Positions 1 through 56,707 of a stretch of DNA of 56,707 nucleotides are shown here, piece after piece. The position numbers and the translations under genes were made by a program. Origin of the DNA: Natronospirales bacterium (GTDB lineage Bacteria; Pseudomonadota; Gammaproteobacteria; Natronospirales; REEB76). Numbering within the stretch: position 1 is the stretch's first letter; every line of letters begins with the position of its first letter. The notes under the pieces were generated by a model. It was not told where the DNA came from. It was given only the letters and a program-made list of their open reading frames with translations, and did no database searches. Location of the stretch: contig JAKAXB010000003.1 of assembly GCA_021816765.1 (NCBI GenBank), forward strand, positions 164,074-220,780, in the 5' to 3' direction.

Positions 1-1563
1 TACCAGCTTGAGATGCCCGCCGCCCAGGAGCCGCCGCTCCAATAAGCAAAACACGCCGTCAAAGCTGGGCTCCGGGAAACCCTGCCCCCAGGGGCCGGCC
101 TCCCGCAACAAGTCGGCGCATTCCAGCGTCAGGTATTCCGCTGTCAGTTCACCATCCGTATGCATAACACCCGCCAAATCGTCGGATGACAGCCAGCGGC
201 GCACTTCCGCATCAAAGGCATTCGCAAAGAGTTCCAACCCGTCAGCGGCGAGCGTAAGACCCGCCGCCATGGCATGACCGCCGAATTTGATGATGAGCCC
301 CGGGTGTTGAGTCGCCACCGCTTCCAGCACATCGCGAATGTGCACACCCTTTACCGACCGCGCGGAGCCCTTGAGGGTATTGCCATCGGCGCGGGCGAAC
401 GCGATCACCGGATGATGTACCCGATCTTTTATACGTGAGGCCACCAGTCCCACTACGCCCTGATGCCATTTCTCCTCGAACAGACACAAGCTGAACGGCG
501 GCGTCGGGTCATTTGCATTGAAACCCAGGCGGTCCAATTCGCGTAAAGCCTCATCCTGCATGCGCGCCTCGATATGGCGGCGCTCCTGGTTGAGTTCATC
601 CAGCCTCGCGGCAAGCTCGCGCGCCCGACCGGGCTCATCGGCGAGCAGACACTCGATGCCCAGCGACATGTCTGTCAGCCGGCCGGCGGCATTCAGCCGG
701 GGCGCCACGATAAAACCCAGATCAGCTGCGGTGATGCGCGTGGCGTCGCGGTTTCCAAGTTCCAGGAGAGCCCGGATACCCGGCACGCAGCGGCCGGCGC
801 GGATGCGCGCCAAACCCTGGGCCACCAACACGCGGTTGTTATGATCCAGCGGCACCAGATCCGCCACCGTACCCAGCGCCACAATGTCGAGAAATTCCGC
901 CAGATTCGGTTCCGGGATGCCGCTCGCTGCAAACCAGCCGCGCGCACGCAGATGGGCGCGCAAGGCCAGCAGCAGATAGAACACCACCCCCACGCCAGCG
1001 AGACACTTGCTCGGAAAACCGTCCTCCGCCAGATTGGGGTTGAGAATGGCATCGGCCGCCGGCAACTCCGTGCCGGGAAGGTGATGGTCCGTCACCAATA
1101 CCCGGATACCGGCGCGACGCGCTGCCTGCACCCCCGCGAGACTGGAAATTCCGTTGTCCACGGTGATGATGAGATCCGGCACACGCTCTGTGGCCAACGA
1201 CACTATTTCCGGCGTCAGGCCGTAGCCATACTCAAAGCGGTTCGGAACCAGATAATCCACCTGCTGCGCACCCAGCTTGCGCAGCGCGCGCACGCCGAGA
1301 GCGGAACTGGTGGCGCCATCGGCGTCAAAATCACCGATGATCAGGATGCGTTTCTGCCGTTCCAGACAGTCCATCAGCAAGGCAACGGCGGCATCCACAT
1401 TGCGAAGAGCCCGGAAGTCATGCAGCGTGGCTAGGGCATTGTCCAAATCCTTACTGTTGTGGATGTGACGCGTGGCATAGATACGTTGCAACAGCGGATG
1501 CAGTGTTTCCGGGAAACGCGTATCCGCAACGGGAATGCGGCGTTCGATACGGCGCGGGCTCAT
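1..1563 (-). CDS. recJ: Single-stranded-DNA-specific exonuclease RecJ (C-terminus cut by window edge)
   Basis: RecJ is a 5'-3' exonuclease on single-stranded DNA in RecF-pathway recombination and in mismatch and base-excision repair. The frame is open from the ATG at 1563 to base 1, giving 521 residues. Family members have about 570-580, so roughly the last 50-60 are outside the window. The translation contains the DHH-phosphoesterase motif I (IIGDFDADGATSSAL, about residues 60-75) and the name-giving VTDHHLPG motif further on, which supply Mn-binding Asp and His residues. The start is fixed by a 4-base ATGA overlap with the stop of the upstream rpfE-like gene, which implies translational coupling. 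Nothing in the visible part looks damaged. Confidence 0.95.
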   Translation of the reverse strand, partial: MSPRRIERRIPVADTRFPETLHPLLQRIYATRHIHNSKDLDNALATLHDFRALRNVDAAVALLMDCLERQKRILIIGDFDADGATSSALGVRALRKLGAQQVDYLVPNRFEYGYGLTPEIVSLATERVPDLIITVDNGISSLAGVQAARRAGIRVLVTDHHLPGTELPAADAILNPNLAEDGFPSKCLAGVGVVFYLLLALRAHLRARGWFAASGIPEPNLAEFLDIVALGTVADLVPLDHNNRVLVAQGLARIRAGRCVPGIRALLELGNRDATRITAADLGFIVAPRLNAAGRLTDMSLGIECLLADEPGRARELAARLDELNQERRHIEARMQDEALRELDRLGFNANDPTPPFSLCLFEEKWHQGVVGLVASRIKDRVHHPVIAFARADGNTLKGSARSVKGVHIRDVLEAVATQHPGLIIKFGGHAMAAGLTLAADGLELFANAFDAEVRRWLSSDDLAGVMHTDGELTAEYLTLECADLLREAGPWGQGFPEPSFDGVFCLLERRLLGGGHLKLV

Positions 1564-2519
1564 GCCGTGCCCAGGATTTCTGGCAAGGGCCGGCGGCGAC
1601 GCCAGAATCGCCGCAGTGAGGCCGGCGTGACCCGATAACAGCATTGGTTGCCGGGATAAATCAGTATCTCGCTGACATGCCGCTTCCGCAAGCCATGCAG
1701 CAGCGCTGCGGCAATCTGCTCTTCCACCTGCACTATCTCTGTCGGCGTCGTGCAATTGACTGCGATCAACTGCTTCTCCGGTCCCGAAGAGGTATCCAGC
1801 CTGCATGGCCAAGCACGGCAGTCACTGCCGGCAAATCGGGCCAGCCCTGCGATGAGAGGCCGGTCGGTCCACACCCTGCCGGGGCCCGTGGCCGGCGTTT
1901 CCGGCAACCGGCCGCCGCCCCAGAACCACAGGCTATTGATGGCGGGCCTGCCGGCCGCTTCACGGGCCTGATTCACGGGATGCTCAAAAAACAGCATCTG
2001 CACTTCATTCATGAAGCGTCTGAGCGACTGCCCATGCTCTCCGTCCGGCATGAATTCAAAAACCGGCTGACCGGCCACCCCGGCCGGATCATGGGTAACA
2101 CAGCGGAAAGGCGTCGGAACCCGCAGGTACCAGCGCTCGGGATGGGGCGTTTCCAGGTGGTAACCCTGAGCCGCGTAGGTACGGTTGAAGGTTTCCGAGA
2201 ACGCCCGGGCTTCTTCCGCTTGAACTTGCAGCACCGCGAGCGGCAGCATCACCAGTTGATCGCGATCCGCGGCAAGATGCACGGGGTCCGCGCGAAAATA
2301 GAAGCCGTTATCCCGCGCGCCGGTATCCGCAAGGCGCGTGAAAGGCGCCGCCATGAGGGTTTCCGCAGGCAGGCTGAAGCGATCCGCCAGTACGCCCATG
2401 ACACCGCCCTGTGGTGCGCCATGCGCATGCGCACGTGCAAGCAGCGTCTCCAGTGCCGGCAATCGGGGTGCGATGGCGCTGACAGCGGCAAGATCAGCGA
2501 GCAAAAGAGTCCATTGCAT
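1560..2519 (-). CDS. rpfE: RpfE-like regulatory protein / phosphoglycerate-mutase-like protein (COG4255 type)
   Basis: This 319-residue protein resembles the RpfE family, named after a gene of the Xanthomonas rpf cluster. That gene also lies beside recJ, and homologues are often labelled phosphoglycerate mutase-like. The biochemical role is not established and none is claimed here. Visible features are a hydrophobic, helix-rich N-terminus (MQWTLLLADLAAV) and a well-conserved central stretch with PHPERWYLR, FEFMPDG and the NSLWFWGGG motif typical of the family. No signal peptide is evident. The stop overlaps the recJ start (ATGA), so the two genes form a coupled pair. The family assignment is from memory of the conserved NSLWFWGGG segment and the recJ neighbourhood. 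Confidence 0.75.
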   Translation of the reverse strand: MQWTLLLADLAAVSAIAPRLPALETLLARAHAHGAPQGGVMGVLADRFSLPAETLMAAPFTRLADTGARDNGFYFRADPVHLAADRDQLVMLPLAVLQVQAEEARAFSETFNRTYAAQGYHLETPHPERWYLRVPTPFRCVTHDPAGVAGQPVFEFMPDGEHGQSLRRFMNEVQMLFFEHPVNQAREAAGRPAINSLWFWGGGRLPETPATGPGRVWTDRPLIAGLARFAGSDCRAWPCRLDTSSGPEKQLIAVNCTTPTEIVQVEEQIAAALLHGLRKRHVSEILIYPGNQCCYRVTPASLRRFWRRRRPLPEILGTA

Positions 2520-2586
2520 GGGGAGCAGCAGGCATGCTTGAAAGGTGCCTTGTGCCCATTATGCCGTTTCCCCTACCCTGTTGGCC

Positions 2587-2961
2587 ATGAAATTCACCAA
2601 AGAACTGCTCCCGGGCAACACCAAAGTCATCCGCGCCTATGCGCCGGGACGCATCAACGTCAACGATACGCTCCTCAGCCGGAGCTTCATCCTGACGCCC
2701 ACGCTGTTGCTGGAGGACTGGTCTCCGCAGCGGCTCGATGACATCACCCTGGAAACCCTGCAAGCTGCTTTGGCGCTGGAGCCGGAAATTCTCATCATCG
2801 GCACCGGTGCCACACTGCAATTCCCCGATGCACAGATCACGGCTGACATTCAGCGCCGTGGTATTGGCCTGGAAGTGCTGGATACCGCTGCCGCCTGCCG
2901 CACCTACAATGTGCTGGTGAGTGAAAACCGGAATGTGGCGGCGGCGCTGCTCATGATTTAA
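2587..2961 (+). CDS. Mth938-like (DUF498) domain protein
   Basis: A 124-residue single-domain protein of the Mth938-like/DUF498 family. It is small and soluble, and its relatives include the mitochondrial complex I assembly factor NDUFAF3. The bacterial function is unknown. Family hallmarks seen are SFILTPTLLLEDW near residue 35, the EILIIGTGA core, and the C-terminal DTAAACRTYNVL segment. The ATG at 2587 is preferred: the frame extends upstream to 2545, but the extra 14 residues do not look like the family N-terminus. The gene is divergent from the rpfE-like gene. A weak promoter-like pair (TTGAAA at 2538-2543, TATGCC at 2560-2565, 16-base spacing) lies in the 67-base gap. Confidence 0.85.
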   Translation: MKFTKELLPGNTKVIRAYAPGRINVNDTLLSRSFILTPTLLLEDWSPQRLDDITLETLQAALALEPEILIIGTGATLQFPDAQITADIQRRGIGLEVLDTAAACRTYNVLVSENRNVAAALLMI

Positions 2962-3192
2962 AGCGAGCGCATGCTAATCTGCTGTGGACCGATCCCTATT
3001 ATCAAACGTTGCAACAAATCCGCTATATTCAATCGTATTTATTGTTATCGTTATTGGGCTTTTTCTGAACTGGGCGGGTGTAGAGTAATCGGAGACAGAC
3101 TGCGGTTCTTCATTTGTAGAATATCAGTATGTTGGCCGTCTGCTTTTCCCGCTGTCACACGACGATTACGCATACGCTCAATTGCAGAATTG

Positions 3193-4212
3193 CTATTCAA
3201 ACAGCGATTCCTCCGACAGCCCTTCCGCTTCCAGAATCTGCCGCAGCCGCTTGAGGGCATCCATCTGAATCTGGCGCACCCGCTCGCGGGTGACGCCAAT
3301 CTGGTTGCCCACCTGTTCCAGCGTGCCTTTTTCATGACCGTTGAGGCCAAAGCGGCGTTCCACCACTTCACGCTGCTTTTCGTTCAGGCGCGTCAGCCAT
3401 TTCTCCACGATCGTCTCCAGGTCCGTATCCTGGAGCAGCTGCGCGGGGTCGGTGTTGTTTTCATCGGGAATGGCGTCCAGCAGCAGCCGGTCGCTATCCT
3501 TGCCGATAGGCGTGTCCACGGAAGCGATACGTTCGTTGAGACCCAGGAGTCGCTTCACGTCTTCAATGGGTTTTTCCATAAGCTCCGCGATTTCCTCCGG
3601 CGTGGGTTCCCGGTCCAGAGACTGGGACAATTTGCGTGCGGCGCGCAGATACAGGTTGAGCTCCTTGATGACGTGGATGGGCAGGCGGATGGTGCGGGTC
3701 TGGTTCATGATGGCCCGCTCGATGGTCTGGCGAATCCACCAGGTGGCGTAGGTGGAAAAACGGAAGCCGCGCTCCGGATCGAATTTCTCCACTGCGTGGA
3801 TCAGCCCCAGGTTGCCTTCTTCGATGAGATCCAGAAGCGGCAGGCCGCGATGGATGTACTTGCGCGAGATCTTCACCACCAGCCGCAGATTGCTTTCGAT
3901 CATGCGCCGGCGTGAGACTTCATCGCCCTTGAGAGCGCGGCGGCCGTAATGGACTTCTTCCTCGGCGGTGAGCAGCGGCGTGTAGCCGATTTCGGCCATG
4001 TACATGCGGGTGGCGTCGAGCTGTTCTCCCCCGAACTGCGGTTCGGGCTCCGCCGGTTCCGGCGTAAACACCGCGGCCACCCCGCCGTCCAGCGGGGACT
4101 CCTCGGCGTCACCTTCCAGCAGGACGCAGGTATTCGACGGCTCCTCTCCCTCGGGTTCGGGAAACAGCGCCTCTTCCGGTTCCGGCATGCCGTCGCGATT
4201 GAAGCCTGTCAT
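3193..4212 (-). CDS. rpoS: RNA polymerase sigma factor RpoS (sigma-38)
   Basis: Stationary-phase and general-stress sigma factor, 339 residues. After an acidic, proline-rich N-terminus of about 60 residues come region 1.2 ([19 protein letters not shown]), region 2 ([34 protein letters not shown]), region 3 ([14 protein letters not shown]), and region 4 with a helix-turn-helix ([19 protein letters not shown]). The lysine in HVIKELN corresponds to the residue contacted by the adaptor RssB in E. coli, so regulated ClpXP proteolysis is possible by homology. I chose the ATG at 4212 over the TTG at 4236 because a GGAGAG Shine-Dalgarno sequence (4224-4229) sits 11 bases upstream. It is the last gene of surE-pcm-nlpD-rpoS; in E. 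coli the main rpoS promoter lies inside nlpD. Confidence 0.97.
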
Positions 4213-4282
4213 GACACCCTGGGCTCTCCCCGGCAAACGTATGCAGCTAATCTTGCCAATGGTTTGACCCTGGATGCAAGCG

Positions 4283-5044
4283 TCATCGCCGCGGCAGATA
4301 GCTCAGGGGATTCACGGGTTTGCCGTTATAGCGAATCTCGAAATGCAGCTCCGGATGCCCGTCACGTCCGAGCCCCATGCTGGCGATGCGCTCCCCGGCC
4401 TTCACAATATCACCTTCCCGCACCAGCATCTCCGCGTTGTCCGCGTACGCACTGAGAAATTGCTCGCTGTTCTTGATAATGATGAGCTTGCCGTAACCGA
4501 TGATGCTGCTGCCGGTGTACACCACCTTGCCGGCCGCTGCGGCGTAGATGTCCTCACCCTGCACGCCGCTGATATCAATGCCTTTGGCGAACGGGTTATC
4601 CGCGTGGTACATGCGGATGATCGCGCCTTGCGCCGGCCATACCCAGCGGATGGAGCCGGATGGCGGAATAAAATCCGGCGTCGGCGCGGACGTGATGGAG
4701 GCTGACACCGCGGAACGCGGTGGAGAAGAGGCCGTTGCCGCCGCATGCGCCAGGGCGGATGCCGGCGCCGCCAGCACCAGCGTCTGGCCCGGCTTGATGA
4801 GGTAACCGGAGCCGATGCCGTTCCATGCGGCCACGTCGTGGTAATCGAGGCCGTAGCGCCAGGCGATGGAATACAGCGTATCGCCGGGTTTCACGGTGTA
4901 CTGGTTGGGAATGGGTTCCGCCGCCACACCTTTCTGGGCAGAGGGATAGGCAGCGGGAGGATTCCAGGTCAGCGCGCCGGCACAACCGGTCAACAGACCG
5001 ATGCACAAGGCAGCCACACCGAAACGCCGCAGGCGGCCGCTCAA
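4283..5044 (-). CDS. nlpD: Murein hydrolase activator lipoprotein NlpD (LysM + degenerate M23)
   Basis: Outer-membrane lipoprotein of 253 residues that in E. coli activates the amidase AmiC during cell separation. A lipoprotein signal (IGLLTGC, lipidated Cys near residue 21) is followed by a LysM domain ([20 protein letters not shown], about 47-91), a Ser/Ala-rich linker, and a C-terminal LytM/M23 domain (about 130-253). The peptidase site is broken. The usual HxGxD segment reads FAKGIDIS with no His, and the HLH-type segment reads AYADN, although LHFEI keeps its His. An activator role rather than an enzymatic one is therefore inferred. The start is a TTG that overlaps the pcm TGA (TTGA); no better upstream or downstream ATG keeps the signal peptide intact. 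Confidence 0.93.
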
Positions 5045-5706
5045 TCCAGACCTCCCACCAGCGGCACAAAGCTGACCCTGTCGAGCACTTCCCGCGCGCA
5101 GTGCGCTGCATCGCGGCGCGTGATGAGCAGTAATTCCTGACTGCTCTGCCCGCCCACGGGAATCACCATGCGCCCACCCACGGCAAGCTGCTCCAGCAGC
5201 GCCGGCGGTACTTCTGCGGGCGCGGCGGTCACCAGAATGCCGTCATAGGGCGCGTGCTGCGCCCAGCCCCAGCCGCCGTCCGCGTGCCGGAAACGCACAT
5301 TGCGGATCTTGAGTGCGCTCAATATCTGACGGGCGCGCTGTTGCAACAACGCCAGGCGTTCAACGGTGTACACCTGTTTCACCAGCGCGGCCAGGATCAG
5401 GGTCTGGTAACCGCAGCCGGTACCCACTTCCAATACCTTCTCCGGCACGCCTTCCGCCAACAGTGCGGCGGTCATGCGCGCGACGATATAAGGCTGGGAA
5501 ATGGTCTGGCCGAAACCGATGGGCAACGCCGTATCCTCATAAGCGCGGCTGGCCAGGGCTTCGTCCACGAACAGATGACGCGGCGTGGAACGGATGAGAT
5601 TGAGTACCGCAGCGTCGCGAATACCCTGTTCCCTGAGACGCGTCACCAGCCGTTCGCGGGTGCGCGCGGAAGTCATGCCGATGCCGCGCGTGCCGGTGGC
5701 ATTCAT
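5041..5706 (-). CDS. pcm: Protein-L-isoaspartate O-methyltransferase
   Basis: Repairs isoaspartyl residues in aged proteins by transferring a methyl group from S-adenosylmethionine; cytoplasmic. The 221-residue product has the PCMT fold. An N-terminal helical region with [21 protein letters not shown] and the [13 protein letters not shown] substrate-binding segment is followed by the SAM motif [13 protein letters not shown] (about 83-94) and motif III ([13 protein letters not shown]). The ATG at 5706 overlaps the surE stop as ATGA, which decides the start over an upstream in-frame start. It sits between surE and nlpD, the classic order, and its own stop overlaps the nlpD start. Confidence 0.95.
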
Positions 5707-6467
5707 GGCAAGGGCATTCCCTGCAGCCACTGGGACAGGGGATCGAGCGCGGTGTAACGCGTGAGATCAATCTGCAGGGGCGTGACCGACACGCAGCCGC
5801 GGCGCACCGCGTGGAAATCCGTGCCGGGGCCGGCATCCTGCTCGGCACCCGGTGGACCCACCCAATAGATGGGCCGGCCGCGCGGGTCGGTGGTCTTGGT
5901 GACCGGCTCGGAACGGTGCCGATGGCCGAGACGCGTGGCCTCGACTCCCTTTAGTTCCGTCCACGGCACCGCCGGCACGTTCACATTGAGAATGGTATCC
6001 GCCGGCAGTGGATGGCTGAGCAGCCGCCGCACCAGATCGCAAGTCACACGTGCCGCCGTAGCATAGTGCCCGGACGTTTCCGTGACCAGCGATACGGCGA
6101 TGGCGGGAAATCCGAGGAAACGCCCCTCGATGGCGGCCGCCACCGTGCCGGAATACAGCACGTCGTCGCCCAGGTTGGCGCCGGCATTGATGCCGGAGAC
6201 CACCATGTCGGGCTCCTCCTGCAACAGGCCGGTGATGGCCAGATGCACGCAATCCGTGGGGGTGCCGTCCACACATACCACCCCCGGTTCATCCTGGCGC
6301 ACCCGCAAGGGCGCATCCAGGGTCAGGGAATGGCTGGTGCCGCTGCGGTTGCGGTCCGGGGCAACAATGGTGACGCCGGCGAAGCCGCGCAGCGCTTCGG
6401 CCAGGCAGCGCAGGCCTTCGGCACGGCAGCCATCATCATTACTGAGCAGGATTTTCACGTAGCGCAT
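5703..6467 (-). CDS. surE: 5'/3'-nucleotidase SurE
   Basis: Metal-dependent nucleoside monophosphate phosphatase (survival protein), 254 residues. The N-terminal metal site is intact: ILLSNDDG with the Asp pair at about residues 10-11. It is followed by the conserved [15 protein letters not shown] loop and the [18 protein letters not shown] segment that carries the remaining ligands. This is the first gene of the surE-pcm-nlpD-rpoS operon. A 76-base divergent intergenic region separates it from the Smr-domain gene and presumably holds the operon promoter, but I could not find a convincing -35/-10 pair there. Confidence 0.96.
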
Positions 6468-6543
6468 TCCGCCGGCGGAGCAGCGGCATTAGGATACTGT
6501 AAAAAGGCACTTGATATACTCACACTGGCGGCCAAGTGAGCAG

Positions 6544-7083
6544 ATGAGCGATCGGTTCAAACTGAGTGACAGCGAGGCACGGCTGTTCCGCGACGCGGTG
6601 GCCGATACCAGGCCATTGCCGTCCAAACCGCTGCATCGCGGACCCAGACCCAGGCTGCGCGCTCGCTTCGCACGCGCCGCCGAGCGGGAAATACTGGAGG
6701 AGAGCATGTCGGGCCCGCCGGACCCCGCCGAACCGCTGGTGGGCGAGGGTTTGTACTACGCCAAACCCGGCGTGCAACACGCTCTCCTGCGAAAGCTGCG
6801 TCGCGGCCATTTCAGTGTCGGCGCGGAACTGGACCTGCACGGCCTGCGCAGCGCGGACGCGCGCCTTGTCTTGGCCGAGTTTTTGCGTGATGCACGCGGC
6901 CGGCGCATCCGCTGCGTATGCATCATCCATGGCAAGGGATATCGTTCCGGCCCGCGCGGACCCGTGCTCAAACAGAAACTCAACGACTGGTTGCGGCAGC
7001 GGGACCAGGTCATCGCCTTCTGCTCGGCACGTCCGGTGGACGGCGGCACGGGCGCAGTGTACGTGTTATTGAACAACCGCTGA
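6544..7083 (+). CDS. Smr-domain protein (SmrA/SmrB-like)
   Basis: A 179-residue protein with a C-terminal Smr domain. Related Smr domains act as RNA or DNA endonucleases; SmrB of E. coli cleaves mRNA at collided ribosomes. Which of these applies here cannot be told. Diagnostic motifs are LDLHGL (about residue 97), IHGKGYRSG (about 128) and the terminal GGTGAVYVLL. The N-terminal half is basic and Pro/Arg-rich (SKPLHRGPRPRLRAR), as in stand-alone SmrA-type proteins. The ATG at 6544 (MSDRFKLSD) is preferred over an upstream TTG at 6511 because family members begin close to the SDxF segment. It is divergent from surE. Confidence 0.88.
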   Translation: MSDRFKLSDSEARLFRDAVADTRPLPSKPLHRGPRPRLRARFARAAEREILEESMSGPPDPAEPLVGEGLYYAKPGVQHALLRKLRRGHFSVGAELDLHGLRSADARLVLAEFLRDARGRRIRCVCIIHGKGYRSGPRGPVLKQKLNDWLRQRDQVIAFCSARPVDGGTGAVYVLLNNR

Positions 7084-7116
7084 TTACTCGGATCACATCC
7101 CCGGAGGATAGCAAGC

Positions 7117-7296
7117 ATGCACATCACGCTGAACATCAATCTGCTGGTAATCTTCACCCTGATCGGCGGCCTGATCGTCCTGTTCTGGCCCAGGTTTCTG
7201 GAACGATTCAAGCCGTTGCGCTATGTCATTGGTATCAGCCTGCTGATACTCGGCGTGATGAGCCTGTTTGGCTTGCACATCTTCATCATCAACTGA
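7117..7296 (+). CDS. Small two-helix membrane protein (DUF3096-like), 59 aa
   Basis: A short gene encoding 59 residues. A strong Shine-Dalgarno GGAGGA lies at 7103-7108, 8 bases before the ATG at 7117. The product is almost entirely two hydrophobic helices (LLVIFTLIGGLIVLFW and YVIGISLLILGVMSLFG) joined by a basic loop (PRFLERFKPLR), and ends FIIN. The helix-PRxL-helix-GxxSL layout resembles the DUF3096 family of small inner-membrane proteins of unknown function; that family call is from pattern memory. It follows the Smr gene by 33 bases on the same strand and may share its transcript. It converges on the enoyl-CoA isomerase gene, whose stop begins 10 bases further on. Confidence 0.75.
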   Translation: MHITLNINLLVIFTLIGGLIVLFWPRFLERFKPLRYVIGISLLILGVMSLFGLHIFIIN

Positions 7297-7306
7297 CGTC
7301 CTGGCG

Positions 7307-8065
7307 TCACCCTTTGCGCGCAGCCAGTTGCGCCACCAACGCCCGCATGGCCGCCTGGGTCTCGGCGCTGAACCATACTTGCATAAGCTCCTCATGGCTG
7401 CGCTCACCGAGCTCCGAAAATAGCGTGGCCAGGTCGGCGCGGGCCAGTTTGCGCGTCGCAGCAACGGCATGCGGCGGCAAGGACAGCAGTTCACGACACC
7501 AGCCGAGTGTCGCCGGAATCGTTTCCTCGGGGGCCGTCAGAGCATCCACCAGACCGATACGCAGAGCTTCGGCGGGAGAGATCAGCAGGCCGTGCATGCA
7601 AAGGCGTTCCGCCTGATGCGCACCCACCAGCCGTTTAAGGGCGGCGTGGATCACCGCCGGCACCGGCAAGCCCACACGCACCTCATTGAGGCCGATCTTG
7701 AAGTCGCCCTGGGCGGCAATGCGCGTGTCGCAGAAGATGGCCAGCACCGCTCCGCCCGCGGGACTGTGCCCTGTCAGCGCCGCCGCCACCGGTATCGGCG
7801 ACAGAGCGATGACGCGCAGCAGGCTGATGAACTCCCGCCAGAATGTGCTCATGGTGTTGCCGTCGAGCTGCAGCAGCTCCGGCACATCCAGGCCGGCGGA
7901 AAACATGCCCGGCACGCCGGACAGTATGAGTGCGCGGGCGCCACTTGCAGGCGCCGTCTCGATGGCCGCATGCAACGCGTGCACCAGAGCGGGATTGAGG
8001 GCGTTGGCCGGCGGCCGTGTCATCCTCAGTTCGAGTACCCCACCGTGTTCAATCTTCGTGAGCAT
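7307..8065 (-). CDS. Enoyl-CoA hydratase/isomerase family protein, probably delta3,delta2-enoyl-CoA isomerase
   Basis: A 252-residue crotonase-fold enzyme acting on acyl-CoA thioesters. The oxyanion-hole segment GMFSAGLDVPELL and the second segment HSPAGGAVLAIFCDTRIAA are more like mitochondrial delta3,delta2-enoyl-CoA isomerase (ECI1) than enoyl-CoA hydratase. The KIGLNEVRVGL segment carries a Glu at the position of the ECI1 catalytic Glu. I therefore infer a role in beta-oxidation of unsaturated fatty acids, shifting 3-enoyl to 2-enoyl-CoA. The ATG at 8065 (MLTKIEHGG) lies inside the last codons of truD, a 17-base overlap, so the gene is probably translated from the tail of the truD-containing transcript. 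A plain hydratase is the alternative. Confidence 0.82.
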   Translation of the reverse strand: MLTKIEHGGVLELRMTRPPANALNPALVHALHAAIETAPASGARALILSGVPGMFSAGLDVPELLQLDGNTMSTFWREFISLLRVIALSPIPVAAALTGHSPAGGAVLAIFCDTRIAAQGDFKIGLNEVRVGLPVPAVIHAALKRLVGAHQAERLCMHGLLISPAEALRIGLVDALTAPEETIPATLGWCRELLSLPPHAVAATRKLARADLATLFSELGERSHEELMQVWFSAETQAAMRALVAQLAARKG

Positions 8066-9110
8066 CACTCTCTCCCACATCCGCAGGGTCGCTATCCACC
8101 AGTTCCCGCAGCACCGCCGTGGCATAGGCGCCCGCCGGCAGAAAAAATTCCAGCTCCAGTACGCGTTCTCCCGGTGACTGCCAGTGCAAATCCATCACGG
8201 GCAAGCGCAGCGCACGGCGTGCAGATTCCAGCCCCGCCGCCTCCAGGCCGCGGGCAAATGCAGCATAGTCGCGTGCCACCCGGGTTTCCAGCATCAGCAC
8301 TTGTCCGGAGACGCGGGTATCACCCCTGCCCCACAAAGGTCCTGTGGGATGCACATCACCCGCCGCGGAACGCGCTGCCAAGGTAGCATCCGCGCTATCC
8401 GCATGAAACACACTGTGGCTGCCGTCCAGCATGCACACTTCGCCCGGCAAGACCTTGTCCCAAGTGTGGTCTGCGACACGCTGTGACACAACGGCATTGA
8501 AGATGAGGCCGCGGGCCGTGGATAACAACAAGCTGCGCAAATTGCGGTCGCGGATGGACAATTCGCTGCTGAAAAATGCCGCAGCGCGCGCAATATTGGC
8601 GCCGCCGCGGCCGAAGCGCTGCGGACCGAAATAATTGGGTACTCCCCGCTGACGGATTTGCGCAAGCCGCGACTCCAGCGCGGCGGCCGGTGCCGCCAAG
8701 TCACGCAGCACCAGGCGAAAACGGTTGCCCTTGAGGGCACCGGTGCGCAATTTGCGGCGGTGGCGCGCTGCCGCCAGCACGCGGAATTCAGGATGAGTCT
8801 GCGTGGACCAATCCGGCTCGGGGTGCTTGCCCAGCCACAGGCTGAAATGCTGCACGGCCACCGCCTGCCGGTCCTTGCGGCCGGCAAAACTCACATCGCG
8901 TGGCGGGATGCCCGCCATGCGGGCGAGTTCCTTCGCCACCCATTGGGTGTTGGCGCCCCGCTTCTCCACGCGCACCAACACATGCTCGCCATCGCCTTGG
9001 GCCTTGAAGCCGAGTACTTCCTCCACACGAAAATCCTCAGGCGTGGTGCGCATGCGGGCACGGCCCGGAACGGCGCCGTGCGCGCGGGCCCACTGAAATT
9101 GGTCCTGCAT
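8049..9110 (-). CDS. truD: tRNA pseudouridine(13) synthase TruD
   Basis: Isomerises uridine 13 of tRNA(Glu) to pseudouridine. The 353-residue protein carries the TruD motif FAGRKDRQA with the catalytic Asp at residue 80, the same number as in E. coli, and the family motif VPNYFGPQRFG (about 155-165). The TruD insertion domain follows (residues about 165-305). It belongs to the conserved gammaproteobacterial ftsB-ispD-ispF-truD order, and 6 bases separate it from ispF. In E. coli surE follows truD; here an enoyl-CoA isomerase, a small membrane gene and a Smr gene lie between truD and surE. Confidence 0.96.
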   Translation of the reverse strand: MQDQFQWARAHGAVPGRARMRTTPEDFRVEEVLGFKAQGDGEHVLVRVEKRGANTQWVAKELARMAGIPPRDVSFAGRKDRQAVAVQHFSLWLGKHPEPDWSTQTHPEFRVLAAARHRRKLRTGALKGNRFRLVLRDLAAPAAALESRLAQIRQRGVPNYFGPQRFGRGGANIARAAAFFSSELSIRDRNLRSLLLSTARGLIFNAVVSQRVADHTWDKVLPGEVCMLDGSHSVFHADSADATLAARSAAGDVHPTGPLWGRGDTRVSGQVLMLETRVARDYAAFARGLEAAGLESARRALRLPVMDLHWQSPGERVLELEFFLPAGAYATAVLRELVDSDPADVGESDAHED

Positions 9111-9116
9111 GGCAAA

Positions 9117-9602
9117 TCAGGTTTTTTCGTGCGGCGAGCCCACCAACGCCAGCGCATGCACGGCGATGCCCTCGCCGCGGCCAAGGTAGCCCAGCCCCTC
9201 GGTGGTGGTGGCCTTGATGTTCACGCATGTCAGCGGAAGCTTGAGATCGGCGCTCAGATTCAGGCACATGGAGGGAATATGTGGAGCCATTTTCGGCGAC
9301 TGGGCGATGAGGGTGGCATCCATCTGCAATGGCTTGAGCTGGTGTTCCGCGAGCATCTTGACCACGAGGCCGAGCAGCGCGCGGCTATCAGCACCGCGCC
9401 ATTGTGGATCGCTGTCGGGGAAATGCCGGCCTATGTCGCCCAGCGCCGCGGCGCCCAGGAGCGCGTCGCAGACCGCGTGCAACAGCACATCACCATCGGA
9501 ATGCGCCCGGATGCCGTGGCTGTGGGGAATACGCACACCACCCAGGATGATTCCGCTGCCCGGACCAAAGGCATGCACATCGAAGCCGTGACCGATCCTC
9601 AT
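9117..9602 (-). CDS. ispF: 2-C-methyl-D-erythritol 2,4-cyclodiphosphate synthase
   Basis: Fifth enzyme of the MEP (non-mevalonate) isoprenoid pathway. It cyclises CDP-methylerythritol 2-phosphate to MEcPP with loss of CMP; Zn-dependent trimer. The 161-residue product has the metal ligands Asp8 and His10 in GHGFDVHAF and His42 in [17 protein letters not shown], the [16 protein letters not shown] segment near the C-terminus, and normal length. Its start codon overlaps the ispD stop (ATGA), the usual tight arrangement. Dxr for the same pathway is encoded about 20 kb upstream on the same strand. Confidence 0.98.
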
Positions 9603-10318
9603 GTATTGCCTCCCGCTCGCCGGGCCAGTATGGCTTCCGCCAGAATAATATCCTCGGGGTGGGTGATCTTGATGTTGTCGTTGCGGCCTTCCACCACGCG
9701 CACTTCGCCTTTGCGCTCCGCCTCCACCGCCTCCGCCTCATCCGTGGGCAACCGGCCGGACTGGAGCGCGGCCTGCAACGCTGCCGTCAACGGACCATAG
9801 CGGAACATCTGCGGCGTGAAGGCGCGCCACAGACCGGGGCGTGACGGTGTTTCCAGTACACGGCCTTCTGCATCCACGCGTTTCACGGTATCCACCAGCG
9901 GCGCCGCCAGGATGCCACCCACCGGATCATCCATCAGAGTCTGCATGAGACGCTCAAGATCGCTCCTGTGCAGGCACGGGCGTACCGCGTCGTGCACCAG
10001 CACCCAATCCCGCGGTTGTAATTCATCCCTCAAGCTGTGCAAAGCATTCAGCACCGAGTGGGCGCGCTGCGCACCGCCTGCGGCAATGCGCAGCGGTTTG
10101 TCCCGGGAACGCGGCAGGCAGCGCTGCCAGCAGGGATCATCCGCCGCCACCGCCACGGTAACGCCGGCGATACGCGGGTGCAACAGGAAAATGTCCAGCA
10201 CATGCTCGATCAGCGTGCGTCCCGCCAACGCCAAATACTGCTTGGGGATGGCACCGCCCATGCGCATCCCCACGCCGGCGGCCGGAATCACCACCCAGAA
10301 CCGAGGTTCAGGCTGCAT
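9599..10318 (-). CDS. ispD: 2-C-methyl-D-erythritol 4-phosphate cytidylyltransferase
   Basis: Third MEP-pathway enzyme: MEP + CTP gives CDP-methylerythritol. 239 residues. The nucleotidyltransferase signature [17 protein letters not shown] (about 11-27) holds the CTP-binding loop. [11 protein letters not shown] (about 104-114) and the C-terminal [12 protein letters not shown] segment are typical of IspD. I use the ATG at 10318 (MQPEPRF) rather than upstream in-frame starts because it lies 4 bases after the ftsB stop and fits the usual N-terminal length. ispD and ispF are separate here, not fused as in some alpha- and epsilonproteobacteria. Confidence 0.97.
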
Positions 10319-10322
10319 AGGC

Positions 10323-10637
10323 TCAGTGGCGGAGCGGCGGTGGTTCCCGCACAATCTGATAGAAAGTTTCGCCCTTCTTGATCATGCCGAGATCGGTGCG
10401 TGCCTGTTCCTCGATAGCTGCGTGACCCTGCTTGAGATCCTGCACTTGTGCGGTCAAAATCTGATTGCGTTTCATGAGCTCGACATTCTCCGCTTTCTGT
10501 GCACTGGCCTGCTGCTGCAATTTCCAGGCATCACGCAGATTACCCTCCCCGAACCACAGTTGATACTGAAACAGAAGCAGCAGCAGCAGCAGCACCAACG
10601 GCAGCAGGAATTTCAGTTGCAGCCCATGCGGCAGCAT
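10323..10637 (-). CDS. ftsB: Cell division protein FtsB
   Basis: Bitopic inner-membrane protein of the FtsQ-FtsL-FtsB divisome subcomplex. 104 residues, matching E. coli FtsB (103). A short cytoplasmic start leads into a long leucine-rich transmembrane helix (LPLVLLLLLLLFQYQLWFG, about 10-28). A periplasmic coiled coil with heptad hydrophobics follows (LQQQASAQKAENVELMKRNQ and beyond), then the conserved GMIKKGETFYQIV end. The ATG at 10637 begins one base after the eno TGA and has GGAAG upstream; an in-frame ATG at 10670 would sit inside eno and add 11 residues absent from the family. Confidence 0.95.
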   Translation of the reverse strand: MLPHGLQLKFLLPLVLLLLLLLFQYQLWFGEGNLRDAWKLQQQASAQKAENVELMKRNQILTAQVQDLKQGHAAIEEQARTDLGMIKKGETFYQIVREPPPLRH

Positions 10638-10638
10638 G

Positions 10639-11925
<1,287 letters not shown>

Positions 11926-11972
11926 CTATGGTTCCTGATTTCTTTGCCTGTCGTTACCAGACTGAAAAAACT

Positions 11973-14509
<2,537 letters not shown>

Positions 14510-14570
14510 CTAACAGAATCAGGGGGGTGAAAAAAGCGAAATCACATGCGCCTTGTGGCGCGGCACCCCT

Positions 14571-15905
14571 TCAACGTAATATCGGGTGCGACTGCCATTC
14601 AATGCGCAAACCCGGCTCATCTTCCCCGGCTGCGAAAGGTGCACAGACGAACAGCCCCGCCACGGCCGCCAGTTCGTCACCGATGTAAACGAGCGGCAGG
14701 CGCGCGCGCATCCAGGGCACCACTTCCAGCTCCTGCAGCCACTTCTTGAGCGGCCGGCGATGGGCGCGACCCGCAGGCTGACAGACCTCGCCGCCGACGC
14801 GGAAGCTGATGCGTACTCCTGGCGGGGGGCAATTTGCCAGGCGGATGCCTGCGCCGCCGGTAGCCACGAGCCGCAGGGTGCCCAGGCCCGGACTCAATGC
14901 CCGCACTGCACCGGGCTGAAGCAGGAATCCCTCCGGCGGGTCCGGCAGCGGCGCCATGGCGTAAAGCCGTTCATGGTAACGGCGCACCTCCGCCCCCTGC
15001 CACGTAATACAGGGGTTGCGGTCAACCCGGGCCGGCAACAGTTCGCTGAAAATCCGCTCCAGCTTATGGGCCGGCGGCAGCGTCAAGGCGAGTTTTCCCA
15101 GCCAGTAGCGCAGCAGATTTTTTGCCCGCGCCTTGCCAAGCTCATGCAAAGCGTGCAATGGCAACGTCGAAATTTCCCCGCCCGCATGCCTTTTCCAGTC
15201 CTCTGCGGCAACCGCGACAAGCATTTCCGCAGTTTCCGCACAATGCCGCGCGCTGCGCGTCACGGTTTCCGCCGCCGATGGCCAGCGCTGGCGGATCACT
15301 GGCACAATCCGCTGACGCAGGTAATTGCGGTCAAAGCGGATATCGGCATTGCTCGGATCCTCCAGCCAGGCGAGTTTTTCCGCCTCAGCCCAGGTGCGCA
15401 GCTCATTGCGCGAAAAGGCAAGCAGCGGTCGCACCAGATGACCTGATCCGCAGGCTGCGAACGCCGGCATGGCGGCGAGGCCGCGCAACCCTGCACCGCG
15501 AAACGCCTGCAGCAGAAAGGTTTCCATCTGATCGTCACGCTGGTGGGCCAGCAACAGCATGCCGCCTTCCCGCAGCAGTTCCCGGAACACGGCATAACGC
15601 TCGTTACGGGCCGCAGCTTCGAGACTTTCGCCTTTTGCGGTCGTCACCCTGACACTGCGGCAATCCAGAGGCACATGCAGCGCGGCGCAAATCCGCGCGC
15701 AGTGCCGTGCCCAGTCATCCGATGTTGGGTTGAGATGGTGATTCACGTGTGCCGCACGCAGTTCTGCGCCAAGCCGCGTCTGCTGCCGTGCAAGTGCATG
15801 CAGTAATACCGTTGAATCCAGGCCGCCGCTGAAGGCCACCCAGTAGCGTGGTGCCGGCGGCAGCTCGCGCAGCCGGTCCGACAGGTATGCAGGGGTGAAT
15901 TTCAC
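14571..15905 (-). CDS. tilS: tRNA(Ile)-lysidine synthase TilS
   Basis: Modifies C34 of the CAU-anticodon isoleucine tRNA to lysidine with ATP, changing its charging and decoding to AUA. 444 residues. The PP-loop motif SGGLDS is at about 26-31. AHVNHHL, ARNERY and LLLAHQRDDQMETFLL are typical of the catalytic domain, and the C-terminal part (about 350-444) matches the TilS-C region in position. The probable start is a GTG at 15905, 31 bases after the accA stop; no good Shine-Dalgarno is seen, so the start is the least certain part. Downstream, a small GCGCC/GGCGC stem (14550-14563) followed at a distance by a T-run might act as a weak terminator. Confidence 0.93.
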   Translation of the reverse strand: MKFTPAYLSDRLRELPPAPRYWVAFSGGLDSTVLLHALARQQTRLGAELRAAHVNHHLNPTSDDWARHCARICAALHVPLDCRSVRVTTAKGESLEAAARNERYAVFRELLREGGMLLLAHQRDDQMETFLLQAFRGAGLRGLAAMPAFAACGSGHLVRPLLAFSRNELRTWAEAEKLAWLEDPSNADIRFDRNYLRQRIVPVIRQRWPSAAETVTRSARHCAETAEMLVAVAAEDWKRHAGGEISTLPLHALHELGKARAKNLLRYWLGKLALTLPPAHKLERIFSELLPARVDRNPCITWQGAEVRRYHERLYAMAPLPDPPEGFLLQPGAVRALSPGLGTLRLVATGGAGIRLANCPPPGVRISFRVGGEVCQPAGRAHRRPLKKWLQELEVVPWMRARLPLVYIGDELAAVAGLFVCAPFAAGEDEPGLRIEWQSHPILR

Positions 15906-15936
15906 AGGCGGGCCGGACGGGAAGACGCCCGGCAGC

Positions 15937-16893
15937 CTATTCCCTGAAACTGCCAAAAGACATAAACCGTTTGTAGCGTGCTTCCAGCAGTTCATCCATG
16001 GAAACGTGCTCAAGCCGGCTCAGATTATCGGTGAGTGCGCTTTTGACGCTTGCCGCCATGGCATCCACATTGCGATGCGCGCCGCCCAGCGGTTCCTTGA
16101 GTACCGCGTCAATCAGTCCCAGGCTTTTGAGGCGCTCGGCGGTAATGCCCATGGCTTCCGCCGCCTCGCTGGCCTTCTCCGCACTCTTCCACAGGATGGA
16201 AGCGCAGCCTTCCGGCGAGATGACGGAATAGATACTGTATTGCAGCATCAGCACGCGGTCGCCCACGCCGATGGCGAGTGCACCGCCGGAACCGCCCTCG
16301 CCGATCACGGTACAGATGATCGGAACGCGCAAGGTGGACATTTCAAACAAGTTGCGCGCAATTGCCTCGGACTGGCCGCGCTCCTCCGCACCCACGCCGG
16401 GATAGGCGCCGGGCGTGTCAATGAAAGTCATGAGCGGCAGGCGGAAGCGTTCGCTGAGTTTCATGATACGCAGCGCCTTGCGGTAGCCCTCGGGACGCGG
16501 CATGCCGAAGTTGCGGCGTACTTTTTCCTTGGTGTCACGGCCCTTCTGCTCGCCAATGATGGCCACCGGTCGGCCGTCCAGCCGCGCTACGCCGCAGACC
16601 AGGGCGGGGTCGTCGCCAAACGCCCGGTCACCGTGCAACTCCTCGAAATCCGCGAAAATGCGCTGGATGTAGTCCAGGCTGTAAGGCCGCAGGGGATGGC
16701 GCGCCAGTTGCGCCACCTGCCAGGCGCTGAGGCCGGAGAAAATGGTTTCCGTGAGTGCGCGGCTCTTGGCCTGCAGGCGCTCGATCTCCTCGGTAATGCT
16801 GACGGCGGACTCGTCGCCGACGAAGCGCAACTCCTCGATTTTCGCTTCCAGTTCGGCGATGGGTTGCTCAAATTCGAGAAAGTTGAGGTTCAT
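15937..16893 (-). CDS. accA: Acetyl-CoA carboxylase carboxyltransferase subunit alpha
   Basis: Alpha subunit of the carboxyltransferase that moves CO2 from carboxy-biotin to acetyl-CoA, making malonyl-CoA for fatty-acid synthesis. 318 residues, the same size as the E. coli protein. The N-terminal region starts [22 protein letters not shown]. The crotonase-like core includes [43 protein letters not shown] and [12 protein letters not shown]. It follows dnaE on the same strand, the order also found in E. coli (dnaE-accA), with 63 bases between them. Confidence 0.98.
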
Positions 16894-16956
16894 CTTTTGA
16901 CGGGGTACTTAGGGGATTGTAAACGTTACCGGCTGGGGCCGCGGGGCACAAGCCCC

Positions 16957-19900
16957 TCAGGCGCTGACGGCCTCATCGGCAGGACTGACAGGGCGCGTGC
17001 CGTAATGCAGCGTGACGCGCTCTGCGCCCAACCAGGTGCCCAGCCGCCGGGTGAGGGACTCGGCCGGATGCACCCGCCAAGCATCGCCCAGAGATACCGG
17101 CACGCTGGCTCCCTGCCCCCGGTAGTGCACCCATACGCTGCAGCGGCCGCCCAAATGGGGCTTGAGCACATCCTTGAGGCGTGTGACGAAATCCGCTGCC
17201 GCAGCCGGCTCCCAGTCGATATCCAGACGGCGTACGTAACGTTCCCGCAGCTCGTCTATTCCATACAAGTTCTTCACGGTAACACGCCAGCCGTTGATGA
17301 ATTCATCGAACCCGAGTCGTCCCTCCGCCACCACCACGCTATTTTTCGCCGCCAACGCGCGGAAGCGATTATAGGTGTCCTCGAACAAGGTGATTTCCAT
17401 GCGCCCGCTGCGATCATCCAGCACCAGGCTCACACGGCCGCCACGCTTGCGCAGATCCACCACCAGACCCGCCACGATGACAGTGCGCGATGCCGCGCCA
17501 TAAGCATAACCGCGCTCGCCGTTGCTTTCCGGCGGCGACTCGCCCGCGAGCTCGCCGAGCGGGGCGGTAACCACATGCCGCAGATCGGCCAGATAACGAT
17601 TGACGGGGTGGCCGGTAAGATAAAGCCCCAGGGTCTCTCTCTCGCCGCGCAACCGCTCATCTTCATCCCAGTCCGGCAAAGCCGGGGCCGGTTGCGCTTG
17701 TCTTGCAGCTGCTGTCGCGGGTGCAGCCAGGCCAAACATGTCATTCTGGCCCGCTGCACTGGCACGCGTGTTTTGATCCGCGAGTGCCAGCGCTTCCGGC
17801 AGACGCGCCATGAGCGTGGCGCGGTTGGCTCCCAGTGCATCCAGTGCCCCGGCGCGAATCAAAGCCTCGATGACGCGGCGGTTGGCTTTCTGCAGATCAA
17901 CACGGCGGCAGAAATCCTCCAGATTTCCGAAATCAGCGTTGCGCGCACGTTCTTTCAGCACACCTTCGATGGCGGCAAGGCCCACACCCTTGATGGCACC
18001 CAGACCGTAACGGATGCTGTTCGTGTCAGCCACGTTGAATTTGTAACCCGAACGGTTGATGTCCGGCGGCAGGATGGTGAGCTGCAGGGCACGGCACTCG
18101 TCTATGAGTGTCACCACCTTGTCGGTGTGGTCCATATCGGAAGACAGCACCGCTGCCATAAAGGCAGCCGGATAATGCGCTTTAAGCCAGGCGGTCTGAT
18201 AAGCCAGCAGCGCGTAAGCCACGGAATGGGACTTATTGAAACCGTAACCGGCAAACTTTTCCATCAAATCAAAGATATGCATGGCAAGCCGCTGATTCAC
18301 GCCGCGCTGCAATGCACCCTTGACGAATACATCCCGCTGCTGGGCCATTTCCTCCGCTTTCTTCTTACCCATGGCGCGGCGCAGCAGATCGGCACCGCCC
18401 AGCGTGTAACCGGCCAGGACCTGGGCAATCTGCATGACCTGTTCCTGGTACAAAATGACGCCGTACGTGGGTTTGAGGATGGGCTCCAATTGGGGGTGCG
18501 GATAGTCCACTTTCTGCTTGCCGTGCTTGCGTGCGATGAAGTCATCCACCATGCCGGATTGCAAGGGACCAGGCCGGAACAATGCCACCAGGGCGACGAT
18601 ATCCGCAAAGCGGTCGGGCTTGAGCCGGCGAATCAGATCCTTCATGCCGCGGGATTCCAACTGGAACACCGCTGTGGTCTGGCAGCGCTTCAGCAGCTCA
18701 TAGGTAGGGGCATCCTCCATGGGAATGACGCCGATATCGAGCGCTACCTCGTGCTTGGCTGCGCGCTCACGGTTAATAATCCGTATCGCCCGGTCAATAA
18801 TGGTGAGTGTGCGCAACCCCAGGAAATCAAACTTGACCAGACCCACCGATTCCACATCATCCTTGTCCAGTTGCGTGACCGGATGGGTACTGCCGGGTTC
18901 ACAGTAGAGCGGCATGAAGTCGGTGAGCTCGGAGGGCGCGATCACCACGCCGCCAGCATGCTTGCCGGCATTGCGCGCCAGTCCTTCCAGGGACCGGGCC
19001 AAGTCAATGAGCTGACGTACTTCATCTTCACTTTGGCAACGCTTGCGCAACTCCGCTTCCTGCTGCAGCGCCTTATCCAGCGTCATTTCCAGTTCAAAGG
19101 GGATGAGTTTGGCAATCTGGTCCACATAGCCATAGGGATGGCCGAGCACACGGCCCACGTCACGCACCACGGCACGTGCCGCCATGCTGCCGTAGGTGAT
19201 GATCTGCGAGACGCGTCCACGGCCATAACGTTCAGCCACGTAGTCAATCACGCGGTCGCGGCCCTCCATGCAGAAATCCACGTCGAAATCCGGCATGGAG
19301 ACGCGTTCGGGATTGAGGAATCTCTCGAACAAAAGATCATGTGCCAACGGATCCAGGTCAGTGATGCCAAGTGCATACGCCACCAGTGAACCTGCACCGG
19401 AACCACGGCCCGGCCCCACCGGTACGCCGTTATGCTTCGCCCAGCGGATAAAATCGGCCACGATGAGAAAATAACCGGCGAAACCCATGCGCAGGATGAC
19501 ATCCAGCTCCAGCGCCAACCGCCCACGGTAGGGTTGCACGTGTGTCTCGTGCTGGGTACCCGCGCCGGCTGGGAACGCAGCCAGACGTTGCTCCAGTCCG
19601 GCTTCCGCCTCAGCGCGCAGGAAACTGTCAATGGTATGACCTTCGGGGAGCGGATACGCAGGCAGGAAATTCTCGCCCATGCGCAAGGTGAAGTTGCAGC
19701 GTTGAGCGAGGTGTACGCTGTTTTCCAGCGCTTCAGGCAGATCAGCGAACAGCCGCAGCATGTCAGCCTCACTGCGCAGATACTGCTGGTCGCTGTAATG
19801 ATGCGGGCGGCGCGGGTCGTTGAGGGTACGTCCCTCCTGGATGCATACCCGCGCTTCATGGGCTTCGAAATCCCCGGGCTTGAGAAAACGTACATCATTG

Positions 19901-20490
19901 GTAGCCACCACCGGCACTCTGTCGCCAGCGGCAAGTTGCACCGCCGCCTGCAGATAATCCTCTTCGCCTTCGCGGCCGGTGCGCTGCAAATCGATATAGA
20001 AGCGGTTGGGAAACAGCTCCAGCCAGTTATGCAGCAAGGTGCGGGCCTGTGCCTCGCGGCCCGCCAGTAAAGCGCGCCCTATGTCGCCTTCGCGGCCGCC
20101 GGAGAGTGCGATCAAGCCGCTGCTATGGCCTGCAAACCACTGCCGCTCCAGCAGGGGCATGCCACGCTGCTGGCCTTCCAGGTAACTGCGGGTGATAAGC
20201 AAGGATAAATTACGATAGCCCTGTTCATCGCAACACAGCAATGTGAGAGCACAGGGTTGATCCGCCTCCGCGTTCCGAATCCGCAGGTCCGCACCGATAA
20301 GTGGCTTGATACCGCGGGCCTGAGCCTCTTTGTAGAATTTGACCAGCGCGAACAGGTTTCCCTGGTCCGTGAGTGCTATCGCCGGCATGTGCATGCTTGC
20401 CACTGTGTCCATGAGCTCCGCTACACGGATAACGCTGTCCACCAGCGAATACTCGCTGTGCAGACGCAGATGAACGAAACGCGGTGACAT
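16957..20490 (-). CDS. dnaE: DNA polymerase III subunit alpha
   Basis: Catalytic subunit of the replicative polymerase, 1177 residues (E. coli 1160). Domain order: PHP domain from the N-terminus (FVHLRLHSEYSLVDS), then palm and thumb with GRGSGAGSLVAYALGITDLDP and the catalytic PDFDVDFCMEGRD near residue 400. Fingers with VKFDFLGLRTLTIIDRA and FRPGPLQSGMVDDF come next, then the tandem helix-hairpin-helix region, and an OB fold near 990-1070. It has no intein and no frameshift. The ATG at 20490 lies 2 bases after the rnhB stop, and this spacing fixes the start. Confidence 0.98.
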   Translation of the reverse strand: MSPRFVHLRLHSEYSLVDSVIRVAELMDTVASMHMPAIALTDQGNLFALVKFYKEAQARGIKPLIGADLRIRNAEADQPCALTLLCCDEQGYRNLSLLITRSYLEGQQRGMPLLERQWFAGHSSGLIALSGGREGDIGRALLAGREAQARTLLHNWLELFPNRFYIDLQRTGREGEEDYLQAAVQLAAGDRVPVVATNDVRFLKPGDFEAHEARVCIQEGRTLNDPRRPHHYSDQQYLRSEADMLRLFADLPEALENSVHLAQRCNFTLRMGENFLPAYPLPEGHTIDSFLRAEAEAGLEQRLAAFPAGAGTQHETHVQPYRGRLALELDVILRMGFAGYFLIVADFIRWAKHNGVPVGPGRGSGAGSLVAYALGITDLDPLAHDLLFERFLNPERVSMPDFDVDFCMEGRDRVIDYVAERYGRGRVSQIITYGSMAARAVVRDVGRVLGHPYGYVDQIAKLIPFELEMTLDKALQQEAELRKRCQSEDEVRQLIDLARSLEGLARNAGKHAGGVVIAPSELTDFMPLYCEPGSTHPVTQLDKDDVESVGLVKFDFLGLRTLTIIDRAIRIINRERAAKHEVALDIGVIPMEDAPTYELLKRCQTTAVFQLESRGMKDLIRRLKPDRFADIVALVALFRPGPLQSGMVDDFIARKHGKQKVDYPHPQLEPILKPTYGVILYQEQVMQIAQVLAGYTLGGADLLRRAMGKKKAEEMAQQRDVFVKGALQRGVNQRLAMHIFDLMEKFAGYGFNKSHSVAYALLAYQTAWLKAHYPAAFMAAVLSSDMDHTDKVVTLIDECRALQLTILPPDINRSGYKFNVADTNSIRYGLGAIKGVGLAAIEGVLKERARNADFGNLEDFCRRVDLQKANRRVIEALIRAGALDALGANRATLMARLPEALALADQNTRASAAGQNDMFGLAAPATAAARQAQPAPALPDWDEDERLRGERETLGLYLTGHPVNRYLADLRHVVTAPLGELAGESPPESNGERGYAYGAASRTVIVAGLVVDLRKRGGRVSLVLDDRSGRMEITLFEDTYNRFRALAAKNSVVVAEGRLGFDEFINGWRVTVKNLYGIDELRERYVRRLDIDWEPAAAADFVTRLKDVLKPHLGGRCSVWVHYRGQGASVPVSLGDAWRVHPAESLTRRLGTWLGAERVTLHYGTRPVSPADEAVSA

Positions 20491-20492
20491 AC

Positions 20493-21092
20493 TCAGGCGT
20501 TCTCTTCCAGACAGCGCCTCACCGGTTCGAAAGAACGCCGATGGATGGCGCAAACGCCATGTATTGCAATGGCGGAAAGATGCGCCGGGGTGGGATAACC
20601 CTTATGCACTGCAAAACCGTATAGGGGAAATTGTGTATCAAAACGCTGCATGGCTGCATCCCGTTCCACTTTGGCGAGAATGGAGGCCGCACTGATGGCG
20701 GCTACCTTGCTGTCACCCTTGACGATGGCTTCCACCGCGCAGGGCAACGCCGGGCAGCAGTTGCCATCTACCCACACCTTCACGGGCACAGGTGACAGTG
20801 CCAGCACCGCCCGCCGCATCGCCAGAAGCGAGGCTTGCAGAATATTCAGGCAGTCTATTTCCGCGTGATCCGCCCAACCCACTGCCCAGGCCAGGGCCCG
20901 GGCGCGGATTGCCGCGGCAAGCCGCTCCCGCTGCAGCGGCGGGAGCAGCTTGGAATCCTTGAGACCGGCGATAGGCCTGCCGGGGTCGAGGATCACCGCG
21001 GCGGCAGTCACCGGTCCGGCAAGCGGCCCCCGGCCGACCTCGTCTACACCGGCGATGACGCCGTGATCCTCTCCAGGCATTATCAATTGCAT
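20493..21092 (-). CDS. rnhB: Ribonuclease HII
   Basis: Removes RNA from RNA-DNA hybrids and single ribonucleotides from DNA. The product from the ATG at 21092 has 199 residues (E. coli 198). The active-site motif [14 protein letters not shown] (Asp-Glu pair) comes early. [17 protein letters not shown] and the [21 protein letters not shown] segment with further acidic ligands follow. I chose 21092 because GGGAG lies 5 bases before it and the distance to GVDEVGRG equals that in E. coli; an ATG at 21116, one base after the lpxB stop, would add 8 residues and is possible. The order lpxB-rnhB-dnaE-accA matches E. coli. Confidence 0.95.
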
Positions 21093-21117
21093 GACGGCTC
21101 CCGCGCGTGCCGTCATT

Positions 21118-22278
21118 TTACCCCGCCGCCGTGGCATGTTTTCCCAGCAATCCCAACACGCCATCCGCCGCGCGTTCGTTTGCCCCGCAGCGCAGAATAC
21201 TGCTGAGCGTGGCAAAGGCCTCAAGCTGTGCGGTGCGCTCCGTCTTGTCCTGCAGCAGTTTCAGCATTGCCGTACCCATGTTGCAGGGAATGGCCCGGTA
21301 CTGGAGAAATTCCGGTACCACGGCGCGGCCCGCCAGCAGATTAGGCAGCGACACATGCGTGATGCGCAACCGACCCAGGCCCTTCACCAGTGCGTAACTG
21401 CTGGCGGCGATGCGGTAAGCCACTACCATGGGGCAGCGCCATAGCATGGCCTCCAGGGTGGCGGTGCCGGAAGCGATGAGTGCCGCGTCCGCCGCGCCCA
21501 GCGCATCGCGTGCATGCCCCTCCACCATACTCACCGGCAGATCGGGATCAAGCATGCGCACCTGGTTCTTGATGAGCCGGCTGAGTGCCGGGGTCGCGGC
21601 GGGAATGACGAACTTCAGTTCCGGCAGTTCCTCTGCCAGCCACTGAGCCGTGCCCAGGAACAGCGGCCCCAGACGTTCCACCTCGGTACGGCGGCTCCCC
21701 GGTAACAACGCCACCAGTTGACCCTCCAGCGGCAGATGCAGGGATTTGCGCAATTCGCCCCGCTCCACTGCCCGCGGGACGATATCCGCCAACGGATGGC
21801 CGACAAATTCCGCGCGGAATCCGCGCTTTTCATACAGGGCCTTCTCGAAGGGCAATAATGTCAATACCAGGTCCGCAGCCCTGCCCACGGTATACACCCG
21901 CCGCGAGCGCCACGCCCAGATGGAAGGACTCACGTAATGCACGGTGCGGATGCCCGCCTTGTGCAGCCCGGCCTCGAGACCGAGATTGAAATCCGGCGCG
22001 TCAATGCCAATGAAAATATCCGGGCGGCGACTGAGGAAATACCGGCGCACACGGCGCCGCAGCCACAGCAATCTTGGCAGATGCGCCAGTACCTCGGCGA
22101 TTCCCATGACCGCCAGCGCTTCGGTGTGGGCGAGCGGCTTGCAGCCTGCCGCGATCATTTCCGGACCGGCGATGCCTTCGAATTGTGCGTCTGGTACGCG
22201 TGCCCGGATGGCACGGATCAGGCCCGCGCCGAGAATATCCCCCGAACTCTCGCCAGCGATGATGCCGATACGCAGCAT
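21118..22278 (-). CDS. lpxB: Lipid-A-disaccharide synthase
   Basis: GT19-family glycosyltransferase at the inner-membrane surface that joins UDP-diacylglucosamine and lipid X into the tetraacyl disaccharide of lipid A. 386 residues. Signatures are [15 protein letters not shown] at the N-terminus, [41 protein letters not shown] and the late [20 protein letters not shown]. It lies between lpxA and rnhB in the usual order. The 35-base gap to lpxA shows no regulatory motif I can identify. Confidence 0.98.
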
Positions 22279-22313
22279 GTTTTAACACTGTCTATGGAAA
22301 ACCTTGACCAAGA

Positions 22314-23084
22314 TCAACGCATAATACTGCGCTGGCTCACTTCCAGAAATTTCACCATACACGATACTTCCGGCTGGTCGGCTGCCAGCACACGTAACTT
22401 CTCCAGGGCCTCCTCCAGACGCAGATCCGAACGGTACAGAATGCGGTAGGCATTCTTGACATTGCGGACCTGTTCGGCGGTGAAATTACGCCGTTGCAGA
22501 CCTTCACTGTTGATGCCACGAGGCTCTGCAGGTGTACCGGAGATCATCACATATGGGGGCACATCGCGGCTCAGGTCCACATTCATACCGGTAAAGCTGT
22601 GGGCTCCAATGCGACAGAACTGATGCACCTTGGTAAATCCACCGAGGATCGCCCAGTCCTCTATGGTGACGTGGCCGGCAAGCGTGGCATTGTTTGCCAT
22701 GATAACGTCGTTACCTAATGCGCAATCGTGCGCGATGTGGACATACGCCATGATCCAATTGTCATTGCCGATGACTGTCCTGCCCCTGTCCTGCGCGGTG
22801 CCGCGATTCACGGTGACGAATTCGAAGAAGGTATTGCGATCCCCGATCTCGATCCATGTCGGCTCGCCGCCGTATTTCTTGTCCTGGGGTATGCCGCCAA
22901 CGGAAGCAAACTGGAAAATCCGATTGTTGCGGCCGATGCGCGCCGGCCCTTGAACGACTGCGTGAGGTCCAACCCAGGTACCGGCGCCGATTTCCACTTG
23001 CGGACCGATGACGGCAAACGCTCCGACCGTCACTCCCGCTTCAAGACGGGCCGAGGGGTCAACGAACGCCCGCGGATCAATCAA
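22314..23084 (-). CDS. lpxA: Acyl-[ACP]--UDP-N-acetylglucosamine O-acyltransferase LpxA
   Basis: First enzyme of lipid A synthesis: transfers an R-3-hydroxyacyl chain from ACP to the 3-OH of UDP-GlcNAc. 256 residues. The left-handed beta-helix of hexapeptide repeats (about 1-190) is followed by a helical C-terminal domain ([20 protein letters not shown] onward). The catalytic His lies in [12 protein letters not shown]. The start is a TTG overlapping the fabZ TGA as TTGA; the next plausible start would delete the first repeat coil, so the TTG is accepted. Confidence 0.97.
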
Positions 23085-23539
23085 GATTCAAACTCCCGCT
23101 CGGCGCACATGAGTTCCGCCTCGGCAACAACCGCTCCCTGCACCTCCGCCCGTGTTTTGAATTTCCATATGCCGCGCTTGTTCCACAGATATTCCACCTT
23201 CAGCAGCAGCTGGTCACCGGGTTCCACCGGTTTCTTGAAACGCGCGTTATCAATGCCAACGAAATAGTACAGGGTGTTCTTATCGGGTGCATGACCGAGA
23301 GTAGCAAACGCCAACAGCCCGGTGGCCTGGGCCAAAGCTTCGAGCACCAAGACACCCGGCATGACCGGCCTGTGGGGAAAATGGCCGGGGAAGAAAGGCT
23401 CATTGATAGTGATATTCTTGATGGCGGTAAGCGATACCCCCGGCTTGCATTCCAGTACCCGGTCCACCAGCAGGAACGGGTAACGGTGCGGCAATTGTTT
23501 CATGATGCCGTGGATATCGAAAAAGGGTTCCTTTGACAT
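23081..23539 (-). CDS. fabZ: 3-hydroxyacyl-[ACP] dehydratase FabZ
   Basis: Dehydrates R-3-hydroxyacyl-ACP in type II fatty-acid synthesis. It competes with LpxA and LpxD for the same hydroxyacyl-ACP, hence its place between them. 152 residues with the hot-dog fold. [16 protein letters not shown] carries the family N-terminal motif, and [27 protein letters not shown] carries the catalytic His (FPGHFP) and Glu. The ATG at 23539 is 6 bases after the lpxD stop. Confidence 0.98.
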
Positions 23540-23545
23540 AGCCGT

Positions 23546-24595
23546 TTAATCCTTCAATTTCTTCTCTATGGTTGCAAGCCGGCGTGCCAGTTCATCGAGC
23601 TGACGGAAGCGAACGCTGTTCTTGCGCCACTGCGCCGCCGCATCCATTGGCATACTGCCGGAATACACACCTGGCTTACGTATTGAGTGAGTCACAAGCG
23701 TCATGGCCGTGACCGTGACATCGTCGCAGATCTCGATATGCCCGATGATGCCGGCTCCTCCCGCAATCATACAACGCCGACCGATAGTTGCACTGCCGGC
23801 AATAGCAGTGCAGCCCGCAATAGCAGTATGTTCACCGATGCAGACGTTATGTCCCACTTGAATCTGATTATCAAGTTTAACGCCGTTGCCGATTACGGTG
23901 TCCTCCAGCGCACCACGGTCAATGGTGGTGTTGGCGCCGATTTCCACATCATCTCCGACCACAACTGAACCCAATTGCGGCACTTTGAGCCATACCCCGT
24001 CGTCGTTGGCAATGCCGAAGCCATCCGCACCGATCACGGCACCAGGATGAAGCAATGCCCGCTTGCCCACATGTACACCGTGGCAGAGGGTCACGCCTGC
24101 CACCAGACAGCTGTGTTCTTCCACATGCACGTCTGCCATGATCACGCAATTAGGACCGACAGAAACACCGCCTTCGATCACTACTCCCTCTTCCACCACC
24201 GCCCCCGGGCCGATCCAGGTATCCATGGATACCCGCGCAGTGGGATGCACGCTGGCGCCGGCTTCCACACCTTTGCGCACCGGCGCCGCGGGCGTGAGCA
24301 CTGCGGCGACACGCGCATACAGCAGATAGGGATTTGATGTGATCAGCGCCGGTATCCGGCAGGCCCCCGCATCGGCTGGTGCAAGAATCACGGCAGAAGC
24401 GTGTGTCTCACGCAGGTAACGCCGGTAATGCGGGTTTGCAAGAAAGGTAATGCTGCCGGCAACGGCCCGCTGAATAGTGGCAACGCCGTGGATATGCGTA
24501 TCTCCGTCACCGCGCAGCTCACCGCCGCAACGCCTTGCCAATTCCGCCAGTGTACATTCTACCGGCACACGCCGCCCTGCTTCAGTTACCGCCAC
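23546..24595 (-). CDS. lpxD: UDP-3-O-acylglucosamine N-acyltransferase LpxD
   Basis: Third step of lipid A synthesis: N-acylation of UDP-3-O-acylglucosamine with hydroxyacyl-ACP. Up to 349 residues. An N-terminal uridine-binding domain (about 10-105, with ITFLANPHYRRYL) is followed by a hexapeptide-repeat beta-helix with VIGADGFGIAND, TTIDRGALEDTVIGNGVKLDNQIQ and the catalytic-His segment QVGHNV, and ends in a helical tail (WRKNSVRFRQLDELARRL). Two GTG starts are possible, at 24595 and 24568. The second (VPVECTLAELA) aligns better with the E. coli N-terminus, while the first is the longest. The start is therefore uncertain by 9 residues. Confidence 0.96.
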   Translation of the reverse strand: MAVTEAGRRVPVECTLAELARRCGGELRGDGDTHIHGVATIQRAVAGSITFLANPHYRRYLRETHASAVILAPADAGACRIPALITSNPYLLYARVAAVLTPAAPVRKGVEAGASVHPTARVSMDTWIGPGAVVEEGVVIEGGVSVGPNCVIMADVHVEEHSCLVAGVTLCHGVHVGKRALLHPGAVIGADGFGIANDDGVWLKVPQLGSVVVGDDVEIGANTTIDRGALEDTVIGNGVKLDNQIQVGHNVCIGEHTAIAGCTAIAGSATIGRRCMIAGGAGIIGHIEICDDVTVTAMTLVTHSIRKPGVYSGSMPMDAAAQWRKNSVRFRQLDELARRLATIEKKLKD

Positions 24596-24603
24596 TGCCG
24601 GGC

Positions 24604-25143
24604 TTAGCCGGGCTTACGATGCCGGGACTGGAAATCCTTCTGCAATTGATCCAGCACCTTGCCAGTCACATCCACGGTGCCATCTGCATAGAAAACGCCC
24701 TCACCGATGATGAGATTGTATTTCTGACCTTTGGCGAATTCCTGTACAGCCTTAAGGATAGCCTGCTGTAGTTTACCCAGTTCTTCATTGCGCTCTGCAT
24801 TGACATCGTCCTGAAAGTCCACTTGCTTGCGGTTGAAATCCTGCTGCAAAGTATCCAACTGGGTCTGCAGGTTCTGCAGTTGCGAGGCACTCATGATAGC
24901 GCCATTGCGGTTGATCTGATCCTGAAGGTTCTTGATCTTGTCCTGCTCGGCCTGCAGCGCCTTGCCGCGGTTATCGAATTTCTCGTGCATTACCTTGGTG
25001 GCTTCCTGTGCCTGGGGCGCTTGCTGCAGCAGCTTCGCCATGTTCACTACGCCGATTTTTATTTCAATCGCATTCACCCCACCCATATACAGTAGTGCCG
25101 CGAACGTCGCCAGCAGAATGAATAATTTGGGTGCAATTTTCAT
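24604..25143 (-). CDS. skp: Periplasmic chaperone Skp (OmpH)
   Basis: Trimeric periplasmic holdase that carries unfolded outer-membrane proteins to the BAM complex. 179 residues. A Sec signal peptide (KLFILLATFAALLYMGGVNA, about 6-25) precedes a short beta segment (IKIGVVNMAKLLQQAP). A long charged helical pair follows (about 45-135, rich in Gln, Lys, Asp and Asn), then the C-terminal YNLIIGEGVFYADGTVDVTGKVL segment. GGAG lies about 8 bases before the ATG. It follows bamA by 18 bases, so client carrier and insertase are co-expressed. Confidence 0.96.
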   Translation of the reverse strand: MKIAPKLFILLATFAALLYMGGVNAIEIKIGVVNMAKLLQQAPQAQEATKVMHEKFDNRGKALQAEQDKIKNLQDQINRNGAIMSASQLQNLQTQLDTLQQDFNRKQVDFQDDVNAERNEELGKLQQAILKAVQEFAKGQKYNLIIGEGVFYADGTVDVTGKVLDQLQKDFQSRHRKPG

Positions 25144-25161
25144 AAATATTCTCCAAAGAAA

Positions 25162-27540
25162 TCAAAAATAGGTGCCCAGGGTGAACTGAAAGCGTGAGGT
25201 CTGGTCTCCCGGTTTGGCATTTAACGGTAAAGCATAGCTGAATTTCATGGCGCCGAGGGGAGTCAGAAAGGTGGCTGCCACACCGGTGGAGACACGCAAA
25301 CCGCTCCAGCTGAAATTACCCGGGTCGGTAAAGGCATTGCCCGCATCCAGGAACAAGGCCCAGCGGCTGGAACCGCTTTCCGATCCGGATTTGCTGCCGA
25401 AATTCGGCAGAATCAGTTCATTCTGCATCCATACGTCAGTCCGGCCGCCGAACGGATAGCCTGAGGAGTAGGGCCCCAAGGTATCTATTTGCCAGCCGCG
25501 TACCGTGTCGGGACCGCCAACGAAGAAGTTCTTGTAGGGTGGATATGTGGCGGTCTTGCCGTAGGGTGCGCCATAATCCGCTTCGCCGTTAAAGCCGAAG
25601 ATAAATCCCTTGAACAACGGAATGAAGGCCAGTTGCTGATAGCTTAGTATGTAGTACTCCTGGTCAAACCCCGGTACGGCCGCAGTCAGGCTGATGGATT
25701 CACGTGCACCGTGGTCCGGGAAAATAATCCGGTTGCGGGTATCGCGCACATAACTCAATGATGCCTCAAGAGTATTGTATTGCAGCGACGGATATTCACA
25801 AATAAACGAAAAACCCCGCGGGTCACTGCACACGCCCGATGTCTCAATGACATGGCCATTGGCGGGATTGGATATGAATGCCACATATTGTTGTGACGTC
25901 CCAAACTGCGAAAACAGCTGGTTGTGCGAGTAGGTAGCGCTGATACCCCAGGCACTATATTCGGATAACGGAATATTAAAACCTATCTGACCACCGTAGG
26001 ACTGGGTTGTTAGCGGTGCGCTATAGATGGTAAGCGAAGAAATCTGGCTCTGGTATACGCTCAGCGTGCGACTGATCCCATCCACTGTCCAATATGGATC
26101 AGTGAAACTGACGTTATAATTATGGCCGATGTAACTGCGGCTTGCCTGTATCGCAGCACGTTCTCCGGTACCCAGAAAGTTGGCATTGACTACCTGACCC
26201 TGCAACACCAAGCCGGAATAGCTGCCATAGCCAACCCCCACGTTGGCCGTACCCGCGGGACGTTCGCTCACTTTATAGTCGAGATCCACCAAATCGGCCG
26301 AGCCGGGTACCCGCACGGTTTTGACTTTCGCGTTCTCCACCCACGGCAGGCGATCAAGGCGCACACGCGAACGCTCCACATCGATATTGGACAGCCAGGT
26401 GCCTTCGAACTGGCGCATTTCGCGCCGGAATACCACATCATCGGTACCGGAACCCCCGCTGAAGTTGATATGCCGCACATATACACGCTGACCCGGATCA
26501 ATGAAAAAGGTGATGGAGACCAGCTTATGCTGGCGGTCAATATCGGGAACCGGATTAACCTGGGCGAAAGCATAGCCATCCATGCCAAGCCGCTTCTGAA
26601 TAAGATCGGCACTCAAAGTGGCGCGCTTGAGGGAGAATGTCTCACCAGGCTTCACCAGCACATATTTTTTCAGTTCTTCTTCAGGCACTACAAATTGCCC
26701 GGCTAACTTCACACCCTTGATCTTGTAAACCCCTCCTTCAGAGATATTCACTGTGATATAGACGCTGTTGCGGTTTGGCGAGATTGCCACCTGGGTCGAG
26801 TCGATGGCGAAGTCGGCGTAGCCCTGGTCCATGTAGAAGGACCGCAGGGATTCGAGATCACCCACCAACTTCTCACGGGCGTACTCGTCCGAACTGCCAA
26901 AAAACGTCCAGATGCTCGCTACCTTCAACTTGAATACATCACGCAGGGCACCCTCGGAAAAGGCATGGTGGCCCACAATGTTGATGGAACGGATTTTGGC
27001 TGTCGTGCCTTCGGCAATTTTTACGGAAATATCAACCTTGTTGTCGCCCACATTGGCTATGTTGGATTTGATTATCACGCCGTATTTTCCGTGGCTGTAA
27101 TATTCATCCGTGAGCTGCTGGATGAACTGATCGAGGGTAACCCGGTTGAATATCTGTCCCTCGGAGAGACCTATCTTGTTCAAAGTCTTGTAGAGATCAT
27201 CAGACTTGATCAGCTTGTTGCCCGTTACGACGAAATGCGCAATGGATGGCCGCTCATGCACGATAATGATGAGCATATGATTCTGACGACGCATTTCAAT
27301 GTCGCGGAAAAATCCGGTTTTGTAAAGCGCGCGGATGGCATCCTGGATACGCGCCTCAGTGAGGTGATCGCCGATGTTGATGGGCAGATAATCGTAGAGC
27401 GTGCCTGTGGAAATACGCTGCAGGCCGACGATCTCGATCTTCTTGACGGTAAATGACTCATCCGCGTGGGCGATGGAGGGAGCCAACACCAGGAATAGCA
27501 GAAAAGCCAGAATGATCCCGGTGCCTTTAAGTAATCCCAA
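25162..27540 (-). CDS. bamA: Outer membrane protein assembly factor BamA
   Basis: Core of the BAM machine that folds beta-barrel proteins into the outer membrane. 792 residues. A signal peptide (ILAFLLFLVLAPSIAHA, about 10-26) is followed by five POTRA domains (about 27-425) and a 16-strand barrel of the bacterial surface antigen family (about 430-792). The loop-6 signature GGPDTVRGWQ is present (VRGF/Y in most), and the chain ends in the aromatic beta-signal FQFTLGTYF. The start is a TTG at 27540 with a strong Shine-Dalgarno 6 bases upstream; no ATG preserves the signal peptide. Confidence 0.97.
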   Translation of the reverse strand: MGLLKGTGIILAFLLFLVLAPSIAHADESFTVKKIEIVGLQRISTGTLYDYLPINIGDHLTEARIQDAIRALYKTGFFRDIEMRRQNHMLIIIVHERPSIAHFVVTGNKLIKSDDLYKTLNKIGLSEGQIFNRVTLDQFIQQLTDEYYSHGKYGVIIKSNIANVGDNKVDISVKIAEGTTAKIRSINIVGHHAFSEGALRDVFKLKVASIWTFFGSSDEYAREKLVGDLESLRSFYMDQGYADFAIDSTQVAISPNRNSVYITVNISEGGVYKIKGVKLAGQFVVPEEELKKYVLVKPGETFSLKRATLSADLIQKRLGMDGYAFAQVNPVPDIDRQHKLVSITFFIDPGQRVYVRHINFSGGSGTDDVVFRREMRQFEGTWLSNIDVERSRVRLDRLPWVENAKVKTVRVPGSADLVDLDYKVSERPAGTANVGVGYGSYSGLVLQGQVVNANFLGTGERAAIQASRSYIGHNYNVSFTDPYWTVDGISRTLSVYQSQISSLTIYSAPLTTQSYGGQIGFNIPLSEYSAWGISATYSHNQLFSQFGTSQQYVAFISNPANGHVIETSGVCSDPRGFSFICEYPSLQYNTLEASLSYVRDTRNRIIFPDHGARESISLTAAVPGFDQEYYILSYQQLAFIPLFKGFIFGFNGEADYGAPYGKTATYPPYKNFFVGGPDTVRGWQIDTLGPYSSGYPFGGRTDVWMQNELILPNFGSKSGSESGSSRWALFLDAGNAFTDPGNFSWSGLRVSTGVAATFLTPLGAMKFSYALPLNAKPGDQTSRFQFTLGTYF

Positions 27541-27546
27541 GTGCAG

Positions 27547-27552
27547 TCCTCC
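27547..27552 (-). promoter_or_regulatory. Shine-Dalgarno deciding the bamA TTG start
   Basis: Read on the minus strand this is GGAGGA, followed by 6 bases (CTGCAC) and then TTG at 27540. A near-perfect ribosome binding site at ideal spacing is the main reason to accept a TTG start for bamA. It lies just after the rseP stop (27553-27555). Confidence 0.8.
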
Positions 27553-28917
27553 TCACCCGATAATTCTCGTCAGATCGTTGTATATGGCAAAACACATCAG
27601 CGCCAGCAGCAGCGCAATGCCGACACGCTGGCCCATCATCTCGGCCTGGACGGACAAGGGCGAGCCCTTTACCGCTTCCACGATGTAATAAAGCACATGG
27701 CCGCCGTCCAGCACCGGAATCGGCAGCAGATTCAGCACTCCGAGGCTGATACTCACGATGGCGAGGAACGCCAGGAACGGCACCAAGCCGCTCTCCGCGG
27801 TGTAGCCTGCGTATTGCGCTATATCGATCGGCCCGCTGAGGTTGCGCAAGGATACCTTGCCCAGCACCATGTTCCAGGAGGCATCCAGGGTGAGCCAAGC
27901 AAGGCTCCCAGTGCGTGCAAACGCATGCCCCAGCGCGGCCGCGGGATTATACCTTTGTTCCGCCCGCAGGCGCGCACCGAATCCGGGTGGAATTCGCACC
28001 ATGGCACCGATATGGCCAAGCAGCCTCCCTCCCGGTTCCTCCACCTCCCCTACGGGCAGGGACAGGGTCAGGGTGTGACCATGCCGTTCCAGTGTCACGA
28101 CAAGTGTCTTGCCGGCAGAAGCCTGCAGAATGGCCACCAACTGCTGCCAGGAGCGGATAGGAATATTGCCCAACTCAACGATATGATCACCCGGCCGCAA
28201 GCCCGCCGCCTTGGCTGTGCCGCCATCTGCAACCTGGGCGATCACCGCCGGCAGATCAGGGTTCCATTGGCCGAGCCCAAGGCCGGTCAGCAGCTTCCCC
28301 GGTTCGGTGAGGGTCTTGGCGTGCATCACCTGCAGTACCAGATTTTTTTCGCTGTCCTGCGCCGTCCGCACCCGCACATTTATACGCCCGCCTTGCATTA
28401 CGCCCTCAAAAAGCCGTACCAGGGCGCTATCCCAAGTGGGGGTGATATGGCCGTTGACGGCAAGAATCTGGTCTTTCTTCACCACGCCCGCCAGCGCGGC
28501 GGGCGAATCCGGTCGCACATCGCCCACGATGGGACGGATGCCGGGAATCCCAATCATGAAAATCACCCAGTACGCCAGCACCGCAAACAGCAGATTGAAT
28601 AGCGGACCTGCCAACACCACCATAAAACGCTTCGGCAGCGACTGCCGGTTGAAGGCCAGATGCCTGTCCGCTTCCGGTACTTCGCCTTCACGCTCATCGA
28701 GCATTTTTACATAGCCGCCCAGCGGCAACCAGGCAATGACATATTCGGTGGCATCCGGGTTGCGTTGCCAGCGCAGCAGCGGTTTACCGAAACCCAGGGA
28801 AAAACGCAGTACCCTGATACCGAGAAAGCGCGCCACGATGAAATGACCGAACTCATGCACGCTGACCAGCACGCCGATGGCGACTATGAACGCCACGATG
28901 CTGATGAGGATATTCAT
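27553..28917 (-). CDS. rseP: Site-2 protease RseP
   Basis: Intramembrane zinc metalloprotease that makes the second cut in anti-sigma factor RseA, releasing sigma-E upon envelope stress, and clears signal-peptide remnants. 454 residues. The first transmembrane helix holds the zinc site HEFGH (residues 21-25). Two periplasmic PDZ domains follow (about 110-190 and 195-280, e.g. KAAGLRPGDHIVELG), and a later helix holds the third ligand in LDGGH (about 403-407). The ATG at 28917 overlaps the dxr stop as ATGA, which settles the start against a longer upstream reading. It sits immediately before bamA. Confidence 0.97.
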   Translation of the reverse strand: MNILISIVAFIVAIGVLVSVHEFGHFIVARFLGIRVLRFSLGFGKPLLRWQRNPDATEYVIAWLPLGGYVKMLDEREGEVPEADRHLAFNRQSLPKRFMVVLAGPLFNLLFAVLAYWVIFMIGIPGIRPIVGDVRPDSPAALAGVVKKDQILAVNGHITPTWDSALVRLFEGVMQGGRINVRVRTAQDSEKNLVLQVMHAKTLTEPGKLLTGLGLGQWNPDLPAVIAQVADGGTAKAAGLRPGDHIVELGNIPIRSWQQLVAILQASAGKTLVVTLERHGHTLTLSLPVGEVEEPGGRLLGHIGAMVRIPPGFGARLRAEQRYNPAAALGHAFARTGSLAWLTLDASWNMVLGKVSLRNLSGPIDIAQYAGYTAESGLVPFLAFLAIVSISLGVLNLLPIPVLDGGHVLYYIVEAVKGSPLSVQAEMMGQRVGIALLLALMCFAIYNDLTRIIG

Positions 28918-30104
28918 GCCATCCGTTCCACTGCATCGGCTGTGGCAGCCGCCGCGATGACGCGCGCGCGCCGGTCGCACTCCAGCACAGCTTCAATGGA
29001 ATCGGGGGTGGAGGAAGGACATTGCTCCAGCGTGTGGCGCACTACTTCGGCAATGGCCGTGAAGGGCAGCCGTTCCGCGAGAAATGCCTGTACGGCCACT
29101 TCGTTGGCTGCATTCAGTGTCACGGGCGCGCTGCCGCCCACCCGCGCGGCCTGGATAGCCAGATCGAGACAGGGGAAGGTGTCCCGGTCGGGAGGCTCAA
29201 AATCCAGATGGCCCAATGCGCACAAATCCAGTGCGTGCACGCCCGCCTCCAGTCTCTCCGGCCAGCCCAAGCCGCAGGCAATGGGCGTGCGCATATCCGG
29301 ATTGCTCAACTGCGCCAGCACCGAACCATCGGTATATTCCACCAAAGAATGCACGATGCTCTGGGGATGCACCACCACCTCGATGCATTCCGGCGCCGCG
29401 TTGAATAACCAGCGGGCCTCGATCACTTCCAGCCCCTTGTTCATCAGAGTGGCGGAATCCACTGAAATCTTGCGTCCCATGCTCCACCTGGGGTGTGCAC
29501 AGGCCTGTGCCGGTGTAACCTCGCGCAATTTCTCCTTGGGCCAGCCGCGGAACGGGCCACCAGATGCGGTAAGCAGGATACGACATACGCCGGCCGGCCA
29601 AGCGTCATGCCGCCCACGTGACGGCAGGCATTGGAAAATGGCATTGTGCTCACTGTCTATGGGAATCAGCTCGGTACCCTGTTCCCGAATGGTATTCATG
29701 AACAACTGTCCGGCCATCACCAACGCTTCCTTGTTGGCAAGCAGCACGCGTTTGCCGGTATGCGCGGCGGCGAGCGTAGGCAGAAGCCCTGCGGCGCCGA
29801 CAATGGCAGCCATGATATAGTCATTCTCCGCCAGCTTGGCAACGTCTTCCAGCGCCTGCACACCGGAAAGCACCTGGATATCAAGACCCTGCCGGCTGAT
29901 CCGTTCACGCAACTGCTGTGCGGGGGCCGCCTCCACCATGACGGCGTAGCGCGGCCGATGTTCCAGGCATTGACGGAATAAGCCTTCCACATCCACGCGC
30001 GCTGTCAGGGCAATAACCTGGAATTGGTTGCGATGACGGCTCAGCACATCCAGGGTATGCCTGCCGACGCTGCCGGTGGCACCCAGAATAGTGACACCCC
30101 TCAT
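28914..30104 (-). CDS. dxr: 1-deoxy-D-xylulose 5-phosphate reductoisomerase
   Basis: First committed MEP-pathway enzyme: NADPH-dependent rearrangement of DXP to MEP; the target of fosmidomycin. 396 residues. The NADPH-binding GATGSVGRHTLDV is at the N-terminus. LLANKEALVMAG and IDSEHNAIFQCL (metal-binding Asp and Glu) follow, then the flexible loop SVDSATLMNKGLEVIEA and VVVHPQSIVHSLVEY. The start is the ATG at 30104, which overlaps the cdsA stop (ATGA); a GTG three codons earlier is less likely. Confidence 0.98.
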   Translation of the reverse strand: MRGVTILGATGSVGRHTLDVLSRHRNQFQVIALTARVDVEGLFRQCLEHRPRYAVMVEAAPAQQLRERISRQGLDIQVLSGVQALEDVAKLAENDYIMAAIVGAAGLLPTLAAAHTGKRVLLANKEALVMAGQLFMNTIREQGTELIPIDSEHNAIFQCLPSRGRHDAWPAGVCRILLTASGGPFRGWPKEKLREVTPAQACAHPRWSMGRKISVDSATLMNKGLEVIEARWLFNAAPECIEVVVHPQSIVHSLVEYTDGSVLAQLSNPDMRTPIACGLGWPERLEAGVHALDLCALGHLDFEPPDRDTFPCLDLAIQAARVGGSAPVTLNAANEVAVQAFLAERLPFTAIAEVVRHTLEQCPSSTPDSIEAVLECDRRARVIAAAATADAVERMA

Positions 30105-30907
30105 CGCAACCACCCCAGCAACGACACTCCCAGCCAGAAAGCCGGTACCGCCGCCGTCAGACTGTCAATGCGATCCAGCACGCCGCCGTGGCCTGGAAAC
30201 AGCGCGCCGCTATCCTTCACCCCGGCCTGGCGCTTGAACAGGCTTTCCGAAAGATCACCCACCATGGACAGCCATCCCGTCAGCACGCATACAAGAATAA
30301 AGGGAAGCGCGTTACCCGGCGGTATCAGCCGCACACTCAGCAGCGTCACCACCAGCAGGCTGAGCGTACCACCTGCCACCCCTTCCCAGGTTTTGCCGGG
30401 GCTCACCGCGGGGGCGAGTTTGTGACGGCCGAAGACTCGACCGGCGAAATAGGCTCCGCTGTCCGCCGCCCAGATCAGCACCAGCGGCAAGAGCAGCAGT
30501 ACCGGCCGTTGTCCCCGCAAGGCCAGTGCCGCGAACAGGGGCGGAATCAGCGTCAGCCAGCCGCTGAGCGCTTTGCATGGCCGCGGAAAGTCGGCGCGCC
30601 ACGTCGCAATCCAGATAAGCGCAAACAGCCACCACGCGAGTGCCACCCCGCAGAGGCTGCTGAGTATCCCATCCCATGACCAAGTGCGGCCGGCAAGCAC
30701 CACGGCTACACACCAGACCGCGGTCAACAGACAATAAAGGATACGCCCGCCTGTGCGCGCATAACCGCAGAGCGCCGCCCATTCCCAGGCGGCAAGCAAC
30801 GTCAACGCGCTGAAGAGTACCGCTAGCCACGCCGTGGGTGCGAACAGGACCAGCAGCACGACGATGGGCAACAGGATCAGGGCGGTAATGATGCGCTGTT
30901 TAAGCAC
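30101..30907 (-). CDS. cdsA: Phosphatidate cytidylyltransferase
   Basis: Makes CDP-diacylglycerol from phosphatidate and CTP, the precursor of all major phospholipids. 268 residues with about seven or eight hydrophobic helices throughout (e.g. IITALILLPIVVLLVLFAP, near residue 6). The C-terminal CTP-transferase signature GDLSESLFKRQAGVKDSGAL ... GHGGVLDRIDSL is intact. The start is a GTG lying inside the last codons of uppS (8-base overlap, GTGCTTAA), a tightly coupled arrangement. Confidence 0.97.
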   Translation of the reverse strand: MLKQRIITALILLPIVVLLVLFAPTAWLAVLFSALTLLAAWEWAALCGYARTGGRILYCLLTAVWCVAVVLAGRTWSWDGILSSLCGVALAWWLFALIWIATWRADFPRPCKALSGWLTLIPPLFAALALRGQRPVLLLLPLVLIWAADSGAYFAGRVFGRHKLAPAVSPGKTWEGVAGGTLSLLVVTLLSVRLIPPGNALPFILVCVLTGWLSMVGDLSESLFKRQAGVKDSGALFPGHGGVLDRIDSLTAAVPAFWLGVSLLGWLR

Positions 30908-31646
30908 CCGCCTCTTCCTTCACCTGCTCCGGCGTACGACCGAAACGCCGTTGGCGCACGGCGTACCAGTCAAGCGCGGTTTGCAATGCCGGCTCGTCGA
31001 AATCCGGCCACAGGCTATCGGTGAAATAAAGTTCCGTATAGGCGAGATTCCACAACAGAAAATTGCTGATGCGCTGTTCACCGCCGGTACGGATGAAGAG
31101 ATCCGGGTCCGGCAGTTCCGGAAGCACGAGTGCTTGGGACAAGCACACCTCATCAATTTCGTCAGGCCGGATGTGTCCGCTGACCGCCGCAGCGGCCAGT
31201 TTATGCGCCGCCTGCACGATATCCCAACGCCCACCATAGCTGGCGGCAATATTCAACGCCAGCCCGGCATTCAGCGCTGTCAATTCTGCGGCACGGTGCA
31301 TACCGTGCCGCAGATCGGGAGAAAAGGCGTCAAGGGCACCGATGAAACGCAAACGAACATTATTGGCGTGCAATTCCCTGACTTCATCCTCAAGAGCCTT
31401 CATCAAAAGGCCCATGAGATTACCGACTTCCCACTGGGGACGCTGCCAGTTCTCGCTACTGAAAGCAAACAGGGTAAGCGCACTGATATGCAGCCGTACA
31501 CAACTTTCAATAATACGACGGGCAGCGGTAAGCCCGGCGCGATGTCCGGCTTGGCGCGGTAACAGGCGGCGTTTTGCCCAACGGCCGTTACCGTCCATGA
31601 TGATGGCGATATGCCGTGGCAAAGCGGCGGTTTCAGTCTTGACCAT
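30900..31646 (-). CDS. uppS: Undecaprenyl diphosphate synthase
   Basis: Cis-prenyltransferase making the C55 lipid carrier precursor used for peptidoglycan, O-antigen and related polymers. 248 residues. The signature IAIIMDGNGRWAKRR holds the catalytic Asp. FAFSSENWQRP and RTGGEQRISNFLLWNLAYTELYF complete the family pattern. The ATG at 31646 (MVKTETAALPRH) gives the normal length. It is followed by cdsA with an 8-base overlap, and 63 bases separate it from frr. Confidence 0.97.
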   Translation of the reverse strand: MVKTETAALPRHIAIIMDGNGRWAKRRLLPRQAGHRAGLTAARRIIESCVRLHISALTLFAFSSENWQRPQWEVGNLMGLLMKALEDEVRELHANNVRLRFIGALDAFSPDLRHGMHRAAELTALNAGLALNIAASYGGRWDIVQAAHKLAAAAVSGHIRPDEIDEVCLSQALVLPELPDPDLFIRTGGEQRISNFLLWNLAYTELYFTDSLWPDFDEPALQTALDWYAVRQRRFGRTPEQVKEEAGA

Positions 31647-31709
31647 GCCGTTGCACACCCCGTCTGAATGATGCCGCCGCACAGCGCACGGCTGAAAATC
31701 ATAGCGGCA

Positions 31710-32267
31710 TCACACTTCCAGGAGCTCCGCCTCCTTGGCGGTGAGGATCCTGTCAATATCGGCGATGTGTCGATCGGTAAGCTTCTGGATTTCGTCCTGG
31801 GTCCGGCGTTCCTCGTCCTCTGTGATCTTTTTGTCCTTGAGCAGAACCTTAAGTTCCGCGTTGGCATCGCGGCGCACATTGCGCACCGCCACCCGCGCGG
31901 CTTCCGCCTCCTGACGCGCCACCTTGATGATCTCACGCCGCCGCTCCTCGGTGAGCTGCGGCATGGGTACGCGAATCACGTTACCAGCCGTGGCCGGTGT
32001 AAGGCCCAAATCGGAAGTCATGATGGCTTTTTCGATTACCGGCACCATCTGCTTTTCCCACGGAGTGATGGTAAGCGTGCGCCCATCGGCAGCGGCAACG
32101 TTGGCAACCTGATTGAGCGGTACCTCGGAGCCATAATAGGACACGCGAATATGATCCAGCAGGCTGGTATGGGCACGGCCGGTTCGCAGCTTGGCGAGCG
32201 CTTCCTTGAGCGTGTCCGCGCTCTTGTGCATGCGTACCGCGGCATTTTTCTTCATATCATCAATCAT
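31710..32267 (-). CDS. frr: Ribosome recycling factor
   Basis: With EF-G it splits the post-termination ribosome. 185 residues, identical in length to the E. coli protein. Three-helix-bundle segments are [33 protein letters not shown] and a long charged C-terminal helix ending [16 protein letters not shown] (32273-32277 on the minus strand) lies 5 bases before the ATG at 32267 and sets the start inside the last codons of pyrH, an 8-base overlap. A long upstream in-frame extension is rejected. Confidence 0.98.
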
Positions 32268-33000
32268 GACCGCCTCCATTATCCACCTGCGTACCCACAT
32301 CGCTTGCACCAAGTACGATGCGCATGAAATCACCCGGGCGCGTGAGGTCAAAAACCCTGAGTGGGATATTGTTGTCACGGCACATGACGATGGCGGTGGC
32401 ATCCATCACCATGAGCTTGTCAGAAAGCACTTGATCAAAAGTCAAATGCGCGTAACGCGTGGCCTTGGGGTTTTTCTTTGGATCGGCGCTGTACACGCCA
32501 TCAACCTTGGTGGCCTTGAGCAGCAGATTTGCGCCTGTTTCTATGGCGCGAAGACTGGCGGCCGTATCGGTGGTAAAGAACGGGTTGCCGGTACCGGCAG
32601 CGAAGATGCAAACACGGCCCTTTTCCAGGTGGCGCACCGCGCGACGGCGAATATAATCCTCACAGAGCTCGTTGGCGCTCAGTCCGGACATCACGCGCAC
32701 ATGCACACCGAGACGCTCCAGCGCATCCTGCATGGCCAGCGCATTCATGATGGTGGCCAGCATACCCATGTGGTCGGCGGTAACCCGGTCCATGCCGGCC
32801 CGTGCCAAACCCGCGCCACGAAAAATATTGCCGCCACCGACGACGACGCCCACCTGCACACCCAAGTTGCGTACGTCACGTATTTCCTCGGCAAGACGGC
32901 GTATGACGGCTGGATCAATACCATAATCGGCACTGCCCATAAGGGCCTCACCGCTCAACTTAAGGAGTATCCGCTGGTAAGCGGGTATCTGATCTGACAT
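32260..33000 (-). CDS. pyrH: Uridylate kinase
   Basis: Phosphorylates UMP to UDP with ATP; a hexameric amino-acid-kinase-family enzyme regulated by GTP and UTP in bacteria. 246 residues. Motifs: [13 protein letters not shown] at the N-terminus, [35 protein letters not shown] and [17 protein letters not shown]. The ATG at 33000 gives the usual N-terminus. It is followed by frr with an overlap; a strong hairpin (33032-33054) lies 31 bases upstream of its start. Confidence 0.98.
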
Positions 33001-33031
33001 GTCGCAGCCGTTTCACGCGTAAGGGATGTGC

Positions 33032-33054
33032 AGAGCCCCGCAAAGCGGGGCTCT
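33032..33054 (-). terminator. Perfect 10-bp hairpin between tsf and pyrH (partial terminator or RNA-processing site)
   Basis: A 10-base stem (AGAGCCCCGC / GCGGGGCTCT) closes on a 3-base loop. It is the strongest inverted repeat I saw between genes here. It follows the tsf stop by 70 bases. No U-run follows on the minus strand (the next bases read GCACATCCC), so it is not a classic intrinsic terminator. It may attenuate read-through from rpsB-tsf into pyrH, or mark a processing or stabilising element. The structure is certain; the role is inferred. Confidence 0.5.
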
Positions 33055-33124
33055 CGGACTTATACATTGTACCGTAAATACGGCTGGGCGCAGGGTCCGG
33101 ACCCGCGAGATGGTCTGCGCGAAT

Positions 33125-34000
33125 TTACGCTCTGCGCGCCTGGGCCATCACCTCGGTCGCGAAGTCTTCCTGTTTTTTTTCAATCCCCTCGCCCACTTCA
33201 AAGCGGGCAAAGCGCAGAACCTGGGCAGCGCTCCGGGCGAGGAGTTGTTCCACCGTTACATCTGCATCTTTTACGAAGGGCTGGCCCAGCAGCGTTACTT
33301 CGGCAAGAAATTTCTTGAGACGGCCTTCCACCATTTTCGCAATGATGGCATCCGGCTTACCGCTTTCTGCCGACTGGGCACGGAAGATCTCACATTCCTT
33401 ATCCAGCACTTCTGCCGACACCTGTGCAGGCTTGACGCACAGCGGATTGCAAGCGGCCACCTGCATGGCGATATCCTTGGCCAGGGCCGGTGTGCCGCCC
33501 TGCATTTCCACCAGTACCCCGATGCGCGCGCCATGGGCATAGGCACCGAGCAATCCGTCACTGGTCTTGAAGCGGGCAAAGCGTCGCACGTTGATGTTCT
33601 CGCCAAGCTTGGCTACCAGTTCGCGGCGTACCCTATCCACCGTCTTGCCACCGGCAAGCGGTAAATCACCCAGCGCCTGCGCGTCCACAGGCATATTCGC
33701 TAGAACGGCGCGCACTGCACTTGCGGAAAAATCGGCAAAATCCTCGCCATTCGCCACAAAATCGGTTTCACAATTCACTTCTACCATGGCGGCAACATCC
33801 CCCGCCACTTGCAGTGCAATGCGCCCCTCCGCGGCGATGCGCCCAGCCTTATTGTCGGCCTTGGCGAGGCCTGCCTTGCGCATACTCTCTATGGCCAAGT
33901 CGAGATCGCCTCGGGATTCAGTGAGCGCCTTCTTGCACTCCATCATGCCGGCGCCGGTGCGTTTGCGCAGTTCTTTCACCAATGCAGCAGAAATAGTCAT
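33125..34000 (-). CDS. tsf: Translation elongation factor Ts
   Basis: Guanine-nucleotide exchange factor that recharges EF-Tu with GTP. 291 residues. The N-terminal UBA-like segment LVKELRKRTGAGMMECKKAL carries the EF-Ts signature. The core has VNCETDFVANGEDF, the second signature, and a C-terminal segment VEGRLKKFLAEVTLLGQPFVKD. It follows rpsB by 50 bases, the invariant bacterial order, and is presumably co-transcribed from the rpsB promoter. Confidence 0.98.
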   Translation of the reverse strand: MTISAALVKELRKRTGAGMMECKKALTESRGDLDLAIESMRKAGLAKADNKAGRIAAEGRIALQVAGDVAAMVEVNCETDFVANGEDFADFSASAVRAVLANMPVDAQALGDLPLAGGKTVDRVRRELVAKLGENINVRRFARFKTSDGLLGAYAHGARIGVLVEMQGGTPALAKDIAMQVAACNPLCVKPAQVSAEVLDKECEIFRAQSAESGKPDAIIAKMVEGRLKKFLAEVTLLGQPFVKDADVTVEQLLARSAAQVLRFARFEVGEGIEKKQEDFATEVMAQARRA

Positions 34001-34050
34001 GCTCTAACCTTAAAAAACATTGATTGAATTTGCTGACCGCCTTGCGACGG

Positions 34051-35031
34051 TCATTCCGTCTCACTACTGCCACTCGCAGCCTTCTTCCCAACCTTCTTGC
34101 GCACAATGGGTTTTTTAGCCGGGATTTTCCGGTGTGCTGCGGCTTTAGGTGCCGGAGCTTCCTCTCCATCGGCTTTGGGTATCACAACCGGCTGCGGCAT
34201 TGCATGTGTTTCCAAGGCGGGTTTTTCCGCCGGCTTGCGCCGGACAGGGGGTTTCTTGGCCGTCATCTTTTTCCGGCCACGGCCGCGCTTGGGATTACCG
34301 TGTTCATCCAACTCCACGAACTCGTCCTCATCACCCGCAAGCTGCGGCAATGCCTCTTTTCCGGCCAACACGGCATCGGCAATGCCCTGGGTGTACAGTT
34401 GCACCGCCCGGATGGCATCGTCGTTGCCGGGAATGACATAATCAATGCCATCAGGGGAATTATTGGTATCGACAATGCCGACGAGCGGGATACCGAGTTT
34501 GCGCGCCTCACTCACGGCGATCTTTTCATGGCCTACGTCAATGACGAACAACGCATCGGGTAGCGCGCCCATTTCCTTGATGCCGCCGAGGCTCTTCTCG
34601 AGTTTTTCCATCTCGCGGTGCAAGCGGATTACTTCCTTCTTGCCAAGACGTTCAAAAGTTCCGTCCTGCGACTGTAGCTCCAATTCCTTCATGCGGCGGA
34701 TGGACTGGCGCACGGTCTTGAAATTGGTGAGCGTGCCGCCCAACCAGCGCTGGCTTACGTGCGGCATGCCACAGCGCTGCGCTTCCTGGGCCACAGTCTC
34801 GCGGGCCGCGCGTTTGGTGCCTACAAACAGCAGGCTACCGCCATCGGCCACCAGGCGTTTCACGAATTCCAGTGCCTCGTGGTAGAGGGGTAGCGTCTTT
34901 TCCAGATTGATGATGTGAATTCGACTGCGTTCACCGAAGATAAAGGGAGCCATCTTCGGGTTCCAGTAGCGGGTCTGGTGACCAAAATGCACGCCAGCTT
35001 CCAGCATCTGGCGCATGGACAGAGTCGCCAT
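34051..35031 (-). CDS. rpsB: 30S ribosomal protein S2 with a long basic C-terminal extension
   Basis: Ribosomal protein of the small-subunit back, 326 residues against about 241 in E. coli. The core (about 1-228) is standard: [62 protein letters not shown] and [27 protein letters not shown]. After an acidic hinge ([13 protein letters not shown]) come about 80 residues rich in Lys, Pro and Ala with repeated AKKP-like units ([26 protein letters not shown]). Such a tail is probably disordered and RNA-binding; this is inferred from composition. The coding frame is continuous and ends in an ordinary stop, so this is not a read-through artefact. Confidence 0.97.
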
Positions 35032-35052
35032 GAGTCAATACTCCTGATGATT

Positions 35053-35071
35053 GGGAACGTAATACGCTCCC
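35053..35071 (-). promoter_or_regulatory. Hairpin in the rpsB 5' leader (possible S2-responsive element)
   Basis: Minus-strand reading GGGAGCGT-ATT-ACGTTCCC forms an 8-bp stem with one G-U pair, just before the AGGAG ribosome site of rpsB. E. coli S2 is known to repress its own rpsB-tsf mRNA through the leader. Whether this hairpin is the S2 site here is inference from position. Confidence 0.4.
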
Positions 35072-35183
35072 GGGGTTAAGCCTCCATACGCCCCATATCG
35101 CAACCCTGACTCTTGCGAGCCGGCGGGCACCCCTGCGACATGTGCCGACGTATGTGTGGGTTATTTGCCAAAAAAGGCGGCGC

Positions 35184-35212
35184 TTTATACCATATGGCGC
35201 CTGTAACAGCAA
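35184..35212 (-). promoter_or_regulatory. Probable sigma-70 promoter of rpsB-tsf with GC-rich discriminator
   Basis: TTGCTG (35207-35212) and TATAAA (35184-35189) are separated by exactly 17 bases on the minus strand. The bases right after the -10 are GCGCCGCC, a GC-rich discriminator of the kind found at promoters shut down by ppGpp/DksA. The leader to rpsB would be about 145 bases. The same 233-base gap must also serve the divergent map gene. Confidence 0.6.
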
Positions 35213-35264
35213 CGCCGGCAAGGGTTTACGTCGTCCCGGTAAGCATCAGCGCGAACGGATCCCC

Positions 35265-36032
35265 ATGCCAGTAACCATCAAGACCCCCGAAGAACAGGAC
35301 AAGATGCGTGTCGCCGGCCGCCTTGCCGGCGAAGTGCTGGACATGATCGGACCGCACGTGCAACCGGGGATAACCACCGATGAGTTGGACCGGCTCTGCT
35401 ACGATTATATCGTCAACTCCCAGCAGGCCATCCCAGCCAACGTAGGCTACAACGGCTTCCCCAAGACCATCTGTACCTCCGTCAACCATGTGGTATGTCA
35501 CGGTATCCCCAACGACAGGAAACTCAAGGATGGTGACATCGTCAACATTGATGTGACCGTTATCAAGGATGGTTGGCATGGCGACACCAGCAAGATGTAT
35601 TTCGCAGGAGAACCGTCGGTACTTGCGAAACGCCTGGTGCAGGTAACACACGATGCCATGCTAACCGGTATCGAAAGCGTAAAACCCGGTGCCCGCCTCG
35701 GGGCCATCGGCTACGTCATTCAGCAATATGCAGAGAATCACGGTTTTTCGGTGGTACGCGAATATTGCGGTCACGGGATCGGCCGCATTTATCACGAGGA
35801 TCCGCAGGTACTGCATTACGGCACACCCGGAACCGGTCTGGAACTGAAACCCGGCATGACCTTTACCATCGAGCCTATGATCAATGCCGGCAAACGTCAC
35901 GTACGCTTGCTGCCTGATGGCTGGACCGTGGTCACCAAGGATCATGCGCTTTCAGCCCAATGGGAGCACACCATACTGGTCACGCATACCGGCCATGAGA
36001 TTCTCACCGTACGCGCGGGCGGCGAAGTATGA
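35265..36032 (+). CDS. map: Type I methionine aminopeptidase
   Basis: Removes the initiator methionine from nascent proteins; dinuclear metal enzyme. 255 residues. Metal ligands are visible in order: VNIDVTVIKDGWHGDTSKMYF (two Asp), CGHGIGRIYHEDP (His), FTIEPMIN (Glu) and WEHTILVT (Glu). The ATG at 35265 starts the usual MPVTIKTPEEQDKMRVAG; the frame is open further upstream but that part is unlike the family. It is divergent from rpsB, the standard arrangement, and glnD follows 19 bases after its stop. Confidence 0.98.
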   Translation: MPVTIKTPEEQDKMRVAGRLAGEVLDMIGPHVQPGITTDELDRLCYDYIVNSQQAIPANVGYNGFPKTICTSVNHVVCHGIPNDRKLKDGDIVNIDVTVIKDGWHGDTSKMYFAGEPSVLAKRLVQVTHDAMLTGIESVKPGARLGAIGYVIQQYAENHGFSVVREYCGHGIGRIYHEDPQVLHYGTPGTGLELKPGMTFTIEPMINAGKRHVRLLPDGWTVVTKDHALSAQWEHTILVTHTGHEILTVRAGGEV

Positions 36033-36051
36033 TGCCGCCTGCTGAATTCGC

Positions 36052-38712
36052 TTGAACGCCCTTCCCGCCGACGCCTTCCTTGTTCCGGACATCCCGGAAC
36101 TGGATCACGCCCTGCGTACTGGAGCAAAGCCGCTACCGCTGTTGCGTCGGATCCTGCAGCAGGGAGATGCCGCATTAAATCGTTACTTCACTGCGGGTGT
36201 ATCTGTTGGTCAGCTGGTGCATGCACGCGCCATACTGGTGGATGCAGTATTAACACGCGCCTTCGATGTGCACCTTGCCGATGCGGCTGGCAAATTGACG
36301 TTGGTAGCGGTCGGCGGCTACGGGCGCGGCGAACTGCATCCGTATTCCGATGTGGATATCATGATCTTGCTGCACGAACAGAATCGTGAATCGCAGCGCA
36401 CGGTCATCGAAAAATTCATCGCCCTGCTCTGGGATACCGGCCTTGCGGTGAGCCACAGTGTACGAACTCTGGACGAATGTGTCAGGGAAGCGCAGGCGAA
36501 CGTGACGGTTGCCACCAATCTCATGGAGTCACGTCTGCTTGCTGGCGATATGTCTCTGTTCAGCTCCATGCGAAATCTGACCGGGCCAGCGAAAATCTGG
36601 CCCTCAGCAATGTTCTTTACCGCCAAACGGCGTGAACAGCAGCAACGTCACGAAAAGTTCCACGATACCGCATACCGACTTGAACCCAATGTAAAAGAGG
36701 GGCCGGGCGGCCTGCGGGATATACAGATGATTGGCTGGGTGGCACAACGTCACTTTGACGCAGAAACGCTGCATGACCTGGTACACCATGGGTTTCTCAC
36801 GGAAAGCGAATACGTCACCCTGATGCAAGGGCAGATTTTCTTGTGGAAACTGCGCTTTGCACTGCACATGCTCAGTGGGCGGCGTGAAGACCGGCTGTTG
36901 TTCGACGCGCAACTGAAACTGGCGCATCAGTTCGGCTACCGTGATGCACCACAATCTCTGGCGGTGGAGCAGTTCATGCAGGACTACTATCGCACCATCA
37001 AGCAGTTGGGCCTGCTGAATGAGATGCTGTTGCAACTGTTGGAGGAGGCCATCCTGGGAACGACGGCGGAAGCCACGCTGTTAACGGATGATTTCGAGGC
37101 ACGTAACGATTTTCTGCATGCGCACGACCCCAAGCTGTTCACACGCCGTCCTACCGCTCTTCTGGAATTATTTCACGTGCTCGAACAGCACCCACGGCTC
37201 AAGGGTGTAGGTGCTACCACTCTCCGGCAATTACGCCACAGTCTGCCGCTTATTGATGACCGCTTCCGGGCGGATGCAAAAAACCGCGGACTTTTCCTGC
37301 AAATTCTGCGTGAACCCCGGGGAGTCACCCACGAATTACGCCGCATGAACCGCTACGGCGTGCTGGGATGTTATCTGCCGGCTTTTGGCCAGATTGTCGG
37401 ACGTATGCAGTATGACCTGTTTCATGCTTACACCGTGGATGAGCACACCCTGTTCGTAATCAGCCACCTGCGTCGCTTTGCCTTGGCGCATTACGACCAC
37501 GAATTTCCGCTTTGCAGTCAGATCATGCAGCGGCTTCCCAAGCCGGAACTCGCCTATCTGGGTGCCCTGTTTCATGATATCGCCAAGGGCCGCGGCGGTG
37601 ATCATGCGGAGCTGGGGGCGCAGGAGGCGGAGGCCTTTTGCCTGAATCACGGTCTCAGCCGTTATGATTCCCACCTGGTGAAGTGGTTGGTTCAACATCA
37701 CCTGCTGTTGTCATTGACCGCGCAAAAGAAGGATATCGGCGACCCGCGGGTGGTGCATGACTTTGCCCTGCAGGTGGGGGATCAGTTGCATCTGGATTAC
37801 CTTTATGTACTCACCGTCGCCGACGTGCGCGGCACCAACCCGGACCTGTGGAACTCCTGGAAAGCGAGCCTGTTCAGTGAGCTCTATCGCTATGCCGGCC
37901 AAGCGCTGCGCCGGGGATTGGAAAGCCCCATCGATAAGGAGGAATTGCTGCATGAGGTCCGGGAAAGCACGCTCAAGCTGCTGCGGGACCAGGGCATGGC
38001 GGCACAGGATGCGTTAGCGGCCTGGACGCTGTTCTCGGAAGAATACTTCCTGCAACATACGCCGGATGAGATTGCCTGGCATACCCTCAACTTGGCTGGA
38101 TGCCTGGGTAAAGGCACACCTGTGGTGTTTCTGCGTCAGCAGATGCAGCGTGGCGGCACCGCGGTGTGCATTTACTCCAGTCAGGATGAATTCGTATTCG
38201 GCCGCGTGACTGCGGCTCTCGCACAACTGGAGGTAACGGTAATCGAGGCGCGCATGGTTCCCATGCATAACAGTGATCGCCTGGATACTTATATAGTTCT
38301 GGAGGATAACGGAGAATCAATTCTCGAAGCGGAGCGCCTGAGGGAAATCGAGCAGACACTGCGGCACGAGATCAAGCGGCGTAATGCCGCCCCTATTACG
38401 GTCACGCGGCGTGCCCCGCGACAGGTGCGCATGTTCACCACCCCGACGCAGGTACAATTCACAGATGATCCCGTCAATCATCGCACGGTTCTCGAAATCA
38501 GCGCCGGCGACCGGCCGGGTCTGCTTTCGCTCATAGGCCAAGCTCTCAGGGCCTGCGATATCCGTCTGCAGAATGCGAAAATAACCACCGTCGGCGAACG
38601 CGCCGAGGATGTATTCTTCATCACCGATACCCAAAACCGGCCGCTGCACGACCCGGCGGTCCGGCAGCGATTGCACGCCGCACTCATGGCATGCATCGGC
38701 GAAGCGAGTTGA
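36052..38712 (+). CDS. glnD: Bifunctional uridylyltransferase/uridylyl-removing enzyme GlnD
   Basis: Sensor of glutamine that uridylylates and de-uridylylates PII proteins, controlling nitrogen assimilation. 886 residues. The nucleotidyltransferase signature GGYGRGELHPYSDVD lies at 88-102, with the catalytic Asp pair at 100 and 102. A linker domain follows with RREQQQRHEKFHDTAYRLEPNVKEGPGGLRD. An HD phosphohydrolase domain (FHDIAKGRGGDHAELG, about residue 505) performs uridylyl removal. Two C-terminal ACT domains (about 705-780 and 810-885) should bind glutamine. The first in-frame start is a TTG at 36052 without an evident Shine-Dalgarno, so the exact start is unsure. Confidence 0.95.
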   Translation: MNALPADAFLVPDIPELDHALRTGAKPLPLLRRILQQGDAALNRYFTAGVSVGQLVHARAILVDAVLTRAFDVHLADAAGKLTLVAVGGYGRGELHPYSDVDIMILLHEQNRESQRTVIEKFIALLWDTGLAVSHSVRTLDECVREAQANVTVATNLMESRLLAGDMSLFSSMRNLTGPAKIWPSAMFFTAKRREQQQRHEKFHDTAYRLEPNVKEGPGGLRDIQMIGWVAQRHFDAETLHDLVHHGFLTESEYVTLMQGQIFLWKLRFALHMLSGRREDRLLFDAQLKLAHQFGYRDAPQSLAVEQFMQDYYRTIKQLGLLNEMLLQLLEEAILGTTAEATLLTDDFEARNDFLHAHDPKLFTRRPTALLELFHVLEQHPRLKGVGATTLRQLRHSLPLIDDRFRADAKNRGLFLQILREPRGVTHELRRMNRYGVLGCYLPAFGQIVGRMQYDLFHAYTVDEHTLFVISHLRRFALAHYDHEFPLCSQIMQRLPKPELAYLGALFHDIAKGRGGDHAELGAQEAEAFCLNHGLSRYDSHLVKWLVQHHLLLSLTAQKKDIGDPRVVHDFALQVGDQLHLDYLYVLTVADVRGTNPDLWNSWKASLFSELYRYAGQALRRGLESPIDKEELLHEVRESTLKLLRDQGMAAQDALAAWTLFSEEYFLQHTPDEIAWHTLNLAGCLGKGTPVVFLRQQMQRGGTAVCIYSSQDEFVFGRVTAALAQLEVTVIEARMVPMHNSDRLDTYIVLEDNGESILEAERLREIEQTLRHEIKRRNAAPITVTRRAPRQVRMFTTPTQVQFTDDPVNHRTVLEISAGDRPGLLSLIGQALRACDIRLQNAKITTVGERAEDVFFITDTQNRPLHDPAVRQRLHAALMACIGEAS

Positions 38713-38739
38713 AGTGTACAACCCGACCAAGCATCCGAT

Positions 38740-39936
38740 ATGAATCCCGACCTGAAGAAACTATTCCCGTACCCTTTCGAACGCCTGGCGCAGCTCAAAC
38801 AGGGTATTGCACCCCCGCCAGAACTCGCACATATCGCCCTATCCATCGGGGAACCCAAGCATGCGCCACCGGAGTTCGTGTTGCAGGCCTTGCGCGAACA
38901 CTTGCAGGGTCTCAACGCGTATCCGCTGGCCAAGGGCCTGCCGGAACTGCGCCAAGCCATCGCCCACTGGCTCACACGCCGCTTCCATCTCAAGGCGGGG
39001 CGTGTGGATCCCGAACGCCACGTGATCCCGGTCAGTGGCACCCGTGAAGGCCTGTTTGCCTTTGCCCAGGCAGTGGTGGACCGATCCACAACCCCCCTGG
39101 TACTGATGCCAAACCCGTTCTACCAGATTTACGAGGGCGCAGCCTTCCTGGCCGGCGCAGAGCCCTGCTACATGAACACGCTGGAAGAAAATGCGTTCCT
39201 GCCGGATCTGGACGCGGTGCCGGAAAGTGTGTGGAAACGCTGTCAGCTCCTATATATATGCACCCCCGGCAACCCTACCGGCGCGGTCATGGATCTCGCC
39301 TATTTGAGCCGCGTCATCGAGCTGGCCGATCGCTACGGTTTTATAGTCGCATCCGATGAGTGCTATGCGGAAATCTATCTGGATGAGGCCAACCCGCCGC
39401 CGGGATTGTTGCAAGCCTGTGAATATATCGGCCGCCATGATTTCAAGCGCTGTGTGGTGTTCCACAGCCTGTCGAAGCGCTCAAGCCTGCCAGGCCTGCG
39501 TTCAGGTTTCGTGGCGGGCGACGCCGAAGTGTTGGCGCAATTCCTTTTGTACCGCACCTACCACGGCTGCGCCGTGCCCATTCCAGTGCAGACAGCGAGC
39601 GTGCGTGCCTGGGAAGACGAGAAGCACGTGACAGACAACCGCCGCTTGTATCAGAAAAAATTCACCTCCGCCATGGAAATCCTGGGTCCGGTCATGGACG
39701 TGCACTACCCATCAGCAGCATTTTATCTCTGGCCACGCATACCGGTGGATGACGAGAGTTTCACCAGGGGGTTATTCGCCCGGCAGAACGTCACCGTGCT
39801 GCCCGGCACCTATCTATCGCGCAGCACTCCGCAGAACGACCCCGGCAAGTATCGCGTGCGCATCTCTCTGGTGGCGCCGTTCAAGGAATGCACCGAAGCG
39901 GCACAGCGCATCCGAAACCATGTGGAATCCCTATGA
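38740..39936 (+). CDS. dapC: Succinyldiaminopimelate transaminase (DapC type)
   Basis: PLP-dependent class I aminotransferase converting N-succinyl-2-amino-6-ketopimelate to N-succinyl-LL-diaminopimelate in lysine and peptidoglycan precursor synthesis. 398 residues. The PLP lysine is in [16 protein letters not shown] (about 245-260). Other fold-type I markers are [36 protein letters not shown] and the Arg near YRVRISLV. The DapC assignment, rather than ArgD or a general aminotransferase, rests on the directly following dapD and dapE, with an ATGA overlap to dapD. Confidence 0.92.
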
Positions 39937-40772
39937 GCACCACGCCGATCTCCACTATCAGCCAGATAATCAATATTGCCTTTGAAAAGCGCGACGGGAT
40001 CACATCGACGAATGTCTCTGCTGAGGTGCGTCAGGCCGTGGAAGCGGCCATCGGCTTGCTAAATCGCGGGGAAGTGCGCGTGGCGGAAAAGCAGGATGGC
40101 CACTGGATTGTGCATGCGTGGCTGAAGAAAGCAGTGCTGCTGTATTTCCGCACGCAGTCCAACCAGATCACGGATGGTGGCAACACACACTATTACGACA
40201 GGATACCACTCAAGTATGCGGCCCACACCCAAACGGAATTTGCCCGTGAAGGCGCACGCATTGCGCCACCCGCCACCGTGCGTTATGGTGCTTACCTTGC
40301 GCCGGATGTGGTACTGATGCCCTCCTATGTGAATATTGGTGCCTATGTCGGCGGCGGCAGCATGGTGGACACCTGGGCCACTGTCGGCTCCTGCGCGCAG
40401 ATCGGACGGAACGTGCACATCTCTGGCGGCGTGGGTATTGGTGGCGTGCTGGAACCGGTGCAGGCGAGGCCCACCATCATCGAGGACGACTGCTTCATCG
40501 GTGCGCGCTCGGAAATCGTGGAAGGAGTGACAATTGAGGAAGGCGCAGTCATCTCCATGGGCGTGTTCATCGGCCAGAGCACGCGCATCTACGACCGCGA
40601 AAGCGGCAAGACTCTCTATGGCTTGGTGCCGGCCGGTGCGGTGGTAGTCCCCGGCAGCCTGCCCTCACCAGACGGCCGTTACAGCCTTGCTTGTGCCGTG
40701 ATCGTCAAGCGCGTGGACGCCAAGACGCGCGCCAAGGTTGGCATCAATGAACTCTTGCGCGGGATCCGTTGA
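39933..40772 (+). CDS. dapD: Tetrahydrodipicolinate N-succinyltransferase
   Basis: Transfers succinyl from succinyl-CoA to tetrahydrodipicolinate, opening the succinylase branch of lysine synthesis. 279 residues. A helical N-terminal domain (about 1-105) is followed by the left-handed beta-helix with hexapeptide repeats ([59 protein letters not shown]) and a C-terminal domain. The ATG at 39933 overlaps the dapC stop; an upstream in-frame start inside dapC is rejected. Confidence 0.97.
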
Positions 40773-41902
40773 TGAGCGCGGTGCTGGAACTGGCGAAGGA
40801 ACTCATCGCCCGGCCATCGCTCACGCCAGACGATGCTGGTTGCCAACAGATTATTGCCGCGCGCCTCGCCCGGCTCGGTTTCAGAATCGAGCATTTGCGT
40901 TTCGGCCAAGTGGACAATCTCTGGGCACGTTACGGTACTGAACGACCGCTGCTGGTATTCGCCGGTCATACCGACGTGGTGCCCACCGGCCCGCGTGAGC
41001 AATGGCATTCTGACCCTTTCACGCCTACCGTGAAAGACGGTCTGCTCTACGGACGCGGTGCCGCCGATATGAAGAGCGGCCTCGCCGCCATGGTGGTGGC
41101 GGTCGAACAATTTCTTGCTGCCAAACCCAAACTGCACGGCAGCCTGGCTTTTCTCATCACCAGTGACGAGGAAGGTCCCTCGGTGGACGGCACCATAAAA
41201 GTGATCGAATGGCTGAAACGGCGCGGCGAGAAAATTGACTGGTGTGTGCTGGGTGAACCGTCCTGTCTGGAAAAATTCGGCGATATCATCCGTCACGGCC
41301 GCCGCGGCTCACTCACTGGATTACTCACGATCCACGGCATTCAGGGTCATGTGGCCTATCCCGAACGTGCCGACAATCCCATTCACCGCGTATTGCCGGC
41401 ACTTGCGGAACTCTGCGCGACGCAGTGGGATATGCGCCCCAACCCGCATTTCCCGCCCACCAGTTTCCAGATTTCCAATTTCCATTCCGGCACTGGCGCC
41501 GGCAACGTGATCCCAGGCGACGCTGCCATTCGTTTCAATTTCCGTTATTCCACCGCTGTTACAGACGCGGAACTGCGACAGCACACAGAAGATACCCTCA
41601 GGCAGCACGGCGTGCGTTATTCAATCGAATGGCGACCTATGGGCGAGCCATTCCTGACCACACCAGGAAAGCTAAGCAACATCGTGCAGGATGCGGTCGA
41701 GAAAGTAACCGGCCTGCGGCCCAAGCTCGACACCGGCGGCGGCACTTCCGACGGCCGCTACATCGCACCCACTGGCGCTGAAGTCATTGAATTTGGCCCG
41801 ACAAACGCCAGCATTCATAAGATTGATGAGTGCGTGGCGGTCAGCGAACTCGATCGGCTTGCTATTTTCTACCGCGATATCGCATCAAAACTTTTGGCTT
41901 GA
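40772..41902 (+). CDS. dapE: Succinyl-diaminopimelate desuccinylase
   Basis: Dizinc M20-family hydrolase releasing succinate to give LL-diaminopimelate. 376 residues. Zinc ligands and catalytic residues are visible: FAGHTDVVPTGP (His, then Asp), YGRGAADMKSGLAA (bridging Asp), TSDEEGPSVDGT (catalytic Glu and ligand Glu) and EFGPTNASIHKIDE (last His). The ATG shares its A with the dapD stop (TGATG), completing the coupled dapC-dapD-dapE set. Nothing on the same strand follows; the next genes converge on it. Confidence 0.97.
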   Translation: MSAVLELAKELIARPSLTPDDAGCQQIIAARLARLGFRIEHLRFGQVDNLWARYGTERPLLVFAGHTDVVPTGPREQWHSDPFTPTVKDGLLYGRGAADMKSGLAAMVVAVEQFLAAKPKLHGSLAFLITSDEEGPSVDGTIKVIEWLKRRGEKIDWCVLGEPSCLEKFGDIIRHGRRGSLTGLLTIHGIQGHVAYPERADNPIHRVLPALAELCATQWDMRPNPHFPPTSFQISNFHSGTGAGNVIPGDAAIRFNFRYSTAVTDAELRQHTEDTLRQHGVRYSIEWRPMGEPFLTTPGKLSNIVQDAVEKVTGLRPKLDTGGGTSDGRYIAPTGAEVIEFGPTNASIHKIDECVAVSELDRLAIFYRDIASKLLA

Positions 41903-41906
41903 GACT

Positions 41907-42080
41907 TCATCTAGATCGGGATGACTCTTCGAAAGCTAACAACTTAAGAATCAAAAGCTCTGTTCTGGGGTCGGTGTTCTCGCTCTTAGCCAAGTACCCA
42001 CTACAACACAACAAAAACAACCTAACGAGCGCGATGATAATAATCACTGTGTCAACAACCGTATAAGCCAAGAGCAGCAT
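41907..42080 (-). CDS. Small predicted membrane protein, 57 aa, unknown
   Basis: A short ORF beginning 3 bases after the stop of the 97-residue gene upstream, with AGGA six bases before its ATG. It encodes one long hydrophobic helix (LLLAYTVVDTVIIIIALVRL, about 2-21, continuing through LFLLCC) and a charged C-terminal half. The stop lies 4 bases from the convergent dapE stop. I do not recognise the family. The stretch is clearly richer in A+T than the flanking dap genes. Support is the ribosome site, the coupling to the preceding ORF and the membrane-like composition; it could still be a chance ORF. Confidence 0.4.
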   Translation of the reverse strand: MLLLAYTVVDTVIIIIALVRLFLLCCSGYLAKSENTDPRTELLILKLLAFEESSRSR

Positions 42081-42083
42081 GGC

Positions 42084-42377
42084 TTATCCTGCGTGCGAAG
42101 AGCGCAGCCTCAAAGCATTCATCGACAGATTATTAGCTCTTGGATCATGGAGCGCCGTCAAAACGCGAATAAACCGTTGTACCTCACGGTCTTCGCGTTC
42201 CTCACCCTCTGTAAGCAGCGACATATGCATCAGGTTTACGCTCGCAAAAATAATCGCTAATCCGCTTACAACCATAACTTCGAAGGGAGTCTTGGCAACA
42301 CGATATGCAACTAAGACCACGATAATGCCAAATATTGCTGTCGCAATTCGCAGCAGATAACGAAATACTTCAGTCAT
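42084..42377 (-). CDS. Predicted two-helix membrane protein, 97 aa, unknown
   Basis: Encodes two hydrophobic helices (LLRIATAIFGIIVVLVAYRV, about 8-27, and VMVVSGLAIIFASVNLMHM, about 34-52). An acidic stretch (TEGEEREDREV) and a basic C-terminal tail follow, probably cytoplasmic. AAGGA lies about 10 bases before the ATG at 42377. No family is recognised. Its base and codon use is A+T-richer than its neighbours, and together with the 57-residue ORF behind it this suggests a small insertion between dapE and dsbB. It may share a transcript with dsbB, whose stop is 38 bases upstream. Confidence 0.6.
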   Translation of the reverse strand: MTEVFRYLLRIATAIFGIIVVLVAYRVAKTPFEVMVVSGLAIIFASVNLMHMSLLTEGEEREDREVQRFIRVLTALHDPRANNLSMNALRLRSSHAG

Positions 42378-42415
42378 TACGTCTTCATCCTTACGATAAA
42401 AGCACTAAGAAATAT

Positions 42416-42931
42416 TTACATTTCGTTGTGAATCTTAGCCACGCCTTTTGACCAATACCAGTTCACCACCAACCCGCCCACGCCCAGGATCACGAACCAG
42501 ATCAGCACCCATTCCGGCATGCTGAGCCCCAGGAAACGCCAGGTGACTACCGAGCAGTCGGCAGTGCCGGTAAAGGCCTTGACGATGAACTGGTTGAGCG
42601 GCAGGGTCTCGAACATGTAGTTCAAGCCGGGGCCGCAGGGCGGCGTGAGGTAGTCAGGCAAATGCTGCACATAGATATGCCGGATGGATACCGCCGAACC
42701 GGCGCAGGCGACAAGCAGCAACAGAGTGCCGTAGATACGCGCACCCACGGCCTTGGGGTGATGCAGCAGTGCGATCAAAAAGATACCACCCAGGGTAATC
42801 ATGGCGATACGCTGAAAGATGCACAGCACGCAGGGTTCCAAACCATCGTGGAACTGCGAATAGTAGGCATACACCATCAGCAGCACACAGATCAGGAACC
42901 CGGCAAGATTTCCAAGGCGGCGTAAAGGCAT
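42416..42931 (-). CDS. dsbB: Disulfide bond formation protein DsbB
   Basis: Inner-membrane quinone reductase that reoxidises the periplasmic oxidant DsbA. 171 residues with four transmembrane helices. The first redox pair is Cys34-Val-Leu-Cys37 in EPCVLCIFQRIAM and the second periplasmic pair is Cys99/Cys126 (PPCGPGLNY ... GTADCSVV), so both couples are intact. The Arg after the CxxC segment, important for quinone interaction, is present. dsbA is not in the window. Confidence 0.96.
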   Translation of the reverse strand: MPLRRLGNLAGFLICVLLMVYAYYSQFHDGLEPCVLCIFQRIAMITLGGIFLIALLHHPKAVGARIYGTLLLLVACAGSAVSIRHIYVQHLPDYLTPPCGPGLNYMFETLPLNQFIVKAFTGTADCSVVTWRFLGLSMPEWVLIWFVILGVGGLVVNWYWSKGVAKIHNEM

Positions 42932-43011
42932 GCAAATCTCCTCGCCCTAATCATGCCCGGCAACAGGCAAGACGGCATTCATTTTCTGTTAAAAACCCGG
43001 AAACCTGTGCT

Positions 43012-43731
43012 TCAGGGCCGCTCGTGCACTTCGCGTTCCATTACCTCAAAGCCGGCATGGCGAACATCCTTGCCCTGCACCAGATAGACCACATACTCGC
43101 ATATGTTCTTGGCGTGATCGCCGATGCGCTCCAGGGCGCGTGCCGACCACATGACATCCAGCACCTGCCTGATGGTGCGCGGATCCTCCATCATGAAGGT
43201 GATGGATTGCCGCGTCAGAGCCTCGTATTCATCATCCACACGTGCATCCTCGCGCGCCACATGCACCGCCGCTTCTGCGTCCATGCGCGCAAACGCATCC
43301 AGGGCATCATGTACCATGCCCTGCGCATGACCGCCAAGATGCTGTAAGGCTACATAACGGTCACCGGCCCGCTCCATCTCGGCGAGACGCGCGGCAAAAC
43401 GGCCGATTTTCTCCGCCTCATCGCCAATGCGTTCCAGATCGGTAATAGTCTTGATGATGGCGAGGATCAGGCGCAGGTCACTGGCGGCCGGTTGACGGCG
43501 CGCTAAAATCCGGCTGCATTCCTCGTCAATGGCAACCTCCATCTGGTTGACCTTGTAGTCTTGCTGCTCAATACTGCGTCCGAGTTCGCTGTCGCTCTCC
43601 GTTAACGCGCGTAAGGCGTCTGAAATCTGCTGTTCCACCAGCCCGCCCATGGTTAGCACGTGATTACGGATATTTTCCAGCTCTTCATTGAACTTCTGGG
43701 AGATATGATGTGTCAGGTTCAGCTTATTCAT
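43012..43731 (-). CDS. phoU: Phosphate signalling protein PhoU
   Basis: Negative modulator of the Pho regulon linking the Pst transporter to PhoR. 239 residues composed of two repeated three-helix bundles with the family pattern (GGLVEQQISDALRAL in the first, LGGHAQGMVHDALDAF in the second) and the metal-binding-type ERIGDEAEKIG and ERIGDHAKNICEYVVYLVQGKD motifs. It is encoded downstream of phoB-phoR on the same strand with a 73-base gap that contains a TATACT -10-like element. No pst transport genes are in the window. Confidence 0.96.
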   Translation of the reverse strand: MNKLNLTHHISQKFNEELENIRNHVLTMGGLVEQQISDALRALTESDSELGRSIEQQDYKVNQMEVAIDEECSRILARRQPAASDLRLILAIIKTITDLERIGDEAEKIGRFAARLAEMERAGDRYVALQHLGGHAQGMVHDALDAFARMDAEAAVHVAREDARVDDEYEALTRQSITFMMEDPRTIRQVLDVMWSARALERIGDHAKNICEYVVYLVQGKDVRHAGFEVMEREVHERP

Positions 43732-43804
43732 GGCGAATGCCTCGGAATATCAGTGCTACAACACCGGCACACAGTATACGCAAGCCAGAGAATAAACGCA
43801 TACC

Positions 43805-45115
43805 TCAGCCTGTGCCGGCTTTGTCCGCTTCGCGGCGTACACGTTCACGCGTAAACCTGCAGCTGAAGACACTGCCGCGTCCGGGCTCACTGCTGATGGC
43901 AAGGGAAGCTCCATGGTGCTGCAGTACGTGCTTGACGATGGCCAGTCCAAGCCCGGTACCGCCGCTGGCGCGATGACGGGACTTGTCTACACGGTAAAAC
44001 CGCTCAGTGAGGCGTGGAATATGCTCCGCCGGAATGCCGATGCCGGTATCAGACACAGTGAATTGGGCTGCTTCGCCTTCCTGCTTCCAGCTCAGCGTCA
44101 CTTTTCCGCTTGCCGGCGTGTAGTTCATGGCATTAAATAACAGGTTGGAAAACGCGCTGTAAATCTCACGTTCAGCGCCAAGCAGAAACAGCATCTCGTC
44201 CACTTCCAATAGGATATCCCGCGGACCACAACCCAGGGACAAGGCTTCTTCACATATGCGCCGAATGAGAGCCGGCACATCTACTGGCGAATAAGGCGCC
44301 TCGTGCTGCTCATTTTCAAGGCGGGACAGCTCCAGTAAATCACTCACTATCGCGGTCATGCGCGCGGCCTGATGCAGCATTTCCTCCAGCGGCTTGCGCC
44401 AGTCCTGCATCAATTGCGCATCCTCATGCATTGCCTCCAGATAACCGCTCATGACGGTCAGCGGTGAACGCAACTCGTGTGATGCATTGGCAACGAATTC
44501 ACGGCGCATTTCCTCCAGCCGGCGCAGACGGGTTGTATCGCGTACCAGAACCAGCCGCTGCTCAAGGCCATATGGGACGATGCGCAGGGTCAGATGCTGG
44601 GTACGCGAGAACGGTGAAACCAGGGATACCGGCTCGTCGTAATGATTATCCCGCAGGTAGCGGATGAAATCCGGATGCCGCATCAGATTGGGGAGACGTT
44701 GCCCCACATCCTGCGGAACACGCAGATGCAAAAGCCGACCCGCTGCCTCATTGAGCCAGCGGATTTCGCCCGTGTGATTCATGATGATGACGCCATCCGG
44801 CATAGCGGTGGTGAAATTGCGGATTTCACGCAGCAGCTGCACCAGATGCCGCTTGCGTGTGCGCTCGCGCCGCCGCAGCAGATAAATATGGTTACAGATT
44901 TCGCCCCAGACACCCGTGGTCGTCGGCGAATTAAATCGCCGGCCGCGACCCAGCCAACGCTCCAACCTATATAAGTTGACGATATTCCAGACGAGATATA
45001 TCGAGACCGCGATAAACAGCCATATGCCGATATGGCCGAAGATTCCGCCCGTCAACATTGCCACCGCAAGCAGCAACGCCAAACGCAGCATCTCCTGTGG
45101 CCAACTTTGACTCAC
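43805..45115 (-). CDS. phoR: Phosphate regulon sensor histidine kinase PhoR
   Basis: Membrane sensor kinase responding to phosphate limitation through Pst/PhoU. 436 residues. Two N-terminal transmembrane helices (about 8-45) precede a basic linker, a PAS domain (about 98-200, with GVIIMNHTGEIRWLNEAAGRLL), the HisKA segment FVANASHELRSPLTVMSGYL with the phospho-accepting His near residue 218, and a HATPase domain with FNAMNYTPASGKVTLSW, SDTGIGIPAEH and GGTGLGLAIVKHVLQHHGA. The start is a GTG that overlaps the phoB stop (GTGA). Confidence 0.96.
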   Translation of the reverse strand: MSQSWPQEMLRLALLLAVAMLTGGIFGHIGIWLFIAVSIYLVWNIVNLYRLERWLGRGRRFNSPTTTGVWGEICNHIYLLRRRERTRKRHLVQLLREIRNFTTAMPDGVIIMNHTGEIRWLNEAAGRLLHLRVPQDVGQRLPNLMRHPDFIRYLRDNHYDEPVSLVSPFSRTQHLTLRIVPYGLEQRLVLVRDTTRLRRLEEMRREFVANASHELRSPLTVMSGYLEAMHEDAQLMQDWRKPLEEMLHQAARMTAIVSDLLELSRLENEQHEAPYSPVDVPALIRRICEEALSLGCGPRDILLEVDEMLFLLGAEREIYSAFSNLLFNAMNYTPASGKVTLSWKQEGEAAQFTVSDTGIGIPAEHIPRLTERFYRVDKSRHRASGGTGLGLAIVKHVLQHHGASLAISSEPGRGSVFSCRFTRERVRREADKAGTG

Positions 45116-45810
45116 TTGCTGTCCCGTTGCGTCCCAGGCGAGAAACGATACCCTGCACCACGTACTGTCTCAACATACTGGGCGCAACCATGTTCTTCCA
45201 GGACGCGCCGCAGACGCCGGATATGCACATCCACGGTTCGCTCTTCCACATATATACCGCTCCACATGCGATCAAGAACCTGAGCGCGGCTGAACACGCG
45301 CTCCGGGTGAATCATGAAGAATTTCAGCAAACGATATTCTGTCGGCCCAAGGATAACTTCCCTGCCATTGATGGTGACACGATGGCTGACGGTGTTCATG
45401 TCTATGGCGCCAGACACCAGCCGTTCTTCGTGATTACTTGTGCGACGCAGTACCGCTTCTATGCGCGCCACCAGTTCGCGTGCAGAGAATGGCTTGGTGA
45501 CATAGTCGTCGACACCACTCTGCAAGCCCGTGACCTTATCATCCTCTGCTGCCCGCGCCGTAAGCATGATGATGGGAAGTTCGCGCGTGGCTTCATCCCG
45601 GCGCAGTGCACGTGCGAATTCCAGTCCACTCATGTCCGGCAGCATCCAGTCCAGCAATAACAGGTCCGGCAGCCGGTCTGCAATGACCGTACGTGCTGCG
45701 GTGCAGTCACCCGCCTCCATCACTTGGTAACCCACCCGCTTCAGGCCAAAGCTCACCATTTCCCGCAGCGCGCGTTCATCCTCGACGATCAGAATGTTTT
45801 TTTCCACCAT
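45112..45810 (-). CDS. phoB: Phosphate regulon response regulator PhoB
   Basis: OmpR-family activator of the Pho regulon. 232 residues. The receiver domain (about 1-122) has the acidic pocket VEDE near residue 10, the phosphorylated Asp54 in LLLDWMLPDMSG and the Lys in YVTKPFSARELVARI. The C-terminal winged helix has LGPTEYRLLKFFMIHPERVFSR and VEERTVDVHIRRLR. The ATG at 45810 is used; a longer in-frame reading through the tsaB gap is rejected. A clear pho box upstream was not found. Confidence 0.97.
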   Translation of the reverse strand: MVEKNILIVEDERALREMVSFGLKRVGYQVMEAGDCTAARTVIADRLPDLLLLDWMLPDMSGLEFARALRRDEATRELPIIMLTARAAEDDKVTGLQSGVDDYVTKPFSARELVARIEAVLRRTSNHEERLVSGAIDMNTVSHRVTINGREVILGPTEYRLLKFFMIHPERVFSRAQVLDRMWSGIYVEERTVDVHIRRLRRVLEEHGCAQYVETVRGAGYRFSPGTQRDSK

Positions 45811-45831
45811 GAATCTGCCACGTCTCTGTGA

Positions 45832-45851
45832 CCGCTGTATTAAAACAGCGG
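45832..45851. promoter_or_regulatory. Inverted repeat in the tsaB-phoB gap
   Basis: CCGCTGT and ACAGCGG, a perfect 7-base inverted repeat, flank a 6-base A+T spacer (ATTAAA) in the 56-base gap before phoB. The layout fits either a dimeric repressor or activator operator or a short hairpin; no U-run follows, so a terminator is less likely. It does not match the direct-repeat pho box. Function unknown. Confidence 0.35.
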
Positions 45852-45866
45852 CGTATGACAAGCCGG

Positions 45867-46553
45867 TTACAGCGGGGACTTCGGCCACGCCACCCGTTCA
45901 CGGAGATACACGGGCACCGCCGCCTCCGCGTCCACGGCCTGCCCTCGCGCCAACGCCTGCCTGGCAAGGGCGGCAATATCGCGTGCCGCCGGTAACAGCG
46001 TGTCGTCCTGACCTGCCATTGCCGAACCCAGCCGCTCCATGAGTGTCTTCCCATGAACGCGTAAACCCGGGCCCGCTGCAAACCAGGGGCCCGCATCGGG
46101 CAAATGCATCCTTTCCGGCGTGACTAGCAACTCCTCCCCGCCAGCGCTGGTACTGCCTTCAGCAGATACCTTGTAGGTGCAGTAATACACTTCACCCATG
46201 CGCGCATCCAGACAGGACAGTATCCTGCTACTGTTATGCAGGCGGTGTGCGCCCACCGCCAGGGCCATGAGATCCGACACCGGTACCACAGGCAGATCCA
46301 CCCCAAAGGCCAGGCCCTGGATCATCGCTGCCGCCACGCGCACGCCTGTGAACCCTCCAGGACCTCGCCCGAAAGCCAGGGCATCGAGTTGCGCAAGCGA
46401 GACGCCCGCCGTGGAAAGCAAGGCTTCCACCATGGGTAAAATCAACTCCGCATGCGCACGCACCGCGGTTTGGCAGCGCTCCTCAATATGATCTTCAATC
46501 ATCAGTGCTGCTGAACAACGCTGCGTCGCGGTATCCACTGCCAGTATTTTCAT
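45867..46553 (-). CDS. tsaB: tRNA threonylcarbamoyladenosine biosynthesis protein TsaB
   Basis: Non-catalytic partner of TsaD in forming t6A37 on ANN-decoding tRNAs; also called YeaZ. 228 residues of the ASKHA fold. MKILAVDTATQRCSAAL at the N-terminus, HAELILPMVEALL, and GRGPGGFTGVRVAAAMIQGLAFG are the family motifs. The ATG at 46553 overlaps the stop of the upstream yoaA-like gene (4 bases), the same yoaA-tsaB pairing seen in E. coli. TsaD, TsaC and TsaE are not in the window. Confidence 0.95.
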   Translation of the reverse strand: MKILAVDTATQRCSAALMIEDHIEERCQTAVRAHAELILPMVEALLSTAGVSLAQLDALAFGRGPGGFTGVRVAAAMIQGLAFGVDLPVVPVSDLMALAVGAHRLHNSSRILSCLDARMGEVYYCTYKVSAEGSTSAGGEELLVTPERMHLPDAGPWFAAGPGLRVHGKTLMERLGSAMAGQDDTLLPAARDIAALARQALARGQAVDAEAAVPVYLRERVAWPKSPL

Positions 46554-48526
46554 ACCGGCACCTGCCGCACACAAATTGGCAGAATGCGCGCAAGAAACGT
46601 CTGCACTTCCTCCAATTTTCGGGTACGTTGCATGGGTGGCAAGCTCTCCAGGAACAACTTGCCGTAGCCCTTTTGTGTCACGCGCGGATCGCACAACATC
46701 AACACGCCGGTATCCGTATCGTCACGGATAAGTCTTCCCACGCCTTGCTTGAGAGCAAGGACTGCCTGTGGTAACTGATACTCGATGAATGGCTCATGTC
46801 CCTGACGTGCGAGCGCTGCGAGACGGGCCTTCATAACCGGATCACCTGGTGACGCGAACGGCAGCCGGTCGATCACCACCAGCGACAGTGCCGGTCCCTT
46901 TACGTCCACTCCTTCCCAGAAACTGGCCGTCCCCAGGAGTACCGCATTGCCCAGTTCGCGGAAGCGCTCCAACAAGCGCCGTCGGGGCGCTTCGCCCTGC
47001 ACCAGCAGGGGGAAATCCAACCGGCCCCGCAGTTGCTCCGCCGCTTCCTGCAAAGCCCGATGGCTGGTGAACAGCAGGAAAGCGCGACCACCGCTCGCAC
47101 GGATCACCGGCAATGCCGCCCGCACCACAGCCGAGGTATAGCCAGGTATATTCACATCAGGCAGGTTGGATGGAAGATAGAGCAACGCGTTATTCTCATA
47201 ATCGAACGGGCTGCCGAGCAAAAGCTCCTGTGTCTCCGCAAGTCCGAGCCGCTCGCGAAAGTGTGCAAACCCTCCGTTAATGGACAGGGTGGCGGATATA
47301 AAGATCCATGCACAATGCGTCTCCTGCATACACGCCTGAAAGCGATCAGCCGCATCCAGCGGTGTCAAGTTGAGGCTGAAGCCACGGCCATGTCGTTCGA
47401 CCCAGCGCACATGTTCCTCAGCCTGATCTTCCTCGACAAATTGCCCCAAACGCGTGGTGACGCCTGCCATCCGCTGCCGGCAGTTATCCATCCCCGTTGA
47501 GCGTTCAGCAAGCATTTCCAGGGCCTGCCCCAATTGCTGCAGAGTTGTATCCAGCGCATGTAGCGCCGTCTGCAGGCCTTGCTGAGGATGCAACTCTCGC
47601 CATTCAGTCCGGCTTGCCACCTGGCTGAAGCGCTGTTGCAGATCGGTAAGGGACGTTTCCACCTTTGCCAGTCCACTTTCAAAGCCTGGCGTGTCCGCGG
47701 CCGTCTCCCGGTATTCCCGCCGGGTATCTTGTACCAGTTCCTGGAGCTGCCGGCTGGAGAGGCCCATGCTGAAATGTTGTGTGGCGATATCCGGCAGCTG
47801 ATGAGCCTCATCCACAATGACCGCGTCCACGCCAGGCAGCAGCGCGCCGAAGCCTGCCTCCTTGAGCAGCATGTCGGCCAACAGCAAGTGATGGTTAACC
47901 ACCACAATATCCGCTGCCTGTGCACGACGGCGCGCCTCAATCACGAAACAACGCGCATATTCCGGGCATCCCTGGCCGAGACAATTCTCCGCTGTGGATG
48001 TGACTTGGGACCAGACAGGAGAATTTTCAGGTACAGCGCCAAGCTCTGCGATTTCACCGCTGTGTGTGTCACGCGCCCAATCCCCGATATGAGCGAGTTC
48101 GCGCACACTCCCCGTTTTATCGAACAGCCCTTCGTTGCTGTTCAGAATACGTCCGAGACGATGACGACAGAGATAATTGGATCGACCCTTGAGCAAGGTC
48201 ATTTTCACCGGCATACCCAGTACCTCGCGTACCGCCGGTAAGTCACGGTGGTATAACTGGTCCTGGAGTGCGCGCGTACCGGTGGAAATCAGGATGCGTT
48301 TCCCTGAAAGCAGCGCTGGTATGAGGTAGGCAAAGGTCTTGCCCGTGCCCGTACCCGCTTCCGCAATCAGAGTATCCTGCTTTGACAGTGCGCGTCCCAC
48401 TGCCGCGGCCAGCACCTGCTGTGTAGTGCGCGGAGCAAATCCAGGCAATTTCTCCGTCAATACGCCATCCGTACCCAGCAACTCGGAATAGTCAGAGGTG
48501 CTCCGGAGAGAACTCATGTCCTGCAT
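46550..48526 (-). CDS. yoaA: ATP-dependent helicase, YoaA/DinG family (XPD-like, Fe-S)
   Basis: Superfamily 2 DNA helicase of the XPD/DinG group. E. coli YoaA works with the clamp-loader subunit chi in repair at stalled forks. 658 residues. Walker A EAGTGTGKT ends at Lys63-Thr64. Four cysteines placed like the 4Fe-4S ligands of the family are Cys120, Cys182, Cys187 and Cys193. The Walker B is VDEAHQL (about 238-244). Late motifs VLLGTASFWEGVDVKG and QGVGRLIRDDTDTGVL match family motifs V and VI. YoaA rather than DinG is inferred from length and the following tsaB. Confidence 0.93.
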   Translation of the reverse strand: MQDMSSLRSTSDYSELLGTDGVLTEKLPGFAPRTTQQVLAAAVGRALSKQDTLIAEAGTGTGKTFAYLIPALLSGKRILISTGTRALQDQLYHRDLPAVREVLGMPVKMTLLKGRSNYLCRHRLGRILNSNEGLFDKTGSVRELAHIGDWARDTHSGEIAELGAVPENSPVWSQVTSTAENCLGQGCPEYARCFVIEARRRAQAADIVVVNHHLLLADMLLKEAGFGALLPGVDAVIVDEAHQLPDIATQHFSMGLSSRQLQELVQDTRREYRETAADTPGFESGLAKVETSLTDLQQRFSQVASRTEWRELHPQQGLQTALHALDTTLQQLGQALEMLAERSTGMDNCRQRMAGVTTRLGQFVEEDQAEEHVRWVERHGRGFSLNLTPLDAADRFQACMQETHCAWIFISATLSINGGFAHFRERLGLAETQELLLGSPFDYENNALLYLPSNLPDVNIPGYTSAVVRAALPVIRASGGRAFLLFTSHRALQEAAEQLRGRLDFPLLVQGEAPRRRLLERFRELGNAVLLGTASFWEGVDVKGPALSLVVIDRLPFASPGDPVMKARLAALARQGHEPFIEYQLPQAVLALKQGVGRLIRDDTDTGVLMLCDPRVTQKGYGKLFLESLPPMQRTRKLEEVQTFLARILPICVRQVPV

Positions 48527-48543
48527 GATTGAAGCACGGACTG

Positions 48544-49290
48544 TCAGGGTGCAAGGTCCAAGGGTGATTTCTTGAGTGCGTCCACCTGTGTCTGACTCAG
48601 CACACTTTGCTGGGCATCCATTTGCAGCACGGCGTTACGCAGTGCGAGTATCTTATCCCGGTTTTCCAGCTGCCTGAAGTCTCTTGGGTCAGCCGCTAAG
48701 GCGACTAATAACGCAATATCCTGCGGTTGCAGTTGCACAAATGGTTTCTTGAAATAAGCCAGGCTGGCTGCGGCAAATCCACTAATCAGCTGGCCGTTGC
48801 GTCGCCCCAAATTGACATCATTGATAAAGGCTTCAAGAAGATCAGTGCGGGAATAACGCAACTGCAAAGCCACTGACATTATGGCGGTGGAAGGAGCAGA
48901 GCCGTCTGGAAAATATATGCGCACCAAACGGCTGGTCAGTGGGCTAAGGGTTATATTGCTGTTATTGTAGAAGTTTGGATCCATGGCAGCCAATAATGTA
49001 TTCGGAAGAAATTGCGTGGTAGTCTGCAAATTCAAGGTCACGCGATTATGACCTAGCGCATTCGCTGTGCGATCAGCGGTAAAGCGGTTATCAACTTGGT
49101 GGGTCAGCCAGCCTGCATAGCCAAGTGCGGCTATGATGACCAGAACTATGGCCATCAACACAATAAGCACTCCATAGGATTTGCGTTTGGCAGTTGATTT
49201 TTTCGTGGCTCGCTCACGCCGCCGACGGATCACCCGCTGGGTGTCGTCACTGCGCCGCTTGAGAACCTCCCTGATGGTGTGCTCGCCCAT
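48544..49290 (-). CDS. PBP1B-like pseudo-glycosyltransferase (degenerate GT51), membrane-anchored
   Basis: A 248-residue protein. A strongly basic cytoplasmic N-terminus (RRSDDTQRVIRRRRERATKK) and one transmembrane helix (VLIVLMAIVLVIIAALGYAG, about 41-60) precede a periplasmic part that follows the GT51 domain of PBP1B. RYSRTDLLEAFINDVNLG, AAASLAYFKKPFVQLQPQDIALLVALAADP and a final QTQVDALKKSPLDL match the E. coli PBP1B segments by eye. Both catalytic glutamates are missing: the TEDRHFY-type motif reads AMDPNFY, and the second Glu falls in STAIMSVAL. The GGSTLTQQL helix is absent and there is no transpeptidase domain. It cannot be a normal murein synthase; a scaffold or regulator of PBP1B is inferred. 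It lies 17 bases upstream of yoaA. Confidence 0.72.
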   Translation of the reverse strand: MGEHTIREVLKRRSDDTQRVIRRRRERATKKSTAKRKSYGVLIVLMAIVLVIIAALGYAGWLTHQVDNRFTADRTANALGHNRVTLNLQTTTQFLPNTLLAAMDPNFYNNSNITLSPLTSRLVRIYFPDGSAPSTAIMSVALQLRYSRTDLLEAFINDVNLGRRNGQLISGFAAASLAYFKKPFVQLQPQDIALLVALAADPRDFRQLENRDKILALRNAVLQMDAQQSVLSQTQVDALKKSPLDLAP

Positions 49291-49486
49291 AACCAGCCCT
49301 TGTTATAGAATACCGAAAAGCATCTTGACAACATTCTAGCATCCATGCATGCCGCTCGCGTGCCATGACGCGACTGAATAGAGGCTTCCTTTACCCGCCG
49401 GATGTCGTGAGCGTTATAATATTGACTTTGTAGAGCTCGGGCGCACCCAACCTGCCTTATATCCACCCCCAACCCACGGGATAGCA

Positions 49487-51229
49487 ATGACCAATAATAG
49501 AGCGCTTTCTGACTGGGTCGTGCAGGTGGCACGCCACACCCAACCAGACCGCATACACTGGTGCGATGGTTCGGATACCGAGTATGGGGGCTTGGTGGAG
49601 GAAATGCTTGGGAGCGGCATGCTCCAGGAGCTCAACCAGAAAACCTACCCTAACTGCTATCTGCACCGCTCCAATCCGCAGGACGTGGCACGGGTGGAGC
49701 ATCTTACCTTCATCTGCAGCCACAGCAAAGACGATGCCGGTCCCAACAACCACTGGATAGACCCCGCCGAGGCTCATACCCGCATGCATGCCCTGTTCGA
49801 GGGTAGCATGCGCGGTCGAACGCTCTACGTGATTCCCTACTGCATGGGGCCAATTGATTCACCGCTGGCCCGCTGCGGGGTGGAACTCACCGATAGCCCC
49901 TATGTGGCAGCAAACATGCGCATCATGACACGTATGGGAGCTGCCGCGCTGACGCGCATCGAGCGCGAGGGCGAGTTTGTCAGAGGACTGCATTCTGTGG
50001 GCGATCTCAATCCGGAACGCCGTTTCATCATGCATTTTCCCGAAGAGCTCTCCATTCAAAGTTTTGGCTCCGGCTACGGCGGCAACGCGCTGCTCGGCAA
50101 GAAATGCCATGCGCTACGCATCGCCAGCTGGCAGGCACGGCAGGAAGGCTGGCTCGCCGAACACATGCTGATCGTCGGCATTGAAAATCCCCAGGGTGAA
50201 GTGCATTACGTGGCGGCGGCTTTCCCCTCCGCCTGCGGCAAAACCAATCTCGCCATGCTGGTCCCGCCGGAATCCCACAGGGGCTGGAAAATATGGACCA
50301 TCGGTGATGATATCTGCTGGATGCATCTCGGCAAGGATGGCAGGCTGTGGGCCATCAACCCGGAAGCGGGGTTTTTCGGCGTGCTGCCCGGTACCAACCC
50401 CAAGACTAACAAGAATGCTTACGACATGATCACTCACGACACGATTTTCACCAACGTGGCGCTGACCAAGGACAACCGGCCTTGGTGGGAAGGGCTGAAG
50501 GAAGGTTCCCCGGTAGTGGACTGGCAAGGTCGTCCATATGATGGCAGGAATGGCTCGGCCGCCCATCCGAACTCGCGCTTCACGGTATCGGCAAAGCAAA
50601 ATCCCAGCTATTCGCCGAAATCAGAGGATCCAAACGGTGTGCCCATCTCTGCCATCATCTTCGGTGGGCGACGCGCTGAAGTAGCCCCGCTGGTGTACGA
50701 GGCACGGAACTGGGCTCACGGCGTACTGATGGGCGCCAGTGTTGCCTCCGAAACCACCGCCGCTGCCACCGGCCAAGTAGGCGTGGTACGTCGCGACCCC
50801 ATGGCCATGAAACCCTTCTGTGGTTATAACTTCGCCGATTACTGGAACTACTGGTTATCATTTGCCGGAAAGTCAGCGAACTTGCCAAAAATTTTTCATG
50901 TGAACTGGTTCCGCCAGGACAAGGATGGCAAATTCATGTGGCCGGGGTTTGGTGAAAACCTGCGCGTGCTGCGCTGGATTCTTGACCGTTGCGATGGCAA
51001 GACGCAGGCTCAAGACACCGCTATCGGCTATGTACCGACAGGCGAGGTCATTGATACCCGTGGCCTGAACGTGGACGTCGAAACCATGCGGGCATTGCTG
51101 GAAGTGGACCCTGACAAGTGGCGGGAGGAAATGCAAACACTCCATGAGTATTTCCGTAGCTACGGAGAGCGCCTGCCATCAAAGCTGAGGGAGGAGCATC
51201 GGCAGGTGACTGCTGCTTTATCCCGATAA
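49487..51229 (+). CDS. pckG: Phosphoenolpyruvate carboxykinase (GTP)
   Basis: Interconverts oxaloacetate + GTP and PEP + CO2 + GDP, a gluconeogenic or anaplerotic step. 580 residues, typical of the GTP-dependent (eukaryote-like) class rather than the about 540-residue ATP class of enterobacteria. Motifs: MRGRTLYVIPYCMGP, GSGYGGNALLGKKCHALR, the kinase-1a loop AFPSACGKTNLAML with the reactive Cys, TIGDDICWMH (kinase 2) and NWFRQDKDGKFMWPGFGEN. A TATAAT at 49415-49420 lies 67 bases before the ATG, but its -35 partner is poor. It is flanked by genes on the opposite strand on both sides, so it is probably monocistronic. Confidence 0.97.
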   Translation: MTNNRALSDWVVQVARHTQPDRIHWCDGSDTEYGGLVEEMLGSGMLQELNQKTYPNCYLHRSNPQDVARVEHLTFICSHSKDDAGPNNHWIDPAEAHTRMHALFEGSMRGRTLYVIPYCMGPIDSPLARCGVELTDSPYVAANMRIMTRMGAAALTRIEREGEFVRGLHSVGDLNPERRFIMHFPEELSIQSFGSGYGGNALLGKKCHALRIASWQARQEGWLAEHMLIVGIENPQGEVHYVAAAFPSACGKTNLAMLVPPESHRGWKIWTIGDDICWMHLGKDGRLWAINPEAGFFGVLPGTNPKTNKNAYDMITHDTIFTNVALTKDNRPWWEGLKEGSPVVDWQGRPYDGRNGSAAHPNSRFTVSAKQNPSYSPKSEDPNGVPISAIIFGGRRAEVAPLVYEARNWAHGVLMGASVASETTAAATGQVGVVRRDPMAMKPFCGYNFADYWNYWLSFAGKSANLPKIFHVNWFRQDKDGKFMWPGFGENLRVLRWILDRCDGKTQAQDTAIGYVPTGEVIDTRGLNVDVETMRALLEVDPDKWREEMQTLHEYFRSYGERLPSKLREEHRQVTAALSR

Positions 51230-51294
51230 TCCTTCTTGGTAGCGGATAAAATCTCCGCCTGATGCAATCTTTCTGCCAATGCAGCAGGTGCAGC

Positions 51295-52200
51295 CTACTG
51301 ATGCTGCTCTGTCACTGTGTCACTGTGGTTACTGGCAAGCAATTCCGGCCGCACATAGGTACCGCGTGAGGAAACATCCATCAGGTTTACACGCCTGTTT
51401 TCGCTGATTTCAACGATCAGATGCTGCCTAGAAACATCAGTATGGCCATGATCCAACTGGATATCACACTGGGATGAGCGACCGATGCTGTTGCGTCCCA
51501 CCTTCAGCGGGTAAGCGCTGCCCGCCTTACTCTCCTTGAGCACAACAGCCTCGCCCCGTTTAGCTAGCCGGTAGCGGGTAGTCCCCAGAAAAACAGTGAT
51601 ATCCGGCTTTTCCTGCATATCCACCTCCACGATATGGCAATGTGGCAGGCGCGAATATTTTTCCAACAAAACATCTCCGGATAGCGCAGATATTTCGTCC
51701 TTCCCTGTGCGGCGGAGAGCAGCCGTCAAGGGAGGTTCATTGCTTCCGGATCGCTCCTGATGCTGGCGAAATCCGTCCAGAGCATCACGGCGCGTTTCCA
51801 GGAATCGCAAGTATTGTGCCAAGGCTTCACGCTGATAATTCTCGGCGATATGCTCCGCATTACCAAGGGTAAACAGGATGGATGGCCAGTCATGATCATC
51901 CGGAACCTTGCTGATATCAAGACGCCGCCAGAGATTGGCAACAGGTTCGCCACTCTCTCTCGCGCTCACCATGACATCCATGACATTCTGATGCGCTTGC
52001 AACATCTTGCGGGCTTCGCGTTGCAGAGCGCGCTCATCGAGTTGCGCGAATTCTTCCAGACGATAACCGGGTACGGTAAGGCGTGTACTCAGGAAACGCG
52101 CAAATTCCTCCTGAGAGACGAACACCTTGTTTACGCCACCGATTTGGATCTTCAAGGTTCGGCGGCCAATAGCAGCCACAATATGCTTAAGGGTGGACAT
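51295..52200 (-). CDS. FHA-domain protein downstream of the giant exoprotein
   Basis: A 301-residue protein without a signal peptide or transmembrane helix, so cytoplasmic. The N-terminal half (about 1-170) is helical, charged and unrecognised (e.g. QREARKMLQAHQNVMDVMVS). The C-terminal part (about 210-285) is a forkhead-associated domain: PLKVGRNSIGRSSQCDIQLD, DVSRQHLIVEI and MDVSSRGTYV supply the conserved Gly-Arg, Ser-Arg-x-His and Ser-x-Gly-Thr positions. FHA domains bind phosphothreonine peptides, so a signalling or secretion-control role is inferred. The ATG at 52200 or the GTG at 52212 follows the exoprotein stop (52217) within 4-16 bases, indicating one transcript. Confidence 0.85.
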   Translation of the reverse strand: MSTLKHIVAAIGRRTLKIQIGGVNKVFVSQEEFARFLSTRLTVPGYRLEEFAQLDERALQREARKMLQAHQNVMDVMVSARESGEPVANLWRRLDISKVPDDHDWPSILFTLGNAEHIAENYQREALAQYLRFLETRRDALDGFRQHQERSGSNEPPLTAALRRTGKDEISALSGDVLLEKYSRLPHCHIVEVDMQEKPDITVFLGTTRYRLAKRGEAVVLKESKAGSAYPLKVGRNSIGRSSQCDIQLDHGHTDVSRQHLIVEISENRRVNLMDVSSRGTYVRPELLASNHSDTVTEQHQ

Positions 52201-52216
52201 GAATACCGGCACTCAT

Positions 52217-55200
52217 TCAGGTCTTGCCCTGGACCATGGGACGTGTTTGCCTAGTCCGGTTCCCTGATGACACCCGCCCTTCCGTTGGTTGTGGGTGGCA
52301 CGATTTACTGTTGGGTCGCTCGCACTGATCCATTGGCAGCATGATACCGGACCCGAAGACATCATATAGGGAAATATTCTGGAAAAGTGACACATCGATA
52401 AAACCACCCTGCAACAGCCCTCCGGTTTGAGCAAGTGCCGCAATCTGCTGGCCAATGCTGGTGACTTGGCTGTTAGCCTGTACAAAAAGTCCCAGTTGGG
52501 CGGCGATGGTATCGGCAATTACCGCTGTCGGACCGATCACCACCGGCAGGGTCGGCGGCGAAAGGAATGACTGTATTGCGCCCGTGGCAATCTGCACCTG
52601 AGCAACACTGCTCGGCACCTGGACGTTAAGTTCCTGGCCCAGCTGGCCGATTTGGCCGCCGGATACCAGCACCACCGTATTCGCGTTGATGAGTGTCTGC
52701 GGAGCGCCCGGGTTCTGCATCACACTGTTCTGGCTGCCTGCCACCAGAGTCACGGAATTGGCCGTAAGTGTGCCGCTGTCGAGGGATAGATTGCCCAGGC
52801 CGACCAGTACCAGTGATGCTGAATTGCCAAGCGTCAAACTGCCATTCACCGTAACATTGCCGGCCGCGACCGGCACGCTGATACCCACACCGCCGTTGGG
52901 TGCCGGTCCGGCGCCGATGTACAGAGCACCGTCATAGCCATCCATGGCGATATTGTTCAGCGTGAGACCGCTGCCACTGCCTCCGATATTGACTGCCAAG
53001 CCGTTTGTTTCCGGGAGAAGCGTGAGCGTGGTGTTGCCCCGCACCGAGCTGGCGCCGCCATCAAAACCAATCGTGTTGGCCTGTATGGTCGAGGCTGAAG
53101 TGATGTCCAGTCTGCCGCCGAAATTGATGGCGCCAGTCTTGCTGTTCAGTACACCGGCCAGGCTGGCGGCGCCGGATTGATAATTCTGGTTCCCTGAAGT
53201 GGTCACGGAACCCAGAGTAACCGCAGCACTATTCACCGTGAGGGAGGCAAGCGGCGTACTACCACCGACGACACCACCCAATGTTACCGGGCCGGATGTA
53301 TCCATAAGCGTCAGTGCGTGTGCGCCATCCACCGTACCGCTGATATTTATGCCGCCACCGCCGGCAGCGCTCAGCGCTGCGCCGGAAATCAGCGCCAAAT
53401 TGCCGTTCACCGTTACTCCGCCATTTACTGTGCTGGATAGGTTACCGGCAAGCTGCACATTGCCGGTATAGGATTGGACCGTGCTGGTGGTGACATTGCC
53501 CAGTGCAATCGTGCCGCCGTTGATCGTGAGACTCGCCAGCGGCGTGATCTGGCCAACCGGTGAAAGAATGACATTACCGCTGCCACTGTTGATGGCAAGA
53601 GCCTGGCTGCCGGAGGTAAGACCATTGATACCGGTTGCATGGGAAAAATCCACAGTAGTATTGGCGGTAATGACACTGACGCTCGCTCCAACAATGGCAA
53701 TACTGCCCGTTATACCACTGGTCAATAGACTGTTCGCCGAGATGCCATTACCCAGCGACAACGTGCCACTGGCCTGCAGTATCAGACTACCCAGATTACT
53801 CACAGCTTGCAGGTTGATATTCCCGACGCCGCTGTTCAGGGTCAGCGACGACGCCCCGCCGGATCCTGTAATACCCTGATCGAAGATGATGGCGCCGCTG
53901 CCGGTGGCGATGCTGGCGGTTGTTCCACTGCCTACAGCCGTCGGTGAAGCTAACTGCACACTGCCGCCATTGCTGGTGACGTTGCTGTCGAGTACTACCG
54001 GACCTGCGCCGGTCTGGGCAAGCGCACCATTCAGGTTAACCGGTCCCGCGATCATGAAGGTGCCACCGTTCTGGATGGTGAGCGTGCCACGTGTGGTATT
54101 GAATCCTTGCAGGGTAATATTTCCCGGTGTCTGCAATGTGGTACCGCCGCTGGCGCCACTGGTCACGCCGGTGAAAGTGATGTCACCGCTGGCGGCGGTG
54201 ACGGTAACCATGCTGCCGGCGAGATTGCCGCCGGTATTGCCGGTTACACCGGTGCCGCCCGTGAGGGACAGGATGCCTGTACCGGAACTCACTGTGCTGT
54301 CAAGATTCAGCTGACCCGCCGCAACCAGGCTCACATCGCTGCCGCCCCCGGCAGCAATAGTGCCTGCAGTGGTGATATCCCCACTGCTGGTGGTGAGTGT
54401 GATATTGCCACCGCTGGTTACCGGTCCATTAGCAATCAGGACGCCAGCAGAGGTGATGTAAACGGCACCATTATTGGTACTGACGGCACCCAGCGTGAGT
54501 GCGCCCGTATTGCTGATATTGATATCACCAACGCCGCTTACTGCGGCGCTCAGGTTAGTGGTAACGGTCTTGAGCAATGCCGCCGCTGTACCAATACCCG
54601 AAACGGCTGTAAGGTTGACTGCGCCGGCTGCAACGCTCTGGCCGGCGGTGTCCGTGATGGCGCCGCCGCTTGCGAGCGTCAGCGTACCGTTGCCCAAACT
54701 GATGCCTTGCAGGTTAACGCTACCCACCGTATTTATGAAGGCATTGCCATTGGAAGCGGCGATTTGCAGATTGCCGAGATTGCCAAGCAGCGGCTTGCTG
54801 GCGGAGCCGATGCTGGTGGCGCCGGAGATGGCCAAGGTACCCGCAGTCACGGTGGCGCCCGCATTGTCTGCGATGGTTCCCACATTATTGATGGCCAGGG
54901 TGGAGGCTGGAGCGATAAAGGAACCCACGATGTTGACGGTGTCTGCACCACCACCGCCGTTGATGGAACCGCTCACACCGGCGCTCAGACTGAAGGTATC
55001 CGCGCCGGTACCGCCGCTCAGAATCTGGAAGTCACTGAAGGCAAGTGCGGCATCCAGGGTGCCTGCATTACTGCCAGTCACATTCCAGATATTCGTGCTA
55101 TTCGGACCCGCAAGACTATTCGGCAACCCCGCCGCTCCATTCGCACCTACTATATCGGTGATATTATCAAAGCCTCCGGTAATGCTCGCCTCCGTGCCTT

Positions 55201-56707
55201 GCATTCCATCCGCCGTACCTGCTCCCGTGATGGTCACATTCCGCGCCGTCGTGTAAGCGCTCCAGTCAATGGTGTCATTACCGGAAGTCACTCCACCACC
55301 ATTGAGGCTGCCGCTCAAGCTTGCGCCATTGGCGAAGATAAAATTGTCCGTACCCGTACCGCCGATCAGGTTACCAATGTTCGTGAACGTGCCACCCAGA
55401 CCCGTCACCGTACCCTGGTTGGCACCGGTGACGCTCCAGGTATTGGCGCTGTTGTTCCCCTGCAGGCTGTTTCCCGTCGCCGCCCCGCTGCCGCCATTGA
55501 TATTGCCCGACAGGCTGCTGCTACCGGTAAATAGGAAGCTGTTGCTGCCGCTGCCGCCCATCAGGCTTTCGATGCTGCTGAAGTTGAAGCCATCTACATT
55601 GCCGGCATTGGTACCGTTGATCGTCCAGGTGTTCGCCGTGTTCGGTCCGGTGAGCATGTCGCTGCCCGCACTGCCCACCAGCGTACCAATGCCGCTGAAC
55701 GTCCCGCCGATCTGCGAGCCCGTGCCGCTGCTGCTGGAGCTCAAGGTCACGTTCACCGGTCCGGCGAGTGCCGCATAGTTCAGGGTGTTGCTGCCACTGC
55801 CGCCATTCACGTTGCCGCTTAGTGAGCCACTGCCCTGGAAAACGAAGCCGTCGTTGCCCGCTCCACCCATCAGGTTCTGCACATTGCTAAACGCCCCCAC
55901 CAGCGTCGTCGCTCCGCTTGTCACCATGCCGCTGTTGCTGCCGGTAATGTTGAACGTGTCTCCGCTGTTATCCCCCGTCAGCGTGTCGTTCCCGCCTCCG
56001 CCAGTAATACTGCCAATACTGCCGCCAGCCAACACAAAATTATCCGCACCGCTGCCGCCCACCAGGTTCTGGAAGCTGCCGAAGTTCAGCACCTGGGCGG
56101 AACCCGTATCCTGCAGCGTACCGCCGTTCGCCACGGTGAGCGTGTACGTCGCCCCGCTGGCATCCCCGGTCAGCGTATTGGTCGCTGTCGCCGATCCCGT
56201 CAGCGTCCCCATGTTGCTGAACCCGCTGATCCCGGTTGCCGTCCCGTTGTACCCCGCACTCCCCGGACCCGTGAGGCTCACGTTGGTCGCCGTCGTGTAG
56301 GCGCTTAAGTTCAAGCTGTTGCCGCCCGCGCCCCCGTTTACCAAGGTCTCCGTAGCACCATTACTGAATGTGAAACTGTCGTTCCCCGTCCCGCCCGTCA
56401 GGTTCTGGATGTTCGCGAACGTGCCGCCGATCCCCGTCAGCGTACCCGTGTTGGCTCCGGTGACGGTCCAGGTGTTCGCCACGTTGTCCCCCATCAGGGT
56501 GTTGATCCCGGCTCCGCCGTTGATCGAACCACTCAGCGTGCCCCCCGCAAGTGTGAAGCTGTCATTGCCCGTCCCGCCCATCAGGTCGGCAAAGTTACTG
56601 AAGATCAGGCCCTGTCCGTCGTTGTATGTCCCGCCATTCGTAGCGCTGATCGTCCACAGGTTGTTGGTCGCCTCGCCGCTGATCAGCGTGTTCGTCACCC
56701 CCGTACC
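52217..56707 (-). CDS. Giant repetitive exoprotein, filamentous-haemagglutinin/beta-helix type (N-terminus outside window)
   Basis: The frame is open from the right edge to the stop at 52217: 1496 residues visible, with the N-terminus missing, so signal peptide and any secretion domain cannot be checked. Composition is extreme: Gly, Ser, Thr, Ala, Asn and Val dominate, with few Lys, Cys or aromatic residues. The first ~590 residues are alternating repeats with GGTGNDSF and VTGANTG units; the next ~750 are less regular beta-helix-like segments (LTLASGGAITDTAG style) as in two-partner-secretion and autotransporter passengers. It ends LFQNISLYDVFGSG and a short polar tail containing two Cys. No barrel is present, so a separate exporter is expected. 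Probable role: surface adhesin or matrix fibre (inferred). Confidence 0.85.
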   Translation of the reverse strand, partial: GTGVTNTLISGEATNNLWTISATNGGTYNDGQGLIFSNFADLMGGTGNDSFTLAGGTLSGSINGGAGINTLMGDNVANTWTVTGANTGTLTGIGGTFANIQNLTGGTGNDSFTFSNGATETLVNGGAGGNSLNLSAYTTATNVSLTGPGSAGYNGTATGISGFSNMGTLTGSATATNTLTGDASGATYTLTVANGGTLQDTGSAQVLNFGSFQNLVGGSGADNFVLAGGSIGSITGGGGNDTLTGDNSGDTFNITGSNSGMVTSGATTLVGAFSNVQNLMGGAGNDGFVFQGSGSLSGNVNGGSGSNTLNYAALAGPVNVTLSSSSSGTGSQIGGTFSGIGTLVGSAGSDMLTGPNTANTWTINGTNAGNVDGFNFSSIESLMGGSGSNSFLFTGSSSLSGNINGGSGAATGNSLQGNNSANTWSVTGANQGTVTGLGGTFTNIGNLIGGTGTDNFIFANGASLSGSLNGGGVTSGNDTIDWSAYTTARNVTITGAGTADGMQGTEASITGGFDNITDIVGANGAAGLPNSLAGPNSTNIWNVTGSNAGTLDAALAFSDFQILSGGTGADTFSLSAGVSGSINGGGGADTVNIVGSFIAPASTLAINNVGTIADNAGATVTAGTLAISGATSIGSASKPLLGNLGNLQIAASNGNAFINTVGSVNLQGISLGNGTLTLASGGAITDTAGQSVAAGAVNLTAVSGIGTAAALLKTVTTNLSAAVSGVGDINISNTGALTLGAVSTNNGAVYITSAGVLIANGPVTSGGNITLTTSSGDITTAGTIAAGGGSDVSLVAAGQLNLDSTVSSGTGILSLTGGTGVTGNTGGNLAGSMVTVTAASGDITFTGVTSGASGGTTLQTPGNITLQGFNTTRGTLTIQNGGTFMIAGPVNLNGALAQTGAGPVVLDSNVTSNGGSVQLASPTAVGSGTTASIATGSGAIIFDQGITGSGGASSLTLNSGVGNINLQAVSNLGSLILQASGTLSLGNGISANSLLTSGITGSIAIVGASVSVITANTTVDFSHATGINGLTSGSQALAINSGSGNVILSPVGQITPLASLTINGGTIALGNVTTSTVQSYTGNVQLAGNLSSTVNGGVTVNGNLALISGAALSAAGGGGINISGTVDGAHALTLMDTSGPVTLGGVVGGSTPLASLTVNSAAVTLGSVTTSGNQNYQSGAASLAGVLNSKTGAINFGGRLDITSASTIQANTIGFDGGASSVRGNTTLTLLPETNGLAVNIGGSGSGLTLNNIAMDGYDGALYIGAGPAPNGGVGISVPVAAGNVTVNGSLTLGNSASLVLVGLGNLSLDSGTLTANSVTLVAGSQNSVMQNPGAPQTLINANTVVLVSGGQIGQLGQELNVQVPSSVAQVQIATGAIQSFLSPPTLPVVIGPTAVIADTIAAQLGLFVQANSQVTSIGQQIAALAQTGGLLQGGFIDVSLFQNISLYDVFGSGIMLPMDQCERPNSKSCHPQPTEGRVSSGNRTRQTRPMVQGKT
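54930..56707 (-). repeat. Alternating protein-coding repeats in the giant exoprotein
   Basis: About ten units. Type A (about 60-65 residues) has the pattern NTWxVTGxNxGTLxG, GGTFxNIxNLxGGTGNDSF, then LSGxxNGGxG. Type B (about 45-55 residues) has LNLSAYTTAxNVxLTGxG, GxxGFxNIxxLxGS. Units end in N-T-L or D-T-L joints. The repeats are diverged at DNA level but in register. The pattern also leaves long stop-free frames on the opposite strand, which are not genes. Confidence 0.7.

Follow-up and report, generated by a model that had tools for sequence, protein, structure and literature searches.

In Escherichia coli, PBP1B (mrcB/ponB; class A PBP, TIGR02071) consists of a basic cytoplasmic tail, a single membrane helix and a periplasmic GT51 domain, followed by a transpeptidase. 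Glu233 is the key catalytic glutamate of the GT51 domain and its mutation blocks glycosyltransferase activity (PMC4632607); E290 is also named as catalytic (PMC7400108). The flap and motifs I-III make up the jaw that engages lipid II, with the flap, the His/Gly of motif I, T267 and Q271 and the RK of motif III forming the lipid II site (PMC6053601). The cytoplasmic N-terminus recruits E. coli PBP1b to the division site, probably via FtsA, and extended N-termini of class A PBPs mediate localisation in Firmicutes as well; the FtsA-binding peptide of PBP1b is found in Enterobacteriaceae only (PMC13423804). Inactive relatives of wall enzymes are known from the hydrolases: DipM of the LytM family is a conserved inactive homologue that matters for wall remodelling (PMC6373972).

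Here we describe a shrunken PBP1B, termed pseudo-PBP1B, encoded in a stretch of 56,707 nucleotides (the window) from an uncultured Natronospirales bacterium. The best profile match is PBP1B, the topology is the same, and a full-length homologue occupies the same slot in a sister family. Unlike E. coli PBP1B (~790-840 aa), the protein comprises only 248 aa without UB2H, transpeptidase domain, catalytic Glu, flap or motif III RK, and its genome lacks LpoB. The monofunctional GT51 enzyme MtgA is similar in size and likewise has a membrane helix and a GT51 domain but no transpeptidase; it retains the catalytic motifs (G[GA]ST[IL]TQQ), however, which pseudo-PBP1B does not. Moreover, the same genome has a separate MtgA, the match of pseudo-PBP1B to the MtgA model is weak (4e-5), and its place in the tree is with PBP1B. 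DipM offers a precedent for how a dead wall-enzyme homologue may work, although the fold is unrelated and DipM derives from a hydrolase, pseudo-PBP1B from a synthase.

The locus and its relatives

The features of the locus are summarised in Table 1. The frame starts with an ATG preceded by a Shine-Dalgarno-like AAGGG and encodes 248 aa plus stop with no internal stops, so that the preliminary description had both coordinates and frame right. An element TGnTA(G/A)AAT is found upstream of the ATG at about equal distance in all eight orthologues; a strict promoter scan did not report the one in the window. Beyond pckG, an FHA-domain-like ORF (51295-52212, minus strand) is followed by a very long repetitive ORF (52217-56698, minus strand; about 1,500 aa or more) with Gly/Asn/Thr-rich, adhesin-like repeats, reaching near the window end.

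Table 1. Features of the pseudo-PBP1B locus (window coordinates).
Feature	Position	Strand	Basis or remark
Shrunken pseudo-PBP1B gene	48544..49290	-	Open frame, GT51/PBP1B homology, orthologues, purifying selection
yoaA-type helicase gene	46550..48526	-	Directly downstream neighbour, same strand; conserved synteny
pckG-type GTP-dependent PEP carboxykinase gene	49487..51229	+	Divergent neighbour; synteny in genus and sister family
Probable promoter, extended -10 TGCTAGAAT	49333..49341	-	51-43 bases 5' of the pseudo-PBP1B ATG
Basic cytoplasmic tail, residues 1-37 (MGEHTIREVLKRRSDDTQRVIRRRR...)	49180..49290	-	83% mean identity, 8 orthologues
Single transmembrane helix, about residues 38-62	49105..49179	-	Hydrophobic stretch
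Short periplasmic linker, residues 63-90	49021..49104	-	Replaces UB2H position of PBP1B; G014/G016 alignment
Degenerate N-terminal GT51 part, residues 91-135	48886..49020	-	hhalign and residue table
Met103 codon, equivalent of catalytic Glu233	48982..48984	-	M/T/V in 8/8 orthologues
Deletion junction of the 20-residue jaw flap, residues 115/116	48945..48946	-	Identical gap in 8/8 orthologues
Thr135 codon, equivalent of catalytic Glu290	48886..48888	-	Preceding motif III RK deleted
Preserved C-terminal GT51 part, residues 136-223, motif IV region YFKKPFVQLQPQDIALLVALA	48622..48885	-	Pfam Transgly match
C-terminal end, residues 224-248	48547..48621	-	Stops where the PBP1B GT-to-TP linker begins

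The genus consists of uncultured bacteria, and the short form is present in 8 of its 11 genomes in full synteny, except that the contig of G005 ends before pckG. Apart from the window's own genome, 7 of the 10 others carry an orthologue with 53-85% identity and an open frame. The order is pckG (divergent), pseudo-PBP1B, yoaA and tsaB, followed by phoB and phoR where the contig extends; the neighbourhood of yoaA-tsaB noticed earlier is thus conserved across the eight carriers. Agreement of eight separate assemblies rules out an assembly error as the source of the short form.

No orthologue is found in three members of the genus (G006, G007, G009) nor in the lone genome of the sister genus (G011), and the gene is therefore not essential to the group. 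Searches with the window's proteins recovered neither yoaA nor pckG in these four genomes, hence the whole neighbourhood is missing or unassembled there. In G011, which is 100% complete, tsaB is not recognisable with this query either, and the pckG-yoaA-tsaB neighbourhood seems to be lost or strongly diverged.

Within the order, two genomes from a sister family (G014 and G016) have a full-length PBP1B of 790 and 783 aa in the slot pckG, mrcB, yoaA, tsaB, and these proteins have the tail motif MGERTV.E.LKRRSD.T in common with pseudo-PBP1B. In families f2 and f3 pckG adjoins yoaA, the gap between the matches being too small for a PBP1B, and PBP1A alone was found, no PBP1B. Based on the synteny with G014 and G016, the shared tail and the tree position (see below), pseudo-PBP1B is PBP1B (mrcB) remodelled in place to about one third of its size.

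A profile search of 369 genomes of the class matched 217 of them at E <= 1e-10. Among the matches listed, which do not extend to the weakest ones, no frame other than the window's own comes close to 250 aa; all others listed are either PBP1Bs of full length or frames measuring 385-715 aa. One PBP1B match (G335:C1:1608031-1608516, minus strand) contains an internal TGA and TAA and is possibly a true PBP1B pseudogene.

Homology and catalytic residues

Pfam Transgly (PF00912) matches residues 136-223 of pseudo-PBP1B along profile positions 92-175 (2.7e-15; 56.7 bits, cut-off 27). Among the NCBIfam models PBP_1b ranks first (1.6e-20), followed by PBP_1a_fam (6e-15) and, far behind, the monofunctional enzyme. 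A PDB search returned E. coli PBP1B entries as best matches (3e-13). The preliminary description had proposed a profile-profile comparison with GT51. With hhalign, the profile of the eight orthologues aligns to that of 22 full-length PBP1Bs drawn from the class over residues 81-248 (probability 99.9%, E 2e-31). By Pfam score and hhalign, pseudo-PBP1B thus belongs to GT51 by descent. As a PBP1B equivalog it falls far short of TIGR02071 (72.9 bits against 717.75; profile positions 225-335 of 729), showing neither the UB2H nor the transpeptidase domain, and it differs from MtgA, a monofunctional GT51 with intact catalytic motifs. Orthology to the PBP1B lineage is nonetheless given by the genomic slot of the relatives' PBP1B together with the GT-domain tree, in which the eight orthologues form one clade inside PBP1B. 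The stem of this clade measures 1.22 changes per site and its inner branches are short, a pattern of rapid change and then constraint.

Structure prediction from a 5-sequence alignment yielded models of 247 and 159 residues with mean pLDDT of 45 and 49, which is too low for a superposition; the most confident block is the helix of residues 38-77. Foldseek with the weak 159-residue model gave significant matches to GT51 enzymes only, E. coli PBP1B first, which lends support to the homology but is partly sequence-driven.

The layout largely agrees with the preliminary description. The PBP1B-type basic tail and the single membrane helix are both present, the tail being common to the sister-family PBP1B. 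The protein ends at the GT domain, its alignment with PBP1B stopping at L(G/D)xxP, and there is no transpeptidase match at the locus. UB2H is not seen either: in the alignment with the PBP1B of G014 and G016 the domain and its linkers are missing. Two statements have to be refined. The GT51 fold had been described as its C-terminal half only; that part is indeed preserved, with 33 of 88 columns of residues 136-223 invariant among the eight orthologues, but a degenerate N-terminal part is present as well. It contains a motif I of the form xDPNFY, where LLAAMDPNFY corresponds to LLATEDRHFY of PBP1B, and a motif II. The GGSTLTQQ helix had been called absent; GGST is shrunk to SP, but the motif II helix itself survives in degenerate form (SPLTSRLVRIYF, corresponding to STLTQQLVKNLFL).

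For the catalytic residues we counted from E. coli Glu233 and compared the eight orthologues with the full-length PBP1Bs, for which 21 or 22 rows were readable. E290 thereby falls into motif III (RKANE) and is not the Glu of motif IV (NEVYLG, D/E in pseudo-PBP1B). E233, H240, T267, Q271, R286-K287 and E290 are retained in all readable full-length PBP1Bs (E233 in 22 of 22). All eight orthologues have M/T/V for E233, a replaced H240, P for T267, R or H for Q271 and T/I/V/A for E290; R286-K287 are deleted. Both catalytic Glu are hence replaced throughout, as was noticed for the window protein (M103 and T135). Moreover, 20 residues between motifs I and II and 5 at motif III are deleted at identical places in all eight. 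None of the features of an active GT51 glycosyltransferase (E233, E290, GGSTxTQQ, RKxxE) is left intact. Since catalytic residues, flap and motif III RK are lost in every orthologue, pseudo-PBP1B would, by strong inference, be unable to polymerise lipid II. Together with the synteny to full-length PBP1B, this loss bears out the designation as a PBP1B-type pseudo-glycosyltransferase.

Retained activity at a relocated site, as a polymerase or a glycan-cleaving enzyme, might be considered given the lysozyme-like fold, the equivalents of Asp234 and Phe237 that are kept in all eight orthologues and the uniform change of K274 to Arg. We regard this as highly improbable: the protein has lost both Glu233, the known catalytic base, and Glu290, and its periplasmic part contains no invariant Glu in the 8-sequence alignment. 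Slightly less remote, yet still improbable, is a decoy or sensor whose head still binds a ligand (lipid II, a glycan strand or a moenomycin-like compound) but does not turn it over. In favour of such binding, the protein descends from the fold of a lipid II polymerase and has kept the motif IV/V part, but the elements that form the lipid II site of the jaw (flap, His/Gly of motif I, T267/Q271 and motif III RK) are lost or replaced in all eight. The decoy for murein synthesis considered in the preliminary description therefore has weak structural backing, the jaw and flap that engage lipid II being excised.

Selection and conservation pattern

dN/dS was calculated by Nei-Gojobori for closely related pairs. 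For pseudo-PBP1B it amounts to 0.19 (G000/G001), 0.13 (G008/G010) and 0.23-0.28 (within G002/G003/G005), comparable with the flanking housekeeping genes yoaA (0.12-0.14) and tsaB (0.13-0.25). With all eight frames open, these values exclude decay of a pseudogene and point to a conserved pseudoenzyme. The earlier impression of a gene that is selected rather than decaying, for which dN/dS across relatives had been named as a check, is thus substantiated, also by the synteny with full-length PBP1B. We consider it very probable that pseudo-PBP1B is catalytically dead yet functional.

The selection also bears on the position of the gene. In every carrier pseudo-PBP1B lies directly 5' of yoaA and shares its strand; within the genus, yoaA was found in these eight genomes and in no others. 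The gene could accordingly be a vestige that leads the yoaA-tsaB operon by translation coupling or as a leader, its protein being without function. Purifying selection at the protein level makes this improbable as well, and so does the arrangement in f2 and f3, where the short gap between pckG and yoaA leaves too little room for a PBP1B.

Conservation is distributed unevenly along the protein. Residues 1-26 of the tail are its best-preserved ancestral segment: they share 63% identity with the PBP1Bs of the sister family, as much as the PBP1Bs of G014 and G016 share with each other there (62%). A tail-only search of the order gave convincing matches solely to pseudo-PBP1B and the sister-family PBP1B. 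In the GT part, identity to the sister-family PBP1Bs drops to 26-38%, compared to 69-82% within the intact pair G014/G016, and amounts to 64-68% among the eight orthologues. The tail is under retained ancestral constraint and the head now under a different one.

This pattern could also mean that tail and membrane helix do the work, e.g. by titrating a cytoskeletal partner or by competition for it, and that the GT51 remnant is a stable cap. In favour, the first 26 residues are the sole part as similar to active PBP1Bs as those are mutually. However, the GT-like part is itself constrained, with 22 of 45 columns invariant in its N-terminal portion besides those of the C-terminal one, and its pN/pS is mostly 0.15-0.4, where a mere cap would drift faster. 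A function of the tail on its own therefore seems unlikely, though less so than the alternatives above.

Other cell-wall genes and a putative adaptor role

The window's genome (2.58 Mb, 99% complete) contains three GT51 matches only, namely PBP1A (806 aa), MtgA (255 aa) and pseudo-PBP1B, and its transpeptidase domains belong to PBP1A and one PBP2-like protein. A split gene with its transpeptidase elsewhere is ruled out, as there is no stray PBP1B-type transpeptidase in the genome. G000 and G001 each have two proteins with a transpeptidase domain (PBP1A and PBP2-like); the FtsI-type match of most relatives is missing in both, which may be a true absence or a gap common to the two assemblies. 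MtgA occurs in family f1 only, and the PBP1B-bearing G014 and G016 have PBP1A and PBP1B without MtgA. Hence MtgA may have taken over the lost polymerase capacity.

UB2H reaches PBP1B strength in G014 and G016 only; weak matches elsewhere are mostly proteins of ~1,170 aa, which by their length we take to be Mfd. LpoB is found at full strength in f4, f3, G006, G007 and G011, whereas the Pfam model and a direct protein search detected none in the eight carriers, a few of which show weak LpoB sub-matches in frames of ~655 aa. Within the genus LpoB and pseudo-PBP1B are thus mutually exclusive. In f3, G006, G007 and G011 LpoB is present and no PBP1B was found, so LpoB must have another partner there. 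Binding of LpoB, also as a decoy, had been envisaged for pseudo-PBP1B; with the UB2H docking domain deleted and LpoB absent from all carriers but present in non-carrier relatives, this is not tenable, and LpoB was discarded as a partner in the carrier genomes.

We infer a non-enzymatic role in murein synthesis and, by a modest preference, a non-catalytic, membrane-tethered adaptor. PBP1B has here lost UB2H, the transpeptidase domain, the flap that grips lipid II and every known GT51 catalytic residue, but selection maintains what is left. In such a scenario its conserved cytoplasmic tail would preserve the localisation or partner contact that PBP1B once had. The GT51 head, degenerate and reorganised around the preserved motif IV/V part, would serve as docking surface for a periplasmic cell-wall protein, with PBP1A, MtgA or a division or elongation SEDS/PBP pair as candidates. 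Itself inactive, the adaptor could thereby position or tune an active synthase. By analogy to E. coli, FtsA may be one partner of the tail; as the tail sequence differs from the enterobacterial FtsA-binding peptide, a different partner may apply. The weak fold models (mean pLDDT 45-49) count against the adaptor, as does the lack of the gene in three members of the genus and in the sister genus. Tentatively, pseudo-PBP1B might be a dedicated pseudo-class A PBP that arose by stepwise loss of UB2H, flap, transpeptidase and LpoB and serves as spatial adaptor, recruiting or regulating the synthases that remain (PBP1A, MtgA or FtsW/FtsI).

To our knowledge, pseudo-PBP1B would then be the first pseudoenzyme in family GT51 that is conserved. 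In the open-access literature we found no description of a conserved inactive GT51 protein or a dead class A PBP, which is a weak negative. Monofunctional GT51s that are active, such as MtgA, are known already, and so are inactive relatives of wall hydrolases such as DipM; new, as far as this weak negative evidence goes, is a conserved dead class A PBP.

Evolution would here have separated the targeting tail and the GT-fold contacts of PBP1B from catalysis, with PBP1A and MtgA remaining, and the absence of LpoB from the same genomes suggests that the activation pathway was dismantled too. Pseudo-PBP1B would thus represent a minimal natural construct for the non-catalytic roles of class A PBPs, addressing the question how far PBP1B acts in cells as an enzyme and how far as a scaffold.
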